DNA from: Oscillospiraceae bacterium
GTDB lineage: Bacteria > Bacillota > Clostridia > Oscillospirales > Ruminococcaceae
Direction: 5' to 3'
Length of the DNA stretch: 50,579 nt
NCBI GenBank assembly: GCA_016291435.1
Contig: JAEEXH010000011.1
Span: forward strand, 1-50,579
A program made the translations under genes and the position numbers. How positions within the stretch are numbered: position 1 is the stretch's first letter; each line of letters begins with the position of its first letter. The notes under the pieces were generated by a model, which had not been told where the DNA came from, made no database searches, and saw only the letters and a program-made list of their open reading frames with translations. Of this stretch, positions 1 through 50,579 are shown one piece after another.

Positions 1-52
1 ACAGTAGGCGTTACACTGTTTCTTACAGTTGCGTACAGTTCGCGTTACACTG
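1..52. repeat. Phased short repeats at the window edge
   Basis: The first 52 bases contain five copies of a TACAGT/TACACTG-like unit spaced about 10-12 bp apart (ACAGT at 1, TACACTG at 12, TACAGTT at 24, TACAGTT at 34, TACACTG at 46). A further TACAGTTTTT lies at 121. Read on the minus strand the units are (A)ACTGTA or CAGTGTAA, resembling the first bases of the IS66-type end at 102-123. They may be subterminal transposase-binding repeats of a neighbouring element. The array may continue to the left of the window. Confidence 0.4.
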
Positions 53-60
53 ATACATTT

Positions 61-85
61 TGAGCCGAGGATGTTCCTCGGCTCA
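61..85 (+). terminator. Hairpin, candidate terminator
   Basis: A perfect 10-bp inverted repeat (TGAGCCGAGG / CCTCGGCTCA) with a 5-nt loop is followed on the + strand by TTTCTTT. It would end transcription entering from the left of the window. It lies inside the putative second IS66-type element, so it may equally be a structural part of that element. Confidence 0.4.
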
Positions 86-101
86 TTTCTTTATGAGTTG
101 A

Positions 102-123
102 GCCGGGAATGGTTGGCGCTTAC
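102..123 (-). repeat. IS66-type terminal repeat (second element)
   Basis: On the minus strand this begins GTAAGCGCC and continues AACCATTCCCG. IS66-family ends characteristically begin GTAA. It aligns with the sequence at 1032-1054, which begins GTAACCGTAAAACCATCC, in the same orientation. Its GTAA supplies the stop codon that cuts tnpC after nine codons. If a second element inserted here, the expected 8-bp target duplication would be the + strand AGTTTTTC at 124-131, with its other copy outside the window. Confidence 0.4.
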
Positions 124-149
124 AGTTTTTCAATATCCTGCTCTGACAA
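120..149 (-). pseudogene. tnpC: IS66 transposase TnpC, 9-codon 5' stub
   Basis: A TTG start at 147-149 is preceded by GGAGGA with 8-nt spacing, and encodes LSEQDIEKL before a TAA stop. Position (directly downstream of tnpB), a good ribosome binding site and the Ser-Glu-Gln-rich start fit the N-terminus of the large IS66 DDE transposase TnpC, normally about 500 residues. The rest is missing: sequence beyond the stop matches an IS66-type end rather than more TnpC. The copy therefore cannot transpose on its own. Confidence 0.5.
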
Positions 150-183
150 AACCGCTCTCCTCCGTTCGTTTTAAGCTATCTAT

Positions 184-212
184 ATTATACCATAAAACAA
201 GCGAAAAAGCAA
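184..212 (-). promoter_or_regulatory. Promoter between tnpB and tnpC
   Basis: TTGCTT (207-212), a 17-bp spacer and TATAAT (184-189) form a good sigma-A promoter reading into the tnpC stub. An internal promoter here would let tnpC be expressed separately from tnpAB. Confidence 0.5.
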
Positions 213-241
213 GGAAAATCGTCAAATCCCCTTGCTTTTTC
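203..241. terminator. 12-bp stem hairpin after tnpB
   Basis: GAAAAAGCAAGG (203-214) pairs perfectly with CCTTGCTTTTTC (230-241) around a 15-nt loop, two bases below the tnpB stop codon. The T-rich arm makes it a plausible intrinsic terminator on either strand. It overlaps the -35 box of the tnpC promoter, so termination and tnpC initiation are physically linked. Confidence 0.5.
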
Positions 242-242
242 T

Positions 243-599
243 TCAGTATAATGCACCCGGTTTTCCTTCACGGATCGCCTTGGGCTGTTCGATTTTCAGA
301 CCTTCCAGCAGCCATCTTGTCTGCTGAGGCGTCAACAGTTTTGCTTCGGTCTCATTTCTTGGCCACTGGAATCGTCCGTTATCCAGCCGCTTGTACAGCA
401 GCAGAAAACCGTCGCCCTCCCAAAGCAGTCCTTTGATGCGGTCGCAGCGTCTGCCGCAAAACAGAAACAGCGCGGTGCTGAACGGATCGAGTTCCAGCTG
501 TCCCTGTACAATTGCCGCGAGCCCGTCGATAGAACGCCGCAGATCGGTGTATCCGGTCACAAGAAACACTTGCTGTCCGGCGGGCAGATCGTTCAGCAT
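243..599 (-). CDS. tnpB: IS66 family accessory protein TnpB
   Basis: 118 residues, the usual length for IS66 Orf2/TnpB (PF05717). The family's core is visible: GYTDLRRSIDGLAAIV near the N-terminus, then LFLFCGRRCDRIKGLLW, then LLYKRLDNGRFQWPR. TnpB is needed for transposition of IS66 elements, but its biochemical role is not well defined. The ATG overlaps the end of tnpA in ATGCTGA, so the two are translationally coupled. The gene looks intact although the element is not. Confidence 0.95.
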   Translation of the reverse strand: MLNDLPAGQQVFLVTGYTDLRRSIDGLAAIVQGQLELDPFSTALFLFCGRRCDRIKGLLWEGDGFLLLYKRLDNGRFQWPRNETEAKLLTPQQTRWLLEGLKIEQPKAIREGKPGALY

Positions 600-913
600 A
601 ATGTCTGTACCAATGCGAGAAGAGTATCCGGCGCAATGTCTGCCGGCAATGCGATTTGCAGACCGTTCTTCTCAATGCGGATATCCGAACTCTGCCGCGG
701 AACATTCAATGGCACGATGGACGGAGATGGGTTAAGAAACTGCTCCCGTACTTTTTTCAAGTGATAATAATACGTCTTGGGCTTGATACCGTTTTCGGCA
801 CACCACTGTAGAACGGTCAGCCCGCTTGCCTGTTGTGCTTCAATCTGTGCTGACCATTCCCGCAGGCGCACTTCCTGCTTTACCGCTGTGATCGCTGTTG
901 CTTCTGTTGCCAT
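593..913 (-). CDS. tnpA: IS66 family accessory protein TnpA
   Basis: 106 residues. The N-terminal half has the helix-turn-helix character of IS66 Orf1/TnpA: REWSAQIEAQQASGLTVLQW followed by CAENGIKPKTYYYHLKKVRE, with the family's WC-x-NGI-x-x-x-TYYY pattern. The C-terminal half, ending PADIAPDTLLALVQTLC, is typical of the family. The start is supported by AGGAGG seven bases upstream. TnpA is thought to bind the element ends. A TATAAT-like -10 lies about 90 bp upstream. Confidence 0.9.
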   Translation of the reverse strand: MATEATAITAVKQEVRLREWSAQIEAQQASGLTVLQWCAENGIKPKTYYYHLKKVREQFLNPSPSIVPLNVPRQSSDIRIEKNGLQIALPADIAPDTLLALVQTLC

Positions 914-1002
914 ACCTATTCCTCCTGTGTCTCATTGACTCCAATTTACTCCATAGACTAAATTGGACTGTCCAGATTACTCCATGGAGCTGGTTGGAGT
1001 TT

Positions 1003-1031
1003 ATTATACCATTTTGGACATCGGAGGTCTA
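1003..1031 (-). promoter_or_regulatory. Possible tnpA promoter
   Basis: TATAAT (1003-1008) lies upstream of tnpA. The hexamer 17 bp further up is TAGACC, a poor -35, so the promoter is weak or needs an activator. It lies within the element, close to the candidate terminal repeat at 1032-1054. Confidence 0.4.
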
Positions 1032-1054
1032 GGCGCGGATGGTTTTACGGTTAC
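1032..1054 (-). repeat. Candidate IS66 left terminal repeat
   Basis: Read on the minus strand this begins GTAACCGTAAAACCATCC. It lies about 140 bp upstream of tnpA and matches the end at 102-123 at most positions (GTAA, CG, AACCAT, CCG). The right-hand partner is not in the window, so assignment rests on the GTAA start and on the similarity between the two ends. Confidence 0.4.
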
Positions 1055-1120
1055 CATCGAAAGTGCTCCCCCGGCAAATACTGGTTTATCACGGGGAACA
1101 CAATTCCGAAAAGGGACATC

Positions 1121-1169
1121 AAAAAGCCCCGCGCACTGCCGATACAATGCAGTGCGCGGGGCTTTTTTT
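1121..1169. terminator. Bidirectional intrinsic terminator after yajC
   Basis: A perfect 14-bp stem (arms 1126-1139 and 1149-1162, GC-rich) with a 9-nt loop. It has seven T on the + side and five T on the minus side. It lies 10 bp beyond the yajC stop, and insulates yajC from the IS66 element. Confidence 0.9.
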
Positions 1170-1178
1170 GATGCAGAA

Positions 1179-1679
1179 TCATTCGTCAGACTTCTTCTTT
1201 TTGTCGTCGTTTGCAGCAGCGGTCGCGATGCCTGCGCGTCTTGCCGCCTTGCGCTCCTTCTCAGCAGCCGCCTGCTCCTCCATCTGCGTGATGTTCTCGT
1301 GGATCGCCCACTTCTTCACGCGGATCTTGTTGCGCTCGCCGCCTGTCTCCAGCACGACCGTATCATCGGTCACACGGAGCACGATGCCGACGATGCCGCC
1401 CGCCGTGCAGACCTCGTCTCCGACGCGGACATTCTCGCGCATCTGCTGTGCCTGCTTCTCGCGCTTCTGCTGCGGACGGAGCAGAATGAGATAGAGCAGC
1501 ACCAGTGCGATCGCAAAGGGGATGATGCTCGTGAGAAGCTGCATGGTCGGATTGACCTCCTGCGATGCAGTCTGCGAGGAGGATGCCGCTGCCTCATCCG
1601 CGAATGCGGTCAGGGAGCAGAGCGCCGCCGCAGAGACAGTGCCCAGCAGCGCTGCAATGGTTTTCTTCATAGCGTTCAT
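1179..1679 (-). CDS. yajC: Sec translocase accessory subunit YajC
   Basis: 166 residues. The YajC core is clear: a single membrane helix (about 49-67, ending LLYLILLRPQQKREK) followed by the small cytoplasmic domain with VRVGDEVCTAGGIVGIV and a V-VLETG-ERNKIRVKKWAI segment. YajC associates with SecDF and SecYEG. Unusually, an additional N-terminal signal-like segment with an Ala-Phe-Ala cleavage-type motif and a Ser/Ala-rich linker precede the helix. A Lys-rich tail follows the domain. The first ATG is preferred because AAGGAAGGG lies nine bases upstream. It is a single-gene unit with its own promoter and terminator. Confidence 0.92.
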   Translation of the reverse strand: MNAMKKTIAALLGTVSAAALCSLTAFADEAAASSSQTASQEVNPTMQLLTSIIPFAIALVLLYLILLRPQQKREKQAQQMRENVRVGDEVCTAGGIVGIVLRVTDDTVVLETGGERNKIRVKKWAIHENITQMEEQAAAEKERKAARRAGIATAAANDDKKKKSDE

Positions 1680-1714
1680 GGTAATCTACCCTTCCTTGAT
1701 TGAAATGTACCCTT

Positions 1715-1743
1715 ATTATAACATATGCTGCGAAAAAAAGCAA
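1715..1743 (-). promoter_or_regulatory. yajC promoter
   Basis: TTGCTT (1738-1743), 17-bp spacer, TATAAT (1715-1720), ending about 35 bp upstream of the yajC start. Same architecture as most promoters in the window. Confidence 0.75.
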
Positions 1744-1781
1744 TGGGCGCGGCAAAATAAAACACCGCACGGACTCCCCTG

Positions 1782-2465
1782 CTAATTATCCGAGAGATCG
1801 TACTGCTCCTCTTCGTTCGTGAGGATCATCTCGAGCACCCTGCCGAAGAAGCCAGCCGGATTGCGGAGGATGCACTCACCGAGCGATTGGGCGTCCTTCT
1901 CGGTCGGCGCATGGATTTGCAGGCCGAACATTTCACGTTCCTGATCCTTGCCGGTGACGCGGAGCACCCAGTCGGTGTCGGTCTGCTCGCAGGTAATGTC
2001 CAGATCGCGCAGCGCCTTCTGCCGTGCTTCATAGCGCAGTGCCGTCAGCAGCACGGCGTCACGGTACATCTTCGGCACATAGAGCCGCAGCAGCTTTGCG
2101 CACTGTCTGCCCTTATCGAGCAGGCAATACTGCATCACGCCGTTTTTGTCGGGCACTTCCTCTGCCATACTGTTTTCGAGCAGGAAGCCGGTCACATCCT
2201 CATACATGAAGTAGTTGATATGCCCTGCCCCGACCATAATGTCATAGAGCCAGTCGGAGGGGAGCTTTCCGCCCATCTGCGAGAGAATATCGCAGAGCAG
2301 GATGCAGATGAACGGCGGATGCGTCAGATCCGGCGCCTTCATCTTCGGGACATGCGCCTCCTTCTCAGGAGGCTTCGGCGCATGCGGCACCTCCTCCTCG
2401 GGGAAAAATGCCATCTGCCCCGGAAGCTCCTCTTCGATCTCAAGCTCCAGATCCTCGGTGTCCAT
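1782..2465 (-). CDS. DUF4364 family protein
   Basis: 227 residues. After an acidic, Pro-rich N-terminus (about 1-48), a winged-helix-like region follows: LLCDILSQMGGKLPSDWLYD, then GHINYFMYEDVTGFLLENSM, then a YCLLDKGRQCAKLL wing. This matches the layout of DUF4364, a Clostridia family of unknown function; the assignment is from memory of the family pattern. No catalytic motif is visible. It is cytoplasmic, with no signal or membrane helix. It is the third gene of aroC-(small exported protein)-DUF4364, separated from the previous gene by 42 bp with AAAGGG upstream. A transcriptional regulator is possible but unproven. Confidence 0.6.
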   Translation of the reverse strand: MDTEDLELEIEEELPGQMAFFPEEEVPHAPKPPEKEAHVPKMKAPDLTHPPFICILLCDILSQMGGKLPSDWLYDIMVGAGHINYFMYEDVTGFLLENSMAEEVPDKNGVMQYCLLDKGRQCAKLLRLYVPKMYRDAVLLTALRYEARQKALRDLDITCEQTDTDWVLRVTGKDQEREMFGLQIHAPTEKDAQSLGECILRNPAGFFGRVLEMILTNEEEQYDLSDN

Positions 2466-2507
2466 GCCGTCACCGCCCTTTCTGCTGATGATTTTCTGCG
2501 GGAGGCT

Positions 2508-2885
2508 TCAGTCCCGCCGCTGATATTCGCGTGTATCGGTTTCGCCGTTCGGGAGCCGCTCCTTCCATGTCATGACATCATTCCGCAGGGAGACACGGTA
2601 TTCGGATACCGTGCCCGCTGCCGGGACATCTATGCGGAGCGTGCTGCCGTCCATCTCCCATGTGCCCGTGCGATCATGTGAACGCACTTCATCGTTTTGG
2701 TATGAGGTCCAGGTCTGCACATAGGTCATGTCATTGTAAAGCGTGAGCGTTTCGCCCGCGTCCTCGTGATCGAGCTGCCATGTGCCGCAGAGCGCCTCGG
2801 GCTTTGGACGGTGCAGCAGCAGTGTGCCGATGCCGCCCGCCGCGATCACACACATGGATGCGATCAGAAGCGTCTGTTTTTTCAT
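2508..2885 (-). CDS. Small exported or anchored lipocalin-like protein
   Basis: 125 residues. A Lys-Lys start and a hydrophobic stretch (about 5-24, LLIASMCVIAAGG) indicate a signal peptide or membrane anchor. The remainder is a short beta-rich domain with LCGTWQLDHEDAGETLTLY, GTWEMDGSTLRID and TWKERLPNGETD, the GTW repeats typical of lipocalin-like domains. Exact family not recognised. The start lies 6 bp after the aroC stop with no clear ribosome binding site, so it is probably translated by coupling to aroC. Confidence 0.6.
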   Translation of the reverse strand: MKKQTLLIASMCVIAAGGIGTLLLHRPKPEALCGTWQLDHEDAGETLTLYNDMTYVQTWTSYQNDEVRSHDRTGTWEMDGSTLRIDVPAAGTVSEYRVSLRNDVMTWKERLPNGETDTREYQRRD

Positions 2886-2891
2886 AGGCGC

Positions 2892-3998
2892 TTACACAAA
2901 GTTCGGGTAATCGAGCAGATGCGATACGAGCGCGATGCACATAGCCGCTTCGACGGACGGCACCGACTCGGGCACCATGCACGGATGCGGCGCCTCTGCG
3001 CTCTGGATGACCTCATTGGTCATTGCGGAATAATCGACAGTCTCCTGCGGCTTTCCGATGGATGCCGCCGGCTTGATTGCCACATCGAAGCAGATCGGCA
3101 TGCCGGACGAGATGCCGCCCAGAATACCGCCGTGATGGTTGGTTTTTGTCAGCACATGCCCGCGGTCATCGACATAGAAGGCGTCGTTGCACTGGCTGCC
3201 GGTCATCTTCGCGGTCTGGAAGCCCGCGCCGAACTCAAGCCCGCGCACGCCGGGGATGCCGAAGACGAGCTGTGCGATGGAATTTTCAAGCCCGTCGAAG
3301 ATCGGGGAGCCGATGCCTGCGGGGACATTGACCGCATAGCAGGCGATGGTGCCGCCGAGCGTCTCACCGCCCATCGACGCCTGCTGGATATCCGCAAGCA
3401 TCTTCTTGCCCTGCACGGGGTTGTTGACCGGCATTCTGCGGTTGCGGATGCGCAGGAGGTCTTCCTTCGTGACGGCGGTCTGCGAGAGGGGCTTGTCCTT
3501 GATATTGTGGATCGAGGTGATCTGCGCGGCGACATAGATGCCGCGGCGCTCTAGGATCTGGCGGCAGACGGCGCCCGCAAAGCAGAGCGGGATCGTCATG
3601 CGCTCAGAGAGATGCCCGCCGCTCCGCACATCGGCAAAGCCGCGGTAGCGCATCGCGCCGGTGTAGTCGGCGTGTCCGGGGCGTGCGATGCGGGAGATAT
3701 TCTGATAATCGACCTGCCCGATGCCGCGCGGGTTGTTGAGAAACGCGCAGAGCGGCGAGCCGGTGGTGCGGTCATTGATAAGACCTGAGAGCACCTGCGG
3801 GAAGTCGAGCTGCTCCCGCTGGTGATTGGGGTCATCCGGCAGAAAGAGCGAGCGGGTGCGGCGCGTCATGAAGCGCGCAAGGTCTTCGATGTCGATATAT
3901 TCCCCCGGGGGGATATTGTCGAGGACGACGCCGATCGCGGGGCCCTCCGCTTCGCCGAACAGCGAAATGCTGATGCGATGATTCCAGATAGATGCCAT
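2892..3998 (-). CDS. aroC: Divergent chorismate synthase
   Basis: 368 residues from the ATG with GGAGG 8 bp upstream. The whole-length match to chorismate synthase (EPSP to chorismate, reduced-FMN dependent, last shikimate step) is clear: RPGHADYTGAMRY (His about 109 kept), GGLENSIAQLVFGIPGVRG, TNHHGGILGGISSGMP. Key conserved positions are altered: the GESHG motif is GEAEG (His to Glu at about 18), the S-A-R segment is S-E-R, and the usual GRHDPC near the C-terminus is EAPHPC followed by VPE instead of VPR. It may be a lineage variant, a changed enzyme or an inactive homologue. No other shikimate genes are nearby. It has its own promoter. Confidence 0.85.
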   Translation of the reverse strand: MASIWNHRISISLFGEAEGPAIGVVLDNIPPGEYIDIEDLARFMTRRTRSLFLPDDPNHQREQLDFPQVLSGLINDRTTGSPLCAFLNNPRGIGQVDYQNISRIARPGHADYTGAMRYRGFADVRSGGHLSERMTIPLCFAGAVCRQILERRGIYVAAQITSIHNIKDKPLSQTAVTKEDLLRIRNRRMPVNNPVQGKKMLADIQQASMGGETLGGTIACYAVNVPAGIGSPIFDGLENSIAQLVFGIPGVRGLEFGAGFQTAKMTGSQCNDAFYVDDRGHVLTKTNHHGGILGGISSGMPICFDVAIKPAASIGKPQETVDYSAMTNEVIQSAEAPHPCMVPESVPSVEAAMCIALVSHLLDYPNFV

Positions 3999-4040
3999 AG
4001 GGTTTGCCTCCGTTGATGATGAAACATAACACTTCATCTT

Positions 4041-4069
4041 ATTATAACACAGATTCAGAAAAATCGCAA
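4041..4069 (-). promoter_or_regulatory. aroC promoter
   Basis: TTGCGA (4064-4069), 17-bp spacer, TATAAT (4041-4046), about 40 bp upstream of the aroC start. It drives aroC, the small exported protein and the DUF4364 gene. Confidence 0.75.
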
Positions 4070-4090
4070 GCAGTTTTTTTGCGGAAGTAT

Positions 4091-4300
4091 GGCTGTTCAG
4101 CTGCCGCCTCCTCTGCTGTCAAGGCAGAGGGCGATGCCCTCACCGCCGAAGGCGTCAGCAGCTTGCAGGCGCAGTACGGCTTCATGATCGCACCGGCACT
4201 CCGCGATCTCGGAAAGCTCGGCCTCATGCAGATCCCCGCAGATGCGCCCTGCACCGATGCAGAGCAGCTTGCGGCGTTCGCAGACTATTTCAAAGCGTAA
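4091..4300 (+). pseudogene. Orphan C-terminal coding remnant
   Basis: An open frame on the + strand ends in TAA at 4300 and is followed by a terminator. Its codons share the GC-rich third positions of real genes here, and the peptide is protein-like, including QYGFMIAPALRDLGKLGLMQ and TDAEQLAAFADYFKA. The frame stays open upstream to 4004, but there it overlaps the aroC promoter and start region on the other strand, and no ribosome binding site or promoter is visible. I read it as the 3' end of a gene whose front was lost when aroC came to lie beside it. The family is not recognised. Confidence 0.4.
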
Positions 4301-4317
4301 CCTTATAAACGCACAGT

Positions 4318-4356
4318 GCCCCCGATCCGTTCTGCGGATCAGGGGCGCTTTCTGTT
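4318..4356 (+). terminator. Intrinsic terminator
   Basis: Arms 4318-4329 and 4335-4346 pair with one mismatch, with TTTCTGTTTT following on the + strand. It ends the orphan + frame. It also lies 12 bp beyond the stop of the minus-strand surface protein gene, and may serve it although the T tract is poor in that direction. Confidence 0.65.
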
Positions 4357-4368
4357 TTGAGCGTTCCT

Positions 4369-5037
4369 TTATTCCTCTGCATTCTGATCGGCACGCAGCT
4401 TCCATGCCATGCCGCCGATGCCGCACACCGCCGCGAGGATCAGCAGCACCGACGAGACCGCAAGACCCGTGCGAGACTCTGCTTTCTCCGTTCCGGCTGC
4501 GGTGCTGATGCGTTCCGCAGTTTCCGATGCCGTCTGCGCTGCGGATGATGCCGCCGTTGTGACGGTTTCCGTTTGCGCCGGGACAGTGCCGAGCCCGAAC
4601 AGCTCCTCCGGCGGAAGGCTCAGCACACCCTCCCCCGCGGCGGCCGTATCCTCCGCAGATGCCGCTGTTTCAGCTGTCTCCGACACGGTTTCCGCGGTCA
4701 GAGCTGTTGTTTCTTCCGTGCCGGATGTGACCGTCTGCGCCGTCACATCGCCGCCGGAGCCCGGGTCGATGCCGCAGTAGAGCAGAATCGTCTCGCTGTT
4801 TGCGTAAATATAATTCACCATCGCGGCGTAGGAATAATAGCTGCCGTCGCTGCGGTAGACGCCCGCACCGTCCGATCTGCCGCGTGCGAGCACTCCTGCC
4901 GCCTGCGAGACATATTCCTCCGGCACACCGATGCTTCTGAGCGCCGCATACACATCGCCCTCGCTTGCCGCATATGCCTTTATCGGCATACAGAGGCAGA
5001 ACAGGGCGATGCTGCATATCACAAATAACCGTTTCAT
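4369..5037 (-). CDS. Exported, C-terminally anchored protein coupled to the sensor kinase
   Basis: 222 residues. Signal peptide 1-23 (MKRLFVICSIALFCLCM, then AYA as a cleavage motif); a small domain (about 24-90) with ALRSIGVPEEYVSQ and a GVYRSDGSYYSYAAMVNYIY segment; a long Thr/Ala/Glu-rich linker (about 95-190) likely to be extended outside the cell; a C-terminal membrane helix (about 192-212) and a short charged tail. No LPXTG motif was seen. Family unknown. Its ATG overlaps the kinase stop in ATGA, so it is made together with the two-component system. That suggests an accessory or sensing partner, or a target gene, of the kinase. Confidence 0.75.
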   Translation of the reverse strand: MKRLFVICSIALFCLCMPIKAYAASEGDVYAALRSIGVPEEYVSQAAGVLARGRSDGAGVYRSDGSYYSYAAMVNYIYANSETILLYCGIDPGSGGDVTAQTVTSGTEETTALTAETVSETAETAASAEDTAAAGEGVLSLPPEELFGLGTVPAQTETVTTAASSAAQTASETAERISTAAGTEKAESRTGLAVSSVLLILAAVCGIGGMAWKLRADQNAEE

Positions 5038-6698
5038 TTGCTGTGTTCGCCGTCTCCTTTTTGCTGCGTCCGCTGCGGGAAGGTCAGCGTGATCGCCGTG
5101 CCCTCGCCGGGGGTGCTGTCCAGCGTGACGGACGCACCGAGATACTGTGCCGCATGCTTCACGATCGAAAGACCGAGACCTGTGCCGCCGAGCTCCTTTG
5201 AGTGGCTCTTATCGATGCGGTAGAAGCGCTCAAAGACGCGCCCCTGCTCTGCATACGGGATGCCGATGCCGGTGTCGGTGACAGTGAGCGTGACGCCTGC
5301 TGCCGTTTCCGAGACCGAGACCGTGACGCTGCCGCCCTCGCGGTTATATTTCACTGCGTTGTCGCAGAGATTGTAGACTGTTTCATGCAGCAGACGGTAA
5401 ACGCCGTCTACCGCGACCGGCTCACCGATCAGCTCCATCCGGACCTTCCGCTTCTCCGCCGCCGCACGCAGGGTCTCCAGCACATCGGCAGAGAGTGCTT
5501 TCAGATCCACCGGCTCCCACTGCATCTGCAAGCCGCCCTCATCGAGCTTCGAGAGCCGGATGATGTCATCGACCAGCGCGATCAGGCGCTGCGCCTCGCG
5601 GTAAATATCAGAGGCAAATTCCTCGGTTTTCTCCTGCGGCACCATCCCCTGCGCCATGAGCTCCGCAAAGCCGGAGATGGAGGTCAGCGGCGTTTTCAGC
5701 TCGTGAGATACATTCGCCGAGAACTCCTGCCGCAGCTGCTCCCGCTGCTCCCGCTCGGTGACATTCACCAGCAGCAGCACGGCGCCGGAGGGCTTTCCGT
5801 GTATCTGCACGGGGTTCGCGATGAATTCCCACGCCTCGCCGTCCTGCGTGAACATCGTTTCGGCATGTTCGCCGTGCAGCGCCGTTTTGACAGCTTCACG
5901 GACCTCGCCGCTCGGATCCAGCTTATCGCCGATCTCCACGACTGAGAGCAGCCGCTGCGCCGTGCCGTTGACGCTGAGCACAACGGCGTCGCGGTCAACG
6001 AGCAGGAAGCCCTCGCTCATGCTGGCCGTCAGCGCAGAGAATTCCTCCTGCCGCCGTTTCAGCTCGACAATCTGCTCCTGAATGGTGAAATTCTGCACCT
6101 GAATGCGGCTGACAAGCGGCGCCAGCTCGGAATAGATATTCGGGTCGGGATTGTCAAGATCAAGCGCATTGATCGGCTGCGTGATCTGCTTTGCCGCACG
6201 GAATGCCAGCACACCGGAGATCATCAGCACCAGCACCGTCACCCAGAGCACAGGGCTCACCGCCGCCGCTGCCGTGCGCACCGCACTGAGCGGGCGGCTC
6301 AGCCGCAGGACGCTGCCGTCTCCGCAGCGCAGCGCATAATACATCATGCTCTCGCCGCTGCTCTCCGATTTGCGGATGCCCTTGCCCTCGCCGGAGGAGA
6401 AGGCATCGCGCACCTCCGAGTATCCCGCCTGATTCGCGGTCTCGCCGGTGCATTCGCTGTCATAGCGCACGGAACCGTCTTCCGCGATCCATGTGATGCG
6501 GTTGATGCTGCCGAGCGTTTCAAGATAGTGCATCCCGCCGATCTTCAGCCCGTTTTCCGCATAGACCGCCTCCTGCTGCAGCGCAGCATAGGTTTCATCA
6601 TAGGTCTCGCGGTATTGCAGCCCGAAGAACAGCACTGCACAGAGCAGCATCACGGAGATGCCGACTGCGAACACGCTCTTGAAGATTGTTTTGGTCAT
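5034..6698 (-). CDS. PhoR/WalK-type sensor histidine kinase
   Basis: 554 residues. Membrane helix about 9-27; extracellular domain about 28-148; second helix about 149-168; a short HAMP-like segment containing ITQPINAL; a PAS domain about 220-312 (GFLLVDRDAVVLSVNGTAQR); HisKA with FSANVSHELKTP, the phospho-acceptor being His332; HATPase with N-box NLCDNAVKYN (about 443-452), DTGIGI (475-480) and GGTGLGLSI (504-512). All catalytic motifs are intact. The domain order matches PhoR and related kinases, though the stimulus cannot be read from sequence. The start overlaps the response regulator stop (ATGA). Confidence 0.93.
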   Translation of the reverse strand: MTKTIFKSVFAVGISVMLLCAVLFFGLQYRETYDETYAALQQEAVYAENGLKIGGMHYLETLGSINRITWIAEDGSVRYDSECTGETANQAGYSEVRDAFSSGEGKGIRKSESSGESMMYYALRCGDGSVLRLSRPLSAVRTAAAAVSPVLWVTVLVLMISGVLAFRAAKQITQPINALDLDNPDPNIYSELAPLVSRIQVQNFTIQEQIVELKRRQEEFSALTASMSEGFLLVDRDAVVLSVNGTAQRLLSVVEIGDKLDPSGEVREAVKTALHGEHAETMFTQDGEAWEFIANPVQIHGKPSGAVLLLVNVTEREQREQLRQEFSANVSHELKTPLTSISGFAELMAQGMVPQEKTEEFASDIYREAQRLIALVDDIIRLSKLDEGGLQMQWEPVDLKALSADVLETLRAAAEKRKVRMELIGEPVAVDGVYRLLHETVYNLCDNAVKYNREGGSVTVSVSETAAGVTLTVTDTGIGIPYAEQGRVFERFYRIDKSHSKELGGTGLGLSIVKHAAQYLGASVTLDSTPGEGTAITLTFPQRTQQKGDGEHSK

Positions 6699-7372
6699 GT
6701 CTCTTCTCCGCTGATCCGGTAACCGATGCCGCGCACGGTTTCGATGCAGCTCCCCGCCGCGCCGAGCTTTGCGCGCAGCGAGCGGATATGCACATCGAGC
6801 GTGCGGTTCTCGGGCTCTGCATAGAGCCCCCAGACCCGTTCAAGCAGCGTCTCGCGGGTCATGACCAGACCCATATGCTCCAGAAGGGTGCAGAGCAGCA
6901 TGAACTCCTTGTTCGTGAGCTGAATTTCCCGCCCGTCTGCCTGCACGATATGCTTCTCCGGGCAGACATAGAGCGTACCGCGGCGATATTCCGTTATGGC
7001 GGGCTTCGGCTTTGTGCGCCGCAGCACTGCACGGATCCGTGCGACCAGCTCCATCATGCCGAAGGGCTTTGCAATATAGTCGTCTGCGCCCGCATCCAGC
7101 CCGGTCACGCGGTCGAATTCGGTATTTTTCGCTGTGAGCATGATGACGGGAATCTCCGCCGTCTCGGGGTATTTCCGCATCGAGCGCAGCACAGAGATGC
7201 CGTCCTCATGCGGCAGCATAATATCGAGCAGCACAAGCTCAGGCTTCTTTGCAGCGAGCGCCGCACGGAACCGCTCCGGCGTCTCAAAGCCCTCCGCTGC
7301 CATGCCCTGACTTTCCAGCGCATAGATCACGAGCTTACGGATGCTGTCGTCGTCCTCAAGAATATAGATCAT
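6695..7372 (-). CDS. OmpR/PhoB-type response regulator
   Basis: 225 residues. Receiver domain 1-115 with the acidic pocket (LEDDDS), phospho-acceptor Asp50 (LVLLDIMLP), Thr80 and Lys102 (AKPFG). Winged-helix DNA-binding domain about 125-222 with LTNKEFMLLCTLLE, TLDVHIRSLRAKLG and VRGIGYRI. This is a PhoB-family transcription factor paired with the downstream kinase. Start chosen by GGAGG 7 bp upstream of the ATG at 7372. It lies 70 bp below the esterase gene, so it may be read from the long upstream unit. No nearby phosphate or pst genes support a phosphate role. Confidence 0.93.
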   Translation of the reverse strand: MIYILEDDDSIRKLVIYALESQGMAAEGFETPERFRAALAAKKPELVLLDIMLPHEDGISVLRSMRKYPETAEIPVIMLTAKNTEFDRVTGLDAGADDYIAKPFGMMELVARIRAVLRRTKPKPAITEYRRGTLYVCPEKHIVQADGREIQLTNKEFMLLCTLLEHMGLVMTRETLLERVWGLYAEPENRTLDVHIRSLRAKLGAAGSCIETVRGIGYRISGEET

Positions 7373-7442
7373 CAGGAACCTCCGGCTGAAAACCGGCGCT
7401 GCCGCAAGCTGTGCAGCAGACCGGTGAGATCGGGCAGCGGGT

Positions 7443-9047
7443 TCAGTCTGCCGCTGCGCCGGGATATGTCGCTTTCAGATATTCTGTCAGCATTTCAGGG
7501 ATATACTGGTAATGATGCGATTCGTAGAGCTTGCAGGTCAGATCGGCGCCGTGCGCTTCGAGGCGGTTTTTGAGCTTTTCCACGCCTTCCAGCGTCGTGT
7601 CGCGCCCGTTATAGCTGTCCGCGTAGTCGGGATCCTCCTGCGCGCCCGCACAGAGAAACACGGTTTTGTTCATCTTCTCATTGCGGTCGAAATAGCCGTA
7701 ATCGTTCAGCACTTCGTCGATCGCGGCACTGTTGCCGAAATGGTCGAGATAGTTGTATAAGCCCCAGAGCGCCGGGCTGCCGATGATGTATTTCCCGAAC
7801 GGCTGATTTTCATACAGGTCGGATTTACACAGCGCGTTGTGTGCAAATACACCGCCGTCGGAATGCCCGTACAGCGTGGATGCCGCATAGTCGATGCGGT
7901 AGCATTCGCCGAGATAGGGCATCAGGTTGTCGGTGACAAAATCGAGCAGCTTGTCGCGTTCGATCACCAGATCGTTGTAACGGCCGTCTCCTTCGGCGCC
8001 GTCGCGATTGTAGCCGTATCCGAGCGTCACGAGCAGCACAGGCGCCGCCTCACCCTCCGCGATCAGCTTTCGGAGCGCCGGCACATTGCCGAAGCGCCAG
8101 ACCGCGTCCGTCAGCAGAAACACAGGATATGCCCTGCTGCTGTCATAGTCCGGCGGGAGCGTCACATGCACGAGAAAATCGGTGCGCATCTCCTCATCGT
8201 AGATCTCGATCTCCTCAACCGCATCCCGGATCGCCTCCACCTCGCTGCGGTCATATTCCCATTTGTCGCGGTAATCGACATATTCGCCGCTGCCGCCCTC
8301 ATAAAGCGACAGATCTGACGGATCGACGGTGCCCTCCGGGAGCGTTTCGTAGGTCTTGCCGAGATAGGCGTCATAGGCGATCTGCATGCGCTCTGCTTCC
8401 AGATCGGCTTCTGCTTCGCTGAATCCGTTTTCGATGGAATCTTCCCGGATATGGCTGAGATAATCCTCCATTGTATCAAAGGAATACTCCGTCGATTCAA
8501 TCTTTTCATCCTCGCCCATACTGGAGGAGACTAAGCCAAACGGGTTGCCTTCCGTAAACGCCGTCTCATCCGGCAGCGGATATGACAGCATCACGCCGTC
8601 CACAAGCACATACTGCGCGTAAGTGGACAGCCCCTCGCCGGTCTCCTCAGCGTTTTTGATCCAAGCCAGCAACTCCTCATACTCCGAATCGTTCTTCTCC
8701 TTGCGTGCGTACTCGGCATATTCGCGGAGCTCCTCGATCGTGATGGTGTGGAATTCGATCTCCACCTTAGGCGCCGTATCGGGCTGCGGCGCCTCTGCGG
8801 CAGGCTCTGCTTCCGGGGGCGGATCGAGCAGCGTGAGCCCGTGGCGGGACACACGCGACCGCTCGGTCTCCGTCATTTTGTTGACAAGCGTGATTTCCGC
8901 TGCGGGCGGCTCTGCCTGTGAAGCATCTGTTGTCTCCGCGGAGCTTGCCGCATCCTGACTGCCTGAAGGCAGCGAGCCATTATTGCCGCACGCGGCCGCC
9001 GGAAGCAGCAGCACGCAGGCACACAGCAGCGCAATGTATTTTTTCAT
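7443..9047 (-). CDS. Lipoprotein esterase, putative (esterase D / PF00756-like)
   Basis: 534 residues from the ATG with AAAGG 6 bp upstream. Lipoprotein signal peptide ending PAAAC (Cys about 20), then a Ser/Ala/Glu-rich linker. About residues 30-290 form an acidic, helical, unassigned region. The C-terminal 240 residues are an alpha/beta hydrolase of the Fes/esterase-D type: VHVTLPPDYDSSRAYPVFLL, VLLVTLGYGYNR, nucleophile elbow LYGHSDGG, and a likely catalytic His in YESHHYQYIPEM. It acts outside the membrane, on ester-linked sugar, phenolic or siderophore substrates by family analogy; the real substrate is unknown. The long N-terminal region is unusual for the family. Confidence 0.75.
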   Translation of the reverse strand: MKKYIALLCACVLLLPAAACGNNGSLPSGSQDAASSAETTDASQAEPPAAEITLVNKMTETERSRVSRHGLTLLDPPPEAEPAAEAPQPDTAPKVEIEFHTITIEELREYAEYARKEKNDSEYEELLAWIKNAEETGEGLSTYAQYVLVDGVMLSYPLPDETAFTEGNPFGLVSSSMGEDEKIESTEYSFDTMEDYLSHIREDSIENGFSEAEADLEAERMQIAYDAYLGKTYETLPEGTVDPSDLSLYEGGSGEYVDYRDKWEYDRSEVEAIRDAVEEIEIYDEEMRTDFLVHVTLPPDYDSSRAYPVFLLTDAVWRFGNVPALRKLIAEGEAAPVLLVTLGYGYNRDGAEGDGRYNDLVIERDKLLDFVTDNLMPYLGECYRIDYAASTLYGHSDGGVFAHNALCKSDLYENQPFGKYIIGSPALWGLYNYLDHFGNSAAIDEVLNDYGYFDRNEKMNKTVFLCAGAQEDPDYADSYNGRDTTLEGVEKLKNRLEAHGADLTCKLYESHHYQYIPEMLTEYLKATYPGAAAD

Positions 9048-9074
9048 AGAATGCCTTTCTGAACTGTCTGACAA

Positions 9075-11705
9075 TTATCCGTGCAGCATGCCGGTGAGAT
9101 CGAGCAGCAGCTCGCGGCATTCCGCATCGGAAAGCTCATTCACATGCGTCTTGGAAAGCTGCGCGATCACCTGTGCATCCGCATCCGCCGAGAAGGACAT
9201 CTGCCCGGCGCTCTCTGCGGCAAGCTGCATCGCACGCGCTTCCTTTTCCGCACGGCTCTGTGCCTCAAGCTCCGAGAGCAGCGCACGCGCACGGTTTGTC
9301 ACAGCCGTCGGCAGTCCCGCCAGCTTTGCAACCTCGATGCCGTAACTGTCATCGGCAGCACCGGACACGATCTTGCGCAGGAACCGAATCGTATCTCCGT
9401 GCTTTTTCACGGCGACACTGAGATTCCGCACGCCCTCGCACTGTCCCTCCAGCATCGTCAGCTCATGGTAATGCGTCGCAAAGAGCGTCTTGCAGCCGAT
9501 CTTCTTGCCCGCGATAAATTCCGCGACCGCCCTTGCAATGCTGATGCCGTCGAATGTGGAGGTGCCGCGCCCGACCTCATCGAGAATCACAAGGCTGTTC
9601 TTCGTTGCATGCTTCAGAATATCGGAGACCTCGTGCATCTCGACCATGAATGTCGATTCGCCCGCGGTCAGGTCATCCGAAGCGCCGACGCGCGTGAAGA
9701 TCTGATCGACAACCGAGATCTTTGCATAGGATGCCGGGACAAAGCTGCCCATCTGCGCCATCAGCACGATGAGCGCCGTCTGCCGCATATAGGTTGATTT
9801 GCCGCTCATATTGGGCCCCGTGATGATCGCAAGGCGGTTTGCCTTCGTATCGAGCAGCACATCATTCGGCACAAAGACCGTGTCGGTGAGCGTCTGCTCG
9901 ACAACCGGGTGCCGCCCGTCCTTGATCTCGATGCGACCGTCTACGGCGATCTCCGGCTTGCAGTATTCGTTTTCCATTGCGGTCAGCGCAAGCGAGCAGA
10001 GCACATCGACCGCTGCAACGGCGGCTGCCGTCTCCTGCACGGTCGCGAGCTGCTGTGCGACAAATTCCCGCAGCTCCGTGAAGATCTGTGCTTCAAGCGC
10101 GAGTGCCTTGTCCTTCGCGCCGACAATGGTATTCTCCGCATTGCGGAGCTCCTCGGTGATGTACCGTTCGCAGTTGGCAAGCGTCTGCTTGCGGATCCAC
10201 TCCGGCGGCACCTGCTCGTAGTAGGAGCGGGAGACCTCCAGATAGTAGCCGAAGACACGGTTATAGCCCGTTTTCAGATTCTTGATGCCGGTGCGCTCCT
10301 TCTCGCGTGCTTCGATCTCCGCGATGAGATCGGTGCCGTGGTTCATCGCATGGCGGAAGCCGTCGAGCTCCGCATGGAAGCCGTCGCGGATGACGCCGCC
10401 GTCCTTGACCTGCACAGGCGGCTCATCGACCAGTGCGCGCTCAATGAGCTCCGATATATCGTTGAGCGGCGAGATCTCGCCCTCGAGCTTTGTCAGCAGC
10501 TTCGACTGCGGGAGCTTTTTAAGCAGTGTCTTGACATCCGGCAGACGGAGCGCCGTCTGCGAGAGTGCTTTCAGGTCACGCGGGGTCGCCTTCTGGAACA
10601 TGACGCGAGACATGAGGCGCTCAAGGTCAAAGACCTGATCGAGCAGATCGCGCAGCTCCATCATCGTGACGCTCTGCTTCGTCAGCAGCTCGACCGCATT
10701 CAGCCTATCCATGATCGCGACAGGTGCCGTCAGCGGCTGCTCAAGCCATGTGCGGAGCATGCGTCTGCCCATCGCTGTCTCGGTCTTATCGAGCACGCCG
10801 AGCAGCGAGCCCTTTTTCTCATGCGAACGCAGCGTTTCTGTCAGCTCAAGATTGCGCCGTGCGGCGGCATCGAGCCCCATGATGCTGTCCTTGCCGTGCA
10901 GTGTGATGCCCGTGAATCTGCCGACCAGCGCGCGCTGTGTCTCTGCGATATACTGGAACAGTCCGCTGATGACTGCCGCATCGGTGCCGTTTTCGGTGAT
11001 GCCGAGCGCCTTGAAGCTCTCCGCGGAAAACTGCTTTAAGACAGTCTCGCGCTGAAGGGCAGGCGAAAAGCATTCATCGTCGCGGAGCGTGACCATGCAG
11101 CCCGTTCGCGTTTTCAGAAAGGCGGCGACGGGCTTGTAATCGAGGAATTCCTTTGTGATGAGCAGCTCCGAGGGGTGATAGCGGTCGAGCAGCGAGATGA
11201 GCTCATCCGTGCGCGACTTGCCCTCCAGACGGTGCAGCTCCACAGCGCCGGTCGAAATATCCGCCGCCGCAAATGCAATTTCCTCGCCACAGCCCCATAC
11301 CGCGGCGAGGTAATTACAGCTTGATTCATCAAGCATCGAGGATTCGATCAGCGTGCCGGGCGTGACCACGCGGATGACACCGCGCTCCACGAGCCCCTTT
11401 GCAAGCGCCGGATCCTCCATCTGCTCGCAGATCGCGACGCGGTAGCCAAGATTCACGAGCCGCTTGAGATACTGCTCCACTGCATGATAGGGCACGCCGC
11501 ACATCGGGGCGCGCTCAGGCAGTCCGCAGTCTCTGCCGGTGAGCGTCAGCTCCAGCAGCTTCGAGACAAGAATCGCGTCGTCAAAAAACATCTCGTAGAA
11601 ATCGCCGAGCCGGAAGAACACGATCGCGTCACCGGACGCATCCTTCACGGCAAGATACTGCTGCATCATCGGCGAGAGCTTCGAGCGGTCGATCTCCATG
11701 CCCAT
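9075..11705 (-). CDS. mutS: DNA mismatch repair protein MutS
   Basis: 876 residues, normal for MutS1. Mismatch-reading Phe-X-Glu is present (GDFYEMF, Phe36/Glu38). Connector and lever domains are followed by the ATPase: Walker A GPNMSGKSTYMRQ, Walker B LVILDEVGRGTSTFDG and the downstream FATHYHELT. It recognises mismatches in newly copied DNA. mutL is not in the window. The ATG overlaps the ymcA stop by one base (TGATG), so translation is coupled. Synteny with miaB and ymcA is conserved in Firmicutes. Confidence 0.97.
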   Translation of the reverse strand: MGMEIDRSKLSPMMQQYLAVKDASGDAIVFFRLGDFYEMFFDDAILVSKLLELTLTGRDCGLPERAPMCGVPYHAVEQYLKRLVNLGYRVAICEQMEDPALAKGLVERGVIRVVTPGTLIESSMLDESSCNYLAAVWGCGEEIAFAAADISTGAVELHRLEGKSRTDELISLLDRYHPSELLITKEFLDYKPVAAFLKTRTGCMVTLRDDECFSPALQRETVLKQFSAESFKALGITENGTDAAVISGLFQYIAETQRALVGRFTGITLHGKDSIMGLDAAARRNLELTETLRSHEKKGSLLGVLDKTETAMGRRMLRTWLEQPLTAPVAIMDRLNAVELLTKQSVTMMELRDLLDQVFDLERLMSRVMFQKATPRDLKALSQTALRLPDVKTLLKKLPQSKLLTKLEGEISPLNDISELIERALVDEPPVQVKDGGVIRDGFHAELDGFRHAMNHGTDLIAEIEAREKERTGIKNLKTGYNRVFGYYLEVSRSYYEQVPPEWIRKQTLANCERYITEELRNAENTIVGAKDKALALEAQIFTELREFVAQQLATVQETAAAVAAVDVLCSLALTAMENEYCKPEIAVDGRIEIKDGRHPVVEQTLTDTVFVPNDVLLDTKANRLAIITGPNMSGKSTYMRQTALIVLMAQMGSFVPASYAKISVVDQIFTRVGASDDLTAGESTFMVEMHEVSDILKHATKNSLVILDEVGRGTSTFDGISIARAVAEFIAGKKIGCKTLFATHYHELTMLEGQCEGVRNLSVAVKKHGDTIRFLRKIVSGAADDSYGIEVAKLAGLPTAVTNRARALLSELEAQSRAEKEARAMQLAAESAGQMSFSADADAQVIAQLSKTHVNELSDAECRELLLDLTGMLHG

Positions 11706-12118
11706 CAGTGGCAGCCTGCACAGCCGGAGCAGTCGCCGGAGCAGCCTGCTGCAACGGTAATGTCAAAATTGTCGGGGTCCTGTCCCGCGGCGCTCATCGC
11801 GATGACGCGGTTGATGCCGTCCAGAAGCTGCTCGAAATCCGCACGCGCACCCTGATAGACCGCCATCGTCGGGTGACCCATGATCTCGCCGTAGAGCGCA
11901 CGGACCTCCTCGCCGAGCGCACGGACTCTGTCCGCATCCTGCTCAGGCGCATCCTCTGCGTTGCCGAGGTCGAGCCGCTTCTGATTGAACGCTGCGATCA
12001 GCTCCTGAAGCTTCTCGTCCTTGTCGTTGTCCTCAGCCGCCTTGCGGAATGCAAGGTAGCGCTCGTCCTGCTGGAGCGCCTTGCCGAGTGCCTTTGCCAT
12101 TTCCAGTAAATCTGCCAT
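11705..12118 (-). CDS. ymcA: YlbF/YmcA family RNA-processing cofactor with Cys tail
   Basis: 137 residues. A helical YlbF/YmcA domain (about 1-115) is followed by a C-terminal tail GCSGDCSGCAGCH with four Cys and a His. In Bacillus, YmcA (RicA) joins YlbF and YaaT in a complex carrying [4Fe-4S] clusters that tunes RNase Y cleavage, competence and biofilm formation. The tail here fits cluster binding. Position between miaB and mutS argues for YmcA rather than YlbF. Partners are not in the window. AAAGGAG lies 10 bp upstream of the ATG. Confidence 0.8.
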   Translation of the reverse strand: MADLLEMAKALGKALQQDERYLAFRKAAEDNDKDEKLQELIAAFNQKRLDLGNAEDAPEQDADRVRALGEEVRALYGEIMGHPTMAVYQGARADFEQLLDGINRVIAMSAAGQDPDNFDITVAAGCSGDCSGCAGCH

Positions 12119-12173
12119 GATCCTGATTCTCCTTTATATTGATTGGATTGTATAAACTGAATTTGCGTGCCGC

Positions 12174-13130
12174 TCATTCCCGCACATCCAGCACCTCATT
12201 GGCGGCGAGCCATTTGAGGAACTCATAGCGTGCGCGGTCGCGGCATTCGGGCTTTGCCATGTAGTACATGTAATGCTCCGCAAGGTTCAGCGTATCGAAG
12301 GTGCGTCCCTCGAGCTTGAACTGCTCAAAGCCCATCGGGATGTATGTCTCCCAGATCTCATCCGGCGTGATGTGGTTTTTCAGCCCGGTGATGTCAAAGA
12401 GGCTGCGTTCCGCACAGGGACATTCCGAGAACTGCCGGATCTCCGGGTGCGCCTTCAGCAGCGCACTTTCATCAAAGGGCATGTTGCGGAAGCGCTTCAC
12501 ATGCTCTGCATAGGCGATCTGCTGCAGACCGATCGCTTCATAATGCGCCGAACGCCGCGGGCATCCGGGATTGCAGCAGGCATTGACCAGCAGCTCGCAC
12601 TTTTTCTTGTCGGGAATCTTCCTGAGCGTCTCAAAGTCGTGATTCAGGTCGTAGTCGATGACAACGATGTGATAATCCTTTTCCACCTCGCTGACGAGCG
12701 TGTCCGCATCGGTGATGCGCTTGCAGGTGGAGCTGGTGATCTTGTAGCGCGGGTAATTTTTGCGGATATACTCCTCCAGCAGCGGCGAGAACACAATGAC
12801 CTCATTGAGCCCGTTGTCGGCGAGGTGCATCACGGTATTGCAGAAATCGTCGCTGAGATGCTTCTTTTCGAGCATTGGGTTCGTGAAGGTGAACCGCAGC
12901 GGGATGCCCTTGTCGTTGAATGTGCGGATGACACCCTTGATAAAGCTCTTGTCGCAGACACCGCCCTGCGTTCTGCCGCCGTTCCAGAGAGAAGGCGGGA
13001 AGACGCCGTAGACGGACGCGATCTCAACGCCCTCGCGGAAATACTGCGGGCGCTTTTCCAGCAGCTCCGCAAAGACTGCGTTGAAGCGGAAATGCCCTGC
13101 AAAATCGGGCAAGTGGAACCTTGCTTTCAT
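12174..13130 (-). CDS. U32-peptidase-like protein
   Basis: 318 residues from MKARFHLPDF; a longer frame exists upstream, but its Arg-rich peptide is not protein-like. A TIM-barrel-type layout is suggested by IASVYGVFPPSLWNGG, RFTFTNPMLEKKHL, NEVIVFSPLLEEYIRK and ITSSTCKRITDADTLV. Cys clusters NACCNPGCPRR and SECPCAERS could bind a metal or Fe-S cluster. FKLEGRTF near the C-terminus resembles the KIEGR signature of U32 proteins. U32 relatives include tRNA and 23S rRNA hydroxylation factors, which would suit its place between miaB and ymcA, but this is inference. The ribosome binding site is weak. Confidence 0.55.
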   Translation of the reverse strand: MKARFHLPDFAGHFRFNAVFAELLEKRPQYFREGVEIASVYGVFPPSLWNGGRTQGGVCDKSFIKGVIRTFNDKGIPLRFTFTNPMLEKKHLSDDFCNTVMHLADNGLNEVIVFSPLLEEYIRKNYPRYKITSSTCKRITDADTLVSEVEKDYHIVVIDYDLNHDFETLRKIPDKKKCELLVNACCNPGCPRRSAHYEAIGLQQIAYAEHVKRFRNMPFDESALLKAHPEIRQFSECPCAERSLFDITGLKNHITPDEIWETYIPMGFEQFKLEGRTFDTLNLAEHYMYYMAKPECRDRARYEFLKWLAANEVLDVRE

Positions 13131-13212
13131 TCTCTGTTCTCTCTTTCTGCCGCAGACCGAAATTCTCTTCATGATACCGCACTGCGGCGAAAAACATCGG
13201 GAAATGCGGCGT

Positions 13213-13983
13213 TTATTTCTTCTTCGGCGCGGTGCGCTTCCCGGCTGCCGGCTTCCGTGCCGGCTGCTTCTTTGCGGGTGCCTTCGCGGGCTGCTCCGGC
13301 GCTGCATCCCCGGCCGCCGGCTGCGGCTCCTCCCCTGCAAATTCGCTCTCGGGAATATAGGTAAACCGGAACGAGATCTGCCCGACGGAGCCGCGCACGG
13401 TGCCCGTGTTGACGCACTGTGCCTTGATCATCGCGGCATTCGGGAGCTGAAGCCGCTCCATCCAGAGATCCTCCAGCACGCAGCAGAGCACCTTGCCCTC
13501 GTGCAGCGCATAGATCTCCATGCGCTTCGGGCAGCCAAGGTCAAGCGCCAGACGCATATATTTGCAGTAGAGGAGATAATCCTCATAGTCCGTGTGTGCA
13601 TCGCCTGCCTGCGATCCCGTGCGCCTGCTGTAAAACACCTTGCCGGGCTCATGGGCAGACTCCGCGTACACATGCGAAGAGAAGAACGCCTTGTCCGCAT
13701 CCTGCAAATCGTAGAAACGGTCCACATCCGATGCGGTGTAATACGCATAGCGGTACAGCACGCCGCGCACACCGCACGCACGCAGAAAGCTGAAAAACGC
13801 GGCTTTGTCCGCTGTGACAAAATCTGCGGCAGGCGCCTCATCGACCGGCACTGCCGTCACCTTCTGTGCCTGCATCTCCGCCGCGAAGCGCTCCGCCTGC
13901 GGAATGCGGTAATCAAGATCCATGATCTCGGAAATAATGTCATGAGATGTCACACTGTAATTCTTCGGGTCCTCAAACGTCAT
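13213..13983 (-). CDS. Conserved hypothetical protein with Lys/Ala/Pro tail
   Basis: 256 residues; not recognised. Residues 1-205 look globular and cytoplasmic, rich in Tyr and Asp (RGVLYRYAYYTASDVDRFYD, YEDYLLYCKYMRLALDLG) with several Cys. The last 45 residues are a basic low-complexity tail of Ala, Lys and Pro ending in KKK, typical of nucleic-acid or ribosome contacts. AAAGGAGG lies 7 bp upstream of the start. It sits 18 bp below miaB in the same run, so an RNA-related role is a guess from context only. Confidence 0.6.
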   Translation of the reverse strand: MTFEDPKNYSVTSHDIISEIMDLDYRIPQAERFAAEMQAQKVTAVPVDEAPAADFVTADKAAFFSFLRACGVRGVLYRYAYYTASDVDRFYDLQDADKAFFSSHVYAESAHEPGKVFYSRRTGSQAGDAHTDYEDYLLYCKYMRLALDLGCPKRMEIYALHEGKVLCCVLEDLWMERLQLPNAAMIKAQCVNTGTVRGSVGQISFRFTYIPESEFAGEEPQPAAGDAAPEQPAKAPAKKQPARKPAAGKRTAPKKK

Positions 13984-14001
13984 TAGAATCCCTCCTTTGT
14001 G

Positions 14002-15369
14002 TTACTGCTTTTCGCCCGAAAGCGCCCAGTTCTTCACGCCGGTAACGCGGACATCGAGCAGACTGCCGATGTCGCTCTCCCCGCCCGGCACCTCAATGAC
14101 GAGCCCCTCGCGTGTTTTGCCGAGCAGGAGCCCTGTCTCCGGGCTGCGCTTCTCTGCGAGCATCCGCACGGTCTTTCCAAGGAAGCGTGCATTCCATTTC
14201 TCGCAGATCTCCTTCTGCCTTGCAAGCAGCCTTGCCATGCGTGCGGCGATCTGCTCCTCGGTCGAGACCTGCGGCATCTCCGCAGCGGGTGTCCCGTCAC
14301 GGCGGCTGTAAATAAAGGTATAGAGATTGTCGTATTTCACATATTCGATGATGCGCATGGTCTCCTCGAAGTCCGCATCGGTCTCCGTCGGGAAGCCGAC
14401 GATCAGGTCGCTCGAGAAGCCGAAATCCGGCGCCTTTGCGCGTGCGTAGTCGATCATCGTGAGATATTTTTCTGCGGTGTATCTGCGGTTCATCGCTTTC
14501 AGTACGGCATCGCTGCCCGACTGCACCGGGAGATGCAGGTGATGCTCAATATGTTCGGAGTCAAGCATCGTGTCGATGAGCTCCGGGGTGGCATCCTTCG
14601 GGTGCGAGCTCATGAAACGGATGATGTAATCGCCGGGAATGGCGTCCAGACGGCGCAGCAGCGCGGGGAAGTTCATTTCCGTTTCAAGCCCTCTGCCGTA
14701 GGAATTGACATTCTGCCCGAGCAGCAGGATCTCCCTGCATCCGTTCGCGATCAGCCCGCGCACCTCCGCTTCGATCGCCTCCGGGGTGCGGCTCCGCTCC
14801 CTGCCGCGCACATAGGGCACGATGCAGTAGGTGCAGAAATTGTTGCAGCCGTACATCACCGGCACGCTCGCCTGAAATGTGCTCTCGCGCACGGTCGGCA
14901 GCGTTTCGTCGGGAAGCCCGGCAAAGGCGAGTGCCTCCGCACGCTTCTGCCCGCGGTAGACCGCCATCAGGCTCTCCGGCAGACGCTCCATCGCGCCCGC
15001 GCCGAGCACCAGATTCACAAACGGATAGGATTTCTTCAGCAGGTCGCGCACCGCCTGCTCCTCTGCCATGCAGCCGCAGAGCCCGACAACCAGACGCGGG
15101 TTCTTCTCGCGGATGGCCTTCAGTGCACCGAGCCGCCCGATCACGCGGCTTTCCGCATGGGCCCGCACGGCACAGGCATTGAAGAGGATGACATCGGCTT
15201 CCTCCGGGGTATCCGTGAGCTCATAGCCGAGATCCTGCAAAATCCCCTTATATTTTTCGCCGTCGCAGAAATTGAGCTGACAGCCGAAGCTCTGCACATG
15301 CGCCTTCGGGCTGTGCGAAAATGTTTCGAGCACTGCGCGGATCTCCTCGCGGATCTGTTGATCTGCCAT
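14002..15369 (-). CDS. miaB: tRNA-2-methylthio-N6-dimethylallyladenosine synthase MiaB
   Basis: 455 residues. The N-terminal UPF0004 domain carries the second-cluster cysteines (QSFGCQLN Cys30, FNACAV Cys66, GCMAEEQ Cys100). The radical-SAM CxxxCxxC is at 175-182 (CNNFCTYC). A C-terminal TRAM domain follows (about 385-450). It methylthiolates A37 of tRNAs reading U-starting codons. MiaB is favoured over MtaB or RimO by the GCMAEEQ, YCIVPYVRGRERSR and LPVQSGSDAVLKAMNRRYT motifs and by synteny with ymcA-mutS. AAAGGAGG lies 8 bp upstream. Confidence 0.95.
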   Translation of the reverse strand: MADQQIREEIRAVLETFSHSPKAHVQSFGCQLNFCDGEKYKGILQDLGYELTDTPEEADVILFNACAVRAHAESRVIGRLGALKAIREKNPRLVVGLCGCMAEEQAVRDLLKKSYPFVNLVLGAGAMERLPESLMAVYRGQKRAEALAFAGLPDETLPTVRESTFQASVPVMYGCNNFCTYCIVPYVRGRERSRTPEAIEAEVRGLIANGCREILLLGQNVNSYGRGLETEMNFPALLRRLDAIPGDYIIRFMSSHPKDATPELIDTMLDSEHIEHHLHLPVQSGSDAVLKAMNRRYTAEKYLTMIDYARAKAPDFGFSSDLIVGFPTETDADFEETMRIIEYVKYDNLYTFIYSRRDGTPAAEMPQVSTEEQIAARMARLLARQKEICEKWNARFLGKTVRMLAEKRSPETGLLLGKTREGLVIEVPGGESDIGSLLDVRVTGVKNWALSGEKQ

Positions 15370-15406
15370 GCAGCAGTCCTCCTTTTCATTTCATGTGCGT
15401 CACGGC

Positions 15407-16381
15407 TTACAGCGCATTCACCACATGCTGCGGATTGCCGTTCAGCCAGCCGCGGAGGTTATCCTCGGTAATGTCGAGCAGGCGCTTCCGCGTCTCCGCG
15501 GGCGTCCAGCCGATATGCGGCGTGATGTGACAGTTCTTCGCCGTTTTGAGCGGCGTTTCCGGCGACATCGGCTCTTTGTCAAGCACATCGACATATGCCG
15601 CCGCGATCATATCGTGATTGAGTGCCTCGGCAAGATCCGGCTCGCAGACAGTGCCGCCGCGTGAGGTGTTGATCAGCACGGCTGTCTCCTTCATGCGGGC
15701 AAGCGTCTCCTTGCAGACCAGATGCCGCGTCTGCTCTGTCAGCGGGCAGTGCAGCGTCACCACATCCGCACGCGCAAAGACCTCCTCTGCCGTCATCAGC
15801 TCATAGGGGCAGTGCGCGGGCTGCGTGCGGGTCGCCGCGATGATGTGCATACCGAAGACATTGCCGATCTCCGCAACGCGCTTTCCGATTGCGCCGAGCC
15901 CGATGATGCCGAGCGTCTTGCCGCGGAGCTCTGCCGTCGGATACGGAAAATACGAGAAGGTCTGCGCGCTCTCCCATTTGCCGAGACGGGTCTCCATCGC
16001 GTAGAGCGACATGCGCTCATAGTGATCGAGGATATAGGAGAACACAAGCTGTGCGACGGCATCGGTCGAATAGGTGCCTGCATTGCAGACAGGGATGCCG
16101 TGCGCAGAAGCTGCTTCGAGATCGACATTGTTGTAGCCGGTCGCCAGAATGCCGATATACTTCACATTCGGGCAGGCTTCCAGCACCTCCTTCGTGATCA
16201 GCACCTTATTGCAGATCACGACATCCGCATCGCCGATATGGGAGACAGTCTCCCCGGGCGCAGTCAGCGGGAAAATATCGACATGCTCCGCGAGCGGCGC
16301 AAAATGCTTCGGAGAGAGCGTGCTCCCCTGCGGCGCCATCGTCGCCCAGTCGAGGAATACGATGCGCTTTGCCCGGCTCAT
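15407..16381 (-). CDS. D-isomer-specific 2-hydroxyacid dehydrogenase
   Basis: 324 residues. NAD-binding Rossmann motif LGIIGLGAIGKRVAEIG; substrate and catalytic residues in LINTSRGGTV (Arg), DVLDKEP (Glu) and HITPHIGW (His). The N-terminal domain has the family's LATGYNNVDLEAA and VCNAGTYSTDAVAQL. Most similar in pattern to hydroxypyruvate/glycerate dehydrogenases, reducing 2-keto acids to D-2-hydroxy acids. The exact substrate cannot be read. The ATG overlaps the preceding membrane-protein stop (ATGA). The neighbours do not indicate a pathway. Confidence 0.9.
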   Translation of the reverse strand: MSRAKRIVFLDWATMAPQGSTLSPKHFAPLAEHVDIFPLTAPGETVSHIGDADVVICNKVLITKEVLEACPNVKYIGILATGYNNVDLEAASAHGIPVCNAGTYSTDAVAQLVFSYILDHYERMSLYAMETRLGKWESAQTFSYFPYPTAELRGKTLGIIGLGAIGKRVAEIGNVFGMHIIAATRTQPAHCPYELMTAEEVFARADVVTLHCPLTEQTRHLVCKETLARMKETAVLINTSRGGTVCEPDLAEALNHDMIAAAYVDVLDKEPMSPETPLKTAKNCHITPHIGWTPAETRKRLLDITEDNLRGWLNGNPQHVVNAL

Positions 16382-16770
16382 TCGGCAGCCTCCGTCTTCT
16401 CTGCGGCTTCTGCGGTCTCAGCCGCAGCCTTTGCCGCCTCTTCCTCTGCCTTCTTTGCCTCAGCCGCAGCCTTCGCCGCTTTCTCCGCCTTGCTCTGCTT
16501 GTGCGACTGCACAATATTCAGCACGAGCGCCGTGCAGAGCAGCACCGCCTCCAGAATGCCGACGCCGTAGAACAGCGTCATGTTTTCGGTGTCGATGTAG
16601 ATCAGCAGGGAGAGCGGGATCGCCGCTGCCATCACGAGCTGATACCACTGCTTCGTGCGCACGAATTGCAGCAGGAAGAACACCGCCGCAATGACCGCGA
16701 AGATGATGTGCTTCTCCATGCTGACCGGGAAAAGCGAGGTTTCCATTGTGGTTTCGACCATCTGATCCAT
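16378..16770 (-). CDS. Small membrane protein with charged helical tail
   Basis: 130 residues; family not recognised. Three short hydrophobic helices (about 20-36, 45-58, 66-86) are followed by a C-terminal segment of about 38 residues made almost only of Ala, Lys, Glu and Thr, likely a long cytoplasmic helix or coiled coil. It lies 15 bp below rodA and overlaps the dehydrogenase start, so it is co-expressed with the cell-elongation SEDS protein. The design resembles the three membrane proteins at 21.7-24.5 kb (hydrophobic core plus low-complexity tail). Confidence 0.7.
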   Translation of the reverse strand: MDQMVETTMETSLFPVSMEKHIIFAVIAAVFFLLQFVRTKQWYQLVMAAAIPLSLLIYIDTENMTLFYGVGILEAVLLCTALVLNIVQSHKQSKAEKAAKAAAEAKKAEEEAAKAAAETAEAAEKTEAAE

Positions 16771-16785
16771 AAGAACGATACTCCT

Positions 16786-17943
16786 TTAATTTGCTTCCGC
16801 ATCATAGAAGACGCGGTATTTTTTCGTATTGTGCGTATATGCGCTGAGGGCGAGCCCGATGCAGAGATACATCGAAAGCATTGCCGTGCCGCCCGCACTG
16901 AAGAAGGGCAGCGGGATGCCGATGACGGGCATCACCTTGAGCACCATGCCGAGATTTGCCAGATCATGCGTGAACATGATCGCGAACACGCCGATGCAGA
17001 GCGTCCTGCCCATGATATCCTTTGCCGCACGGCTGTCTGCAAAGAGCCGGAGACAGATCACTGCCAGCACGCAGACCGTCGCGACTGTGCCGACAAAGCC
17101 GAACGCCTCTCCGATGAACGAGAAGATGAAGTCATTGTGCATCTCCGGAACTGTGATATAGGCGTCGTTTTCGAGCCCGAGCCCGAAGAGCCCGCCTGCG
17201 CGGATCGCCTTGAGCCCGAGATCCTGCTGATACTCAAGCCCCAGCGGATCGGTGCCCGGGTGCAGCAGGACGAGGATGCGTCCGCGGTGCACATCGCCGA
17301 ACACATAGTTCCAGATAAAGTATCCTGCGGGGATCGCAGCAGCCACGCCCGCCAGAAGATACCAGAAGGAGAGCCCCGCCGCAAAGAGCATGAATACGGT
17401 CATCGCCGCAAAGACGATTGCCGTGCCGTAGTCGCCCTGCACGGCGACCAGTCCCATCGGGAGACCGGCATGAATGAGCAGCAGAATCAGGTGCAGCGGG
17501 CGGTTCAGCTTCTCCTTCACCTTTGAGATGTGCAGCGAAAAGGTCAGCAGAAAGACGAGCTTTAAGATCTCCGAGGGCTGGATCTGCACGAAGCCGAGGT
17601 CGATCCACGCGACGTCATCGGCGCCCTCACGCCCGTAGCCGAGACTTGTAAAGGTCAGCGCAAAGAGCCCGAGCGCCGCCGGTGCATATAAAAACCAGAG
17701 CTTTGCCAGCTTGTGATAGTCGATCGCCGCAATGACAAGACAGCCGAGCAGCCCTATTCCCATTGCGATGAGCTGCACGAGCCAGTCATTGGAATCGACC
17801 TCGTCCGTTATGCTCTGCACATACATCACATGCAGCATCAGCACACTGGTGCCTGCACAGAGCGTCACGAGCAGCAGAAGGAGCCAGTCTATGCGCCGGA
17901 ATAATCCGCGTTCCTTCTCCTGCCCGCTCCTTTGTATTTTCAC
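16786..17943 (-). CDS. rodA: SEDS family peptidoglycan polymerase RodA
   Basis: 385 residues, about ten membrane helices. SEDS motifs are present: FVQIQPSEILKLVFLL, the loop with the essential Asp in QGDYGTAIVF (QPDLGTA in most relatives), NDFIFSFIGEAFGFVG and GIPLPFFSAGGTAML. RodA polymerises glycan strands with a class B PBP during elongation. RodA is preferred over FtsW because the C-terminal motif is GIPLPFFSAGG and there are no division genes nearby; mreB and a PBP2 are not in the window. Start is GTG with AAAGGA about 10 bp upstream. Confidence 0.9.
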   Translation of the reverse strand: MKIQRSGQEKERGLFRRIDWLLLLLVTLCAGTSVLMLHVMYVQSITDEVDSNDWLVQLIAMGIGLLGCLVIAAIDYHKLAKLWFLYAPAALGLFALTFTSLGYGREGADDVAWIDLGFVQIQPSEILKLVFLLTFSLHISKVKEKLNRPLHLILLLIHAGLPMGLVAVQGDYGTAIVFAAMTVFMLFAAGLSFWYLLAGVAAAIPAGYFIWNYVFGDVHRGRILVLLHPGTDPLGLEYQQDLGLKAIRAGGLFGLGLENDAYITVPEMHNDFIFSFIGEAFGFVGTVATVCVLAVICLRLFADSRAAKDIMGRTLCIGVFAIMFTHDLANLGMVLKVMPVIGIPLPFFSAGGTAMLSMYLCIGLALSAYTHNTKKYRVFYDAEAN

Positions 17944-17961
17944 ATCCGAACCGTCCTTTCG

Positions 17962-18642
17962 TCAGCCTCCGAAGATGAAGTCACCGTGATAGAAAATGCG
18001 GAACCAGTTGAGGAAGGAGATGACCTCGCTGCTGTCGCGGTATTCGCTCACATCGTCATAGCGCGCGATCAGCACGGGCTCGCCGCGCTTGTCGATCAGC
18101 CAGAGCTGCGTGTAGCCGTAGACATCCTTGCCGGTGTCCTGCTCTTTCATGACAGCCTTGCTGTAATCGCTGACATGCTCTGCCAGATAGCGCAGGGTCT
18201 CGCGCTCCGCATCGCCCATGATATTGACGGCAGGCGCGCCGCCGCTGTAATGTGCCCGGATCGGCGTCATGAAATCGCCGTCCGAATCCACTGCGTTCCA
18301 GTATCGGTAAACATTGCCGCTGCGGTCAAAATAATTGACCGCCTGCGTGTGCGAAACACTGTCGGCGCGGTCATAGATCATCACGAGAATGATATCCTGC
18401 ACCGGCTCCTCCGCGACCGGGTCAAACGGGAACGGCGTATCCGTCTTGGCATTCGGATCCACTGAAACATTTGTCGCCATCGACTCAAACAGCTCCGCAT
18501 TCGGATTATCCTCTGCCTTCGCCGTCTTCCGGACGCGCACCTCAGTGCCGTCTCCCTTATAGCAGCCTGTCAGACAGACCGCCCCGAGCAGCAGTGCCGT
18601 CAGCACGCCGCCCGCACGCCGCAGCCTCTTTTCTGCAATCAT
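17962..18642 (-). CDS. Lipoprotein of unknown function
   Basis: 226 residues from the ATG with AGGAG 6 bp upstream; an in-frame ATG 21 bp earlier lacks a ribosome binding site. A lipoprotein signal peptide ends LTGC (Cys about 27). An acidic linker (about 30-75) leads to a globular domain with DIILVMIYDRADSVSHTQAV, GNVYRYWNAVDSDGDF and GYTQLWLIDKRGEPVLIARYD. Family unknown. It is probably outside the membrane. It lies 18 bp above rodA, so a cell-envelope role is likely but unproven. Confidence 0.7.
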   Translation of the reverse strand: MIAEKRLRRAGGVLTALLLGAVCLTGCYKGDGTEVRVRKTAKAEDNPNAELFESMATNVSVDPNAKTDTPFPFDPVAEEPVQDIILVMIYDRADSVSHTQAVNYFDRSGNVYRYWNAVDSDGDFMTPIRAHYSGGAPAVNIMGDAERETLRYLAEHVSDYSKAVMKEQDTGKDVYGYTQLWLIDKRGEPVLIARYDDVSEYRDSSEVISFLNWFRIFYHGDFIFGG

Positions 18643-18692
18643 GCGTTTCTCCTTCTCTTTCATATGGTAAGTACGGATCCCCCGTTATCATT

Positions 18693-19646
18693 TTATCTGA
18701 TCTGTTCAGTGTATCTGCATTTTGGGAAACCGGCGCAGCCCCAGAACTGATTGCCGATATGCTCGCCTTTTTTTGCGGTACGCAATACGAGCTTTGCGCC
18801 GCACCGCGGACAAATCTTCTCCGCCTGCATCCCCGGCACATCTGCCGCTGCCGGGATCACAGGATCCGTTACGACAGGCTCCGCCTCGGGTGCAGATGCC
18901 GTTTCTTCAGCCGCCTGCACATACCGCGCAGTATAATCAATCGGATTCTCAGTGTGCTTTGAAAGAAAGAACTCCGCCAGTTCGCGCATATCCTCTGACG
19001 AATACGCCGGATTATCGCTGTTCTTTGCAATTCCGCGCAGCTTTTCGACAAGCTGGTCAGCACGCAGCACCGCGTTTTTCAGCGCGGCAGGTGCATACCG
19101 TGTATTCAGACAGGTCTTCGGATTCGCCAGCACTACAAAGGTAAACACGCGGTTCTCAAAGCGATCCTCAAAAAATCTGCGTCCGAGAAATCCCTTCTGC
19201 CGCTGCAAAAGCAGGTCATGCAGCACACGCTTATGCCGTTCATTCTGCGTCACAGGGGAATAAATCCCCTCTCTGATCCGGCGTGCGCCGAGCATATAGC
19301 TCCGTGTGAAGGCGCCTCTGTTATCCACGGTCACATCGCCGATCAGATTTTTGCACTCGAGAATCACGATTGCCTTTTCCATCACGATCAGGTAGTCAAG
19401 CTGCGCTGTATAACCGCTGTCCGCATCGAGAAATAAGTCGTGAATCACATACATATCGAGTCCGCTGCTCCGCAGCTCATAGCTGAGCGCCTGCTCCCCC
19501 GCTTCGCCGTATCGGATCAGCTTGATCTGCTTCTCGATTTCCGGTGTCGGCGGCAGAGCGGAAAGCTGCGCAAGCTCTTCCGCCGCACGGCTCTCCTCTT
19601 TCAGAAACACGCAGCCGATCTGTTCTTTTTTCCGAAACAGTGCCAT
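18693..19646 (-). CDS. NERD-domain protein with topoisomerase-type zinc finger
   Basis: 317 residues. About 45-150 is a NERD (nuclease-related) domain: GEAGEQALSYELRS, LDYLIVMEKAIVILECKNLIGD with the PD-(D/E)XK-like Asp and E-C-K residues. After a helical middle and an Ala/Pro/Glu linker, residues 280-312 form a C4 topoisomerase-type zinc ribbon, ICPRCGAKLVLRTAKKG then WGCAGFPKCRYT. It is a predicted DNA-processing or DNA-binding nuclease. It lies 31 bp below comM, suggesting a link to DNA uptake or repair. GGGGAG lies 9 bp upstream of the ATG. Confidence 0.88.
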   Translation of the reverse strand: MALFRKKEQIGCVFLKEESRAAEELAQLSALPPTPEIEKQIKLIRYGEAGEQALSYELRSSGLDMYVIHDLFLDADSGYTAQLDYLIVMEKAIVILECKNLIGDVTVDNRGAFTRSYMLGARRIREGIYSPVTQNERHKRVLHDLLLQRQKGFLGRRFFEDRFENRVFTFVVLANPKTCLNTRYAPAALKNAVLRADQLVEKLRGIAKNSDNPAYSSEDMRELAEFFLSKHTENPIDYTARYVQAAEETASAPEAEPVVTDPVIPAAADVPGMQAEKICPRCGAKLVLRTAKKGEHIGNQFWGCAGFPKCRYTEQIR

Positions 19647-19677
19647 TTCTGTCTACTCCCCGTTCTATCTGCACGTA

Positions 19678-21210
19678 TCACGCATCCGCTGTCTGCCAGT
19701 ATTTCCTGTCCAGCGTGCGGTACTGCACAGCTTCTGCGATCTGCGCCTCGCCGATCACCTCAAGACCGCGCAGATCCGCGGAGGTGCGTGCGACCTTGAG
19801 CAAACGGTCATAGGCACGCGCAGAGAGCCCGAGCTTCTCGAACACTGCCTTGAGCAGATTCTTCGCGCTGTCGGTCATCGGGCAGAAATGCGCCAGCTTA
19901 TCCGGCGTAATGCGCGCATTGCAGGTGATGCCGGTGCCTTTGAAGCGCTCCGTCTGGATCGCCCGCGCTGCGGCAACGCGCTTGCGGATCTCCGCAGAGG
20001 ACTCCTCCTTCTTTGTCGAGGAGAGGTCATCGAAGGAGACCGGCGCCGCTTCGATATGGAGGTCAAAGCGGTCGAGCAGCGGACCCGAGACGCGGTTCAG
20101 ATAATTCGCCGCGGCACGCTGCCCGCAGGTGCATTTGCGCGTCGGATGCCCGAGATAGCCGCAGGGGCAGGGATTCATCGCCGCGACCAGCATGATCGAG
20201 CACGGGTAGCGGATGGTGCCTGCCGCACGGGAGATCGTCACAGTTCTGTCCTCGAGCGGCTGCCGCAGGATCTCCAGCGTTCTGCGGTCGAATTCCGCAA
20301 GCTCGTCGAGAAACAGCAGACCGTTGTGGGCAAGCGAGATCTCGCCGGGATGCGGGATCGTGCCGCCGCCGGCAAGCCCCGCAGAAGAAATCGTGTGATG
20401 CGGCGAGCGGAACGGGCGCACCGTCACCAGCGGATGCTCTGCGTCGAGCAGCCCCGCGACGGAATGAATCTGCGTCGTTTCGATCGACTCCGCAAAGGTG
20501 AGCGCGGGCAGGATCCCCGGCACGCGCTTTGCAAGCATGCTCTTGCCGCTGCCGGGCGGTCCGATCAGCAGGGCGTTGTGTCCGCCTGCCGCCGCGAGCT
20601 CGAGCGCATATTTCGCTGCGCCCTGCCCGTGGACATCGGCGAAATCGGGCACCATCTCATGCGGGCTCTCTTCCAGCCCGATATGCCCGATCGGTGTCAG
20701 CAGCGCGTCGCCCTCAAGATGGCTGAGCAGCGCCTTTGTGTCCGGCACGCCGTAGACCGTCACACCGTCCACGACCGCCGCCTCGCGTGCATTCTCAATC
20801 GGCACGAACATCGTGCGGATGCCCTGCTCCTTCGCCTTGAGCACCATCGGGAGCACGCCGTTGACGCGGCGCACATCGCCGTTCAGGGATACCTCACCGA
20901 TCACGGCAGCATCCGCCGGAACCTGCACTCTGCCGAGCGCCGCCAGAATCGCCGTGAAGATCGCGAGGTCATGCATGCTGCCGTTCTTGCGGAGATCGGC
21001 AGGCGCGAGATTGATCACGGCGCTGTTTGTCGGGAACACGATGCCGCAGGCATAGAGCGCCGCCTTGATGCGTTCGCGGCTCTCCTGCACGGCTGTGTCG
21101 GCAAGACCGACGATCTCAAAGCGCGGCAGCCCCTTGCTCACCGCGATTTCGACATCCACGGCAAAGGCGTTCAGTCCGAACAGCCCCATGCTGTTTACCT
21201 TTGCAAACAA
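19678..21210 (-). CDS. comM: YifB/ComM family Mg-chelatase-like AAA+ ATPase
   Basis: 510 residues from a TTG start (MFAKVNSMGLFGLNAF) with GGAGG 8 bp upstream; a GTG nine bases earlier overlaps that site and is rejected. N-terminal Lon-protease-like S5 fold (about 20-120), AAA+ module with Walker A GPPGSGKSMLAKR, Walker B LLFLDELAEF, a Cys-rich insert (NPCPCGYLGHPTRKCTCG) and the C-terminal Mg_chelatase domain ending SARAYDRLLKVARTSADL. In naturally competent bacteria ComM is a branch-migration helicase that helps integrate foreign DNA. No competence genes besides ymcA are in view. Confidence 0.9.
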   Translation of the reverse strand: MFAKVNSMGLFGLNAFAVDVEIAVSKGLPRFEIVGLADTAVQESRERIKAALYACGIVFPTNSAVINLAPADLRKNGSMHDLAIFTAILAALGRVQVPADAAVIGEVSLNGDVRRVNGVLPMVLKAKEQGIRTMFVPIENAREAAVVDGVTVYGVPDTKALLSHLEGDALLTPIGHIGLEESPHEMVPDFADVHGQGAAKYALELAAAGGHNALLIGPPGSGKSMLAKRVPGILPALTFAESIETTQIHSVAGLLDAEHPLVTVRPFRSPHHTISSAGLAGGGTIPHPGEISLAHNGLLFLDELAEFDRRTLEILRQPLEDRTVTISRAAGTIRYPCSIMLVAAMNPCPCGYLGHPTRKCTCGQRAAANYLNRVSGPLLDRFDLHIEAAPVSFDDLSSTKKEESSAEIRKRVAAARAIQTERFKGTGITCNARITPDKLAHFCPMTDSAKNLLKAVFEKLGLSARAYDRLLKVARTSADLRGLEVIGEAQIAEAVQYRTLDRKYWQTADA

Positions 21211-21231
21211 CGGTCTCACCTCCTGTAAAAA

Positions 21232-21732
21232 TCAATTTGTATCTTTCCTGACCGCAAATGTAATGACTGCATCTGCTGCCGAATATATCAGCGCGGCAGC
21301 CAGATAGATCGGCACTGCGCCCTCAGCGATCTCAGGCCGCATGCTGCTGAACAGACCGATCGAGAAGATCATCACCGTCACCCAGACCGCCAGCGCCGCG
21401 ACCCGGCTCACGAGCCAGAGCAGCACCCAGCCGACTGTCCAGCCGGGCTTAAAATGCAGGCATTCTTTCAGATCGCCTTTCAGCAGAAAATACCATGCAC
21501 AGAGATATGCCGCGATCAGCAGCACTGTTCCGACCGGGAACAGCACCGGATGCGGCCTGTAAAGATCAATCGGCAGAAAACCGCTGCCGTCCGATTCGCC
21601 GGTCTCCGCTGAGAAGCAGAGCATTAGGAACATGCAGAGTGTTTCTGCAAGCAGCAGGATCAAATGATGCAGCGCCGTGCGCAGGAGACATTTCAGCGCA
21701 GGCGGAATGCGGGATGCAGTCTGTTCTGCCAT
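21232..21732 (-). CDS. Four-helix membrane protein, unknown
   Basis: 166 residues with about four hydrophobic helices (21-43, 66-83, 98-124, 138-158), a short extracytoplasmic loop containing ETGESDGSGF, and a basic C-terminus. No recognised family. AGAGGA lies 8 bp upstream of the ATG. It ends 21 bp above comM and begins 19 bp below the next membrane protein, so it belongs to the membrane-protein cluster that opens this long transcription unit. Confidence 0.65.
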   Translation of the reverse strand: MAEQTASRIPPALKCLLRTALHHLILLLAETLCMFLMLCFSAETGESDGSGFLPIDLYRPHPVLFPVGTVLLIAAYLCAWYFLLKGDLKECLHFKPGWTVGWVLLWLVSRVAALAVWVTVMIFSIGLFSSMRPEIAEGAVPIYLAAALIYSAADAVITFAVRKDTN

Positions 21733-21751
21733 GATGCCGTTCCTCTTTCCG

Positions 21752-22639
21752 TCACTTCTTCTGCGCCTGCTTCATCGCCGCGAAACGCGCACGCACCTCC
21801 TCGGGTGTCGGGAGCGCTGCCTCATCGGGCGCATACTGCTTTGCTCTCGCGGAGCCCTCCGCGGACATATCGTCAAGCAGCACCTCTGCGTGTGCTGCGG
21901 GCTTTGCCTCCGCTCTGCCGGAAGCTGCGGTCTCGCCCATTGTATCGAGCGCAACGCCCTCCGCCTTCGGAAGCGGTGCGCCCTGCGGGGCATGTGCCGT
22001 GCCGAGCGGGCTGTCAGTGATGCCGAGCGATTCCGCGGTCACATCGCCGCCGGTCGGACGGCTGCCGGAATAGCGTCTGCCGCTTTCCAGATCGCCGACG
22101 CGGTCCATTGCGTCCTCCTGCGGCTGCTTTCTGCTGACATGATACAGCGAATCATAATGCGCAGGCTCGCTCGCCTCCGAGAAGAGCGGGTAGCCCGGAT
22201 ACTGGCTGAGCGCCTCTATCCGCATGAACTGATACTGCTGCCAGCCCGTGAGCGCGAGACCGAGCGTGCCGGGAATGACATTGCCGATGCTCAGCGTCAC
22301 AGGAACATGCGCGAATGACAGTATGATCAGCAGCCCGAAGAATGCAAGCAGGATCGTGCTTGCAACGCGGTTCTTGGCGCTGGCGATGATGCCCAGCACC
22401 AGCGTGATCACGGCGAAGACCATCTCAAGGATGCCGCTTTCCATGCTGTAATACCAGATCGCGGCGCCCTCATGCTTCTTCGTTTCTGTGACGCCTGTCA
22501 GAAATACCATGACCACAAACACAGCCGTCAGCACGACATGCCCCCAGAAGATCAGCCGGAACCGCCGGTCAATCGTCAGCATCTCGATTCTGTGCTCCTG
22601 CATTTCATTCTTCTCGCTCTCCGATATAAATGCTGCCAT
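21752..22639 (-). CDS. Tetraspan membrane protein with long tail (cluster member 1)
   Basis: 295 residues from MAAFISESEK; this ATG has GGAGG 8 bp upstream, while the ATG six bases earlier is too close. About four membrane helices (about 28-130), then a cytoplasmic segment with ALSQYPGYPLFSEA. A long low-complexity tail (about 160-295), rich in Ala, Glu, Gly and Pro, ends TPEEVRARFAAMKQAQKK. It shares the helix bundle and the [EQ]xGYPxF-type motif after the last helix with the next two genes. Family unknown. Confidence 0.65.
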   Translation of the reverse strand: MAAFISESEKNEMQEHRIEMLTIDRRFRLIFWGHVVLTAVFVVMVFLTGVTETKKHEGAAIWYYSMESGILEMVFAVITLVLGIIASAKNRVASTILLAFFGLLIILSFAHVPVTLSIGNVIPGTLGLALTGWQQYQFMRIEALSQYPGYPLFSEASEPAHYDSLYHVSRKQPQEDAMDRVGDLESGRRYSGSRPTGGDVTAESLGITDSPLGTAHAPQGAPLPKAEGVALDTMGETAASGRAEAKPAAHAEVLLDDMSAEGSARAKQYAPDEAALPTPEEVRARFAAMKQAQKK

Positions 22640-22690
22640 ACCCATACCCTCCTGTATTCTCAGGAAATCTGTCTTTCTCTCTGCCCCAGA

Positions 22691-23674
22691 TTATTTCTTG
22701 CGGCGTTTTTTCTTGCTGTTCCCGCCGTTTCCGCCCTGCTTTGGCTTCTGCTGTGCGGGCTGCGGAGCCTGTGCGGGCTCTGCCGGGGTCTCCGCGGACT
22801 CTGCGGACTTTGCGGCCGTCTCAGGCTCCGGCGCTGCGTCCGCAGCGGGCAGCGCTTCGGGTGCATCCGGTGCATCGGGTGCTGCTGTCTCGTCCGTCAC
22901 AGAGGCATCCGTTTCCGCCGCGGGTGCATCTGTCTTTGCCTCCGTCGCATCCCCCTGCCGTCTTGCATCGGAGATATGCTTTTGCAGCTCCTCTGCCAGC
23001 GACTCCGCCCGATCATCGTGCTCCTGCTCGGTCGGTTCGAGCACCAGCTTCTTCTTGCGGCGGCGGAGAGAATAATCGGTCGTGAACAGTGTGGACTTCG
23101 TGCGGTGCTCGCCCTTATGCGCAAGCAGCGTCTGCACGATGATATCCGCCTGCGAGATATCGAATTTCTCCTGGAATTCCGGGTAGCCTTCCATCTCTGC
23201 CAGCGTGTTTTCCTGCTGCATCGCACGCAGCGAGAAGATATAGAACACGATGCCGACCGCGCCGATGATCGAGGAGAAGAAGTCCAGCCGGTATATGCCG
23301 ATCGCGGTCACAAAGCCGTACCAGACCGTCAGAAAAATATTCAGCGTATGGAAATTCGCCCAGGCAAGATAGCCGCAGAGGATCACGACCATCGCGACGA
23401 TGATCTGGAAGATGCCGACCGCAAGGATCATGCCCGGCTTATCCGAGACGGTAAAGGGCGTGCTCAGGATATCAAAGCCCGCAATCGTCTGCTGGAACAT
23501 CGCAAGGAAACAGACAACGATGCAAAGCGCCATATTGCAGAAGAATGTGCGCTTGTGGATGCGGTTGATCTCATGCATCTGCATCCTGCATACCTCATAG
23601 TGCGATTCATCCTTTTCGAGGTGCACGATTTTCGGCTGCTCGTCTTCAAACGGATTCCGGATCTGCTCTGCCAT
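22691..23674 (-). CDS. Tetraspan membrane protein with long tail (cluster member 2)
   Basis: 327 residues. A charged N-terminal helix (about 20-42, YEVCRMQMHEINRIHKRTF) leads to four membrane helices (43-150). AEMEGYPEFQEKFDIS follows the last helix. The C-terminal 130 residues are low-complexity (Ala/Glu/Pro/Asp) and end in a strongly basic GGNSKKKRRKK. AAAGGAAGG lies 8 bp upstream. The basic end suggests binding to nucleic acid, ribosome or membrane lipid. Related in plan to both flanking genes. Confidence 0.65.
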   Translation of the reverse strand: MAEQIRNPFEDEQPKIVHLEKDESHYEVCRMQMHEINRIHKRTFFCNMALCIVVCFLAMFQQTIAGFDILSTPFTVSDKPGMILAVGIFQIIVAMVVILCGYLAWANFHTLNIFLTVWYGFVTAIGIYRLDFFSSIIGAVGIVFYIFSLRAMQQENTLAEMEGYPEFQEKFDISQADIIVQTLLAHKGEHRTKSTLFTTDYSLRRRKKKLVLEPTEQEHDDRAESLAEELQKHISDARRQGDATEAKTDAPAAETDASVTDETAAPDAPDAPEALPAADAAPEPETAAKSAESAETPAEPAQAPQPAQQKPKQGGNGGNSKKKRRKK

Positions 23675-23714
23675 AGGGATCGCCTTCCTTTCAAACAGTT
23701 ATATAGGGCGCGGA

Positions 23715-24458
23715 TCAAAGCTCTTCCATTTCAGCGGACTGCGGCGGTGCGCCGTCCTCCGCAAGTTCATCCATCTCCCCTGCGGTATATGCCGCCGGAC
23801 GCTTCATGCCGCCGACTGCATTCTTCGAGCGGTCGTGCGTGCCGGTCAGATGCGGCGCCAGCACAGGTGCATCGAATCCGGCGTCAAGAATATCCCCCAT
23901 CTCCGAGGTCTGCTCCGTCGCCGCAACACGGACGCCCGCCCGCATGGCACGGTTCCGCGACTGCTCCTCCTGAATCTGCATGCGCTTCTGCCGCTCCTCA
24001 TAGGTGATGTCGAAATGCGGGAAGCCCTCTTCCTTCGTGAGCTTATTCCAGCGGAAGCTGTATACGAGGCAGACGATCAGGAAGATAAACGCAAAATTCA
24101 GAACAAGCCCCACACCCGAGCCCATTGCGCCGGAGGATGCGCCCGAAAGCAGTGCACCAACCACGCCGCAGGCAATAAAGCCGAGCATCATGAGCCCTGT
24201 GAATTTCGGCTCGCGCTTATAGAGCGCCGCAAACACACAAAAGACCTGCCCCGCATACGACAAAAACTTCACAATCTCCATCGGATCCAGAAAGATGCCG
24301 ATGAGGAATGACGAGAGTCCTGCCGTGATCAGTCCCCCGCCCATTGTGAGCAAAGCGATCCAGCCGAGGATATTATAGATCTTCTCCAGACGGTTCTTTT
24401 CGGCGCGGAGCTTTGCGTAGCGCGCCTCACGCACGGAATCTGTATACAAGCTTGGCAT
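23715..24458 (-). CDS. Tetraspan membrane protein (cluster member 3, first gene)
   Basis: 247 residues. N-terminal amphipathic helix with many Arg, Lys and Glu (about 8-27); four membrane helices (28-140, including ILGWIALLTMGGGLITAG and GLVLNFAFIFLIVCLVYSF); then KLTKEEGFPHFDITYEERQK, the motif shared with the two genes below. An acidic C-terminal tail ends QSAEMEEL. It is the first gene of the run and has its own promoter. Function unknown; the shared plan suggests the three proteins assemble together. Confidence 0.65.
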   Translation of the reverse strand: MPSLYTDSVREARYAKLRAEKNRLEKIYNILGWIALLTMGGGLITAGLSSFLIGIFLDPMEIVKFLSYAGQVFCVFAALYKREPKFTGLMMLGFIACGVVGALLSGASSGAMGSGVGLVLNFAFIFLIVCLVYSFRWNKLTKEEGFPHFDITYEERQKRMQIQEEQSRNRAMRAGVRVAATEQTSEMGDILDAGFDAPVLAPHLTGTHDRSKNAVGGMKRPAAYTAGEMDELAEDGAPPQSAEMEEL

Positions 24459-24516
24459 TTTTCAAAGCCCCCTTTTTTCTGTCACGAGATGCGAGTGAAT
24501 ACAGATACTCCATATT

Positions 24517-24545
24517 ATTATATCACAGTTTTTCTGAAATGTAAA
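24517..24545 (-). promoter_or_regulatory. Promoter of the membrane-cluster operon
   Basis: TTTACA (24540-24545), 17-bp spacer, TATAAT (24517-24522), about 55 bp upstream of the first gene. No other clear promoter was found before 4.4 kb, so transcripts from here may run through comM, rodA and miaB. Confidence 0.7.
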
Positions 24546-24590
24546 GTAGGAAGTGGACTATCACCCCAAATTGCGTACGGCAGATCGGGA

Positions 24591-24624
24591 AAAGGCACCG
24601 CAGCAGATGTACCGCGGTGCCTTT
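24591..24624 (-). terminator. Intrinsic terminator after the pseudouridine synthase gene
   Basis: An 11-bp perfect stem (AAAGGCACCGC / GCGGTGCCTTT) with a 12-nt loop starts 12 bp past the stop codon. The minus-strand arm ends in TTTT. It closes the lon-to-pseudouridine-synthase run. Confidence 0.8.
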
Positions 24625-24635
24625 CCTGATATAAT

Positions 24636-25478
24636 TTATTCTTCCAGCAGTGCCTGCATCTCTGCGCGGAGCGGTGCCGTGACGCACATTGCTTCGCCGG
24701 TGTCCGGCTCCGTGAAGCGCATCTCGCCGCAGTGGAGCGCCTGCGCTGTCATGCGCGTGCAGTCGCCGCCGTAGAGCGCATCCCCGAGCAGCGGATACCC
24801 AAGATGCGCCATGTGCACGCGGATCTGGTGCGTTCTGCCGGTCTCGGGCGTGAGCTCGGCAAGTGCGCAGTATGCAGTCTCCCGCAGGACACGGTAATGC
24901 GTCACGGCGCGCCTGCCGCCGGGGTGTACGCAGCGCAGCATGATCGAATCCGGCTTCCGTGCGATCGGCGCATCGACTGTGCCGCTGCCGCGGAGCCCCG
25001 CCGGAACCAGCGCATAATATGTCTTCTGCACCGCCCCGACCGTATGCACGGCGACGGCATCCTTTGCCGCCATGCAGAGCCCGGAGGTGTCGCGGTCAAG
25101 GCGGTTTTTGAGGTGAAAGCCGCAGCCCGGATACTGCGCGGCAAACCAGTTCGCGAGGGTATCATCGCGGTGGAGCATCGAAGGGTGTACGGGCATCCCG
25201 ACCGGCTTATTGACCACGAGCAGCCCTGACGATTCATACACGACCGGCACGGTGAGCGCGGGGTTCGGCGTGTGCGGGCATTCCTCCGGCAGATGCAGCA
25301 GAATGCGGTCGCCGGGCTGCACCCAATCGACCGTGCGGATATGCGCGCCGTCCCGCGTGATGCCGTCGGGGACAGCCTTCAGCCGCTTCACCATCTGCGC
25401 GGAAAGCCCCGCATGCTCCCGCAGAAAGCTGCGCAGAAGCATCGGGGCTTCTCCTGTGACAAGATATACTCTCCGCAT
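24636..25478 (-). CDS. RluA family pseudouridine synthase
   Basis: 280 residues. S4-like N-terminal region (LRSFLREHAGLSAQMVKRLK), then the catalytic domain: LLVVNKPVGMPVHPS, the active-site HLKNRLDRDTSGL with the catalytic Asp, and ELTPETGRTHQIRVHMAHLGYPLLGD. It converts specific uridines in rRNA or tRNA to pseudouridine; the RNA target is not readable from sequence. Starts 3 bp after the ridA stop without a clear ribosome binding site, so coupled. Confidence 0.9.
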   Translation of the reverse strand: MRRVYLVTGEAPMLLRSFLREHAGLSAQMVKRLKAVPDGITRDGAHIRTVDWVQPGDRILLHLPEECPHTPNPALTVPVVYESSGLLVVNKPVGMPVHPSMLHRDDTLANWFAAQYPGCGFHLKNRLDRDTSGLCMAAKDAVAVHTVGAVQKTYYALVPAGLRGSGTVDAPIARKPDSIMLRCVHPGGRRAVTHYRVLRETAYCALAELTPETGRTHQIRVHMAHLGYPLLGDALYGGDCTRMTAQALHCGEMRFTEPDTGEAMCVTAPLRAEMQALLEE

Positions 25479-25481
25479 CGC

Positions 25482-25865
25482 TTATGCTTCGAGCTCCGCG
25501 ATCACTTCGACCTCGGCCAGCACGCCCTTCGGCAGTGCCTTCACCGCGACGCAGCTCCGTGCAGGAAGCGCCGGTGCGGTAAAATACTTCCCGTAGACCG
25601 CATTGAAGGCGGTAAAATCGCCCATATCGGCAAGAAAGCATGTGGTCTTGACGACATTTGCAAAGGATGCGCCCGCAGCTTCCAGCACAGCAGCGAGATT
25701 CTGCATGATCTGCTCGGTCTGCCCTGCGATATCCTGTGCATCGACGCTGCCGGTCGCGGGATTGATCGCGATCTGCCCGGAGGTATAGACCGTGCTGCCG
25801 GAAACGACTGCCTGCGAATAGGGGCCGACTGCGGCGGGGGCTTTGTCCGTGTGGATCAGTTTCAT
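25482..25865 (-). CDS. ridA: RidA family enamine/imine deaminase
   Basis: 127 residues from MKLIHTDKAP; this ATG has GGAGG 9 bp upstream, whereas the ATG nine bases earlier directly touches it. Family motifs: AVGPYSQAVV, VYTSGQIAINP, QTEQIMQNLAAVLEAAG, VVKTTCFLADM, and the conserved Arg in PARSCVAVKALP. RidA hydrolyses reactive 2-aminoacrylate-type enamines. TAACATG links it to the end of engB, so expression follows that GTPase. Confidence 0.92.
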   Translation of the reverse strand: MKLIHTDKAPAAVGPYSQAVVSGSTVYTSGQIAINPATGSVDAQDIAGQTEQIMQNLAAVLEAAGASFANVVKTTCFLADMGDFTAFNAVYGKYFTAPALPARSCVAVKALPKGVLAEVEVIAELEA

Positions 25866-25866
25866 G

Positions 25867-26466
25867 TTATGCATCCTCCTCAGAATCTTCGGTAATATCC
25901 GTGATCAGCGTGCGGAGCGCCTCAACGCCCTCGCCGGTCACGGAAGAAAAGACAATCGTGGTGAGATCGGCAAACTGCGGGAGCTCATCGGGGAGCGCCG
26001 CAAGCCGCGCCGCACGCTCCGATTTGTTGAGCTTATCCGCCTTTGTCAGCACGATCACAAACGGCATTTCGGTGTCGATCAGGAAATTGACCATCTGGAT
26101 GTCATTCTGTGTCGGCGGGTGGCGCAGGTCGATGAGCAGCAGCACGGCACGGAGGTCGCGCTCCTGCTGCAAATAGGCGTTGATCAGCTCCTGCCAGCGC
26201 CGGAGCTCCGTTTTCGCCGTTTTCGCGTAGCCGTAGCCCGGGAGATCGGCGAAGGTCACACCGGAGCAGCGGTAGAAATTGATCGTCGCGGTCTTGCCCG
26301 GCACTGAGCTCACACGCGCCAGATTCTTCCGCTGAAACAGCTTGTTGATCAGCGTTGATTTGCCGACATTCGATCTGCCCGCAAAGGCAATCTCCGGCGT
26401 TGTGCTCTCCGGGAGCTGCGCCGCGAGACCGTAAGCGGAGAGAAATTCTGCGGTATTCCAGTTCAT
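25867..26466 (-). CDS. engB: Ribosome biogenesis GTPase EngB/YsxC
   Basis: 199 residues from MNWNTAEF. GTPase motifs: G1 GRSNVGKSTLIN, G3 DLPGYGYA, G4 TKADK, G5 SSVTG; switch region PGKTATINFY. It assists assembly of the large ribosomal subunit. The ATG overlaps the MFS stop in ATGA. The lon-engB neighbourhood is conserved in Bacillus (lonA-ysxC), here interrupted by an MFS gene. Confidence 0.95.
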   Translation of the reverse strand: MNWNTAEFLSAYGLAAQLPESTTPEIAFAGRSNVGKSTLINKLFQRKNLARVSSVPGKTATINFYRCSGVTFADLPGYGYAKTAKTELRRWQELINAYLQQERDLRAVLLLIDLRHPPTQNDIQMVNFLIDTEMPFVIVLTKADKLNKSERAARLAALPDELPQFADLTTIVFSSVTGEGVEALRTLITDITEDSEEDA

Positions 26467-27644
26467 AAGCATTCCCCCTTCTTCTCTGTTCTGGTTTTGA
26501 TACATGCAAGAAGCATCAGCAGCGGAAAGACTGCCGCTGCGAAAATGCCGGTTTTCAGGGAGGTACAGTCAGCGACCAGCCCGGCGAGCGTCGGACCGCT
26601 CATGCAGCCGATGTCACCTGCGAGCGCCAGCAGTGAAAACATCATGGTTCCGCCGCGCCGCAGCCCGCGTGCTGCCTTGCTGAATGTCCCCGGCCACATG
26701 ATCCCGACAGAAAGCCCGCAGACAGCACAGCCTGCAAGATTCACCGCCGGATGCGGAACGAGCGACACCGTCAGATAGGCGCCAAGACAGAGTGCCGCGC
26801 TCAGGCGCATAAAGCGGTCGAGATCCAGCCTGTCGCCGCACTTTCCGTAAAACAGCCTCGCGCTGCCCATCAGCACGGCAAAGAGCATCGGCCCCGCAAG
26901 GTCGCCGGCAGTCTTGCTGATTTGCAGCCCCTGCTCCGCAAAGAATGATGCCCACTGACTGACAGTCAGCTCGGAGGCACCGGCGCAGACCATCATCAGC
27001 ACCGTGCGCGGAAAGAGACTGCTCCGCAGCAGTTCCCTGAGCGTCATCCCGCTGTCTCCCGTCTCCTCCGGCGATACAATCGGCACGCACAGGAAATTCA
27101 GCGCATTGGCCGCGGGCAGCAGTGCCCAGAAGACACAGAGAATCCTCCAGTGCGCTGTCCCGAACACGGTGAAAAACAGCGTGGACAGCATCACAACGCC
27201 GACCTGTCCCCAGCAATAGAAGGAATGCAGCAGGCTCATCGCCTTTGCTTTATGCGGCGTCGGGCAGCTTTCGGCAATCGGGCTGACCATGACCTCCAGC
27301 AGCCCGCCGCCCACCGCATAGAGCACGACCGCGGTCAGAATGCCGGCGAACGGCGGCATCCGCTCCGGCAGAACCGGCAGCAGCAGGAATCCCGCCGCCG
27401 AAAGCACATGCGCCGTGACCATCACCGCCCGTGCGCCAAGCTTCTCCGCAAACACAGCCGCCAGCAGATCGACCGTAAGCTGCACACCGAAATTGACGGT
27501 GATCAGCAGCGTGATCTGCCGGAGCGGCACGCCGTATTCCCGCTGAAGCGTCAGAAACAGCAGCGGCAGAAAATTGTTGACAACAGCCTGCACGACATAT
27601 CCTGCAAAGCAGGCATACATCGTGCGGTCATAGCTCTGCTTCAT
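26463..27644 (-). CDS. Major facilitator superfamily transporter
   Basis: 393 residues, about twelve membrane helices. FGVQLTVDLLAAVFAEKLGAR is the MFS loop 2-3 region. The middle has AMSLLHSFYCWGQVG, a pattern seen in FucP-like sugar transporters and relatives, and the second half has ARLFYGKCGDRLDLDRFMRL. Substrate unknown. It starts 6 bp after lon and overlaps engB, an unusual insertion in an otherwise conserved lon-engB pair, with no strong ribosome binding site of its own. Confidence 0.85.
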   Translation of the reverse strand: MKQSYDRTMYACFAGYVVQAVVNNFLPLLFLTLQREYGVPLRQITLLITVNFGVQLTVDLLAAVFAEKLGARAVMVTAHVLSAAGFLLLPVLPERMPPFAGILTAVVLYAVGGGLLEVMVSPIAESCPTPHKAKAMSLLHSFYCWGQVGVVMLSTLFFTVFGTAHWRILCVFWALLPAANALNFLCVPIVSPEETGDSGMTLRELLRSSLFPRTVLMMVCAGASELTVSQWASFFAEQGLQISKTAGDLAGPMLFAVLMGSARLFYGKCGDRLDLDRFMRLSAALCLGAYLTVSLVPHPAVNLAGCAVCGLSVGIMWPGTFSKAARGLRRGGTMMFSLLALAGDIGCMSGPTLAGLVADCTSLKTGIFAAAVFPLLMLLACIKTRTEKKGECL

Positions 27645-27650
27645 GAGTGG

Positions 27651-30152
<2,502 letters not shown>

Positions 30153-30244
30153 GTCTTTTTCCAATCTGCCCTGCGCGGCGGAACAGCCTGCCCGCGGCCG
30201 TGCGCAGCCGGAATGCGGGCGAGAATCTGCGGATTGTTTTCTCC

Positions 30245-30273
30245 ATTATACAGGATTCTGCATGAAAAATCAA
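30245..30273 (-). promoter_or_regulatory. lon promoter
   Basis: TTGATT (30268-30273), 17-bp spacer, TATAAT (30245-30250). The leader to the lon ATG is about 85 nt and GC-rich. No CtsR heptad repeat or CIRCE element was found around it. Confidence 0.75.
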
Positions 30274-30275
30274 GT

Positions 30276-30315
30276 GGAAAAAAATTGACACCACTTGGTA
30301 AGAAATGGCGTCAAT
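30276..30315 (-). terminator. Terminator after clpX
   Basis: ATTGACGCCA (minus strand, 30306-30315) pairs with TGGTGTCAAT (30284-30293), one mismatch, 12-nt loop, followed by a T tract. It lies 43 bp after the clpX stop and just upstream of the lon promoter. Confidence 0.7.
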
Positions 30316-30357
30316 TTCCGTATCGTTCTCAATCGTCCGTGCAGGGGCTGCGTGCCG

Positions 30358-31638
30358 TCAGGCGACGACCGGGACCGGCTCGCCGTCCGCGTTCACAAGC
30401 GTCGGGGCAGTGCCGTTCTCAACGCAGTCCTCCGTGACAACGACCTTCCGCACATTTTTGTCGGACGGTGCGTCGAACATGGTCTGCATCAGAATATCCT
30501 CGAGGATGGAGCGCAGGCCGCGTGCGCCTGTCTTCTGCTCGATGGCGCGTCTTGCGATTGCCTTGAGTGCGCCCTCTTCGATCTCCATCTCGATGTGGTC
30601 ATATTTGAACAGCTTTGCATACTGCCGGAGCAGTGCATTCTTCGGCTCGGTAAGGATGCGCACGAGCGAATCCTCGTCCATCTCGTCAAGCGTCGTGATG
30701 ATGGGCAGTCTGCCGATCAGCTCGGGGACGATGCCGTATTTCACGAGATCCTGCGGGATGACCTTGCGGTAGATGTTCTCCTCCTTCTCGGCGGCGGAGT
30801 GCACATCGGCGCCGAAGCCGAGGGAAGAAGACTGCGTGCGGTTCTGGATGATCTGCGAAAGGCCGTCGAAGGCGCCGCCGCAGATGAAGAGGATATTCTT
30901 CGTATTGATGTGGATAAACTCCTGATTCGGGTGCTTTCTGCCGCCCTGCGGGGGAACATTGGAGACAGTGCCCTCAATGATCTTCAGCAGAGCCTGCTGC
31001 ACGCCCTCGCCGCTGACGTCGCGGGTGAGGGAGCGGTTTTCGGATTTGCGCGCAATCTTGTCAATCTCGTCGATATAGATGATGCCGCGCTCGGCTGCGG
31101 CGACGTCGAAGTTTGCCGCCTGAATGAGACGCAGCAGCACATTTTCCACATCATCGCCGACATAGCCTGCCTCGGTGATCGTGGTCGCATCCGCGATGGC
31201 AAAGGGCACATCGAGGATCTTGGCGAGTGTCTGCGCAAGATAGGTCTTGCCGACGCCGGTCGGACCGAGGAGGATGACATTGCTCTTCTGGAGCTCGACA
31301 TCATCGCCGTCGTCGCGGGAAAGAATGCGCTTGTAGTGATTATAGACCGAGACGGAGAGCGCGACCTTTGCGCGATCCTGCCCGATGACATACTCATCAA
31401 GCACCTTCTTGATCTCGGCGGGCTTCAGGAGATTGATCTGGCGCTGCTTCTGCTCTGCGCTGGAGGAGCCGCCGCTGCTCTTGCCCTGCGGCTTGCCCTG
31501 CTCGCCGTAGAGGAGCTCATAGCAGTAGCAGACGCATTCGTCACAGATATTGGAGGTGCCGGCAGAAAACATGCTGCCGACCTTGTTTTCGGGTTTGCCG
31601 CAGAAATTACAGATTCTGAATCCTTTATTCTCTGCCAT
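30358..31638 (-). CDS. clpX: ATP-dependent unfoldase ClpX
   Basis: 426 residues. N-terminal C4 zinc finger (ICNFCGK and ICDECV, Cys 10, 13, 32, 35), AAA+ with Walker [13 protein letters not shown], Walker [14 protein letters not shown], sensor and C-terminal domain with [16 protein letters not shown]. It unfolds substrates for ClpP. Starts 37 bp after clpP with AAAGGA upstream, so co-transcribed with clpP. Confidence 0.97.
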
Positions 31639-31675
31639 GTTGTTTCCTTTCGCGGTTTATATATGGTTTCAGAGC

Positions 31676-32266
31676 TCAGCGATGTGTAACAACCTTGTCG
31701 ATCAGGCCGTATTCGAGTGCTTCCTGCGCCGTCATGAAGTTGTCGCGCTCGGTATCCTGACAAAGCTGCTCATAAGGCTTGCCGGTGTTCTGCGCAAGGA
31801 TCGTATTGAGGCGCTCCTTGGTGCGCAGGAGGTTGTCGGTATGGATCTTGATGTCGGTCGCCTGGCCGGAGATGCCGTGGCCGCCGATCAGCGGCTGGTG
31901 AATCATGATCTCGCTGTTCGGCAGGGCAAGGCGCTTGCCCTTGGTGCCGGAGGAGAGCAGGAATGCGCCCATCGAAGCGGCAAGGCCGAAACAGATGGTC
32001 GAGACATCGCACTTGATATACTGCATGGTGTCATAGATGGCAAGGCCGTCGGTGACGGATCCGCCCGGAGAGTTGATGTAGAAGTAGATATCCTTCTCGG
32101 GATCCTGGCTCTCGAGGAAGAGCATCTGCGCGACGATGATGCTTGCGGTGAGGTTGTTGACATCCTCATGCAGCATGATGATGCGGTCTTTCAGCAGGCG
32201 GGAATAGAGGTCATAGCTGCGCTCGCCGTGGCTGTCCTGTTCAATAACGTAAGGGATGGAAGGCAT
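31676..32266 (-). CDS. clpP: ATP-dependent Clp protease proteolytic subunit ClpP
   Basis: 196 residues from [10 protein letters not shown], chosen because AAAGGAG lies 8 bp upstream. Catalytic triad: Ser in [11 protein letters not shown], His in [11 protein letters not shown], Asp in DTERDNFM. Ring-forming ClpP architecture of normal length. Forms the ClpXP protease with the next gene. The 113 bp before it contain a palindrome and a strong hairpin. Confidence 0.97.
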
Positions 32267-32317
32267 AGTAAAAACTCCTTTCATTCATCGGGATTAGAAA
32301 AGCAAGATTCCGGCTCC

Positions 32318-32369
32318 TGTCCCGCAGCATACAGGAATCCCCCTGCTGCGGGACAAAAACCGGTTTTTG
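32318..32369. promoter_or_regulatory. Hairpin plus palindrome between tig and clpP
   Basis: A perfect 12-bp stem (TGTCCCGCAGCA 32318-32329 / TGCTGCGGGACA 32344-32355) abuts a perfect 16-bp palindrome CAAAAACCGGTTTTTG (32354-32369). There is no good T tail on the minus strand after the big stem. Candidates are an mRNA processing or attenuation structure, or an operator for clpP. Confidence 0.5.
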
Positions 32370-32379
32370 ACAATGTGAA

Positions 32380-33759
32380 TTACTCAGCGTCAGCCTTTGC
32401 TTCGTCGGCTGCCTCGCTTGCTGCTGCCTCAGCCTCTGCCTCTGCGTTCTCATCAGAAGCGGGAGCTGCATCGTTGTCAACAACAGCATTCGACTTGACG
32501 AATTCAAGCGCCTTTGTGACGATCAGGTCAGTGCGGTATTCCTCAACCGGAATGCGCGCCTTGACGAGCTCGACCGGAGCTTCCATCTGGGCTGCGAAGT
32601 CAACGAGCGCTTCCTCAAGCTCCTCATCGGAAACGGTGATGCCCTCGGACTCTGCGACCTTCTCAAGTGCGAGTCTCAGCATGACTTCCTTCTTTGCGCG
32701 CTCCTCGTACTCATCGCGGAGCTGCTCCATGGTCATGCCGGTGAGCTGGAGGTAGTCATTCAGCGAAAGATCGCCGTACTGGTGATGGAGCTGATGCTCG
32801 AACTCGTGGATGTGCTGATCAATTCTGCGGTCATACATGACCTGCGGGATGATGCCTTCGGTATTTGCGGCGAGCACATCGCAGACAGCGTTCTCAAACG
32901 CGGTCTTTGCCTGCTGCTCAGCCTGCTCGGTGAGGTGCTTCTTGATATCCTCGCGCATTTCCGCGAGCGTATCGAACTCGGAGACATCCTTCGCAAACTC
33001 GTCATCGACCTCCGGCAGCTCCTGCATGGTGAGGCTCAGCAGCTCGACCTTGAAGACCGCAGCCTTGCCTGCGAAGCGCTCATCGCCGTAGTTCTCCGGG
33101 AAGGTGACATTCACATCGAACTGCTCGCCGATATTGTGACCGACGACGCCCTCCTCAAAGCCCGGGATGAACTGACCGGAGCCGAGGCGCAGCGGATAAG
33201 CCTCGCCCTTGCCGCCTTCAAACGCTTCATCGTCGATGAAGCCCTCGAAGTTGATCGTTGCCTCATCGCCCATCTCAGCGGCTCTGCCCTCGACATCGAC
33301 GACACGCGCCTGACGCTGACGGAGCATCTCGATCTGACGGTCCACATCCTCGTCGGTGACCTCATGCACGATCATCGGTGCATGGATGCCCTTGTACTCG
33401 GAAACGGTGACCTCCGGCTTGGTGAAGAGCACAGCCTTGCAGACAGCGCCCTCAGCCTTGGTGCAGGAGACCAGCTCCACAGACGGGCGGTCGATGATGG
33501 TCAGGCCGAGATCGGAGATGATGGTATCGAGCTCGCCGGGGATCAGGGAGTTCACGGCGTCCTCAAAGAAGACCTCCTCGCCGTAGAGTCTCTCGACGAT
33601 CTTGCGCGGGACCTTGCCCTTGCGGAAGCCCTTGACGGCGATATCCTTCTTCTGGCGGTTATAGACGCGCTCGCAGGCTCTCTCGAGATCCTCTGCGGAG
33701 ATCGAGAAGGTGACCTCCCGCATATTTACATCTGTTTTGGTTTCAGAGATCAGGCTCAT
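32380..33759 (-). CDS. tig: Trigger factor
   Basis: 459 residues from MSLISETKTD, which has GGAGG 8 bp upstream. Ribosome-binding N-terminal domain with VKGFRKGKVPRKIVE, FKBP-type PPIase domain (about 160-245, DEATINFEGFIDDEAFEGG and GSGQFIPGFEEGVVG), helical C-terminal chaperone domain, then an Ala/Glu/Asp-rich acidic tail. It folds nascent chains at the ribosome exit. tig-clpP-clpX-lon is a conserved protein-quality cluster. Confidence 0.97.
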   Translation of the reverse strand: MSLISETKTDVNMREVTFSISAEDLERACERVYNRQKKDIAVKGFRKGKVPRKIVERLYGEEVFFEDAVNSLIPGELDTIISDLGLTIIDRPSVELVSCTKAEGAVCKAVLFTKPEVTVSEYKGIHAPMIVHEVTDEDVDRQIEMLRQRQARVVDVEGRAAEMGDEATINFEGFIDDEAFEGGKGEAYPLRLGSGQFIPGFEEGVVGHNIGEQFDVNVTFPENYGDERFAGKAAVFKVELLSLTMQELPEVDDEFAKDVSEFDTLAEMREDIKKHLTEQAEQQAKTAFENAVCDVLAANTEGIIPQVMYDRRIDQHIHEFEHQLHHQYGDLSLNDYLQLTGMTMEQLRDEYEERAKKEVMLRLALEKVAESEGITVSDEELEEALVDFAAQMEAPVELVKARIPVEEYRTDLIVTKALEFVKSNAVVDNDAAPASDENAEAEAEAAASEAADEAKADAE

Positions 33760-33809
33760 ATACAGTTCCTCCAAATTTGAAATTTCTTTGTGCTGTGACA
33801 GATACAATC

Positions 33810-33838
33810 ATTATAGCACAATCGGGGTTATTTTTCCA
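33810..33838 (-). promoter_or_regulatory. tig promoter (extended -10)
   Basis: TGCTATAAT gives an extended -10 (TATAAT at 33810-33815). The -35 17 bp above is TGGAAA, a poor match. Leader of about 45 nt to the ATG. Confidence 0.65.
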
Positions 33839-33870
33839 GCGGTTTTCCCGCTTTCTTTCTTTTTCACATT

Positions 33871-34563
33871 TTATAGCACGATTTGTGGAATAAACCGTAC
33901 ATAATCACCTGCAATCAGGTGATATGTGACACCGTCGCGCTCGCCGTTGATCGCGTGGCTCTGCGCCCTGCCGTGGACATGCCCGTACCAGCAGTCGGTG
34001 ATGTGATGCCGCCAGAGCACCTCAAGCATCTCCCAGTTGCAGCTCGCGCCGTAAAGCGGCGGATAGTGCAGAAAGGCAATCGGTTTCAGCCCTGCCCGCT
34101 CCGCAGACTGAATGGAAACCTCCAGCCGCTGCGCCTCGCGCGCGATGACCTTTGCGTTTGCCGGCTCATCCTGCTCCATATTGACCCAGCCGCGTGTGCC
34201 GCAGATGCCGTAATTCTCATAAGCATAATGGTCATTGTGCAGGATATTGAGCGTTGTGAGCCCGTGCTCCGCGAAAAAAGCATCCATCTTTTTGCGCGTG
34301 ACCCACCAGTAGTCGTGGTTGCCCTTTATAATTATCTTCCGCTCTCCGGGGAGTGCGTCCAGCCACTGAAAATCCGGCAGCGCCTCCTCCATCGTCATAC
34401 CCCACGAAATATCTCCCGCGAGCACGACTGTATCCTCCGGCTGTATCCGTTCGCACCACGCCTGCTTCAAAAGCTCCGCGTGGTTCTCCCAGCCGGCGAA
34501 AATATCCATCGGCTTTTCCGTGCCGAAGGAAAGATGCGTGTCGCCGATCACATATAAGCTCAT
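33871..34563 (-). CDS. Calcineurin-like metallophosphoesterase
   Basis: 230 residues from MSLYVIGDTHLSFG. Metal-binding motifs in order: GDTHLSFG, LAGDISWGM, IIKGNHDYWW, a His in FLHYPPLYG and the final YGHVHGRA. All expected ligands are present for a dinuclear phosphoesterase. Substrate unknown; the family includes nucleases and nucleotide phosphatases. The ATG overlaps the DUF1284 stop (ATGA), so it is the last gene of the rplS-thrC run. Confidence 0.88.
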   Translation of the reverse strand: MSLYVIGDTHLSFGTEKPMDIFAGWENHAELLKQAWCERIQPEDTVVLAGDISWGMTMEEALPDFQWLDALPGERKIIIKGNHDYWWVTRKKMDAFFAEHGLTTLNILHNDHYAYENYGICGTRGWVNMEQDEPANAKVIAREAQRLEVSIQSAERAGLKPIAFLHYPPLYGASCNWEMLEVLWRHHITDCWYGHVHGRAQSHAINGERDGVTYHLIAGDYVRFIPQIVL

Positions 34564-34967
34564 GCATCCTCCTTTGCCGCGCAGACCGCTTCCCACCGGC
34601 AGCCGCCGCAGACCGTATGCAGCAGATGCTTCTCAAGGATCTGCGCACAGACCGTTTCGCGGAACACCGACCAGCGGAGCGCAGAGCCGGCGTGCAGCCC
34701 GCAGAGCGAGAGCACGCCGTTGTCATAATCAGAAACCTTGTCCGCGCTCGTGCAGACGCCGCCGTGATTGTGCGGGCAGGCTGCGCAGAGCGCATCGCAG
34801 TGCGTCACCAGCGTGATCTCGGGATCCTCCGCTTCAAGCACCGCGATCACTTCTGTCATGTGCCGGACAAATTCCGCGCTGTATCCCCTGCCCTCAAAGA
34901 ATCCGATGCAGAGACCGTGGTGCGGGCGGAGCAGGATGCGCTCAGATGCCGAGCTGCTGCTTGACAT
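34560..34967 (-). CDS. DUF1284 family Cys-rich protein
   Basis: 135 residues from the second in-frame ATG; an ATG 15 bp earlier is possible. The DUF1284 pattern is visible: LRPHHGLCIGFFEGRGYSAE, HCDALCAACPHNHGG, YDNGVLSLCGLH. The nine or so Cys, in CxxC and CxxxxxC groups, and the His pair suggest an Fe-S cluster or metal site. The 5' end overlaps the last 26-41 bp of thrC, so no independent ribosome binding site is seen. Function unknown. Confidence 0.8.
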   Translation of the reverse strand: MSSSSSASERILLRPHHGLCIGFFEGRGYSAEFVRHMTEVIAVLEAEDPEITLVTHCDALCAACPHNHGGVCTSADKVSDYDNGVLSLCGLHAGSALRWSVFRETVCAQILEKHLLHTVCGGCRWEAVCAAKEDA

Positions 34968-36435
34968 ATGCGGGCATCTCATCCTGTGCGACGGAATCCG
35001 TGAAGCGCACGGTCTTGGTCTTCAGCTCGGCAAGCGCCTTCGGAATCTGCATGCCGGACTTCTCCTGAAGCCGGTCGAGCACGGTGTATTCATCCGCATC
35101 GGAGACACTGCCGCCGATCGCTTCGAGCACCGCTGCGCCGAACTTGTAGGGATTTGCCGTCGAGGCAATCAGCATCGGATTCTTCTCGGATGCCGTTTCC
35201 TGATAGGCGCGTGCCGCACAGATGCCGACTGCGGTGTGGGTATCGCTGAGATAGCCGTTCTCGGCGAAGACCTTGCCGATCATTGCCTTGGTTGCAGCGT
35301 CATCGTAGAATGCGCCGGAGAACTCCGCCTGGATGCGGTGCAGGAGCTCTGTCGGGATCTCATATCTGCCCTCGGTTTTCAGCGCGCCGAACCACTCGCG
35401 GATCTGCGCATCGTCGCCGTGCGTCATGTGATAGAGCAGGCGCTCCAGATTGCTCGAGATGAGAATATCCATCGACGGGGAGACCGTTGCGTGGAAATCG
35501 CGGTTGCGGTCATAGACGCCGGTCGCGATGAAGTCGCTCAGCACCTTGTTGATGTTGGAGGCGCAGACAAGATGACCGATCGGCACGCCCATCTGCTTTG
35601 CATACCATGCCGCGAGGATGTTGCCGAAGTTGCCGGTCGGAACGGTGAGCGAGAAGCGCTGTCCGTTCTCAAGGATGCCCTGCTCCATCATCGTCACATA
35701 GGCGGAGACATAGTACACGATCTGCGGCACGAGTCTGCCCCAGTTGATCGAATTTGCAGAGGAGAACTGCATGCCGTTTTGGGCAAGCGCCTTCTGCATT
35801 TCGGGATCGGTGAAGATCGCCTTGACGCCGTTCTGGCAGTCGTCGAAATTGCCCTTGACCGCGCAGACACGGACATTCTTGCCCTCCTGCGTCTGCATCT
35901 GGCGCTTCTGCATCGAGCTCACGCCGTCCTCGGGATAGAAGACCATGATGCGTGTGCCCGGGACATCCCGAAAGCCTGCGAGCGCTGCCTTGCCGGTGTC
36001 GCCGGAGGTTGCCGTGAGGATCACGACCTCGCGGTCAATGCCTGCCTTCCTGACAGAGCGGGTCAGGAAATGCGGCAGGATCTGGAGCGCCATATCCTTG
36101 AAGGCGCAGGTCGGGCCGTGCCAGAGCTCCAGAAGCATGGAGCCGTCTGCGAGCTTCGCAATCTCCTGCACATTCGGTGTCTCGAAATTGCCGGATTCAT
36201 AGGCATTCTTCGTGCATTCGCGCAGCTCCTCATCGGAGAAATCGGTGAGATAGAGCTTAAAGAGGCGCGCAGCGCGCTCGGCATAGGAAAGCCCCTTCAG
36301 CGAATCAAAATCCGCGGGAGAGAGCTCCGGGATGGATGCCGGCACGAACAGACCGCCGTCTGCCGCGATGCCCTGTGCGATCGCCTCTGCGCTGCTGACG
36401 CAGAGTGCGCTGTTTCGTGTGCTGTGGTATACCAT
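34942..36435 (-). CDS. thrC: Threonine synthase
   Basis: 497 residues. N-terminal NSALCVSSAEAIAQGIAADGGLFVP, PLP Lys in GPTCAFKDMALQ, phosphate-binding TATSGDTGKAAL, C-terminal ASTANPYKFGAAVLEAIGG. It converts O-phosphohomoserine to threonine. The class with the 'SSAEAIAQGIAADGGLF' start is the long fungal/bacterial type. No thrA or thrB nearby. AGGAGG lies 8 bp upstream of the ATG. Confidence 0.95.
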   Translation of the reverse strand: MVYHSTRNSALCVSSAEAIAQGIAADGGLFVPASIPELSPADFDSLKGLSYAERAARLFKLYLTDFSDEELRECTKNAYESGNFETPNVQEIAKLADGSMLLELWHGPTCAFKDMALQILPHFLTRSVRKAGIDREVVILTATSGDTGKAALAGFRDVPGTRIMVFYPEDGVSSMQKRQMQTQEGKNVRVCAVKGNFDDCQNGVKAIFTDPEMQKALAQNGMQFSSANSINWGRLVPQIVYYVSAYVTMMEQGILENGQRFSLTVPTGNFGNILAAWYAKQMGVPIGHLVCASNINKVLSDFIATGVYDRNRDFHATVSPSMDILISSNLERLLYHMTHGDDAQIREWFGALKTEGRYEIPTELLHRIQAEFSGAFYDDAATKAMIGKVFAENGYLSDTHTAVGICAARAYQETASEKNPMLIASTANPYKFGAAVLEAIGGSVSDADEYTVLDRLQEKSGMQIPKALAELKTKTVRFTDSVAQDEMPAYVKQQLGI

Positions 36436-36488
36436 GTTATTTTCCTCCTTGCGGTATTGTTTCCTTTATGATCATTCGCAATTTGCAC

Positions 36489-37472
36489 TCAATGCGCTTC
36501 CGTCATATACGCATTATACTGCTCGCTGCCCATCCTGATCAGCGTGTCATAGAGCTCCCGCACCGCGGGATTCTCGGAGCACCGCAGAAAGCCGCAGCTT
36601 CGGATGCGCTCGATGAGTGCCTGCTTCCGCTGATAATTCTCAATCGGTCCGGAACGGATGACCGCGAGCTTTTTCCGATACGCTTGAAGCTGCTGCATGA
36701 ATTTGCCGTCTGCCTCGCACGCTCTGCACCGTGCCTTTGCCTGCTCGAGCACCGGGATGATTTCGTCCGCACTCTGCACCTCTGCGCAGTAGAACGACTT
36801 TGCCTCGTCGTAGGTATATTCCGTATGCCTGATCAGCAGGTGGAAATGGCTGTATTCCACCGCCACGGTCTCATTCAGAAAGTCGATAATCCGGCGGTTC
36901 AGCTCTGTATTGCGGATGCTTGTCACAGAGAGCCAGCGAATAAAATTATTGTCTGCAAAGCCCTCAATGATGATTTCATCGCTGTTCGCATAATAGACCC
37001 GGATGCGGTAGTCCCGCGTTCGCGGGCAATAGCTCGGAATGACGGCATCCTCCGGCGCCAGCAGATTGTACTGCATCAGGTCAAAATAGGGGCTCTCCGG
37101 CGCATGGATCTGCCGGCTCCGCCCGATTTTCTGCTGAAAGGGGAGAATCTCGTCCGCAGAGGTCAGCATGGCGGAATAACAGTGCATCATCCCGTCATAG
37201 CCGTATTTCGACAGACCGACTGCCTGCCCGCGGTGCAGGTAATACTTCCGCTCCATCTGCGCGATATGTGCAAAAATCCGGCGGTTTGTTTCCGGATCAT
37301 CAGCCCGCGTTTCGGAAATCCAGAAGACATAAGACCTCGATGTGATGCCGAAAATCACGATTTCTTCGCCGCCGGGGAAGAACACTTCAATCCGGCGGTC
37401 GTCCTCCCGGGGTACAGACAGCATCCGTTCGGCGTGCTTTTCGTTCATCAGATTCAGTTCGGAAATGTCCAT
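36489..37472 (-). CDS. Unknown protein with internal duplication
   Basis: 327 residues, no recognised family. Two halves repeat the same pattern: RRIEVFFPGGEEIVIFG (about 26) and YRIRVYYANSDEIIIEG (about 154); PETNRRIFAHI and NTELNRRIIDFL; YDGMMHCYSAMLTSADEILP and YDEAKSFYCAEVQSADEIIP. Each unit is about 100-110 residues, likely alpha/beta. The last 70 residues are helical and basic. No signal or membrane helix. It lies between yraN (14 bp) and thrC (53 bp). The SADEI[IL]P repeat is the most conserved segment. Confidence 0.75.
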   Translation of the reverse strand: MDISELNLMNEKHAERMLSVPREDDRRIEVFFPGGEEIVIFGITSRSYVFWISETRADDPETNRRIFAHIAQMERKYYLHRGQAVGLSKYGYDGMMHCYSAMLTSADEILPFQQKIGRSRQIHAPESPYFDLMQYNLLAPEDAVIPSYCPRTRDYRIRVYYANSDEIIIEGFADNNFIRWLSVTSIRNTELNRRIIDFLNETVAVEYSHFHLLIRHTEYTYDEAKSFYCAEVQSADEIIPVLEQAKARCRACEADGKFMQQLQAYRKKLAVIRSGPIENYQRKQALIERIRSCGFLRCSENPAVRELYDTLIRMGSEQYNAYMTEAH

Positions 37473-37486
37473 TGTGCCGCCCCGTT

Positions 37487-37864
37487 TCAGTATCCGCTTG
37501 CGTCAAACGCAAAGGGGATATATTCGATATGCCGCACGAAGCTGCCGGAATATTCCACCTCGGCAACATCGAACCGCGGCTGCAAATCCGCGGGATTGCG
37601 CAGAAGATACTGCTCTGCCGCGTGAATGAGATGCTGCCGCTTTGCCGCCGTCACCGCTGCCGCGCCGGAGACCATTGCGCCCGGGCGCCGCGTCTTGACC
37701 TCGACAAAGAGGAGGAATTCCCCCTGCCGCGCAACAATGTCGATCTCGCCGCCGCGCACCGTGAAATTCCGGCAGAGGATCTCTGCGCCCTGCTGCACAA
37801 GATACGCACAGACAGCCGCCTCGCCGAGATTCCCGGCAATGCGCTTATTTCCCGCCTTTGGCAT
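37487..37864 (-). CDS. yraN: UPF0102 family YraN, endonuclease-like
   Basis: 125 residues. NLGEAAVCAYLVQQG, then GGEIDIVARQGEFLLFVEVKTRR holds the Asp and E-x-K of the PD-(D/E)XK nuclease fold. Family function unproven; a Holliday-junction or DNA repair link has been proposed for the fold. The start lies inside the last 20 bp of rnhB, a common arrangement. Confidence 0.92.
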   Translation of the reverse strand: MPKAGNKRIAGNLGEAAVCAYLVQQGAEILCRNFTVRGGEIDIVARQGEFLLFVEVKTRRPGAMVSGAAAVTAAKRQHLIHAAEQYLLRNPADLQPRFDVAEVEYSGSFVRHIEYIPFAFDASGY

Positions 37865-38477
37865 AGTATTTTTTCAGGAACGACGGGCGGTGTGCCGGAC
37901 AGAGCCCGTATTTTCCGATTGCTTCATAGTGCGCCTTTGTGCCGTAGCCCTTGTGCGCCGCAAAGCCGTACTGCGGATATGCCGCATCGAGCTCTCTGAG
38001 CGACGCATCACGCGCGGTCTTTGCCAGCAGCGACGCCGCCGCAATGCTCGCAGAACGCGCATCGCCGTGCACGAGCGTCCCGACCGGCATCGGCAGAACA
38101 GGCGGCTGATTGCCGTCTACCAGCGCAAATTCCGGCATCACGGAAAGCCCCTCAACGGCGCGGTGCATCGCAAGGAGCGCCGCCTGCAGAATGTTGAGCT
38201 GCTCGATCTCGGCAACGGTCGCCGAAGCAACGCTCCAGCTGAGTGCCTGTTCCTTCACGACCGGTGCCAGCTCCTCGCGGCGCTGCTCGCTGAGCTTCTT
38301 GCTGTCATTGAGCCCCGGGATGCGCACATCGGGCGGCAGAATCACCGCCGCTGCGTAGACATCGCCTGCAAGCGGCCCTCTGCCCGCTTCATCGACGCCG
38401 CAGAACAGCGCAAACCGCTCCCGCACCTGTGCGTCATATTCATAGAGCGCCTCGTATATTTTCAGTGCTCTTGCCAT
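37845..38477 (-). CDS. rnhB: Ribonuclease HII
   Basis: 210 residues from MARALKIYE; a GTG nine bases upstream is possible. Catalytic acids: GVDEAGRGPLAGDV (Asp, Glu), ALVDGNQ (Asp). DSKKLSEQRRE and HGDARSASIAAASLLAKTARD are the family signatures. It removes ribonucleotides from DNA. Overlaps yraN downstream and starts 5 bp after the membrane paralogue. AGAGGTGA serves as ribosome binding site. Confidence 0.95.
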   Translation of the reverse strand: MARALKIYEALYEYDAQVRERFALFCGVDEAGRGPLAGDVYAAAVILPPDVRIPGLNDSKKLSEQRREELAPVVKEQALSWSVASATVAEIEQLNILQAALLAMHRAVEGLSVMPEFALVDGNQPPVLPMPVGTLVHGDARSASIAAASLLAKTARDASLRELDAAYPQYGFAAHKGYGTKAHYEAIGKYGLCPAHRPSFLKKYYAKGGK

Positions 38478-38482
38478 ATGGC

Positions 38483-38992
38483 TCACCTCTGCTTCAGAAT
38501 ACTGTCCAGATCAATATAGTACCGATCCGGGTCGTCATTGTCAATATAAACCGGGATATGCGCATCGCGCAGCCGCTCCGCAGGAACACGCTTCATCGGT
38601 GCGCTGTGCACCTCGCGCAGCCAGCCGGATTCGTCCACATAGGTCAGCACCGCGATTTTGAGATATGTTCTTTTCGCAATCCTGAACCGCGTATCATCCG
38701 TGCGGTCATACAGCGCATAGACGCATCTGCCGGTTTCATAGGCACGCTTCTGCCCCAGCACCGTGCGAATCTCTTTCACGATCTGCAAGCCGCCGATCCA
38801 GAGAAACAGTCCGGCGAAAGCAAGCAGTGCACAAATGCCGGCGGATGCTTCAGGCAAGCCCGCGGGACCTTCTTTGCGCAGCGTGCCGCAGAACAGCCAT
38901 ACGGCAATCCCTGCCAGCGCAGCGCCGGTCAGCGCAATCACGGTGCAGGGAACGGTGTCCGGAGAGAGCCGCACTCTGAATCTGCCGCGCAT
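38483..38992 (-). CDS. Membrane protein, DUF3592-like (paralogue A)
   Basis: 169 residues. Two membrane helices (about 15-36, 50-70), then a cytoplasmic or extracytoplasmic beta-rich domain: QKRAYETGRCVYALYD, REVHSAPMKR, and IPVYIDNDDPDRYYIDLDS. This layout resembles DUF3592-type proteins. It shares QKRA, CVYA, EVH and VY[IV]D-DP-YY[IV]DL with the next gene, so the pair arose by duplication. GGAGG lies 7 bp upstream. Confidence 0.65.
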   Translation of the reverse strand: MRGRFRVRLSPDTVPCTVIALTGAALAGIAVWLFCGTLRKEGPAGLPEASAGICALLAFAGLFLWIGGLQIVKEIRTVLGQKRAYETGRCVYALYDRTDDTRFRIAKRTYLKIAVLTYVDESGWLREVHSAPMKRVPAERLRDAHIPVYIDNDDPDRYYIDLDSILKQR

Positions 38993-39006
38993 CGCCGTGC
39001 CTCCTC

Positions 39007-39504
39007 TCAGGAACCGATCTCCAGATCAACATAATAATTTTCCGCATTTTCCGGATCCACATAGACTGCGATCATCCGGCCTTCCAGCGCGGGTGTCGGA
39101 TCCCGCATCACATCACGGCTGTAAAAGACATGCACCTCGCCGTAGGGGTCTGTGTAATGCAGCTTGGCACGGTAAGGGTGCCTGCCGTTGACCGTCACAT
39201 TCATGTTTTCGACCGTGCCGGCAAACTCCGCATACACGCAGTTGTCGGAGGAAAATGCCCGCTTCTGCGCGCGGATCTCCCGGATCGCCGTGACGAGCGC
39301 TGCGCCGCCGAACAGCAGGAACAGCAGTCCCATGCCAAAGAACACCCATTTGAACACATTGGGATCACCCTGAATGTTCGCGGTGTGATTGCGGATCTTA
39401 GTGGCTGAAACCAGCCCGATGACCGTAAAGGTCACCCCGATCGGGGTAAAGATCAGCCCGAAGAGCCCGGTGATCGGGAGATGCGGACGAAATTTTCTGT
39501 CCAT
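39007..39504 (-). CDS. Membrane protein, DUF3592-like (paralogue B)
   Basis: 165 residues from MDRKFRPHLP, with GGAGG 6 bp upstream; the longer frame inside rbgA is rejected. Two membrane helices (about 11-32, 51-70) followed by IRAQKRAFSSDNCVYAEFAG, GEVHVFYSRDVM and MIAVYVDPENAENYYVDLEIG. Clear paralogue of the gene 14 bp downstream. Function unknown. Confidence 0.7.
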   Translation of the reverse strand: MDRKFRPHLPITGLFGLIFTPIGVTFTVIGLVSATKIRNHTANIQGDPNVFKWVFFGMGLLFLLFGGAALVTAIREIRAQKRAFSSDNCVYAEFAGTVENMNVTVNGRHPYRAKLHYTDPYGEVHVFYSRDVMRDPTPALEGRMIAVYVDPENAENYYVDLEIGS

Positions 39505-39517
39505 GATCTGCCTCCTG

Positions 39518-40375
39518 TCATGGCTTCTCAAGGGAGATGCGTCCGAGCTTTGCAGCGCGGAATTCATCCAGCAGCGTAATCGCCGCACGCTCCGTGTTCG
39601 GGACACCGCCCGGGAGCAGCATGCCGCGGTTCTTCGCCATCATCTCCAGAAGTGCAAAGCCTTCCGCCTCTGCGTCCGGCGCAATCTTGTACCGCGTCTC
39701 GAGCGCCTGCGGATATGCGGTGTGCAGCAGCGCAAGCAGGCGTGCCGCAAGTGCTTCCTTATCCAGAATGTCATCGCGGATCGCACCGGTCATCGCCAGC
39801 CGCACCGCGACCTCCTGATCGTCGAGCTTCGGCCAGAGCACGCCGGGTGTATCCAGCAGCTCCACGCCGTCAGCCGTTTTAATCCACTGCTGTGTGCGCG
39901 TGACGCCCGCTCTGTCCTCCGCCTTGGCACGCTTTCCGCCCGCCAGACGGTTGATGAGCGACGATTTGCCGACATTCGGAATGCCGAGGATCATCACGCG
40001 GATGGGTCTCCCCTTCATGCCCTTCTCGGCGTATTTCGCGAGCTGGTCGCTGAGCAGCTCGCGCAGCGCCGGCGCAAAGCCCTTGATGCCCTTGCCGTTC
40101 TTGGAATCCGCCGTGATGACGGCGCAGCCCTGTCTGCGGAAATACTGCACCCACTGCCCCGTCACATCGGGGTCTGCCATATCCGCCTTGTTGAGGATCA
40201 CAAGCCGCGGCTTGCGCCTGGTGAGTGCGCCGAGCTCAGGATTGCGGCTGCTCAGCGGCAGTCTTGCATCCAGCAGCTCCGCGGCAGCATCGACAAGCGG
40301 CAGGCTCTTTGCGATCTGCCGGCGGGTCTTCGCCATATGTCCGGGGAACCACTGTATATCCTTCATATCATCCAT
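39518..40375 (-). CDS. rbgA: Ribosome biogenesis GTPase RbgA/YlqF
   Basis: 285 residues. Circularly permuted GTPase: G4 ILNKADMAD comes before G1 GIPNVGKSSLINRL and G3 DTPGVLWP. The N-terminus, IQWFPGHMAKTRRQIAKSL, is the family signature. It is needed for late assembly of the 50S subunit in Bacillus. Lies downstream of rplS and two signal peptidases, and upstream of rnhB as in Bacillus. Confidence 0.96.
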   Translation of the reverse strand: MDDMKDIQWFPGHMAKTRRQIAKSLPLVDAAAELLDARLPLSSRNPELGALTRRKPRLVILNKADMADPDVTGQWVQYFRRQGCAVITADSKNGKGIKGFAPALRELLSDQLAKYAEKGMKGRPIRVMILGIPNVGKSSLINRLAGGKRAKAEDRAGVTRTQQWIKTADGVELLDTPGVLWPKLDDQEVAVRLAMTGAIRDDILDKEALAARLLALLHTAYPQALETRYKIAPDAEAEGFALLEMMAKNRGMLLPGGVPNTERAAITLLDEFRAAKLGRISLEKP

Positions 40376-40397
40376 TGTGCCGTTCCCCCTTCTGTGT

Positions 40398-41426
40398 TCA
40401 GTTCACCTTGCCGAAATTCGCAAACGGCGTCAGGCGGATCACGACCGAGCCGATGATGTCCTCCGTCGGGACAAGCCCCACATCGGGGTGACGGCTGTCG
40501 CGGGAAATATTGCGGTTGTCGCCGAGCACGAAGACATAGCCCTCCGGCACGGTGAACGGATAATTGAACGCGCCGTTGTCGCGGTTCGTCAGCGTGTTGA
40601 CATACGGCTCATCGAGCGCCTGCCCGTTGACATAGACAATGCCCTCTGCGAAGTCGATGTTGACCTCCTCGCCCGCCTTTGCGATCAGGCGCTTGACAAT
40701 GCGCTTGCCAAGCCCCTTGCTCTCATGGAATTCGCCGGTCTCCTTATTCATGATATACGCAGTCTTGCTGTTGAGAATCAGAATGTCGCCGCGGTCGTAA
40801 TTGTGAAACAGGCGGTTGACCATCAGGCGGTCGCCGCTCGCAAGGGTCGGCACCATCGACTCGCCCTCAACGGTCGCGACGCAGAACACAAACGTGAAGA
40901 GCATCATCACGACAAAGACCGACGCCATGACGGACTCGATCAGATCGAGCGCATCCTCCAGGAGCTGCTTCGCGGTATAGGCTTCTTCCTTCTGCGGTGC
41001 CTCCTTCGGCGCTTCCGCATCCGCAGAGACCGCGCCCGCAGGCTGCTCTGCCGCTTCCTGCGCCGTGTTCTTCAGATAAAATGCCTCGTCTGTCTCCTCG
41101 CCGTGCTCTGCCGCTTTTGCGATCGTATGCGCATTGACGCAGAGTGACGCCTTCTCGCCGAATGCCGCAAGCTGCTCCGCCGTGACGGCAGGTGCGCCGT
41201 TCAGCTCTGCCGCATCCTGTGTCAGGCGCAGGACATCGCCGGCATGCAATTCAACGGGAATCTCCCCCGTCTCCGTGCCGACAGCGACAATGTTCAGTGT
41301 AAAATCGTCCGTGATCAGGAAATATACCGGCAGCTTCGGCGCTTCCGCCTGCTCTGCCGCCGATGCCTCCGCATTCTGCTCCGGCTCAGCCGCAGCCGCA
41401 GGGATCTGCTTTTCTTCCTCGCTCAT
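40398..41426 (-). CDS. lepB: Signal peptidase I with long N-terminal extension
   Basis: 342 residues, against about 180-220 for relatives. Residues 1-160 are an extra cytoplasmic region: an acidic low-complexity start, a compact segment with VYFLITDDFTLNIVAVGTE and LHAGDVLRLTQDAAEL, and an Ala/Glu linker. One membrane helix (about 165-185) then leads to the S26 domain: catalytic Ser in VEGESMVPTL, Lys in RLIAKAGEEV, and FVLGDNRNISRDSR. It cleaves signal peptides of exported proteins. GGAGG lies 8 bp upstream. The extension, similar to no domain I know, is unusual. Confidence 0.9.
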   Translation of the reverse strand: MSEEEKQIPAAAAEPEQNAEASAAEQAEAPKLPVYFLITDDFTLNIVAVGTETGEIPVELHAGDVLRLTQDAAELNGAPAVTAEQLAAFGEKASLCVNAHTIAKAAEHGEETDEAFYLKNTAQEAAEQPAGAVSADAEAPKEAPQKEEAYTAKQLLEDALDLIESVMASVFVVMMLFTFVFCVATVEGESMVPTLASGDRLMVNRLFHNYDRGDILILNSKTAYIMNKETGEFHESKGLGKRIVKRLIAKAGEEVNIDFAEGIVYVNGQALDEPYVNTLTNRDNGAFNYPFTVPEGYVFVLGDNRNISRDSRHPDVGLVPTEDIIGSVVIRLTPFANFGKVN

Positions 41427-41483
41427 AGACCGTACCTCCGATCATACGCGCCTCTGCGCGCATATTGCTTATCGTGCCGCCCG

Positions 41484-42149
41484 TCAGGTGAGCAGCCAGT
41501 CGAAATTGTCAAGCCAGCTTGTGCGCAGGTCGGCATTCCGCTCCACGCGCACGACGGCAACGCCGAGCACCTGCTTCACCGGCACCAGCGCAACGCCCGG
41601 GTTGCGGCTGTCCGTGCTGTGCAGTCTGTTGTCGCCCATCACGAAAATGTAGCCCTCCGGCACGGTAAACGGATATGTAAACGCGCCGTCATCGCGGGTT
41701 GTCGGGTCGGCGATATAGGGCTCATCGCGCAGCTCGCCGTTGACATAGACGCTGCCGGTCTCCGTGTCGATGCGGATCTCCTCTCCGGCAGTCGCGATCA
41801 CGCGCTTCACCAGCACCATATCCAGCCCGCTCGTCTCATAGACCGATGTATAGGAGCTGTCGAGAAAATGCCCTGCGCGTTCATCGTCGATAATGACGAT
41901 CCGCCCGTCCTTCGGCTGCAAAAACAGCTTCTCCATCACCAGGCGGTCGGTGTCGTAAAGCGTCGGCACCATCGAGGTACCGTCCACATTCACAGGCTGC
42001 AGTGCATATGCATACATCAGCACAAACACAAAGATCGCCGTAATGCCTGCCTGCAATACATCCAGCAGGTCAAAAAAGAGCGCCGCGCCGGGATTTTCCG
42101 GCCGCTCCTCCTCCGGCTGCTCCGTTTCGGGATGCAGGGTTTCTTCCAT
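41484..42149 (-). CDS. lepB: Signal peptidase I
   Basis: 221 residues. A short acidic N-terminus, one membrane helix (about 28-50), catalytic Ser in VDGTSMVPTL, Lys in LVKRVIATAGEE, and FVMGDNRLHSTDSR. A second type I signal peptidase directly before the extended one; both are intact. Start chosen as the ATG with GAGG 8 bp upstream. Lies below the rplS terminator, so read-through or an unseen promoter is needed. Confidence 0.93.
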   Translation of the reverse strand: MEETLHPETEQPEEERPENPGAALFFDLLDVLQAGITAIFVFVLMYAYALQPVNVDGTSMVPTLYDTDRLVMEKLFLQPKDGRIVIIDDERAGHFLDSSYTSVYETSGLDMVLVKRVIATAGEEIRIDTETGSVYVNGELRDEPYIADPTTRDDGAFTYPFTVPEGYIFVMGDNRLHSTDSRNPGVALVPVKQVLGVAVVRVERNADLRTSWLDNFDWLLT

Positions 42150-42185
42150 GCCGGGCACCTCACTTTACTTCAGAAAGTAAAAACA

Positions 42186-42210
42186 AAAGGGGACTGCGCC
42201 AGTCCCCTTT
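42186..42210 (-). terminator. rplS terminator
   Basis: Perfect 11-bp stem AAAGGGGACTG / CAGTCCCCTTT with a 3-nt loop, followed on the minus strand by TGTTTTT. It begins 13 bp past the rplS stop. Confidence 0.9.
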
Positions 42211-42223
42211 CGCTTGTTTGCAA

Positions 42224-42571
42224 TCAACGAACCAGGCCCTTGACCTTTGCCGCCTTACCGACTCTGTCACGCAGATAGTAGAGCTTTGCTCTGCGCACAA
42301 CGCCTCTGCGGATGATCTCGACCTTGTCAACTGCCGGAGAATGCACCGGGAACACACGCTCGATGCCGACACCGTGTGCAACTCTGCGAACGGTGAAGGT
42401 CTCGCTGATGCCGCCGTGCTTCTTCGCGATGACAGTGCCCTCGAAGTTCTGGAGACGGTACTTGCCGTCAGCCTCCGGGATGCGGACAGCGACCTTGACG
42501 GTATCGCCGACATTGATCTCCGGGACATTTTCCTTCAGGCTCTTGCTGCTGATCTGTTCCAATGCGTTCAT
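42224..42571 (-). CDS. rplS: 50S ribosomal protein L19
   Basis: 115 residues, normal L19 length. [37 protein letters not shown] and [14 protein letters not shown] are the family signatures. It sits at the 30S-50S interface. AAGGAGG is 8 bp upstream. The gene has its own promoter, a leader of about 205 nt and a terminator. Confidence 0.97.
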
Positions 42572-42777
42572 GGGATATTCCTCCTTGATTGTTTACGGAT
42601 GTTCATACAAACGACCGCATTTTTGCGGTGTGCTCCCGTGAACGAAGGGGAGAACATGCAGCGGACCATCCAGTTTCAGTAATGTATTGCCGGTGTGAAT
42701 TACACGCATCCGCGTGCATTCCGCATCGTGCAGTGCATCTTGACCTCGCCGGAAGGCACCGGCGGATATTCAAATGC
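42572..42777 (-). ncRNA. Long structured rplS leader
   Basis: The leader from the predicted start (about 42777) to the rplS ATG contains at least two clear hairpins on the minus strand: GCCGG-tgcctt-CCGGC near the 5' end and ACCGCA-AAAA-TGCGGT about 50 nt before the gene. Ribosomal protein leaders often mediate feedback control, and an L19 leader family is known in Firmicutes. I cannot confirm that this belongs to it. Confidence 0.4.
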
Positions 42778-42783
42778 TGTATT

Positions 42784-42812
42784 ATTATAGCACATTCGCT
42801 CCCAAAATGCAA
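42784..42812 (-). promoter_or_regulatory. rplS promoter
   Basis: TTGCAT (42807-42812), 17-bp spacer ending TGC, TATAAT (42784-42789): both hexamers plus an extended -10. Confidence 0.8.
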
Positions 42813-42889
42813 GTGTTTTTCGCATTTTTTCGCGATCCATGCAAATTTCCGTCTCTGTGCGCCGCGCCGCTGTGCAGAATGCACCGTTC

Positions 42890-43867
42890 TCAGATCGAAG
42901 TATACGCCGGGTCTGTATTGGCAGCCCGCAGTCTGCTGTCGATCTCCGCGTAGTCGGGCGCTTCCCCGATCACGATGAGCACCGCCTGCTGATCCGCAGC
43001 GGGCTCGAGCGTGAGCTTCTCCTTTGTCATGTTGACGCGGAGCCAGCCGCCCGCGCCGTCGGGCAGGGAGCCCTTGAGCCGCGTGATCTCTCCGCAGGCG
43101 CCGCCGTGCATGATCTCATGCAGAAGCGGCTCCAGCGCTGCACGCGGAATCGCAACATGCAGGAAATAGTGAACGCCCGCCGCGTATTCATCCGGCTGAA
43201 ACTGCTTCACATAGGAAGATGCGCGGTAGCTCGATTCCGAAAGCGCGTCAAGCTCCTCCGGCGTGAGGGCATCCCACTCCTTCGCGAGCACCTGTGCCGC
43301 GGTAAAGCGCCGGTCGCACTGCACCGCTTCCAGCGCACGGTTCAGGTGCGCGAGCACACGCGCTGCCGCCTGCTCCGGCGTTTCCGTGATGCGCGAGAGC
43401 TTGCTGAGCACGAGCTTCCCCGCGCACGCCGCCTCCGACGCAAACAGATAATCGAGCTGCGGCGGGAGATTGTCCGCCGCCTCCGCATCGACGATTGTGA
43501 GGATGCTGCCGATCTCAAACCAGCGGTCGAGCGGGCTGTCGTGCAGCGTGTCGAAGAATTCGTCCATATCGAAGATGCCCGAGGGCTCCAGCAGCACGCG
43601 GTCGAAGTGCTGCATGCCGAGATTGATGAGCTGCGTCTTGAAGCGGCGGCGATGACAGAAGGGGTCATTGCACGCGGCGACCATCGCGAGCTCACAGTTT
43701 TCGCAGGCGAGATCTTTCAGCAGCAGCATATCGACATTCACGGCGCCGAAATCGTTGACAAGGATGGCGATGCGCTGCCCCTTGCCGATAAAGTGCTGCG
43801 CATAGCGGTGCAGGAAGGTCGTTTTCCCCGCGCCGAGCATGCCTGTAATAAGATCAATTTTCGTCAT
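42890..43867 (-). CDS. CobW/G3E family GTPase, variant metal site
   Basis: 325 residues. Walker A ITGMLGAGKTTFLHR, switch VNDFGAVNVD, E-x-SG in LLEPSGIFD and ILTIVDAE fit the G3E/CobW family of metallochaperones. Two family features are changed. The usual CxCC metal motif is absent; the equivalent loop is ENCELAMVAACNDPFCHRR, which could bind metal through Cys and His. The NKxD base-reading motif is SKLS. The C-terminal domain (about 215-320) is CobW_C-like. The promoter carries a GTTAGC-type palindrome shared with the flavodoxin locus, pointing to metal-dependent control. The target metal is unknown. Confidence 0.85.
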   Translation of the reverse strand: MTKIDLITGMLGAGKTTFLHRYAQHFIGKGQRIAILVNDFGAVNVDMLLLKDLACENCELAMVAACNDPFCHRRRFKTQLINLGMQHFDRVLLEPSGIFDMDEFFDTLHDSPLDRWFEIGSILTIVDAEAADNLPPQLDYLFASEAACAGKLVLSKLSRITETPEQAAARVLAHLNRALEAVQCDRRFTAAQVLAKEWDALTPEELDALSESSYRASSYVKQFQPDEYAAGVHYFLHVAIPRAALEPLLHEIMHGGACGEITRLKGSLPDGAGGWLRVNMTKEKLTLEPAADQQAVLIVIGEAPDYAEIDSRLRAANTDPAYTSI

Positions 43868-43890
43868 ATGACCGCCGCCTTTCCGCTTCT

Positions 43891-43919
43891 ATTTTAGCAC
43901 ATGCTAACGGATTTGTCAA
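43891..43919 (-). promoter_or_regulatory. cobW-type gene promoter
   Basis: TTGACA (43914-43919), 17-bp spacer, TAAAAT (43891-43896). The palindrome at 43893-43908 covers the -10 and half the spacer. Confidence 0.8.
43893..43908. promoter_or_regulatory. GTTA-N8-TAAC box 1 (operator)
   Basis: Minus strand GTTAGCATGTGCTAAA, matching the palindrome GTTAGCAN-NTGCTAAC in 15 of 16 positions. It overlaps the -10, so a bound protein would block RNA polymerase. Confidence 0.6.
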
Positions 43920-44013
43920 ATGGGGAGGAAGAGGTATCGCCTGACGGCGATGATATATAATGATGGCGCTGCCCTCAAACTCCTGCCGGGGACAGCGATC
44001 CCCGAACCCCCTT

Positions 44014-44047
44014 ATAAAAAAGAGCGCAGAAGAAAAATCCTCTGCGC
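44014..44047 (-). terminator. Terminator of the SHOCT protein gene
   Basis: GCGCAGA (44024-44030) pairs with TCTGCGC (44041-44047) around a 10-nt loop, followed on the minus strand by CTCTTTTTTATA. Lies 11 bp past the stop codon. Confidence 0.8.
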
Positions 44048-44058
44048 ATCTTCCTGTA

Positions 44059-44742
44059 TTACATTCTGGAAAGAATCTCTGCCTTTTTCGCGTCATATTC
44101 CGCCTGCGTGAGCACGCCGTCATCGAGCAGCGATTTCAGCTTGGCGAGCTTGTCGGTGTCATCGCCCGAGGACGCCGCTGCCGCACTCGGCTGACTTTTT
44201 ACCTTTTCCTTGAATGCCCGGAGCTCTGCAAGCGTCCGCTCTGTGAATTCCTGCGCATTCTGCACGCCGAGGAACCGGATAAAGCCCGTTGCGCTGGCAA
44301 TGGCAACCGTTCTGCCGCCGACCAGCTTGTCCGCGATGCCGTCCTTGACGCCGATGCTCGTGATATTCTCAAACGGCAGCTCGACAGATTTACTCCCGAG
44401 CAGTGTTTTCTTCACGCCGGAGATGCCGTTTTCGGTCAGTGTCAGGGTACACTGTTTCGGCGATTTCACCAATACCAGATACATCACCGCGCACAACACG
44501 ACCAATGCTGCAAGTACAATCAGTCCGATGATGCCTTCATCAGTCAGCATGAGACCATGATACCGATCCGCGCTCAAAATGCAGAAGTCGGCAATGCTGC
44601 GATAACGTTCGTAAGAGTCCCCTACGATATGCCGCAAAGGCATAAACAGCACAATCCACGCAGCAAGCAGTACGGCTGCCGCGATAACAAACGGTTTCTG
44701 CATTTTCGGCGCTATCTCCGCACGATAGGATTCCTTGCTCAT
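44059..44742 (-). CDS. PH-like/SHOCT membrane protein
   Basis: 227 residues. Two membrane helices (about 18-36, 72-92) flank a short loop. A bacterial PH-like beta domain follows (about 96-165, CTLTLTENGISGVKKT, LPFENITSIGVKDG). After a Ser/Ala linker the last 28 residues are a SHOCT motif, KLAKLKSLLDDGVLTQAEYD then AKKAEIL. SHOCT segments act in oligomerisation or protein contact. Divergent from the XRE gene, with its promoter covered by two palindromes, so likely repressed by it. AAAGGAG lies 9 bp upstream. Confidence 0.8.
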   Translation of the reverse strand: MSKESYRAEIAPKMQKPFVIAAAVLLAAWIVLFMPLRHIVGDSYERYRSIADFCILSADRYHGLMLTDEGIIGLIVLAALVVLCAVMYLVLVKSPKQCTLTLTENGISGVKKTLLGSKSVELPFENITSIGVKDGIADKLVGGRTVAIASATGFIRFLGVQNAQEFTERTLAELRAFKEKVKSQPSAAAASSGDDTDKLAKLKSLLDDGVLTQAEYDAKKAEILSRM

Positions 44743-44769
44743 ATTTTTCTGCTCCTTTTGCTTTTATGA

Positions 44770-44787
44770 TTAACGGTATACCGTCAA
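44770..44787. promoter_or_regulatory. XRE operator 1
   Basis: TTAACGGTATACCGTCAA, an 18-bp near-perfect palindrome over the expected start site of the SHOCT gene, centred 50 bp from operator 2. Confidence 0.65.
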
Positions 44788-44794
44788 CAATACT

Positions 44795-44823
44795 ATTATA
44801 TCACTTTACATGTGAAAAGTCAA
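44795..44823 (-). promoter_or_regulatory. SHOCT gene promoter
   Basis: TTGACT (44818-44823), 17-bp spacer, TATAAT (44795-44800). The -35 overlaps operator 2; operator 1 lies just downstream of the -10. Confidence 0.8.
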
Positions 44824-44837
44824 CGGTTTACCGTTAA
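44820..44837. promoter_or_regulatory. XRE operator 2
   Basis: TCAACGGTTTACCGTTAA, the same palindrome in opposite orientation. It overlaps the SHOCT -35 on one side and the likely XRE -35 on the other. Confidence 0.65.
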
Positions 44838-44863
44838 TCATTTCTCACAAAAAATGCTATCAT
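44834..44863 (+). promoter_or_regulatory. Weak XRE gene promoter
   Basis: TGCTATCAT offers an extended -10 (TATCAT, 44858-44863). The -35 candidate TTAATC (44834-44839, 18-bp spacer) is the end of operator 2, consistent with autoregulation. Confidence 0.45.
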
Positions 44864-44897
44864 GATTTGTAGAATATCGCAGAAAGGGGCGCTGTTT

Positions 44898-45140
44898 ATG
44901 CGTATTTCCGATGCTGTCGCGGAGCGGATCCTGGAGCTCTGCATGGCGCAGAATATCACCGTCAACAAGCTGGCGACTGTCTCCGGCGTCACGCAGTCCA
45001 CCGTCAACGACATTGTAAACCGCAAAGCAAAGAACATCGGCATTATCACGATCAAGAAGCTCTGCGACGGTCTGGACATCACGATCACGGATTTCTTCGA
45101 CACGGAGCGCTTCCGCAGTCTTGAGCAGGAGCTCTACTGA
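44898..45140 (+). CDS. XRE/Cro-type transcriptional regulator
   Basis: 80 residues from the ATG with AAAGGGG 8 bp upstream. A compact helix-turn-helix: MAQNITVNKLATVSGVTQST, VNDIVNRKAKNIGIITIKKL, CDGLDITITDFFD, the standard HTH_3 layout, ending in a short acidic tail. It is one of only two + strand genes. Its place beside two matching palindromes suggests it represses itself and the divergent SHOCT gene. No separate sensor domain. Confidence 0.9.
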   Translation: MRISDAVAERILELCMAQNITVNKLATVSGVTQSTVNDIVNRKAKNIGIITIKKLCDGLDITITDFFDTERFRSLEQELY

Positions 45141-45145
45141 ACACG

Positions 45146-45179
45146 AATGCCCCCGATACGCCTGGGTATCGGGGGCATT
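45146..45179. terminator. Terminator between converging genes
   Basis: Perfect 14-bp stem (AATGCCCCCGATAC / GTATCGGGGGCATT) with a 6-nt loop, 6 bp after the XRE stop and 29 bp from the flavodoxin stop. No T tract on either side, so it may act by structure or with a factor. Confidence 0.6.
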
Positions 45180-45207
45180 GTGAACACCGTATGCTGTTTT
45201 GCTGCGG

Positions 45208-45615
45208 TCAGCCCGCGAGCTCTGCGCCGAGCGCCTTGAGCTTTGCGAGGTCGTCATCAGAAGGCGCCTCATTCACGATATAGCCCTCATCGCCGACAAG
45301 CGATGCACCCGCTGCCTTCGTGCGCTCTGCCCAGTCGCGCATCCACGCGCCGTCGCCCCAGCCGTAAGAGCCGAAGAGCAGCACCTTCTTGCCGGAGAGT
45401 GCGCTCTCCGCAGATGCGAAGAACGGCTCAAAGGTATCCTCCTCGAGCACCTCATCGCCCATTGCCGGGCAGCCGAATGCGACTGCATCGTAATCTGCGA
45501 CACTGCCGCTGAAATCATCAACGGCGAACAGTTCTGCACCTGCGCCCTCTGCAACGGCGTTCGCCATTGCCTCCGTGTTGCCGGTGCCGCTCCAATAAAT
45601 AACTGCTGTTTTCAT
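45208..45615 (-). CDS. Flavodoxin
   Basis: 135 residues from MKTAVIYWSGTGNTEAMA, the FMN phosphate loop. GCPAMGDEVLEEDTF is the FMN ring region and LLFGSYGWGDGAWMRDW the second loop. A short electron-transfer flavodoxin, often replacing ferredoxin when iron is scarce. GGAGG lies 10 bp upstream. Second gene after DUF2325 (37-bp gap), under the GTTAGC-box promoter. Confidence 0.93.
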   Translation of the reverse strand: MKTAVIYWSGTGNTEAMANAVAEGAGAELFAVDDFSGSVADYDAVAFGCPAMGDEVLEEDTFEPFFASAESALSGKKVLLFGSYGWGDGAWMRDWAERTKAAGASLVGDEGYIVNEAPSDDDLAKLKALGAELAG

Positions 45616-45652
45616 TCCTGTAATTCCTCCATTGATATATTCAGGCAAGCGC

Positions 45653-45934
45653 TCAGTGCTCGAAGGTCTCAAGCAGCTTCTTCAATGCACTGACACTTGC
45701 GCTGTGTACATGCTTCACGGGAATCCCGTGCTTTTCCGAGCGGTTTTTGACACCCGCCAGCATCTTGTGGGAACATGTGCTTGTGAACACCACCATCAGA
45801 TCCGGATATCCGATCTTGTTCTCGAAATCGGCAGGCATCTGTGTAAACACCTTCGATTTCCATTTGAACTGCTTGCAGATATCCTGATACCGTGTGGCCA
45901 TGCGGTCATTGCCGCCGACGATCACGACACTCAT
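45653..45934 (-). CDS. DUF2325 family protein
   Basis: 93 residues from MSVVIVGGNDRMATRYQDIC, with AGGAGG 5 bp upstream. IVGGNDR, DLMVVFTSTCSHKMLAGVKN, and VKHVHSASVSALKKLLE fit DUF2325, a small Rossmann-like domain with a conserved Cys and His. Function unknown; it is commonly found with redox and metal genes. First gene of the flavodoxin operon, with a start-site palindrome. Confidence 0.85.
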   Translation of the reverse strand: MSVVIVGGNDRMATRYQDICKQFKWKSKVFTQMPADFENKIGYPDLMVVFTSTCSHKMLAGVKNRSEKHGIPVKHVHSASVSALKKLLETFEH

Positions 45935-46009
45935 AACATCCTCCTGCATTCTGTGCGGTTATATTCTTTGCATCGGGCGCGTGCGATATGCACGGCCTAT
46001 GCTTCGACA

Positions 46010-46025
46010 GTTACCTACCGCTAAC
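46010..46025. promoter_or_regulatory. GTTA-N8-TAAC box 2 (operator)
   Basis: Plus strand GTTACCTACCGCTAAC. It begins 7 bp downstream of the DUF2325 -10 (minus direction), so it covers the expected transcription start. Confidence 0.6.
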
Positions 46026-46032
46026 TGCAAAA

Positions 46033-46061
46033 AGTATACCATGAATCTGCGGCTTTGTCAA
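46033..46061 (-). promoter_or_regulatory. DUF2325-flavodoxin promoter
   Basis: TTGACA (46056-46061), 17-bp spacer, TATACT (46033-46038): a near-consensus promoter with the operator directly below. Confidence 0.85.
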
Positions 46062-46107
46062 GAAAAAGAACGCCCTTTTTCTGATTTTTCGGCGCATTCG
46101 CCAAACG

Positions 46108-46123
46108 GTTACTCTGCGCTAAC
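46108..46123. promoter_or_regulatory. GTTA-N8-TAAC box 4 (central)
   Basis: Plus strand GTTACTCTGCGCTAAC, about midway between the two divergent -35 boxes (46-49 bp from each). Its halves match box 2 better than boxes 1 and 3. Confidence 0.45.
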
Positions 46124-46172
46124 TCTGTATGTTGCTGTTTTGCATAAATCTGCGGGAATGCCGGAATTTGCC

Positions 46173-46201
46173 TTGACAAAATCCGCGCAGAATGGTATAA
46201 T
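46173..46201 (+). promoter_or_regulatory. DUF3793 promoter
   Basis: TTGACA (46173-46178), 17-bp spacer, TATAAT (46196-46201): consensus in both hexamers. Confidence 0.88.
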
Positions 46202-46209
46202 GTCTTACA

Positions 46210-46225
46210 GTTAGCAAATGATAAC
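46210..46225. promoter_or_regulatory. GTTA-N8-TAAC box 3 (operator)
   Basis: GTTAGCAAATGATAAC begins 8 bp after the -10 and so covers the expected start of the DUF3793 transcript; 15 of 16 positions fit the palindrome. Confidence 0.65.
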
Positions 46226-46242
46226 CGCAAAGGAGGGATCGT

Positions 46243-46809
46243 ATGTCCGAGGATGCCATCATCCGGAACTGTGCCCCGACACTCGCCGGGATCAAGACCG
46301 GCAATCTGTTCCGATACAGCTACGCCTGCGCGGATGACATGCGCGAGGCAGTCCGCCGCTGGAACCGTGCGCTGCGGGAGAAGGGCGTGCGGATCCTGCC
46401 GCTGCGCTTCTGCAAAAATCATGCGCTGATCTATGTCTACCGCCCGTCGAAGCTCACCAGCGATCTGCAAAACGCAGATGCCCGCCGGATCCTGCGGCAC
46501 TGCGGCTACTGCACGAATTCCGCCGACATCTGCATCGTGGAGCTCATCCGGCGCCTGCGTGCATCGGGCGATGCCTTTCCGCACGAGATCGGGCTCTTTC
46601 TCGGCTATCCGCCCGAGGATGTTTCAGGCTTCATCGAGCAGAAGGCATGCGGCTATAAATGTGTCGGCTGCTGGAAGGTCTACGGCGACGAGCAGAAATG
46701 CCGTCAGCTATTCGCAAAATATAAAAAATGCACGCGGGTCTATGAAGAACAGCTCAGAAAGGGCGTCTCCGTGCAGAAGATGACAGTCTCATGCAAAAAA
46801 GCATGTTAA
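46243..46809 (+). CDS. DUF3793 family protein
   Basis: 188 residues. The family core is plain: RFCKNHALIYVYRPSKL, and FPHEIGLFLGYPPEDVSGFI, followed by a Cys-rich C-terminal part (KACGYKCVGCWKVYGDEQKC) with a possible metal or Fe-S site. Function unknown; I recall DUF3793 genes beside flavodoxins and iron-transport genes in Firmicutes. AAAGGAGG lies 6 bp upstream. Divergent from the DUF2325-flavodoxin operon, and its promoter bears the same palindrome. Confidence 0.9.
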   Translation: MSEDAIIRNCAPTLAGIKTGNLFRYSYACADDMREAVRRWNRALREKGVRILPLRFCKNHALIYVYRPSKLTSDLQNADARRILRHCGYCTNSADICIVELIRRLRASGDAFPHEIGLFLGYPPEDVSGFIEQKACGYKCVGCWKVYGDEQKCRQLFAKYKKCTRVYEEQLRKGVSVQKMTVSCKKAC

Positions 46810-46830
46810 ATACCCCCTCCGATCGGAAAC

Positions 46831-46907
46831 GCGGCACCGTGCAGGAATGTACGGTGCCGCGCCAGTTTGTTTTTCATCTGCAGCGGGACAGGATCGCTCC
46901 TGCCCCG
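46831..46907 (+). terminator. Terminator(s) after DUF3793
   Basis: Perfect 10-bp stem GCGGCACCGT / ACGGTGCCGC (46831-46860), followed by GCCAGTTTGTTTTTC. A second stem, CGGGACAGGA / TCCTGCCCCG (46884-46907, one mismatch), is followed by TGTTTCATTTATT. They also separate the converging gene at 46916. Confidence 0.75.
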
Positions 46908-46915
46908 TGTTTCAT

Positions 46916-47956
46916 TTATTCCGCATCGCCGCGCCGGAATGTGATATTGACCGCATTGCCGTCGTCATCCTCATCCGTCAGCAGCTCGATCTGCTGAAAA
47001 TCGCTGTCTGCCGTGAATGCCAGATAACCGCGGATGCCGTGACCGGGCGTCATCGTCTCATAGCTGAGCGCATCCCTGCCCTCGGGATTGTCCGAAACGC
47101 CGTAGAGGTAATCTGCCTGATACCCGTCTACCCAGAACTCGTACTGATAGCGGCTGAACTCCACATCCTCCCCGCTGTTGTTCATGCAGTCGATGAGCGC
47201 CAGCACCGTGACCTTCCCCTCGGGCGAGCCGTAACCGATATATTCGAGATCCTCCTCCTCTGCCGGGCGCACAAGCAGCTTCTCAAGCGTGACCGTGCAG
47301 CCGTCATATTCCCGCTGCTCGCCGATCTCATAGGTCTCATACTGCTTTTTGCCGAGTCCGGAGACTTCCTCCTCCGTGAGCCGGTCGAGATAGCCGACCA
47401 GCAGGCGCGGCACTGTCACCTCTTTGTCGGAAACCGTCGTGTAGGTATACAGCCCGAGGCTCTGCCCCCAGACGGTCACATAGTCATCTTCGAGCAGACG
47501 CTCCGCACCGACCGGCAGGATATAGTCAAGATAAATCACATCACTGTAGCCGTCGCCGACGCCCAGACGGTAATGCCCTTCCATCTCCTGCAAAATCTTG
47601 CCGGTGAAGGTATAATACTGCCGGATAAGGGAATTGCCGCCGCGGTTCAGCGTTTCATAGCTCACCGACTGACACTGCGACTCATAGAGTGCGCGGGCTG
47701 CGGGATCCTCCTCGCTGCTCTGCGCCGTTTCCGGCGTCTCCAGCCCCTCGAAGGGATCGGGCGCCGATTCCGTCACTTCCTCGGGGGGATATTTCATCTC
47801 CGCAACATCCTTTCCGAGATAATCCACCTCACTGATGAGAAAGCGCATATACAGAAGCAAATACACATTGCACGCGAGCGAACCGACTGTCAGCACGCAG
47901 AGCACGATGAGCAGAATACGCTGTGCCTTTGTTTTCTGTTCTGCTGTCACGATCAA
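46916..47956 (-). CDS. Membrane-anchored DUF4352-like protein
   Basis: 346 residues. One N-terminal membrane helix (about 14-38), an acidic linker (about 50-85), an OB-like domain (about 105-185, YTFTGKILQEMEG then DDYVTVWGQSLGL) and a C-terminal Ig-like domain (about 225-346) with LALIDCMNNSGEDVEFSRYQ and TADSDFQQIELL, the DUF4352 pattern. It acts outside the cell membrane. The start is TTG at 47956 (AAAGGAGG four bases away) or GTG at 47950 (ten bases away). Own promoter. Confidence 0.75.
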   Translation of the reverse strand: MIVTAEQKTKAQRILLIVLCVLTVGSLACNVYLLLYMRFLISEVDYLGKDVAEMKYPPEEVTESAPDPFEGLETPETAQSSEEDPAARALYESQCQSVSYETLNRGGNSLIRQYYTFTGKILQEMEGHYRLGVGDGYSDVIYLDYILPVGAERLLEDDYVTVWGQSLGLYTYTTVSDKEVTVPRLLVGYLDRLTEEEVSGLGKKQYETYEIGEQREYDGCTVTLEKLLVRPAEEEDLEYIGYGSPEGKVTVLALIDCMNNSGEDVEFSRYQYEFWVDGYQADYLYGVSDNPEGRDALSYETMTPGHGIRGYLAFTADSDFQQIELLTDEDDDGNAVNITFRRGDAE

Positions 47957-47990
47957 AACGCCTCCTTTGCGTCACAAATTCTGTATCTGC

Positions 47991-48019
47991 ATTATAGCAC
48001 AGATCCGCGAAAATAGCAA
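47991..48019 (-). promoter_or_regulatory. Promoter of the DUF4352-like gene
   Basis: TTGCTA (48014-48019), 17-bp spacer ending TGC, TATAAT (47991-47996). Confidence 0.75.
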
Positions 48020-48031
48020 TACCTATAACAA

Positions 48032-48058
48032 ACGCGCCCCTGTTTTGCAGGAGCGCGT
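48032..48058 (-). terminator. Terminator of the epimerase gene
   Basis: ACGCGCCCCTG / CAGGAGCGCGT, ten of eleven pairs, 5-nt loop, followed on the minus strand by TTGTTATAG. Lies 14 bp past the stop. Confidence 0.75.
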
Positions 48059-48072
48059 CTCATACTATTTTA

Positions 48073-49077
48073 TTATGCAGTGAAGAACCGCTGATTCGCT
48101 TCAAAGACGCCGTGCGGCTTGAGCTCGCGGTAGCCGGTGACCTCGGGCGGGAGGCTGAGATTCGGCGCGTCGATCATCGCGGTCATGGGCTCGGGGCAGA
48201 AGTAACCGTTGAAGCCCTTGTCATTCCAGACAATCCAGAACTTGTATTCCTCGCTGACCTCGTAGCAGATCTTCTTGCCGCTCGCGACATCCTCGCAGAT
48301 GACGCCGTAGAACTTCTGACCGTCCAGCGTACCGTAATCTGCCTGATACATGTCATTGTCGAGATTCTGGAGCACCGGGCACTTGGTGCCGTTCTTGTAT
48401 TCCAGATCGGAGAGCTTCGGCTCCAGCAGGCGCTCTGTCGGCAGGCAGCGCTCATTGAGCTCGCAGCGCTTGCCGATCGGCACCATCAGGCGCATGTCCT
48501 CAGCCTTTGCGCCGTCCAGAAACGGTGCCTGAATGGTCGTGTGAGTTGCCAGCGAAACAGGCAGTGCCTTGTCCGAAAGATTGATCATCGCAAATTTATG
48601 CTCCAGACCGTACTCGCTCAGCGTGAAGGTCAGCTCCACGCGGAAGCGCAGGGGGAGATACGCAAAGAACGGGTCGTTCTCGTCGTAGTCGTAGGCGGTC
48701 TTCACAACAGCACAGTTCTCGTCGGCATGCTGCGAGAGCACCTTGTAGGCACGCTTATGCAGAAAGCCGTGGATGTGGTTGTTGTAGGGTGCTGCTTCGT
48801 TGACGGGCAGGTGATACACCGCATCGGAGGTTTTCAGCACACCGTCTGCAAACCGGTTCGGCAGATACAGCGTCGGGAGCCCCCACACTTCAGCCGACTG
48901 CCGCAGAGTCTCTGCGGTGTTCTCCGGGTTGAAGCGGAAGACGTCGATGCCGTTTTTGACATCCCGCAGGCGAATGACATTGGAGCCGAGCTCATAGGCA
49001 ATGTACGCCTCATAGCCGCCGGCCGCAAGCATGATGCAGGGGGTGCCGTTCAGGACCGTTGTCTGGGTCATATTCAT
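48073..49077 (-). CDS. Aldose 1-epimerase family protein
   Basis: 334 residues from MNMTQTTVLNG, the first ATG, with AAAGGAGG 10 bp upstream. Galactose-mutarotase fold: LGSNVIRLRDVKNGIDV, the His pair in YNNHIHGFLHKRAYKV, a second His in SLATHTTIQAP, and the catalytic Glu in CPEPMTAMIDAPNL. Interconverts the anomers of an aldose; the substrate is unknown. Single gene with own promoter and terminator, so not obviously tied to a sugar operon. Confidence 0.88.
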   Translation of the reverse strand: MNMTQTTVLNGTPCIMLAAGGYEAYIAYELGSNVIRLRDVKNGIDVFRFNPENTAETLRQSAEVWGLPTLYLPNRFADGVLKTSDAVYHLPVNEAAPYNNHIHGFLHKRAYKVLSQHADENCAVVKTAYDYDENDPFFAYLPLRFRVELTFTLSEYGLEHKFAMINLSDKALPVSLATHTTIQAPFLDGAKAEDMRLMVPIGKRCELNERCLPTERLLEPKLSDLEYKNGTKCPVLQNLDNDMYQADYGTLDGQKFYGVICEDVASGKKICYEVSEEYKFWIVWNDKGFNGYFCPEPMTAMIDAPNLSLPPEVTGYRELKPHGVFEANQRFFTA

Positions 49078-49153
49078 GATGATAGTGCCTCCTTTGCACT
49101 GGGACTTTCGGCTCTTCACACGGCTGTCCGCCGCGGCAATACCGATTCACTTT

Positions 49154-49182
49154 AGTATAGCATATTTTTCGGAAAAACGCAA
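49154..49182 (-). promoter_or_regulatory. Epimerase gene promoter
   Basis: TTGCGT (49177-49182), 17-bp spacer ending TGC, TATACT (49154-49159). Leader about 70 nt. Confidence 0.75.
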
Positions 49183-49251
49183 GTCCCGCTCTTTATTTTG
49201 GCAATCTGTACGAATATCGACCTTGAATTTGGTCACTTTGCGCGTGCGTGC

Positions 49252-49289
49252 AAAAAGCGCCCCGTCTCACGGGAAATGAGACGGGGCGC
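49252..49289 (-). terminator. Terminator of the dockerin gene
   Basis: Perfect 13-bp stem GCGCCCCGTCTCA / TGAGACGGGGCGC with a 7-nt loop and, on the minus strand, TTTTTG. Lies 22 bp past the stop. Confidence 0.9.
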
Positions 49290-49311
49290 GGGGTCAGCGG
49301 AATCTGTAATC

Positions 49312-50178
49312 TCAGCTCAGGCGCTGCACCAGGAGACGGAAGTCTCTGAGGTCCAGGCAGCCGTCTGCATTCATGTCGGCGTTCTGTGTGAGAACATTTG
49401 CTGTGTTGTCCTCTCCGAGGAGCTTTGCGGAAAGCACGGCATCGCGCAGACCGAGATCGCCGCTGCCGTCAAGGTCGCCGCGGAAGAGAATGCTCTCATG
49501 CTCGGCTGTGCTGATAATATAATCCGGGTCGCCGTCTTCGTCGTGTACCATGGCGATATATGCCTCTTCCACACCCTCTCCGCTGCGGATCGCTTCGAGA
49601 TTACTCAGATAGAGCTGATACACCATTTCATCTGTGTAAGAATCATTCTCCTCCCTCAGCTTTGCAACGGATTCCAGATAAACATAATATCCGCCGTTCG
49701 ACGAACGCACGGTACACGGAACGGAGAAGGATGCTTCCGTCAGCGGCTGCTCAGACCAGACCCCATAGAAAGGGGAATAACCGTAGTCCAGCAAGTATTC
49801 ATAGCAGTTTTCGACGCAGATCACATCCGGGTCGGAAAGGAACGCCTGAACAGTCTCATCATAGGAGCCTTTCCAATCCTGCGTGAATTCCGTTGTGCCG
49901 TCGGCATAGGTCACAGAGAGCCCGGATATAACACGGTTGTAACAATAACCCGTGTCTGTTGTATAGACACAGCCGAAGAAACCGCTTCTCGGATCCTTTC
50001 TCGGGTGCTGATAGATTTCGACAACTTCTTTCCCGAGCACCGCGCTGAGCGATTCCGCATCAAAGCGCTCCGCCGGGATCACCGCATCCGGCGCATATGC
50101 CGCCGCTGAGACCGCCGCCTGCATCAGGAGCACCGCGCCCATGCCGCAGGCAAACAGCTTTGCAAATGTTTTTTTCAT
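49312..50178 (-). CDS. Secreted dockerin-containing protein
   Basis: 288 residues from MKKTFAKLFACGMGAVLL (AAAGGAG 7 bp upstream). Signal peptide 1-28 (Ala-rich end SAAAYA). Residues 30-230 form an unassigned domain with six or so Cys-containing segments (FGCVYTTDTGYCYNRVISGL, DVICVENCYEYLLDYGY). The last 55 residues are a type I dockerin: two calcium loops, GDLDGSGDLGLRDAVLSAKLL and ADMNADGCLDLRDFRLLVQRL. It would dock to a cohesin on a scaffold or the cell surface. The enzymatic or binding role of the front domain is unknown. Own promoter with a palindrome. Confidence 0.88.
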   Translation of the reverse strand: MKKTFAKLFACGMGAVLLMQAAVSAAAYAPDAVIPAERFDAESLSAVLGKEVVEIYQHPRKDPRSGFFGCVYTTDTGYCYNRVISGLSVTYADGTTEFTQDWKGSYDETVQAFLSDPDVICVENCYEYLLDYGYSPFYGVWSEQPLTEASFSVPCTVRSSNGGYYVYLESVAKLREENDSYTDEMVYQLYLSNLEAIRSGEGVEEAYIAMVHDEDGDPDYIISTAEHESILFRGDLDGSGDLGLRDAVLSAKLLGEDNTANVLTQNADMNADGCLDLRDFRLLVQRLS

Positions 50179-50215
50179 AGCGATTCTCCTTTCTGTAAGG
50201 TCAAACGCATCAAAT

Positions 50216-50229
50216 GGAGTATACACTCC
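50216..50229. promoter_or_regulatory. Palindrome below the dockerin promoter
   Basis: GGAGTATACACTCC, 5-bp arms around ATAC, located 10 bp downstream of the -10 and so near the transcript start. Candidate operator. Confidence 0.45.
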
Positions 50230-50239
50230 CCTTGATACT

Positions 50240-50267
50240 ATTATATCATTTTTCGGGGGGGTGTCAA
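50240..50267 (-). promoter_or_regulatory. Dockerin gene promoter
   Basis: TTGACA (50262-50267), 16-bp spacer starting with seven C, TATAAT (50240-50245). Confidence 0.8.
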
Positions 50268-50346
50268 GTGATTTTCCTTATTTTCTCAATGTAATTGTTC
50301 ACGAATTTTGCGATGGATATTTGTGCAGTTTCACGGGGAAAAGCAA

Positions 50347-50557
50347 CGCCGCACCGAAAGCAATCGGCGCGGCGCACAGTCTGTCGATAAAGTCCAAAAA
50401 TCGCGAATCGCAGAGCGATTCGCCTAGGGGCGCCCTCTATCGCAGGGCTCCCCTCTCTCAAAAACCATCCACTGGATGCTTTTTGAGATTCACCCTTGCG
50501 GAGCTCCTAAAGTCAGGGAATTCCGCCCGTTGCGACGGGCGGCGGGGGCGCTGCCCC
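50347..50557. repeat. Run of six hairpins, candidate structured RNA or dispersed repeat
   Basis: No convincing gene lies from 50268 to the window end. In 211 bp there are six stems: 50347-50374 (nested, one mismatch), 50403-50423 (GCGAATCGC / GCGATTCGC), 50426-50454 (ten of eleven pairs), 50456-50488 (14 of 15 pairs, loop ACT), 50523-50542 (CCGCCCGT / ACGGGCGG) and 50545-50557 (GGGGC / GCCCC). The density is unlike ordinary spacer. It may be a repeat family, a non-coding RNA, or the end of a transcript from beyond the window. Confidence 0.45.
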
Positions 50558-50579
50558 TCGACCCTGCAAGCCTTTGAAA

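Follow-up and report, generated by a model that had tools for sequence, protein, structure and literature searches.

The window analysed here, a stretch of 50,579 nucleotides from an Oscillospiraceae bacterium, carries a gene for a CobW/COG0523-type GTPase of 325 aa (42890..43867, minus strand; Pfam cobW, E 6.8e-21), as well as a DUF2325-flavodoxin operon and a DUF3793 gene that are driven by divergent promoters. The DUF2325 protein (45653..45934, minus strand), whose start was placed at the ATG behind AGGAGG, matches Pfam DUF2325 with an E of 3.9e-30 as scored on the longer frame 45653-45949. It shares its operon with a short-chain flavodoxin (45208..45615, minus strand; start at the second, ATG codon of the frame), which was recognized as a flavodoxin by TIGR01753 (131.4 bits on frame 45208-45672, cut-off 123). 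The DUF3793 protein comprises 188 aa (46243..46809, plus strand; Pfam DUF3793, E 8e-59) and was studied with a 51-sequence alignment. Its structure model is confident, and neither a PDB match by fold at E <= 0.001 nor a solved relative by sequence (best E 0.043) was found.

Predicted promoters, read from the sequence by eye, precede these genes, and each is accompanied by a putative operator that differs by one mismatch from the palindrome GTTAG-N6-CTAAC. The sigma70-type GTPase promoter (43891..43919, minus strand) is composed of a -35 box TTGACA (43914-43919), N17, and a -10 box TAAAAT (43891-43896), the latter being overlapped by the putative operator GTTAGCATGTGCTAAA (43893..43908, written on the minus strand). 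In the DUF2325-flavodoxin promoter (46033..46061, minus strand; TTGACA at 46056-46061, N17, TATACT at 46033-46038), the putative operator GTTAGCGGTAGGTAAC (46010..46025, minus strand) lies 7 bp past the -10 box, while in the DUF3793 promoter (46173..46201, plus strand; TTGACA at 46173-46178, N17, TATAAT at 46196-46201), the putative operator GTTAGCAAATGATAAC (46210..46225, plus strand) lies 8 bp past it. The preliminary description had reported these three palindromes, and their positions, the -35/-10 pairs and the offsets were all recovered as described. Its count was one short, as it overlooked a central putative operator, GTTACTCTGCGCTAAC (46108..46123, no strand assigned), which also carries one mismatch and is located between the divergent DUF2325 and DUF3793 promoters, 46 and 49 bp from their -35 boxes.

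The consensus first given for the palindrome, GTTAGCANNTGCTAAC, was rejected as too narrow, since allowing up to three mismatches yields 3 matches in the window and 9 of 100 shuffles do equally well. Restated as GTTAG-N6-CTAAC with at most one mismatch, the motif occurs 4 times in the window, against a mean of 0.30 in shuffled windows, and none of the 100 shuffles reaches 4. The observation of a shared palindrome is thus confirmed and is stronger than first claimed.

Across the source genome, the total number of sites carries no such signal: GTTAG-N6-CTAAC with at most one mismatch was counted 17 times versus 50 in the backward-read control, and GTTA-N8-TAAC 15 times versus 19. By these raw counts at one mismatch, the sites are no commoner than random ones, an outcome that would tell against the original proposal, but this does not hold for exact sites (6 versus 0 in the control) or for position, and the signal within this genome is the location of the sites. 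Thirteen of the 17 fall at promoters or gene starts, namely two at feoA(B) on contig C4, three at feoA-feoA-feoB on contig C16, the four within the window, two ahead of a surface-type protein on contig C61, one at an operon on contig C83 that includes a ZIP transporter, and one at an ABC transporter on contig C114. Two feoA promoters and feoB are marked by the motif in this way. The other four are probably chance matches or unclear and were excluded: C52:320 and C83:8216 lie inside reading frames, C61:36556 is in a ribD leader that resembles an FMN riboswitch by eye, and C79:10570 is close to a contig end.

The palindrome is conserved ahead of DUF3793 in other genomes. Among the best 80 of 91 relatives, four loci with less than 100 bp upstream were left out (L031, L067, L073, and L086), and the motif with at most one mismatch is present upstream of 68 of the remaining 76 operon heads, 62 of which carry an exact copy; eight heads are without it. 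Orthologous promoters lacking the palindrome, which would have spoken against the original proposal, are accordingly the minority for this gene. The enrichment is confined to spacer 6, as no other spacer between 0 and 20 exceeds 18 of 76, or 3 exact copies, and single-base shuffles of the upstream stretches gave a mean of 0.48 and a largest value of 3 over 50 rounds. By phmmer, flavodoxin was found as a neighbour at 40 of the 80 DUF3793 loci, and a feo gene at 14.

Among the putative operators, the one at cobW is the weakest. No such site is present upstream of five cobW orthologues (36-56% identity), and in one of these loci (L176) the cobW gene follows what appears by eye to be the end of znuA, pointing to zinc. 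The site at 43893 could therefore be a chance match while the other sites are real, a reading to which we give some, though the lesser, credence. Against it, the site covers the -10 box of a consensus promoter and lies 2.1 kb from three further sites, in a window for which shuffling produces a mean of 0.30 sites. The proposed link of cobW to flavodoxin and DUF3793 hangs on this single site.

The source genome encodes a single DtxR-family (PF01325) protein, a polypeptide of 130 aa at G000:C56:5195-5584 (hereafter the C56 protein), in which Fe_dep_repress (E 2.4e-8) and Fe_dep_repr_C (E 7.1e-15) both score above their cut-offs. It is without an SH3-like domain, as the dimerisation domain ends at residue 120. 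In an alignment of 38 DtxR proteins, most of which were chosen as best homologues or from motif or DUF3793 loci, the column of MntR Glu99 is Cys in all 38 and Glu in none, and His77, Glu102, and His103 are kept throughout. At the Met10 position (MntR Asp8), Asn occurs in 19, Met in 11, and Asp in 8, including the C56 protein. When 30 loci surrounding the top DtxR homologues were inspected, nine had an exact site within 1.5 kb, eight of them with feo genes. The 13.4-kb contig that bears the C56 gene itself contains no site with up to two mismatches. The C56 protein is the likely regulator of the motif, and the earlier proposal of a single DtxR-type repressor answering to iron is supported by sites at feo genes, by co-occurrence, and by the predicted metal ligands.

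The same protein might instead sense manganese, alone or along with iron. Such a response is conceivable because the C56 protein has an MntR-like Asp at the second selectivity position; in addition, its best-scoring models and structures are those of MntR, and one member of its class adjoins a ZIP transporter gene (L128). We nevertheless consider it unlikely. The Cys that replaces MntR Glu99 in every aligned protein is the DtxR/IdeR state of the primary metal site, which a review, in the part consulted, ties to Fe2+ selectivity, and EqbA, which shares this Cys, was described in passages of PMC3672683 as binding better with Fe2+ and Zn2+ than with Mn2+. Moreover, feoA, feoB, flavodoxin, and a gene for a NEAT-domain protein are among those associated with the sites.

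Co-occurrence was examined in 148 genomes, 110 of which matched in the DtxR search at E <= 1e-6. A close homologue (E <= 1e-20) is present in 79 and absent from 69, and the exact motif is found in 95. At least one exact site occurs in 71 of the 79 genomes with the homologue, leaving eight without any, versus 24 of the 69 lacking it; counted by family, the figures are 31 of 34 versus 11 of 27. Exact sites number 306 against 146 backward controls in the former genomes and 51 against 138 in the latter. Strong Fur, a strong PF01475 score that we took to signify iron-type Fur, shows the opposite distribution (3 of 79 versus 39 of 69). The cut-offs of 1e-20 and of 1e-33 for strong Fur were picked after the tables had been seen, and alternatives (1e-25 and 1e-28 for the homologue; 1e-30 and 1e-35 for Fur) agree. 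Because the genomes share kinship, the P-values overstate significance, and the family-level tests are weaker yet in agreement. Genome G097 lacks a homologue at E <= 1e-6, and its best PF01325 match is partial, yet it carries 11 exact sites, some of which lie at feoB. In the remaining genomes that have at least three sites but lack the homologue (G023, G040, G042, and G110), the counts are near their controls.

These counts make it very improbable that a Fur-family protein binds the palindrome, as the 39 genomes with strong Fur and no DtxR homologue contain 17 exact sites versus 98 controls. A review, in the part consulted, does assign iron control in low-GC Gram-positives to Fur, and the source genome (assembly 92.7% complete) encodes one FUR protein, but this sole match lies beside a znuA-like gene (by eye) and is more likely Zur. 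It is equally improbable that the motif is bound by a small HTH protein of IclR/MarR-like type whose gene follows feoB (L028 3785-4159). This protein belongs to the feo operon of the source genome and has a weak, sub-threshold match to the DtxR DNA-binding domain, but only four of the 148 genomes, the source included, match it at E <= 1e-6, as against 95 with the exact motif; it was rejected as a general regulator.

GTTAG-N6-CTAAC is, in our view, very probably the operator of a short, SH3-less, metal-dependent repressor of the DtxR family, here the C56 protein, that responds to Fe2+. Beyond the sites themselves, where they lie and are conserved, the co-occurrence, and the neighbouring genes, all of which were observed, we infer the following course for binding, metal, direction of control, and additivity at these sites. 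When Fe2+ is sufficient, one repressor dimer would sit on each palindrome, with the predicted contacts to TTAG and CTAA being 10 bp, or one helical turn, apart. A dimer over or just behind the -10 box would block RNA polymerase, and paired sites would probably add up. When iron becomes low, the repressor would be released, and the Feo transporters, the surface protein, flavodoxin, DUF2325, and DUF3793, and probably the CobW-type GTPase, would be made. Flavodoxin in general can replace ferredoxin.

The gut microbiota is shaped by iron, and a repressor of the EqbA type is apparently the main iron regulator in many gut Clostridia, doing the textbook job of Fur. In much of the class, Fur has probably given way in this role to a DtxR protein of the SH3-less, Cys type, with a single-dimer IdeR half, often paired, as the standard operator. 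If true, this would overturn the rule that low-GC Gram-positives regulate iron through Fur and restrict DtxR to manganese, and it would answer a published question, namely whether half sites serve elsewhere, as a 2023 review of IdeR, in the part consulted, posed the wider use of the one-dimer half site as open; this half site may be the standard operator of a large group. Two unexplained families, DUF3793 and DUF2325, seem to be tied to iron starvation, which would give them a physiological setting and, if the wider proposal is true, define them as iron-starvation proteins. As well, a scannable 16-bp word may predict part of the iron regulon in uncultured species and name a candidate regulator.

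The co-occurrence, the ligands, the match to the IdeR half site, and the EqbA palindrome together mark the sites as very probable operators of an EqbA-type iron repressor. EqbA, encoded on ICESe2 of Streptococcus equi, is a DtxR-like repressor of iron acquisition and, as far as it can be likened by description in passages of PMC3672683, shares with the Clostridial proteins the lack of an SH3 domain, a Cys at the position of DtxR Cys102, and an operator with GTTAG-N6-CTAAC. The same passages report that its binding needs a palindrome containing GTTAGATGTATCTAAC, an exact copy of the motif, is enhanced by Fe2+ and Zn2+, and is partly kept after EDTA. The preliminary description knew of no account of this exact regulon; an exact copy of the motif had already been printed in the EqbA operator, while our literature search, which covered few subscription journals, found no DtxR-type iron regulon in Clostridia. 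EqbA differs in that one operator inside a 36-bp palindrome and one siderophore-type cluster are described for it, on a mobile element, whereas the Clostridial sites are separate 16-bp palindromes at many operons, at or behind the -10 box.

According to the parts consulted of PMC8464063 and PMC10317159, IdeR and DtxR of Actinobacteria have ligands of the Cys102, Glu105, and His106 type, a box over the start site or -10, and a TTAG-N6-CTAA half, which is bound by one dimer (PMC8464063). Their standard box, in contrast, is a 19-bp two-dimer site, and they possess an SH3-like domain and Met10, while the Clostridial proteins have Asn, Met, or Asp at this residue, no SH3 domain, and predicted single-dimer sites. 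The GTTAGC half had been likened to the centre of an iron box; the motif instead corresponds to the half of that IdeR box which a single dimer occupies, as TTAG and CTAA stand exactly 6 bp apart in 62 of the 76 DUF3793 promoters. The two-dimer box was rejected, its centre (GTTAG-N1-CTAAC) being exact in none of the 76 and present with one mismatch in one.

MntR of Bacillus subtilis and E. coli is similar in size and domain make-up and gives the best structure matches, but it has Glu99 where the aligned proteins have Cys, and the genes at the present sites are iron genes. Finally, the Fur regulon of low-GC Gram-positives follows the same logic, with targets such as Feo and flavodoxin. It differs in protein family and in motif, and strong Fur and this DtxR protein stand together in only 3 of 79 genomes.

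Re-reading of the sequence confirmed the preliminary description of three promoters within 43893-46225, where a palindrome covers the -10 of the CobW-type GTPase gene and starts 7 and 8 bp after the -10 in the divergent promoters of the DUF2325-flavodoxin operon and DUF3793. A fourth copy lies at 46108-46123, halfway between these divergent promoters. The proper form of the motif is GTTAG-N6-CTAAC, present four times in the window at ≤1 mismatch (shuffle mean 0.30; 0 of 100 shuffles reached four); the longer consensus first proposed was not significant alone, being matched by 9 of 100 shuffles. An inverted repeat, AACGGTNNACCGTY, occurs twice (44772-44785 and 44822-44835; both copies exact on the + strand) between the divergent genes of a SHOCT/bPH-like protein and a small Cro/C1-type HTH protein, and both copies are probably operators of the latter.

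In the whole assembly (3.16 Mb, 155 contigs, 92.7% complete), six exact sites were found versus none in a backward control, while the total at ≤1 mismatch (17 places versus 50 in the control) is uninformative; 13 of these 17 places are at gene starts. Three sites on contig C16, all exact, belong to a feoA-feoA-feoB-FeoB_associated cluster: two follow a TTGACA/TACAAT promoter and one precedes feoB. A second feoA(B) on C4 carries two (FeoA was identified by eye on both contigs, FeoB_associated by Pfam). As well as the four sites in the window, two precede a 494-aa protein on C61, whose start resembles a signal peptide by eye and whose Shr-like match falls short of the cut-off. A ZIP transporter operon on C83 has one site, plus another at two mismatches that overlaps the -10, and an ABC transporter on C114 has one. 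By eye, a site starts 7 or 8 bp past the -10 at feoA of C16 and C4, C61 and C114, and this spacing at the feoA, C61 and C114 sites is the same as in the window. We infer that the C83 and C114 operons are linked to iron. A row encoding ApbE, NusG domain II, Hpre_diP_synt_I (Gx), AraC and a P-type ATPase on C83 (locus L169, 5585-9718, - strand) may also belong to the iron response, because an ApbE-NusG-Gx row stands ahead of DUF3793 at locus L029. The first frame behind the C83 promoter (L169, about 2510-2657) is apparently a remnant: by eye it begins like an ABC-type ATPase, but it terminates at a stop after GAGK.

A search with DUF3793 gave 91 relatives, mostly in Clostridia, and the best 80 of 91 loci were kept. 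Where DUF3793 is second in a DUF2325-DUF3793 operon, the head was shifted to DUF2325. Of the heads, 76 were usable (52 DUF3793 and 24 DUF2325). The motif occurs within 250 bp of 68 of the 76 heads at ≤1 mismatch and of 62 exactly; among spacers of 0 to 20, the runner-up to 6 was 10, with 18 and 3, respectively, and base-shuffled upstream stretches gave a mean of 0.48 and a maximum of 3 (50 rounds). Eight heads (L029, L039, L041, L043, L065, L074, L076 and L082) have no motif at that mismatch and distance. The consensus of 93 exact sites is R-GTTAG-Y-N4-R-CTAAC-Y, and among 31 pairs of adjacent sites, 8 show a distance of 33-35 bp. By phmmer, flavodoxin also occurs at 40 of the 80 DUF3793 loci and a feo gene at 14.

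Pfam analysis of 30 proteins adjoining exact sites in four motif-rich genomes (G085, G035, G113 and G097) identified FeoA, FeoB, a NEAT protein, ZIP, ABC transporters and Trep_Strep, together with DUF3793 and DtxR-family proteins, each in three of the four. Neighbours with no plain iron link were enolase, integrase, methyltransferase, AraC, a TetR regulator, an AMP-binding enzyme and ATC hydrolase, and several of the 30 had no Pfam match. A stretch of G085 (L235-L236, C36:24500-62000), perhaps an iron-gene island, holds 11 exact sites in about 33 kb and includes an ABC transporter, a Trep_Strep protein, DUF3793 and a DtxR gene.

Only one protein of the genome, the 130-aa SH3-less DtxR-family protein (C56:5195-5584), scores above the threshold set for the DtxR DNA-binding model; its gene has no motif site nearby. 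The single FUR protein is encoded beside a znuA-like gene. Homologues of the DtxR protein (E ≤ 1e-20) occur in 79 of 148 genomes of the class, which hold 306 exact sites versus 146 controls, with at least one site in 71 of 79; the 69 homologue-negative genomes hold 51 versus 138, with at least one in 24. The same holds for families (31/34 with versus 11/27 without) and inside 12 mixed families (24/26 versus 7/18). Of the 79 homologue-positive genomes, 3 show a strong match to FUR (E ≤ 1e-33), compared with 39 of the 69 homologue-negative ones (families, 3/34 versus 14/27), so that three genomes have both regulators. Moreover, 9 of 30 loci around the best DtxR homologues carry an exact site, eight of them with feo genes, where roughly 0.1 sites would be expected in 98 kb at about one per Mb. 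At the first 30 loci with a motif in the class-wide search, phmmer finds feo or DtxR genes in 16 cases and neither in 14. Eight genomes with a homologue lack an exact site; G097 has 11, some at feoB, with no homologue at E ≤ 1e-6, although one 228-aa frame matches PF01325 in part. A 124-aa IclR/MarR-like HTH protein, encoded on C16 after feoB and the gene for FeoB_associated (locus L028, 3785-4159), matches the DtxR DNA-binding model weakly; a search with it hit just 4 of the 148 genomes of the class.

Flavodoxin stands in for ferredoxin when iron is short, and its place among the predicted targets fits this replacement. Membership is least certain for the CobW-type GTPase: none of five orthologues has the motif upstream. 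DUF3793 gave a confident AlphaFold model (mean pLDDT 91.4), for which the PDB yielded nothing similar at E ≤ 0.001; the motif gives this protein a predicted physiological setting.

In an alignment of 38 DtxR-family proteins with MntR, its columns labelled by the MntR ligand numbers, Cys fills the Glu99 column in all 38, His77, Glu102 and His103 are kept in 38 and Glu11 in 36, while the Asp8 column holds Asn (19), Met (11) or Asp (8, including the protein here). The DtxR ligand numbers follow published text, and a 2023 review states that Met10 and Cys102 heighten Fe2+ selectivity, MntR instead having Asp or Asn and Glu. According to PMC8464063, the IdeR box TTAGGTTAGSCTAACCTAA comprises two overlapping TTAG-N6-CTAA units; in crystals one dimer sits on repeats 1 plus 3 and the other on 2 plus 4, and a single unit suffices for one dimer in gel shifts; the motif here is one such unit plus an outer G and C. 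The 2023 review calls the use of half sites elsewhere a matter still to be investigated.

The closest experimental case is EqbA of Streptococcus equi, which according to PMC3672683 is SH3-less, has Cys104 and Asn13, and recognizes a palindrome that, as printed, includes GTTAGATGTATCTAAC and is required for the gel shift of its own promoter. Binding was partial after EDTA; Fe2+ or Zn2+ strengthened it, and Mn2+ did so to a lesser extent. In the eqbA deletion mutant, the eqbE transcript was 13-fold higher and the level of intracellular iron nearly twice as high. Taking together the metal-site residues, the one-dimer unit of IdeR and the EqbA experiments, the best reading is a putative Fe2+-activated repressor, which would occupy the motif and block the promoter. 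The motif is a real, widespread predicted operator with a predicted regulon. Truncation of the SH3 domain reportedly left the metal specificity of Treponema denticola TroR unchanged. A 2020 review holds that the members reported to lack SH3 do not respond to Fe2+ in vivo, and the 2023 review that low-GC Gram-positives rely on Fur for iron, with DtxR limited to manganese; EqbA and the present data argue otherwise. In the literature searched, no description of a Clostridial GTTAG-N6-CTAAC regulon was found, and one published case foreshadows a regulon of this kind.
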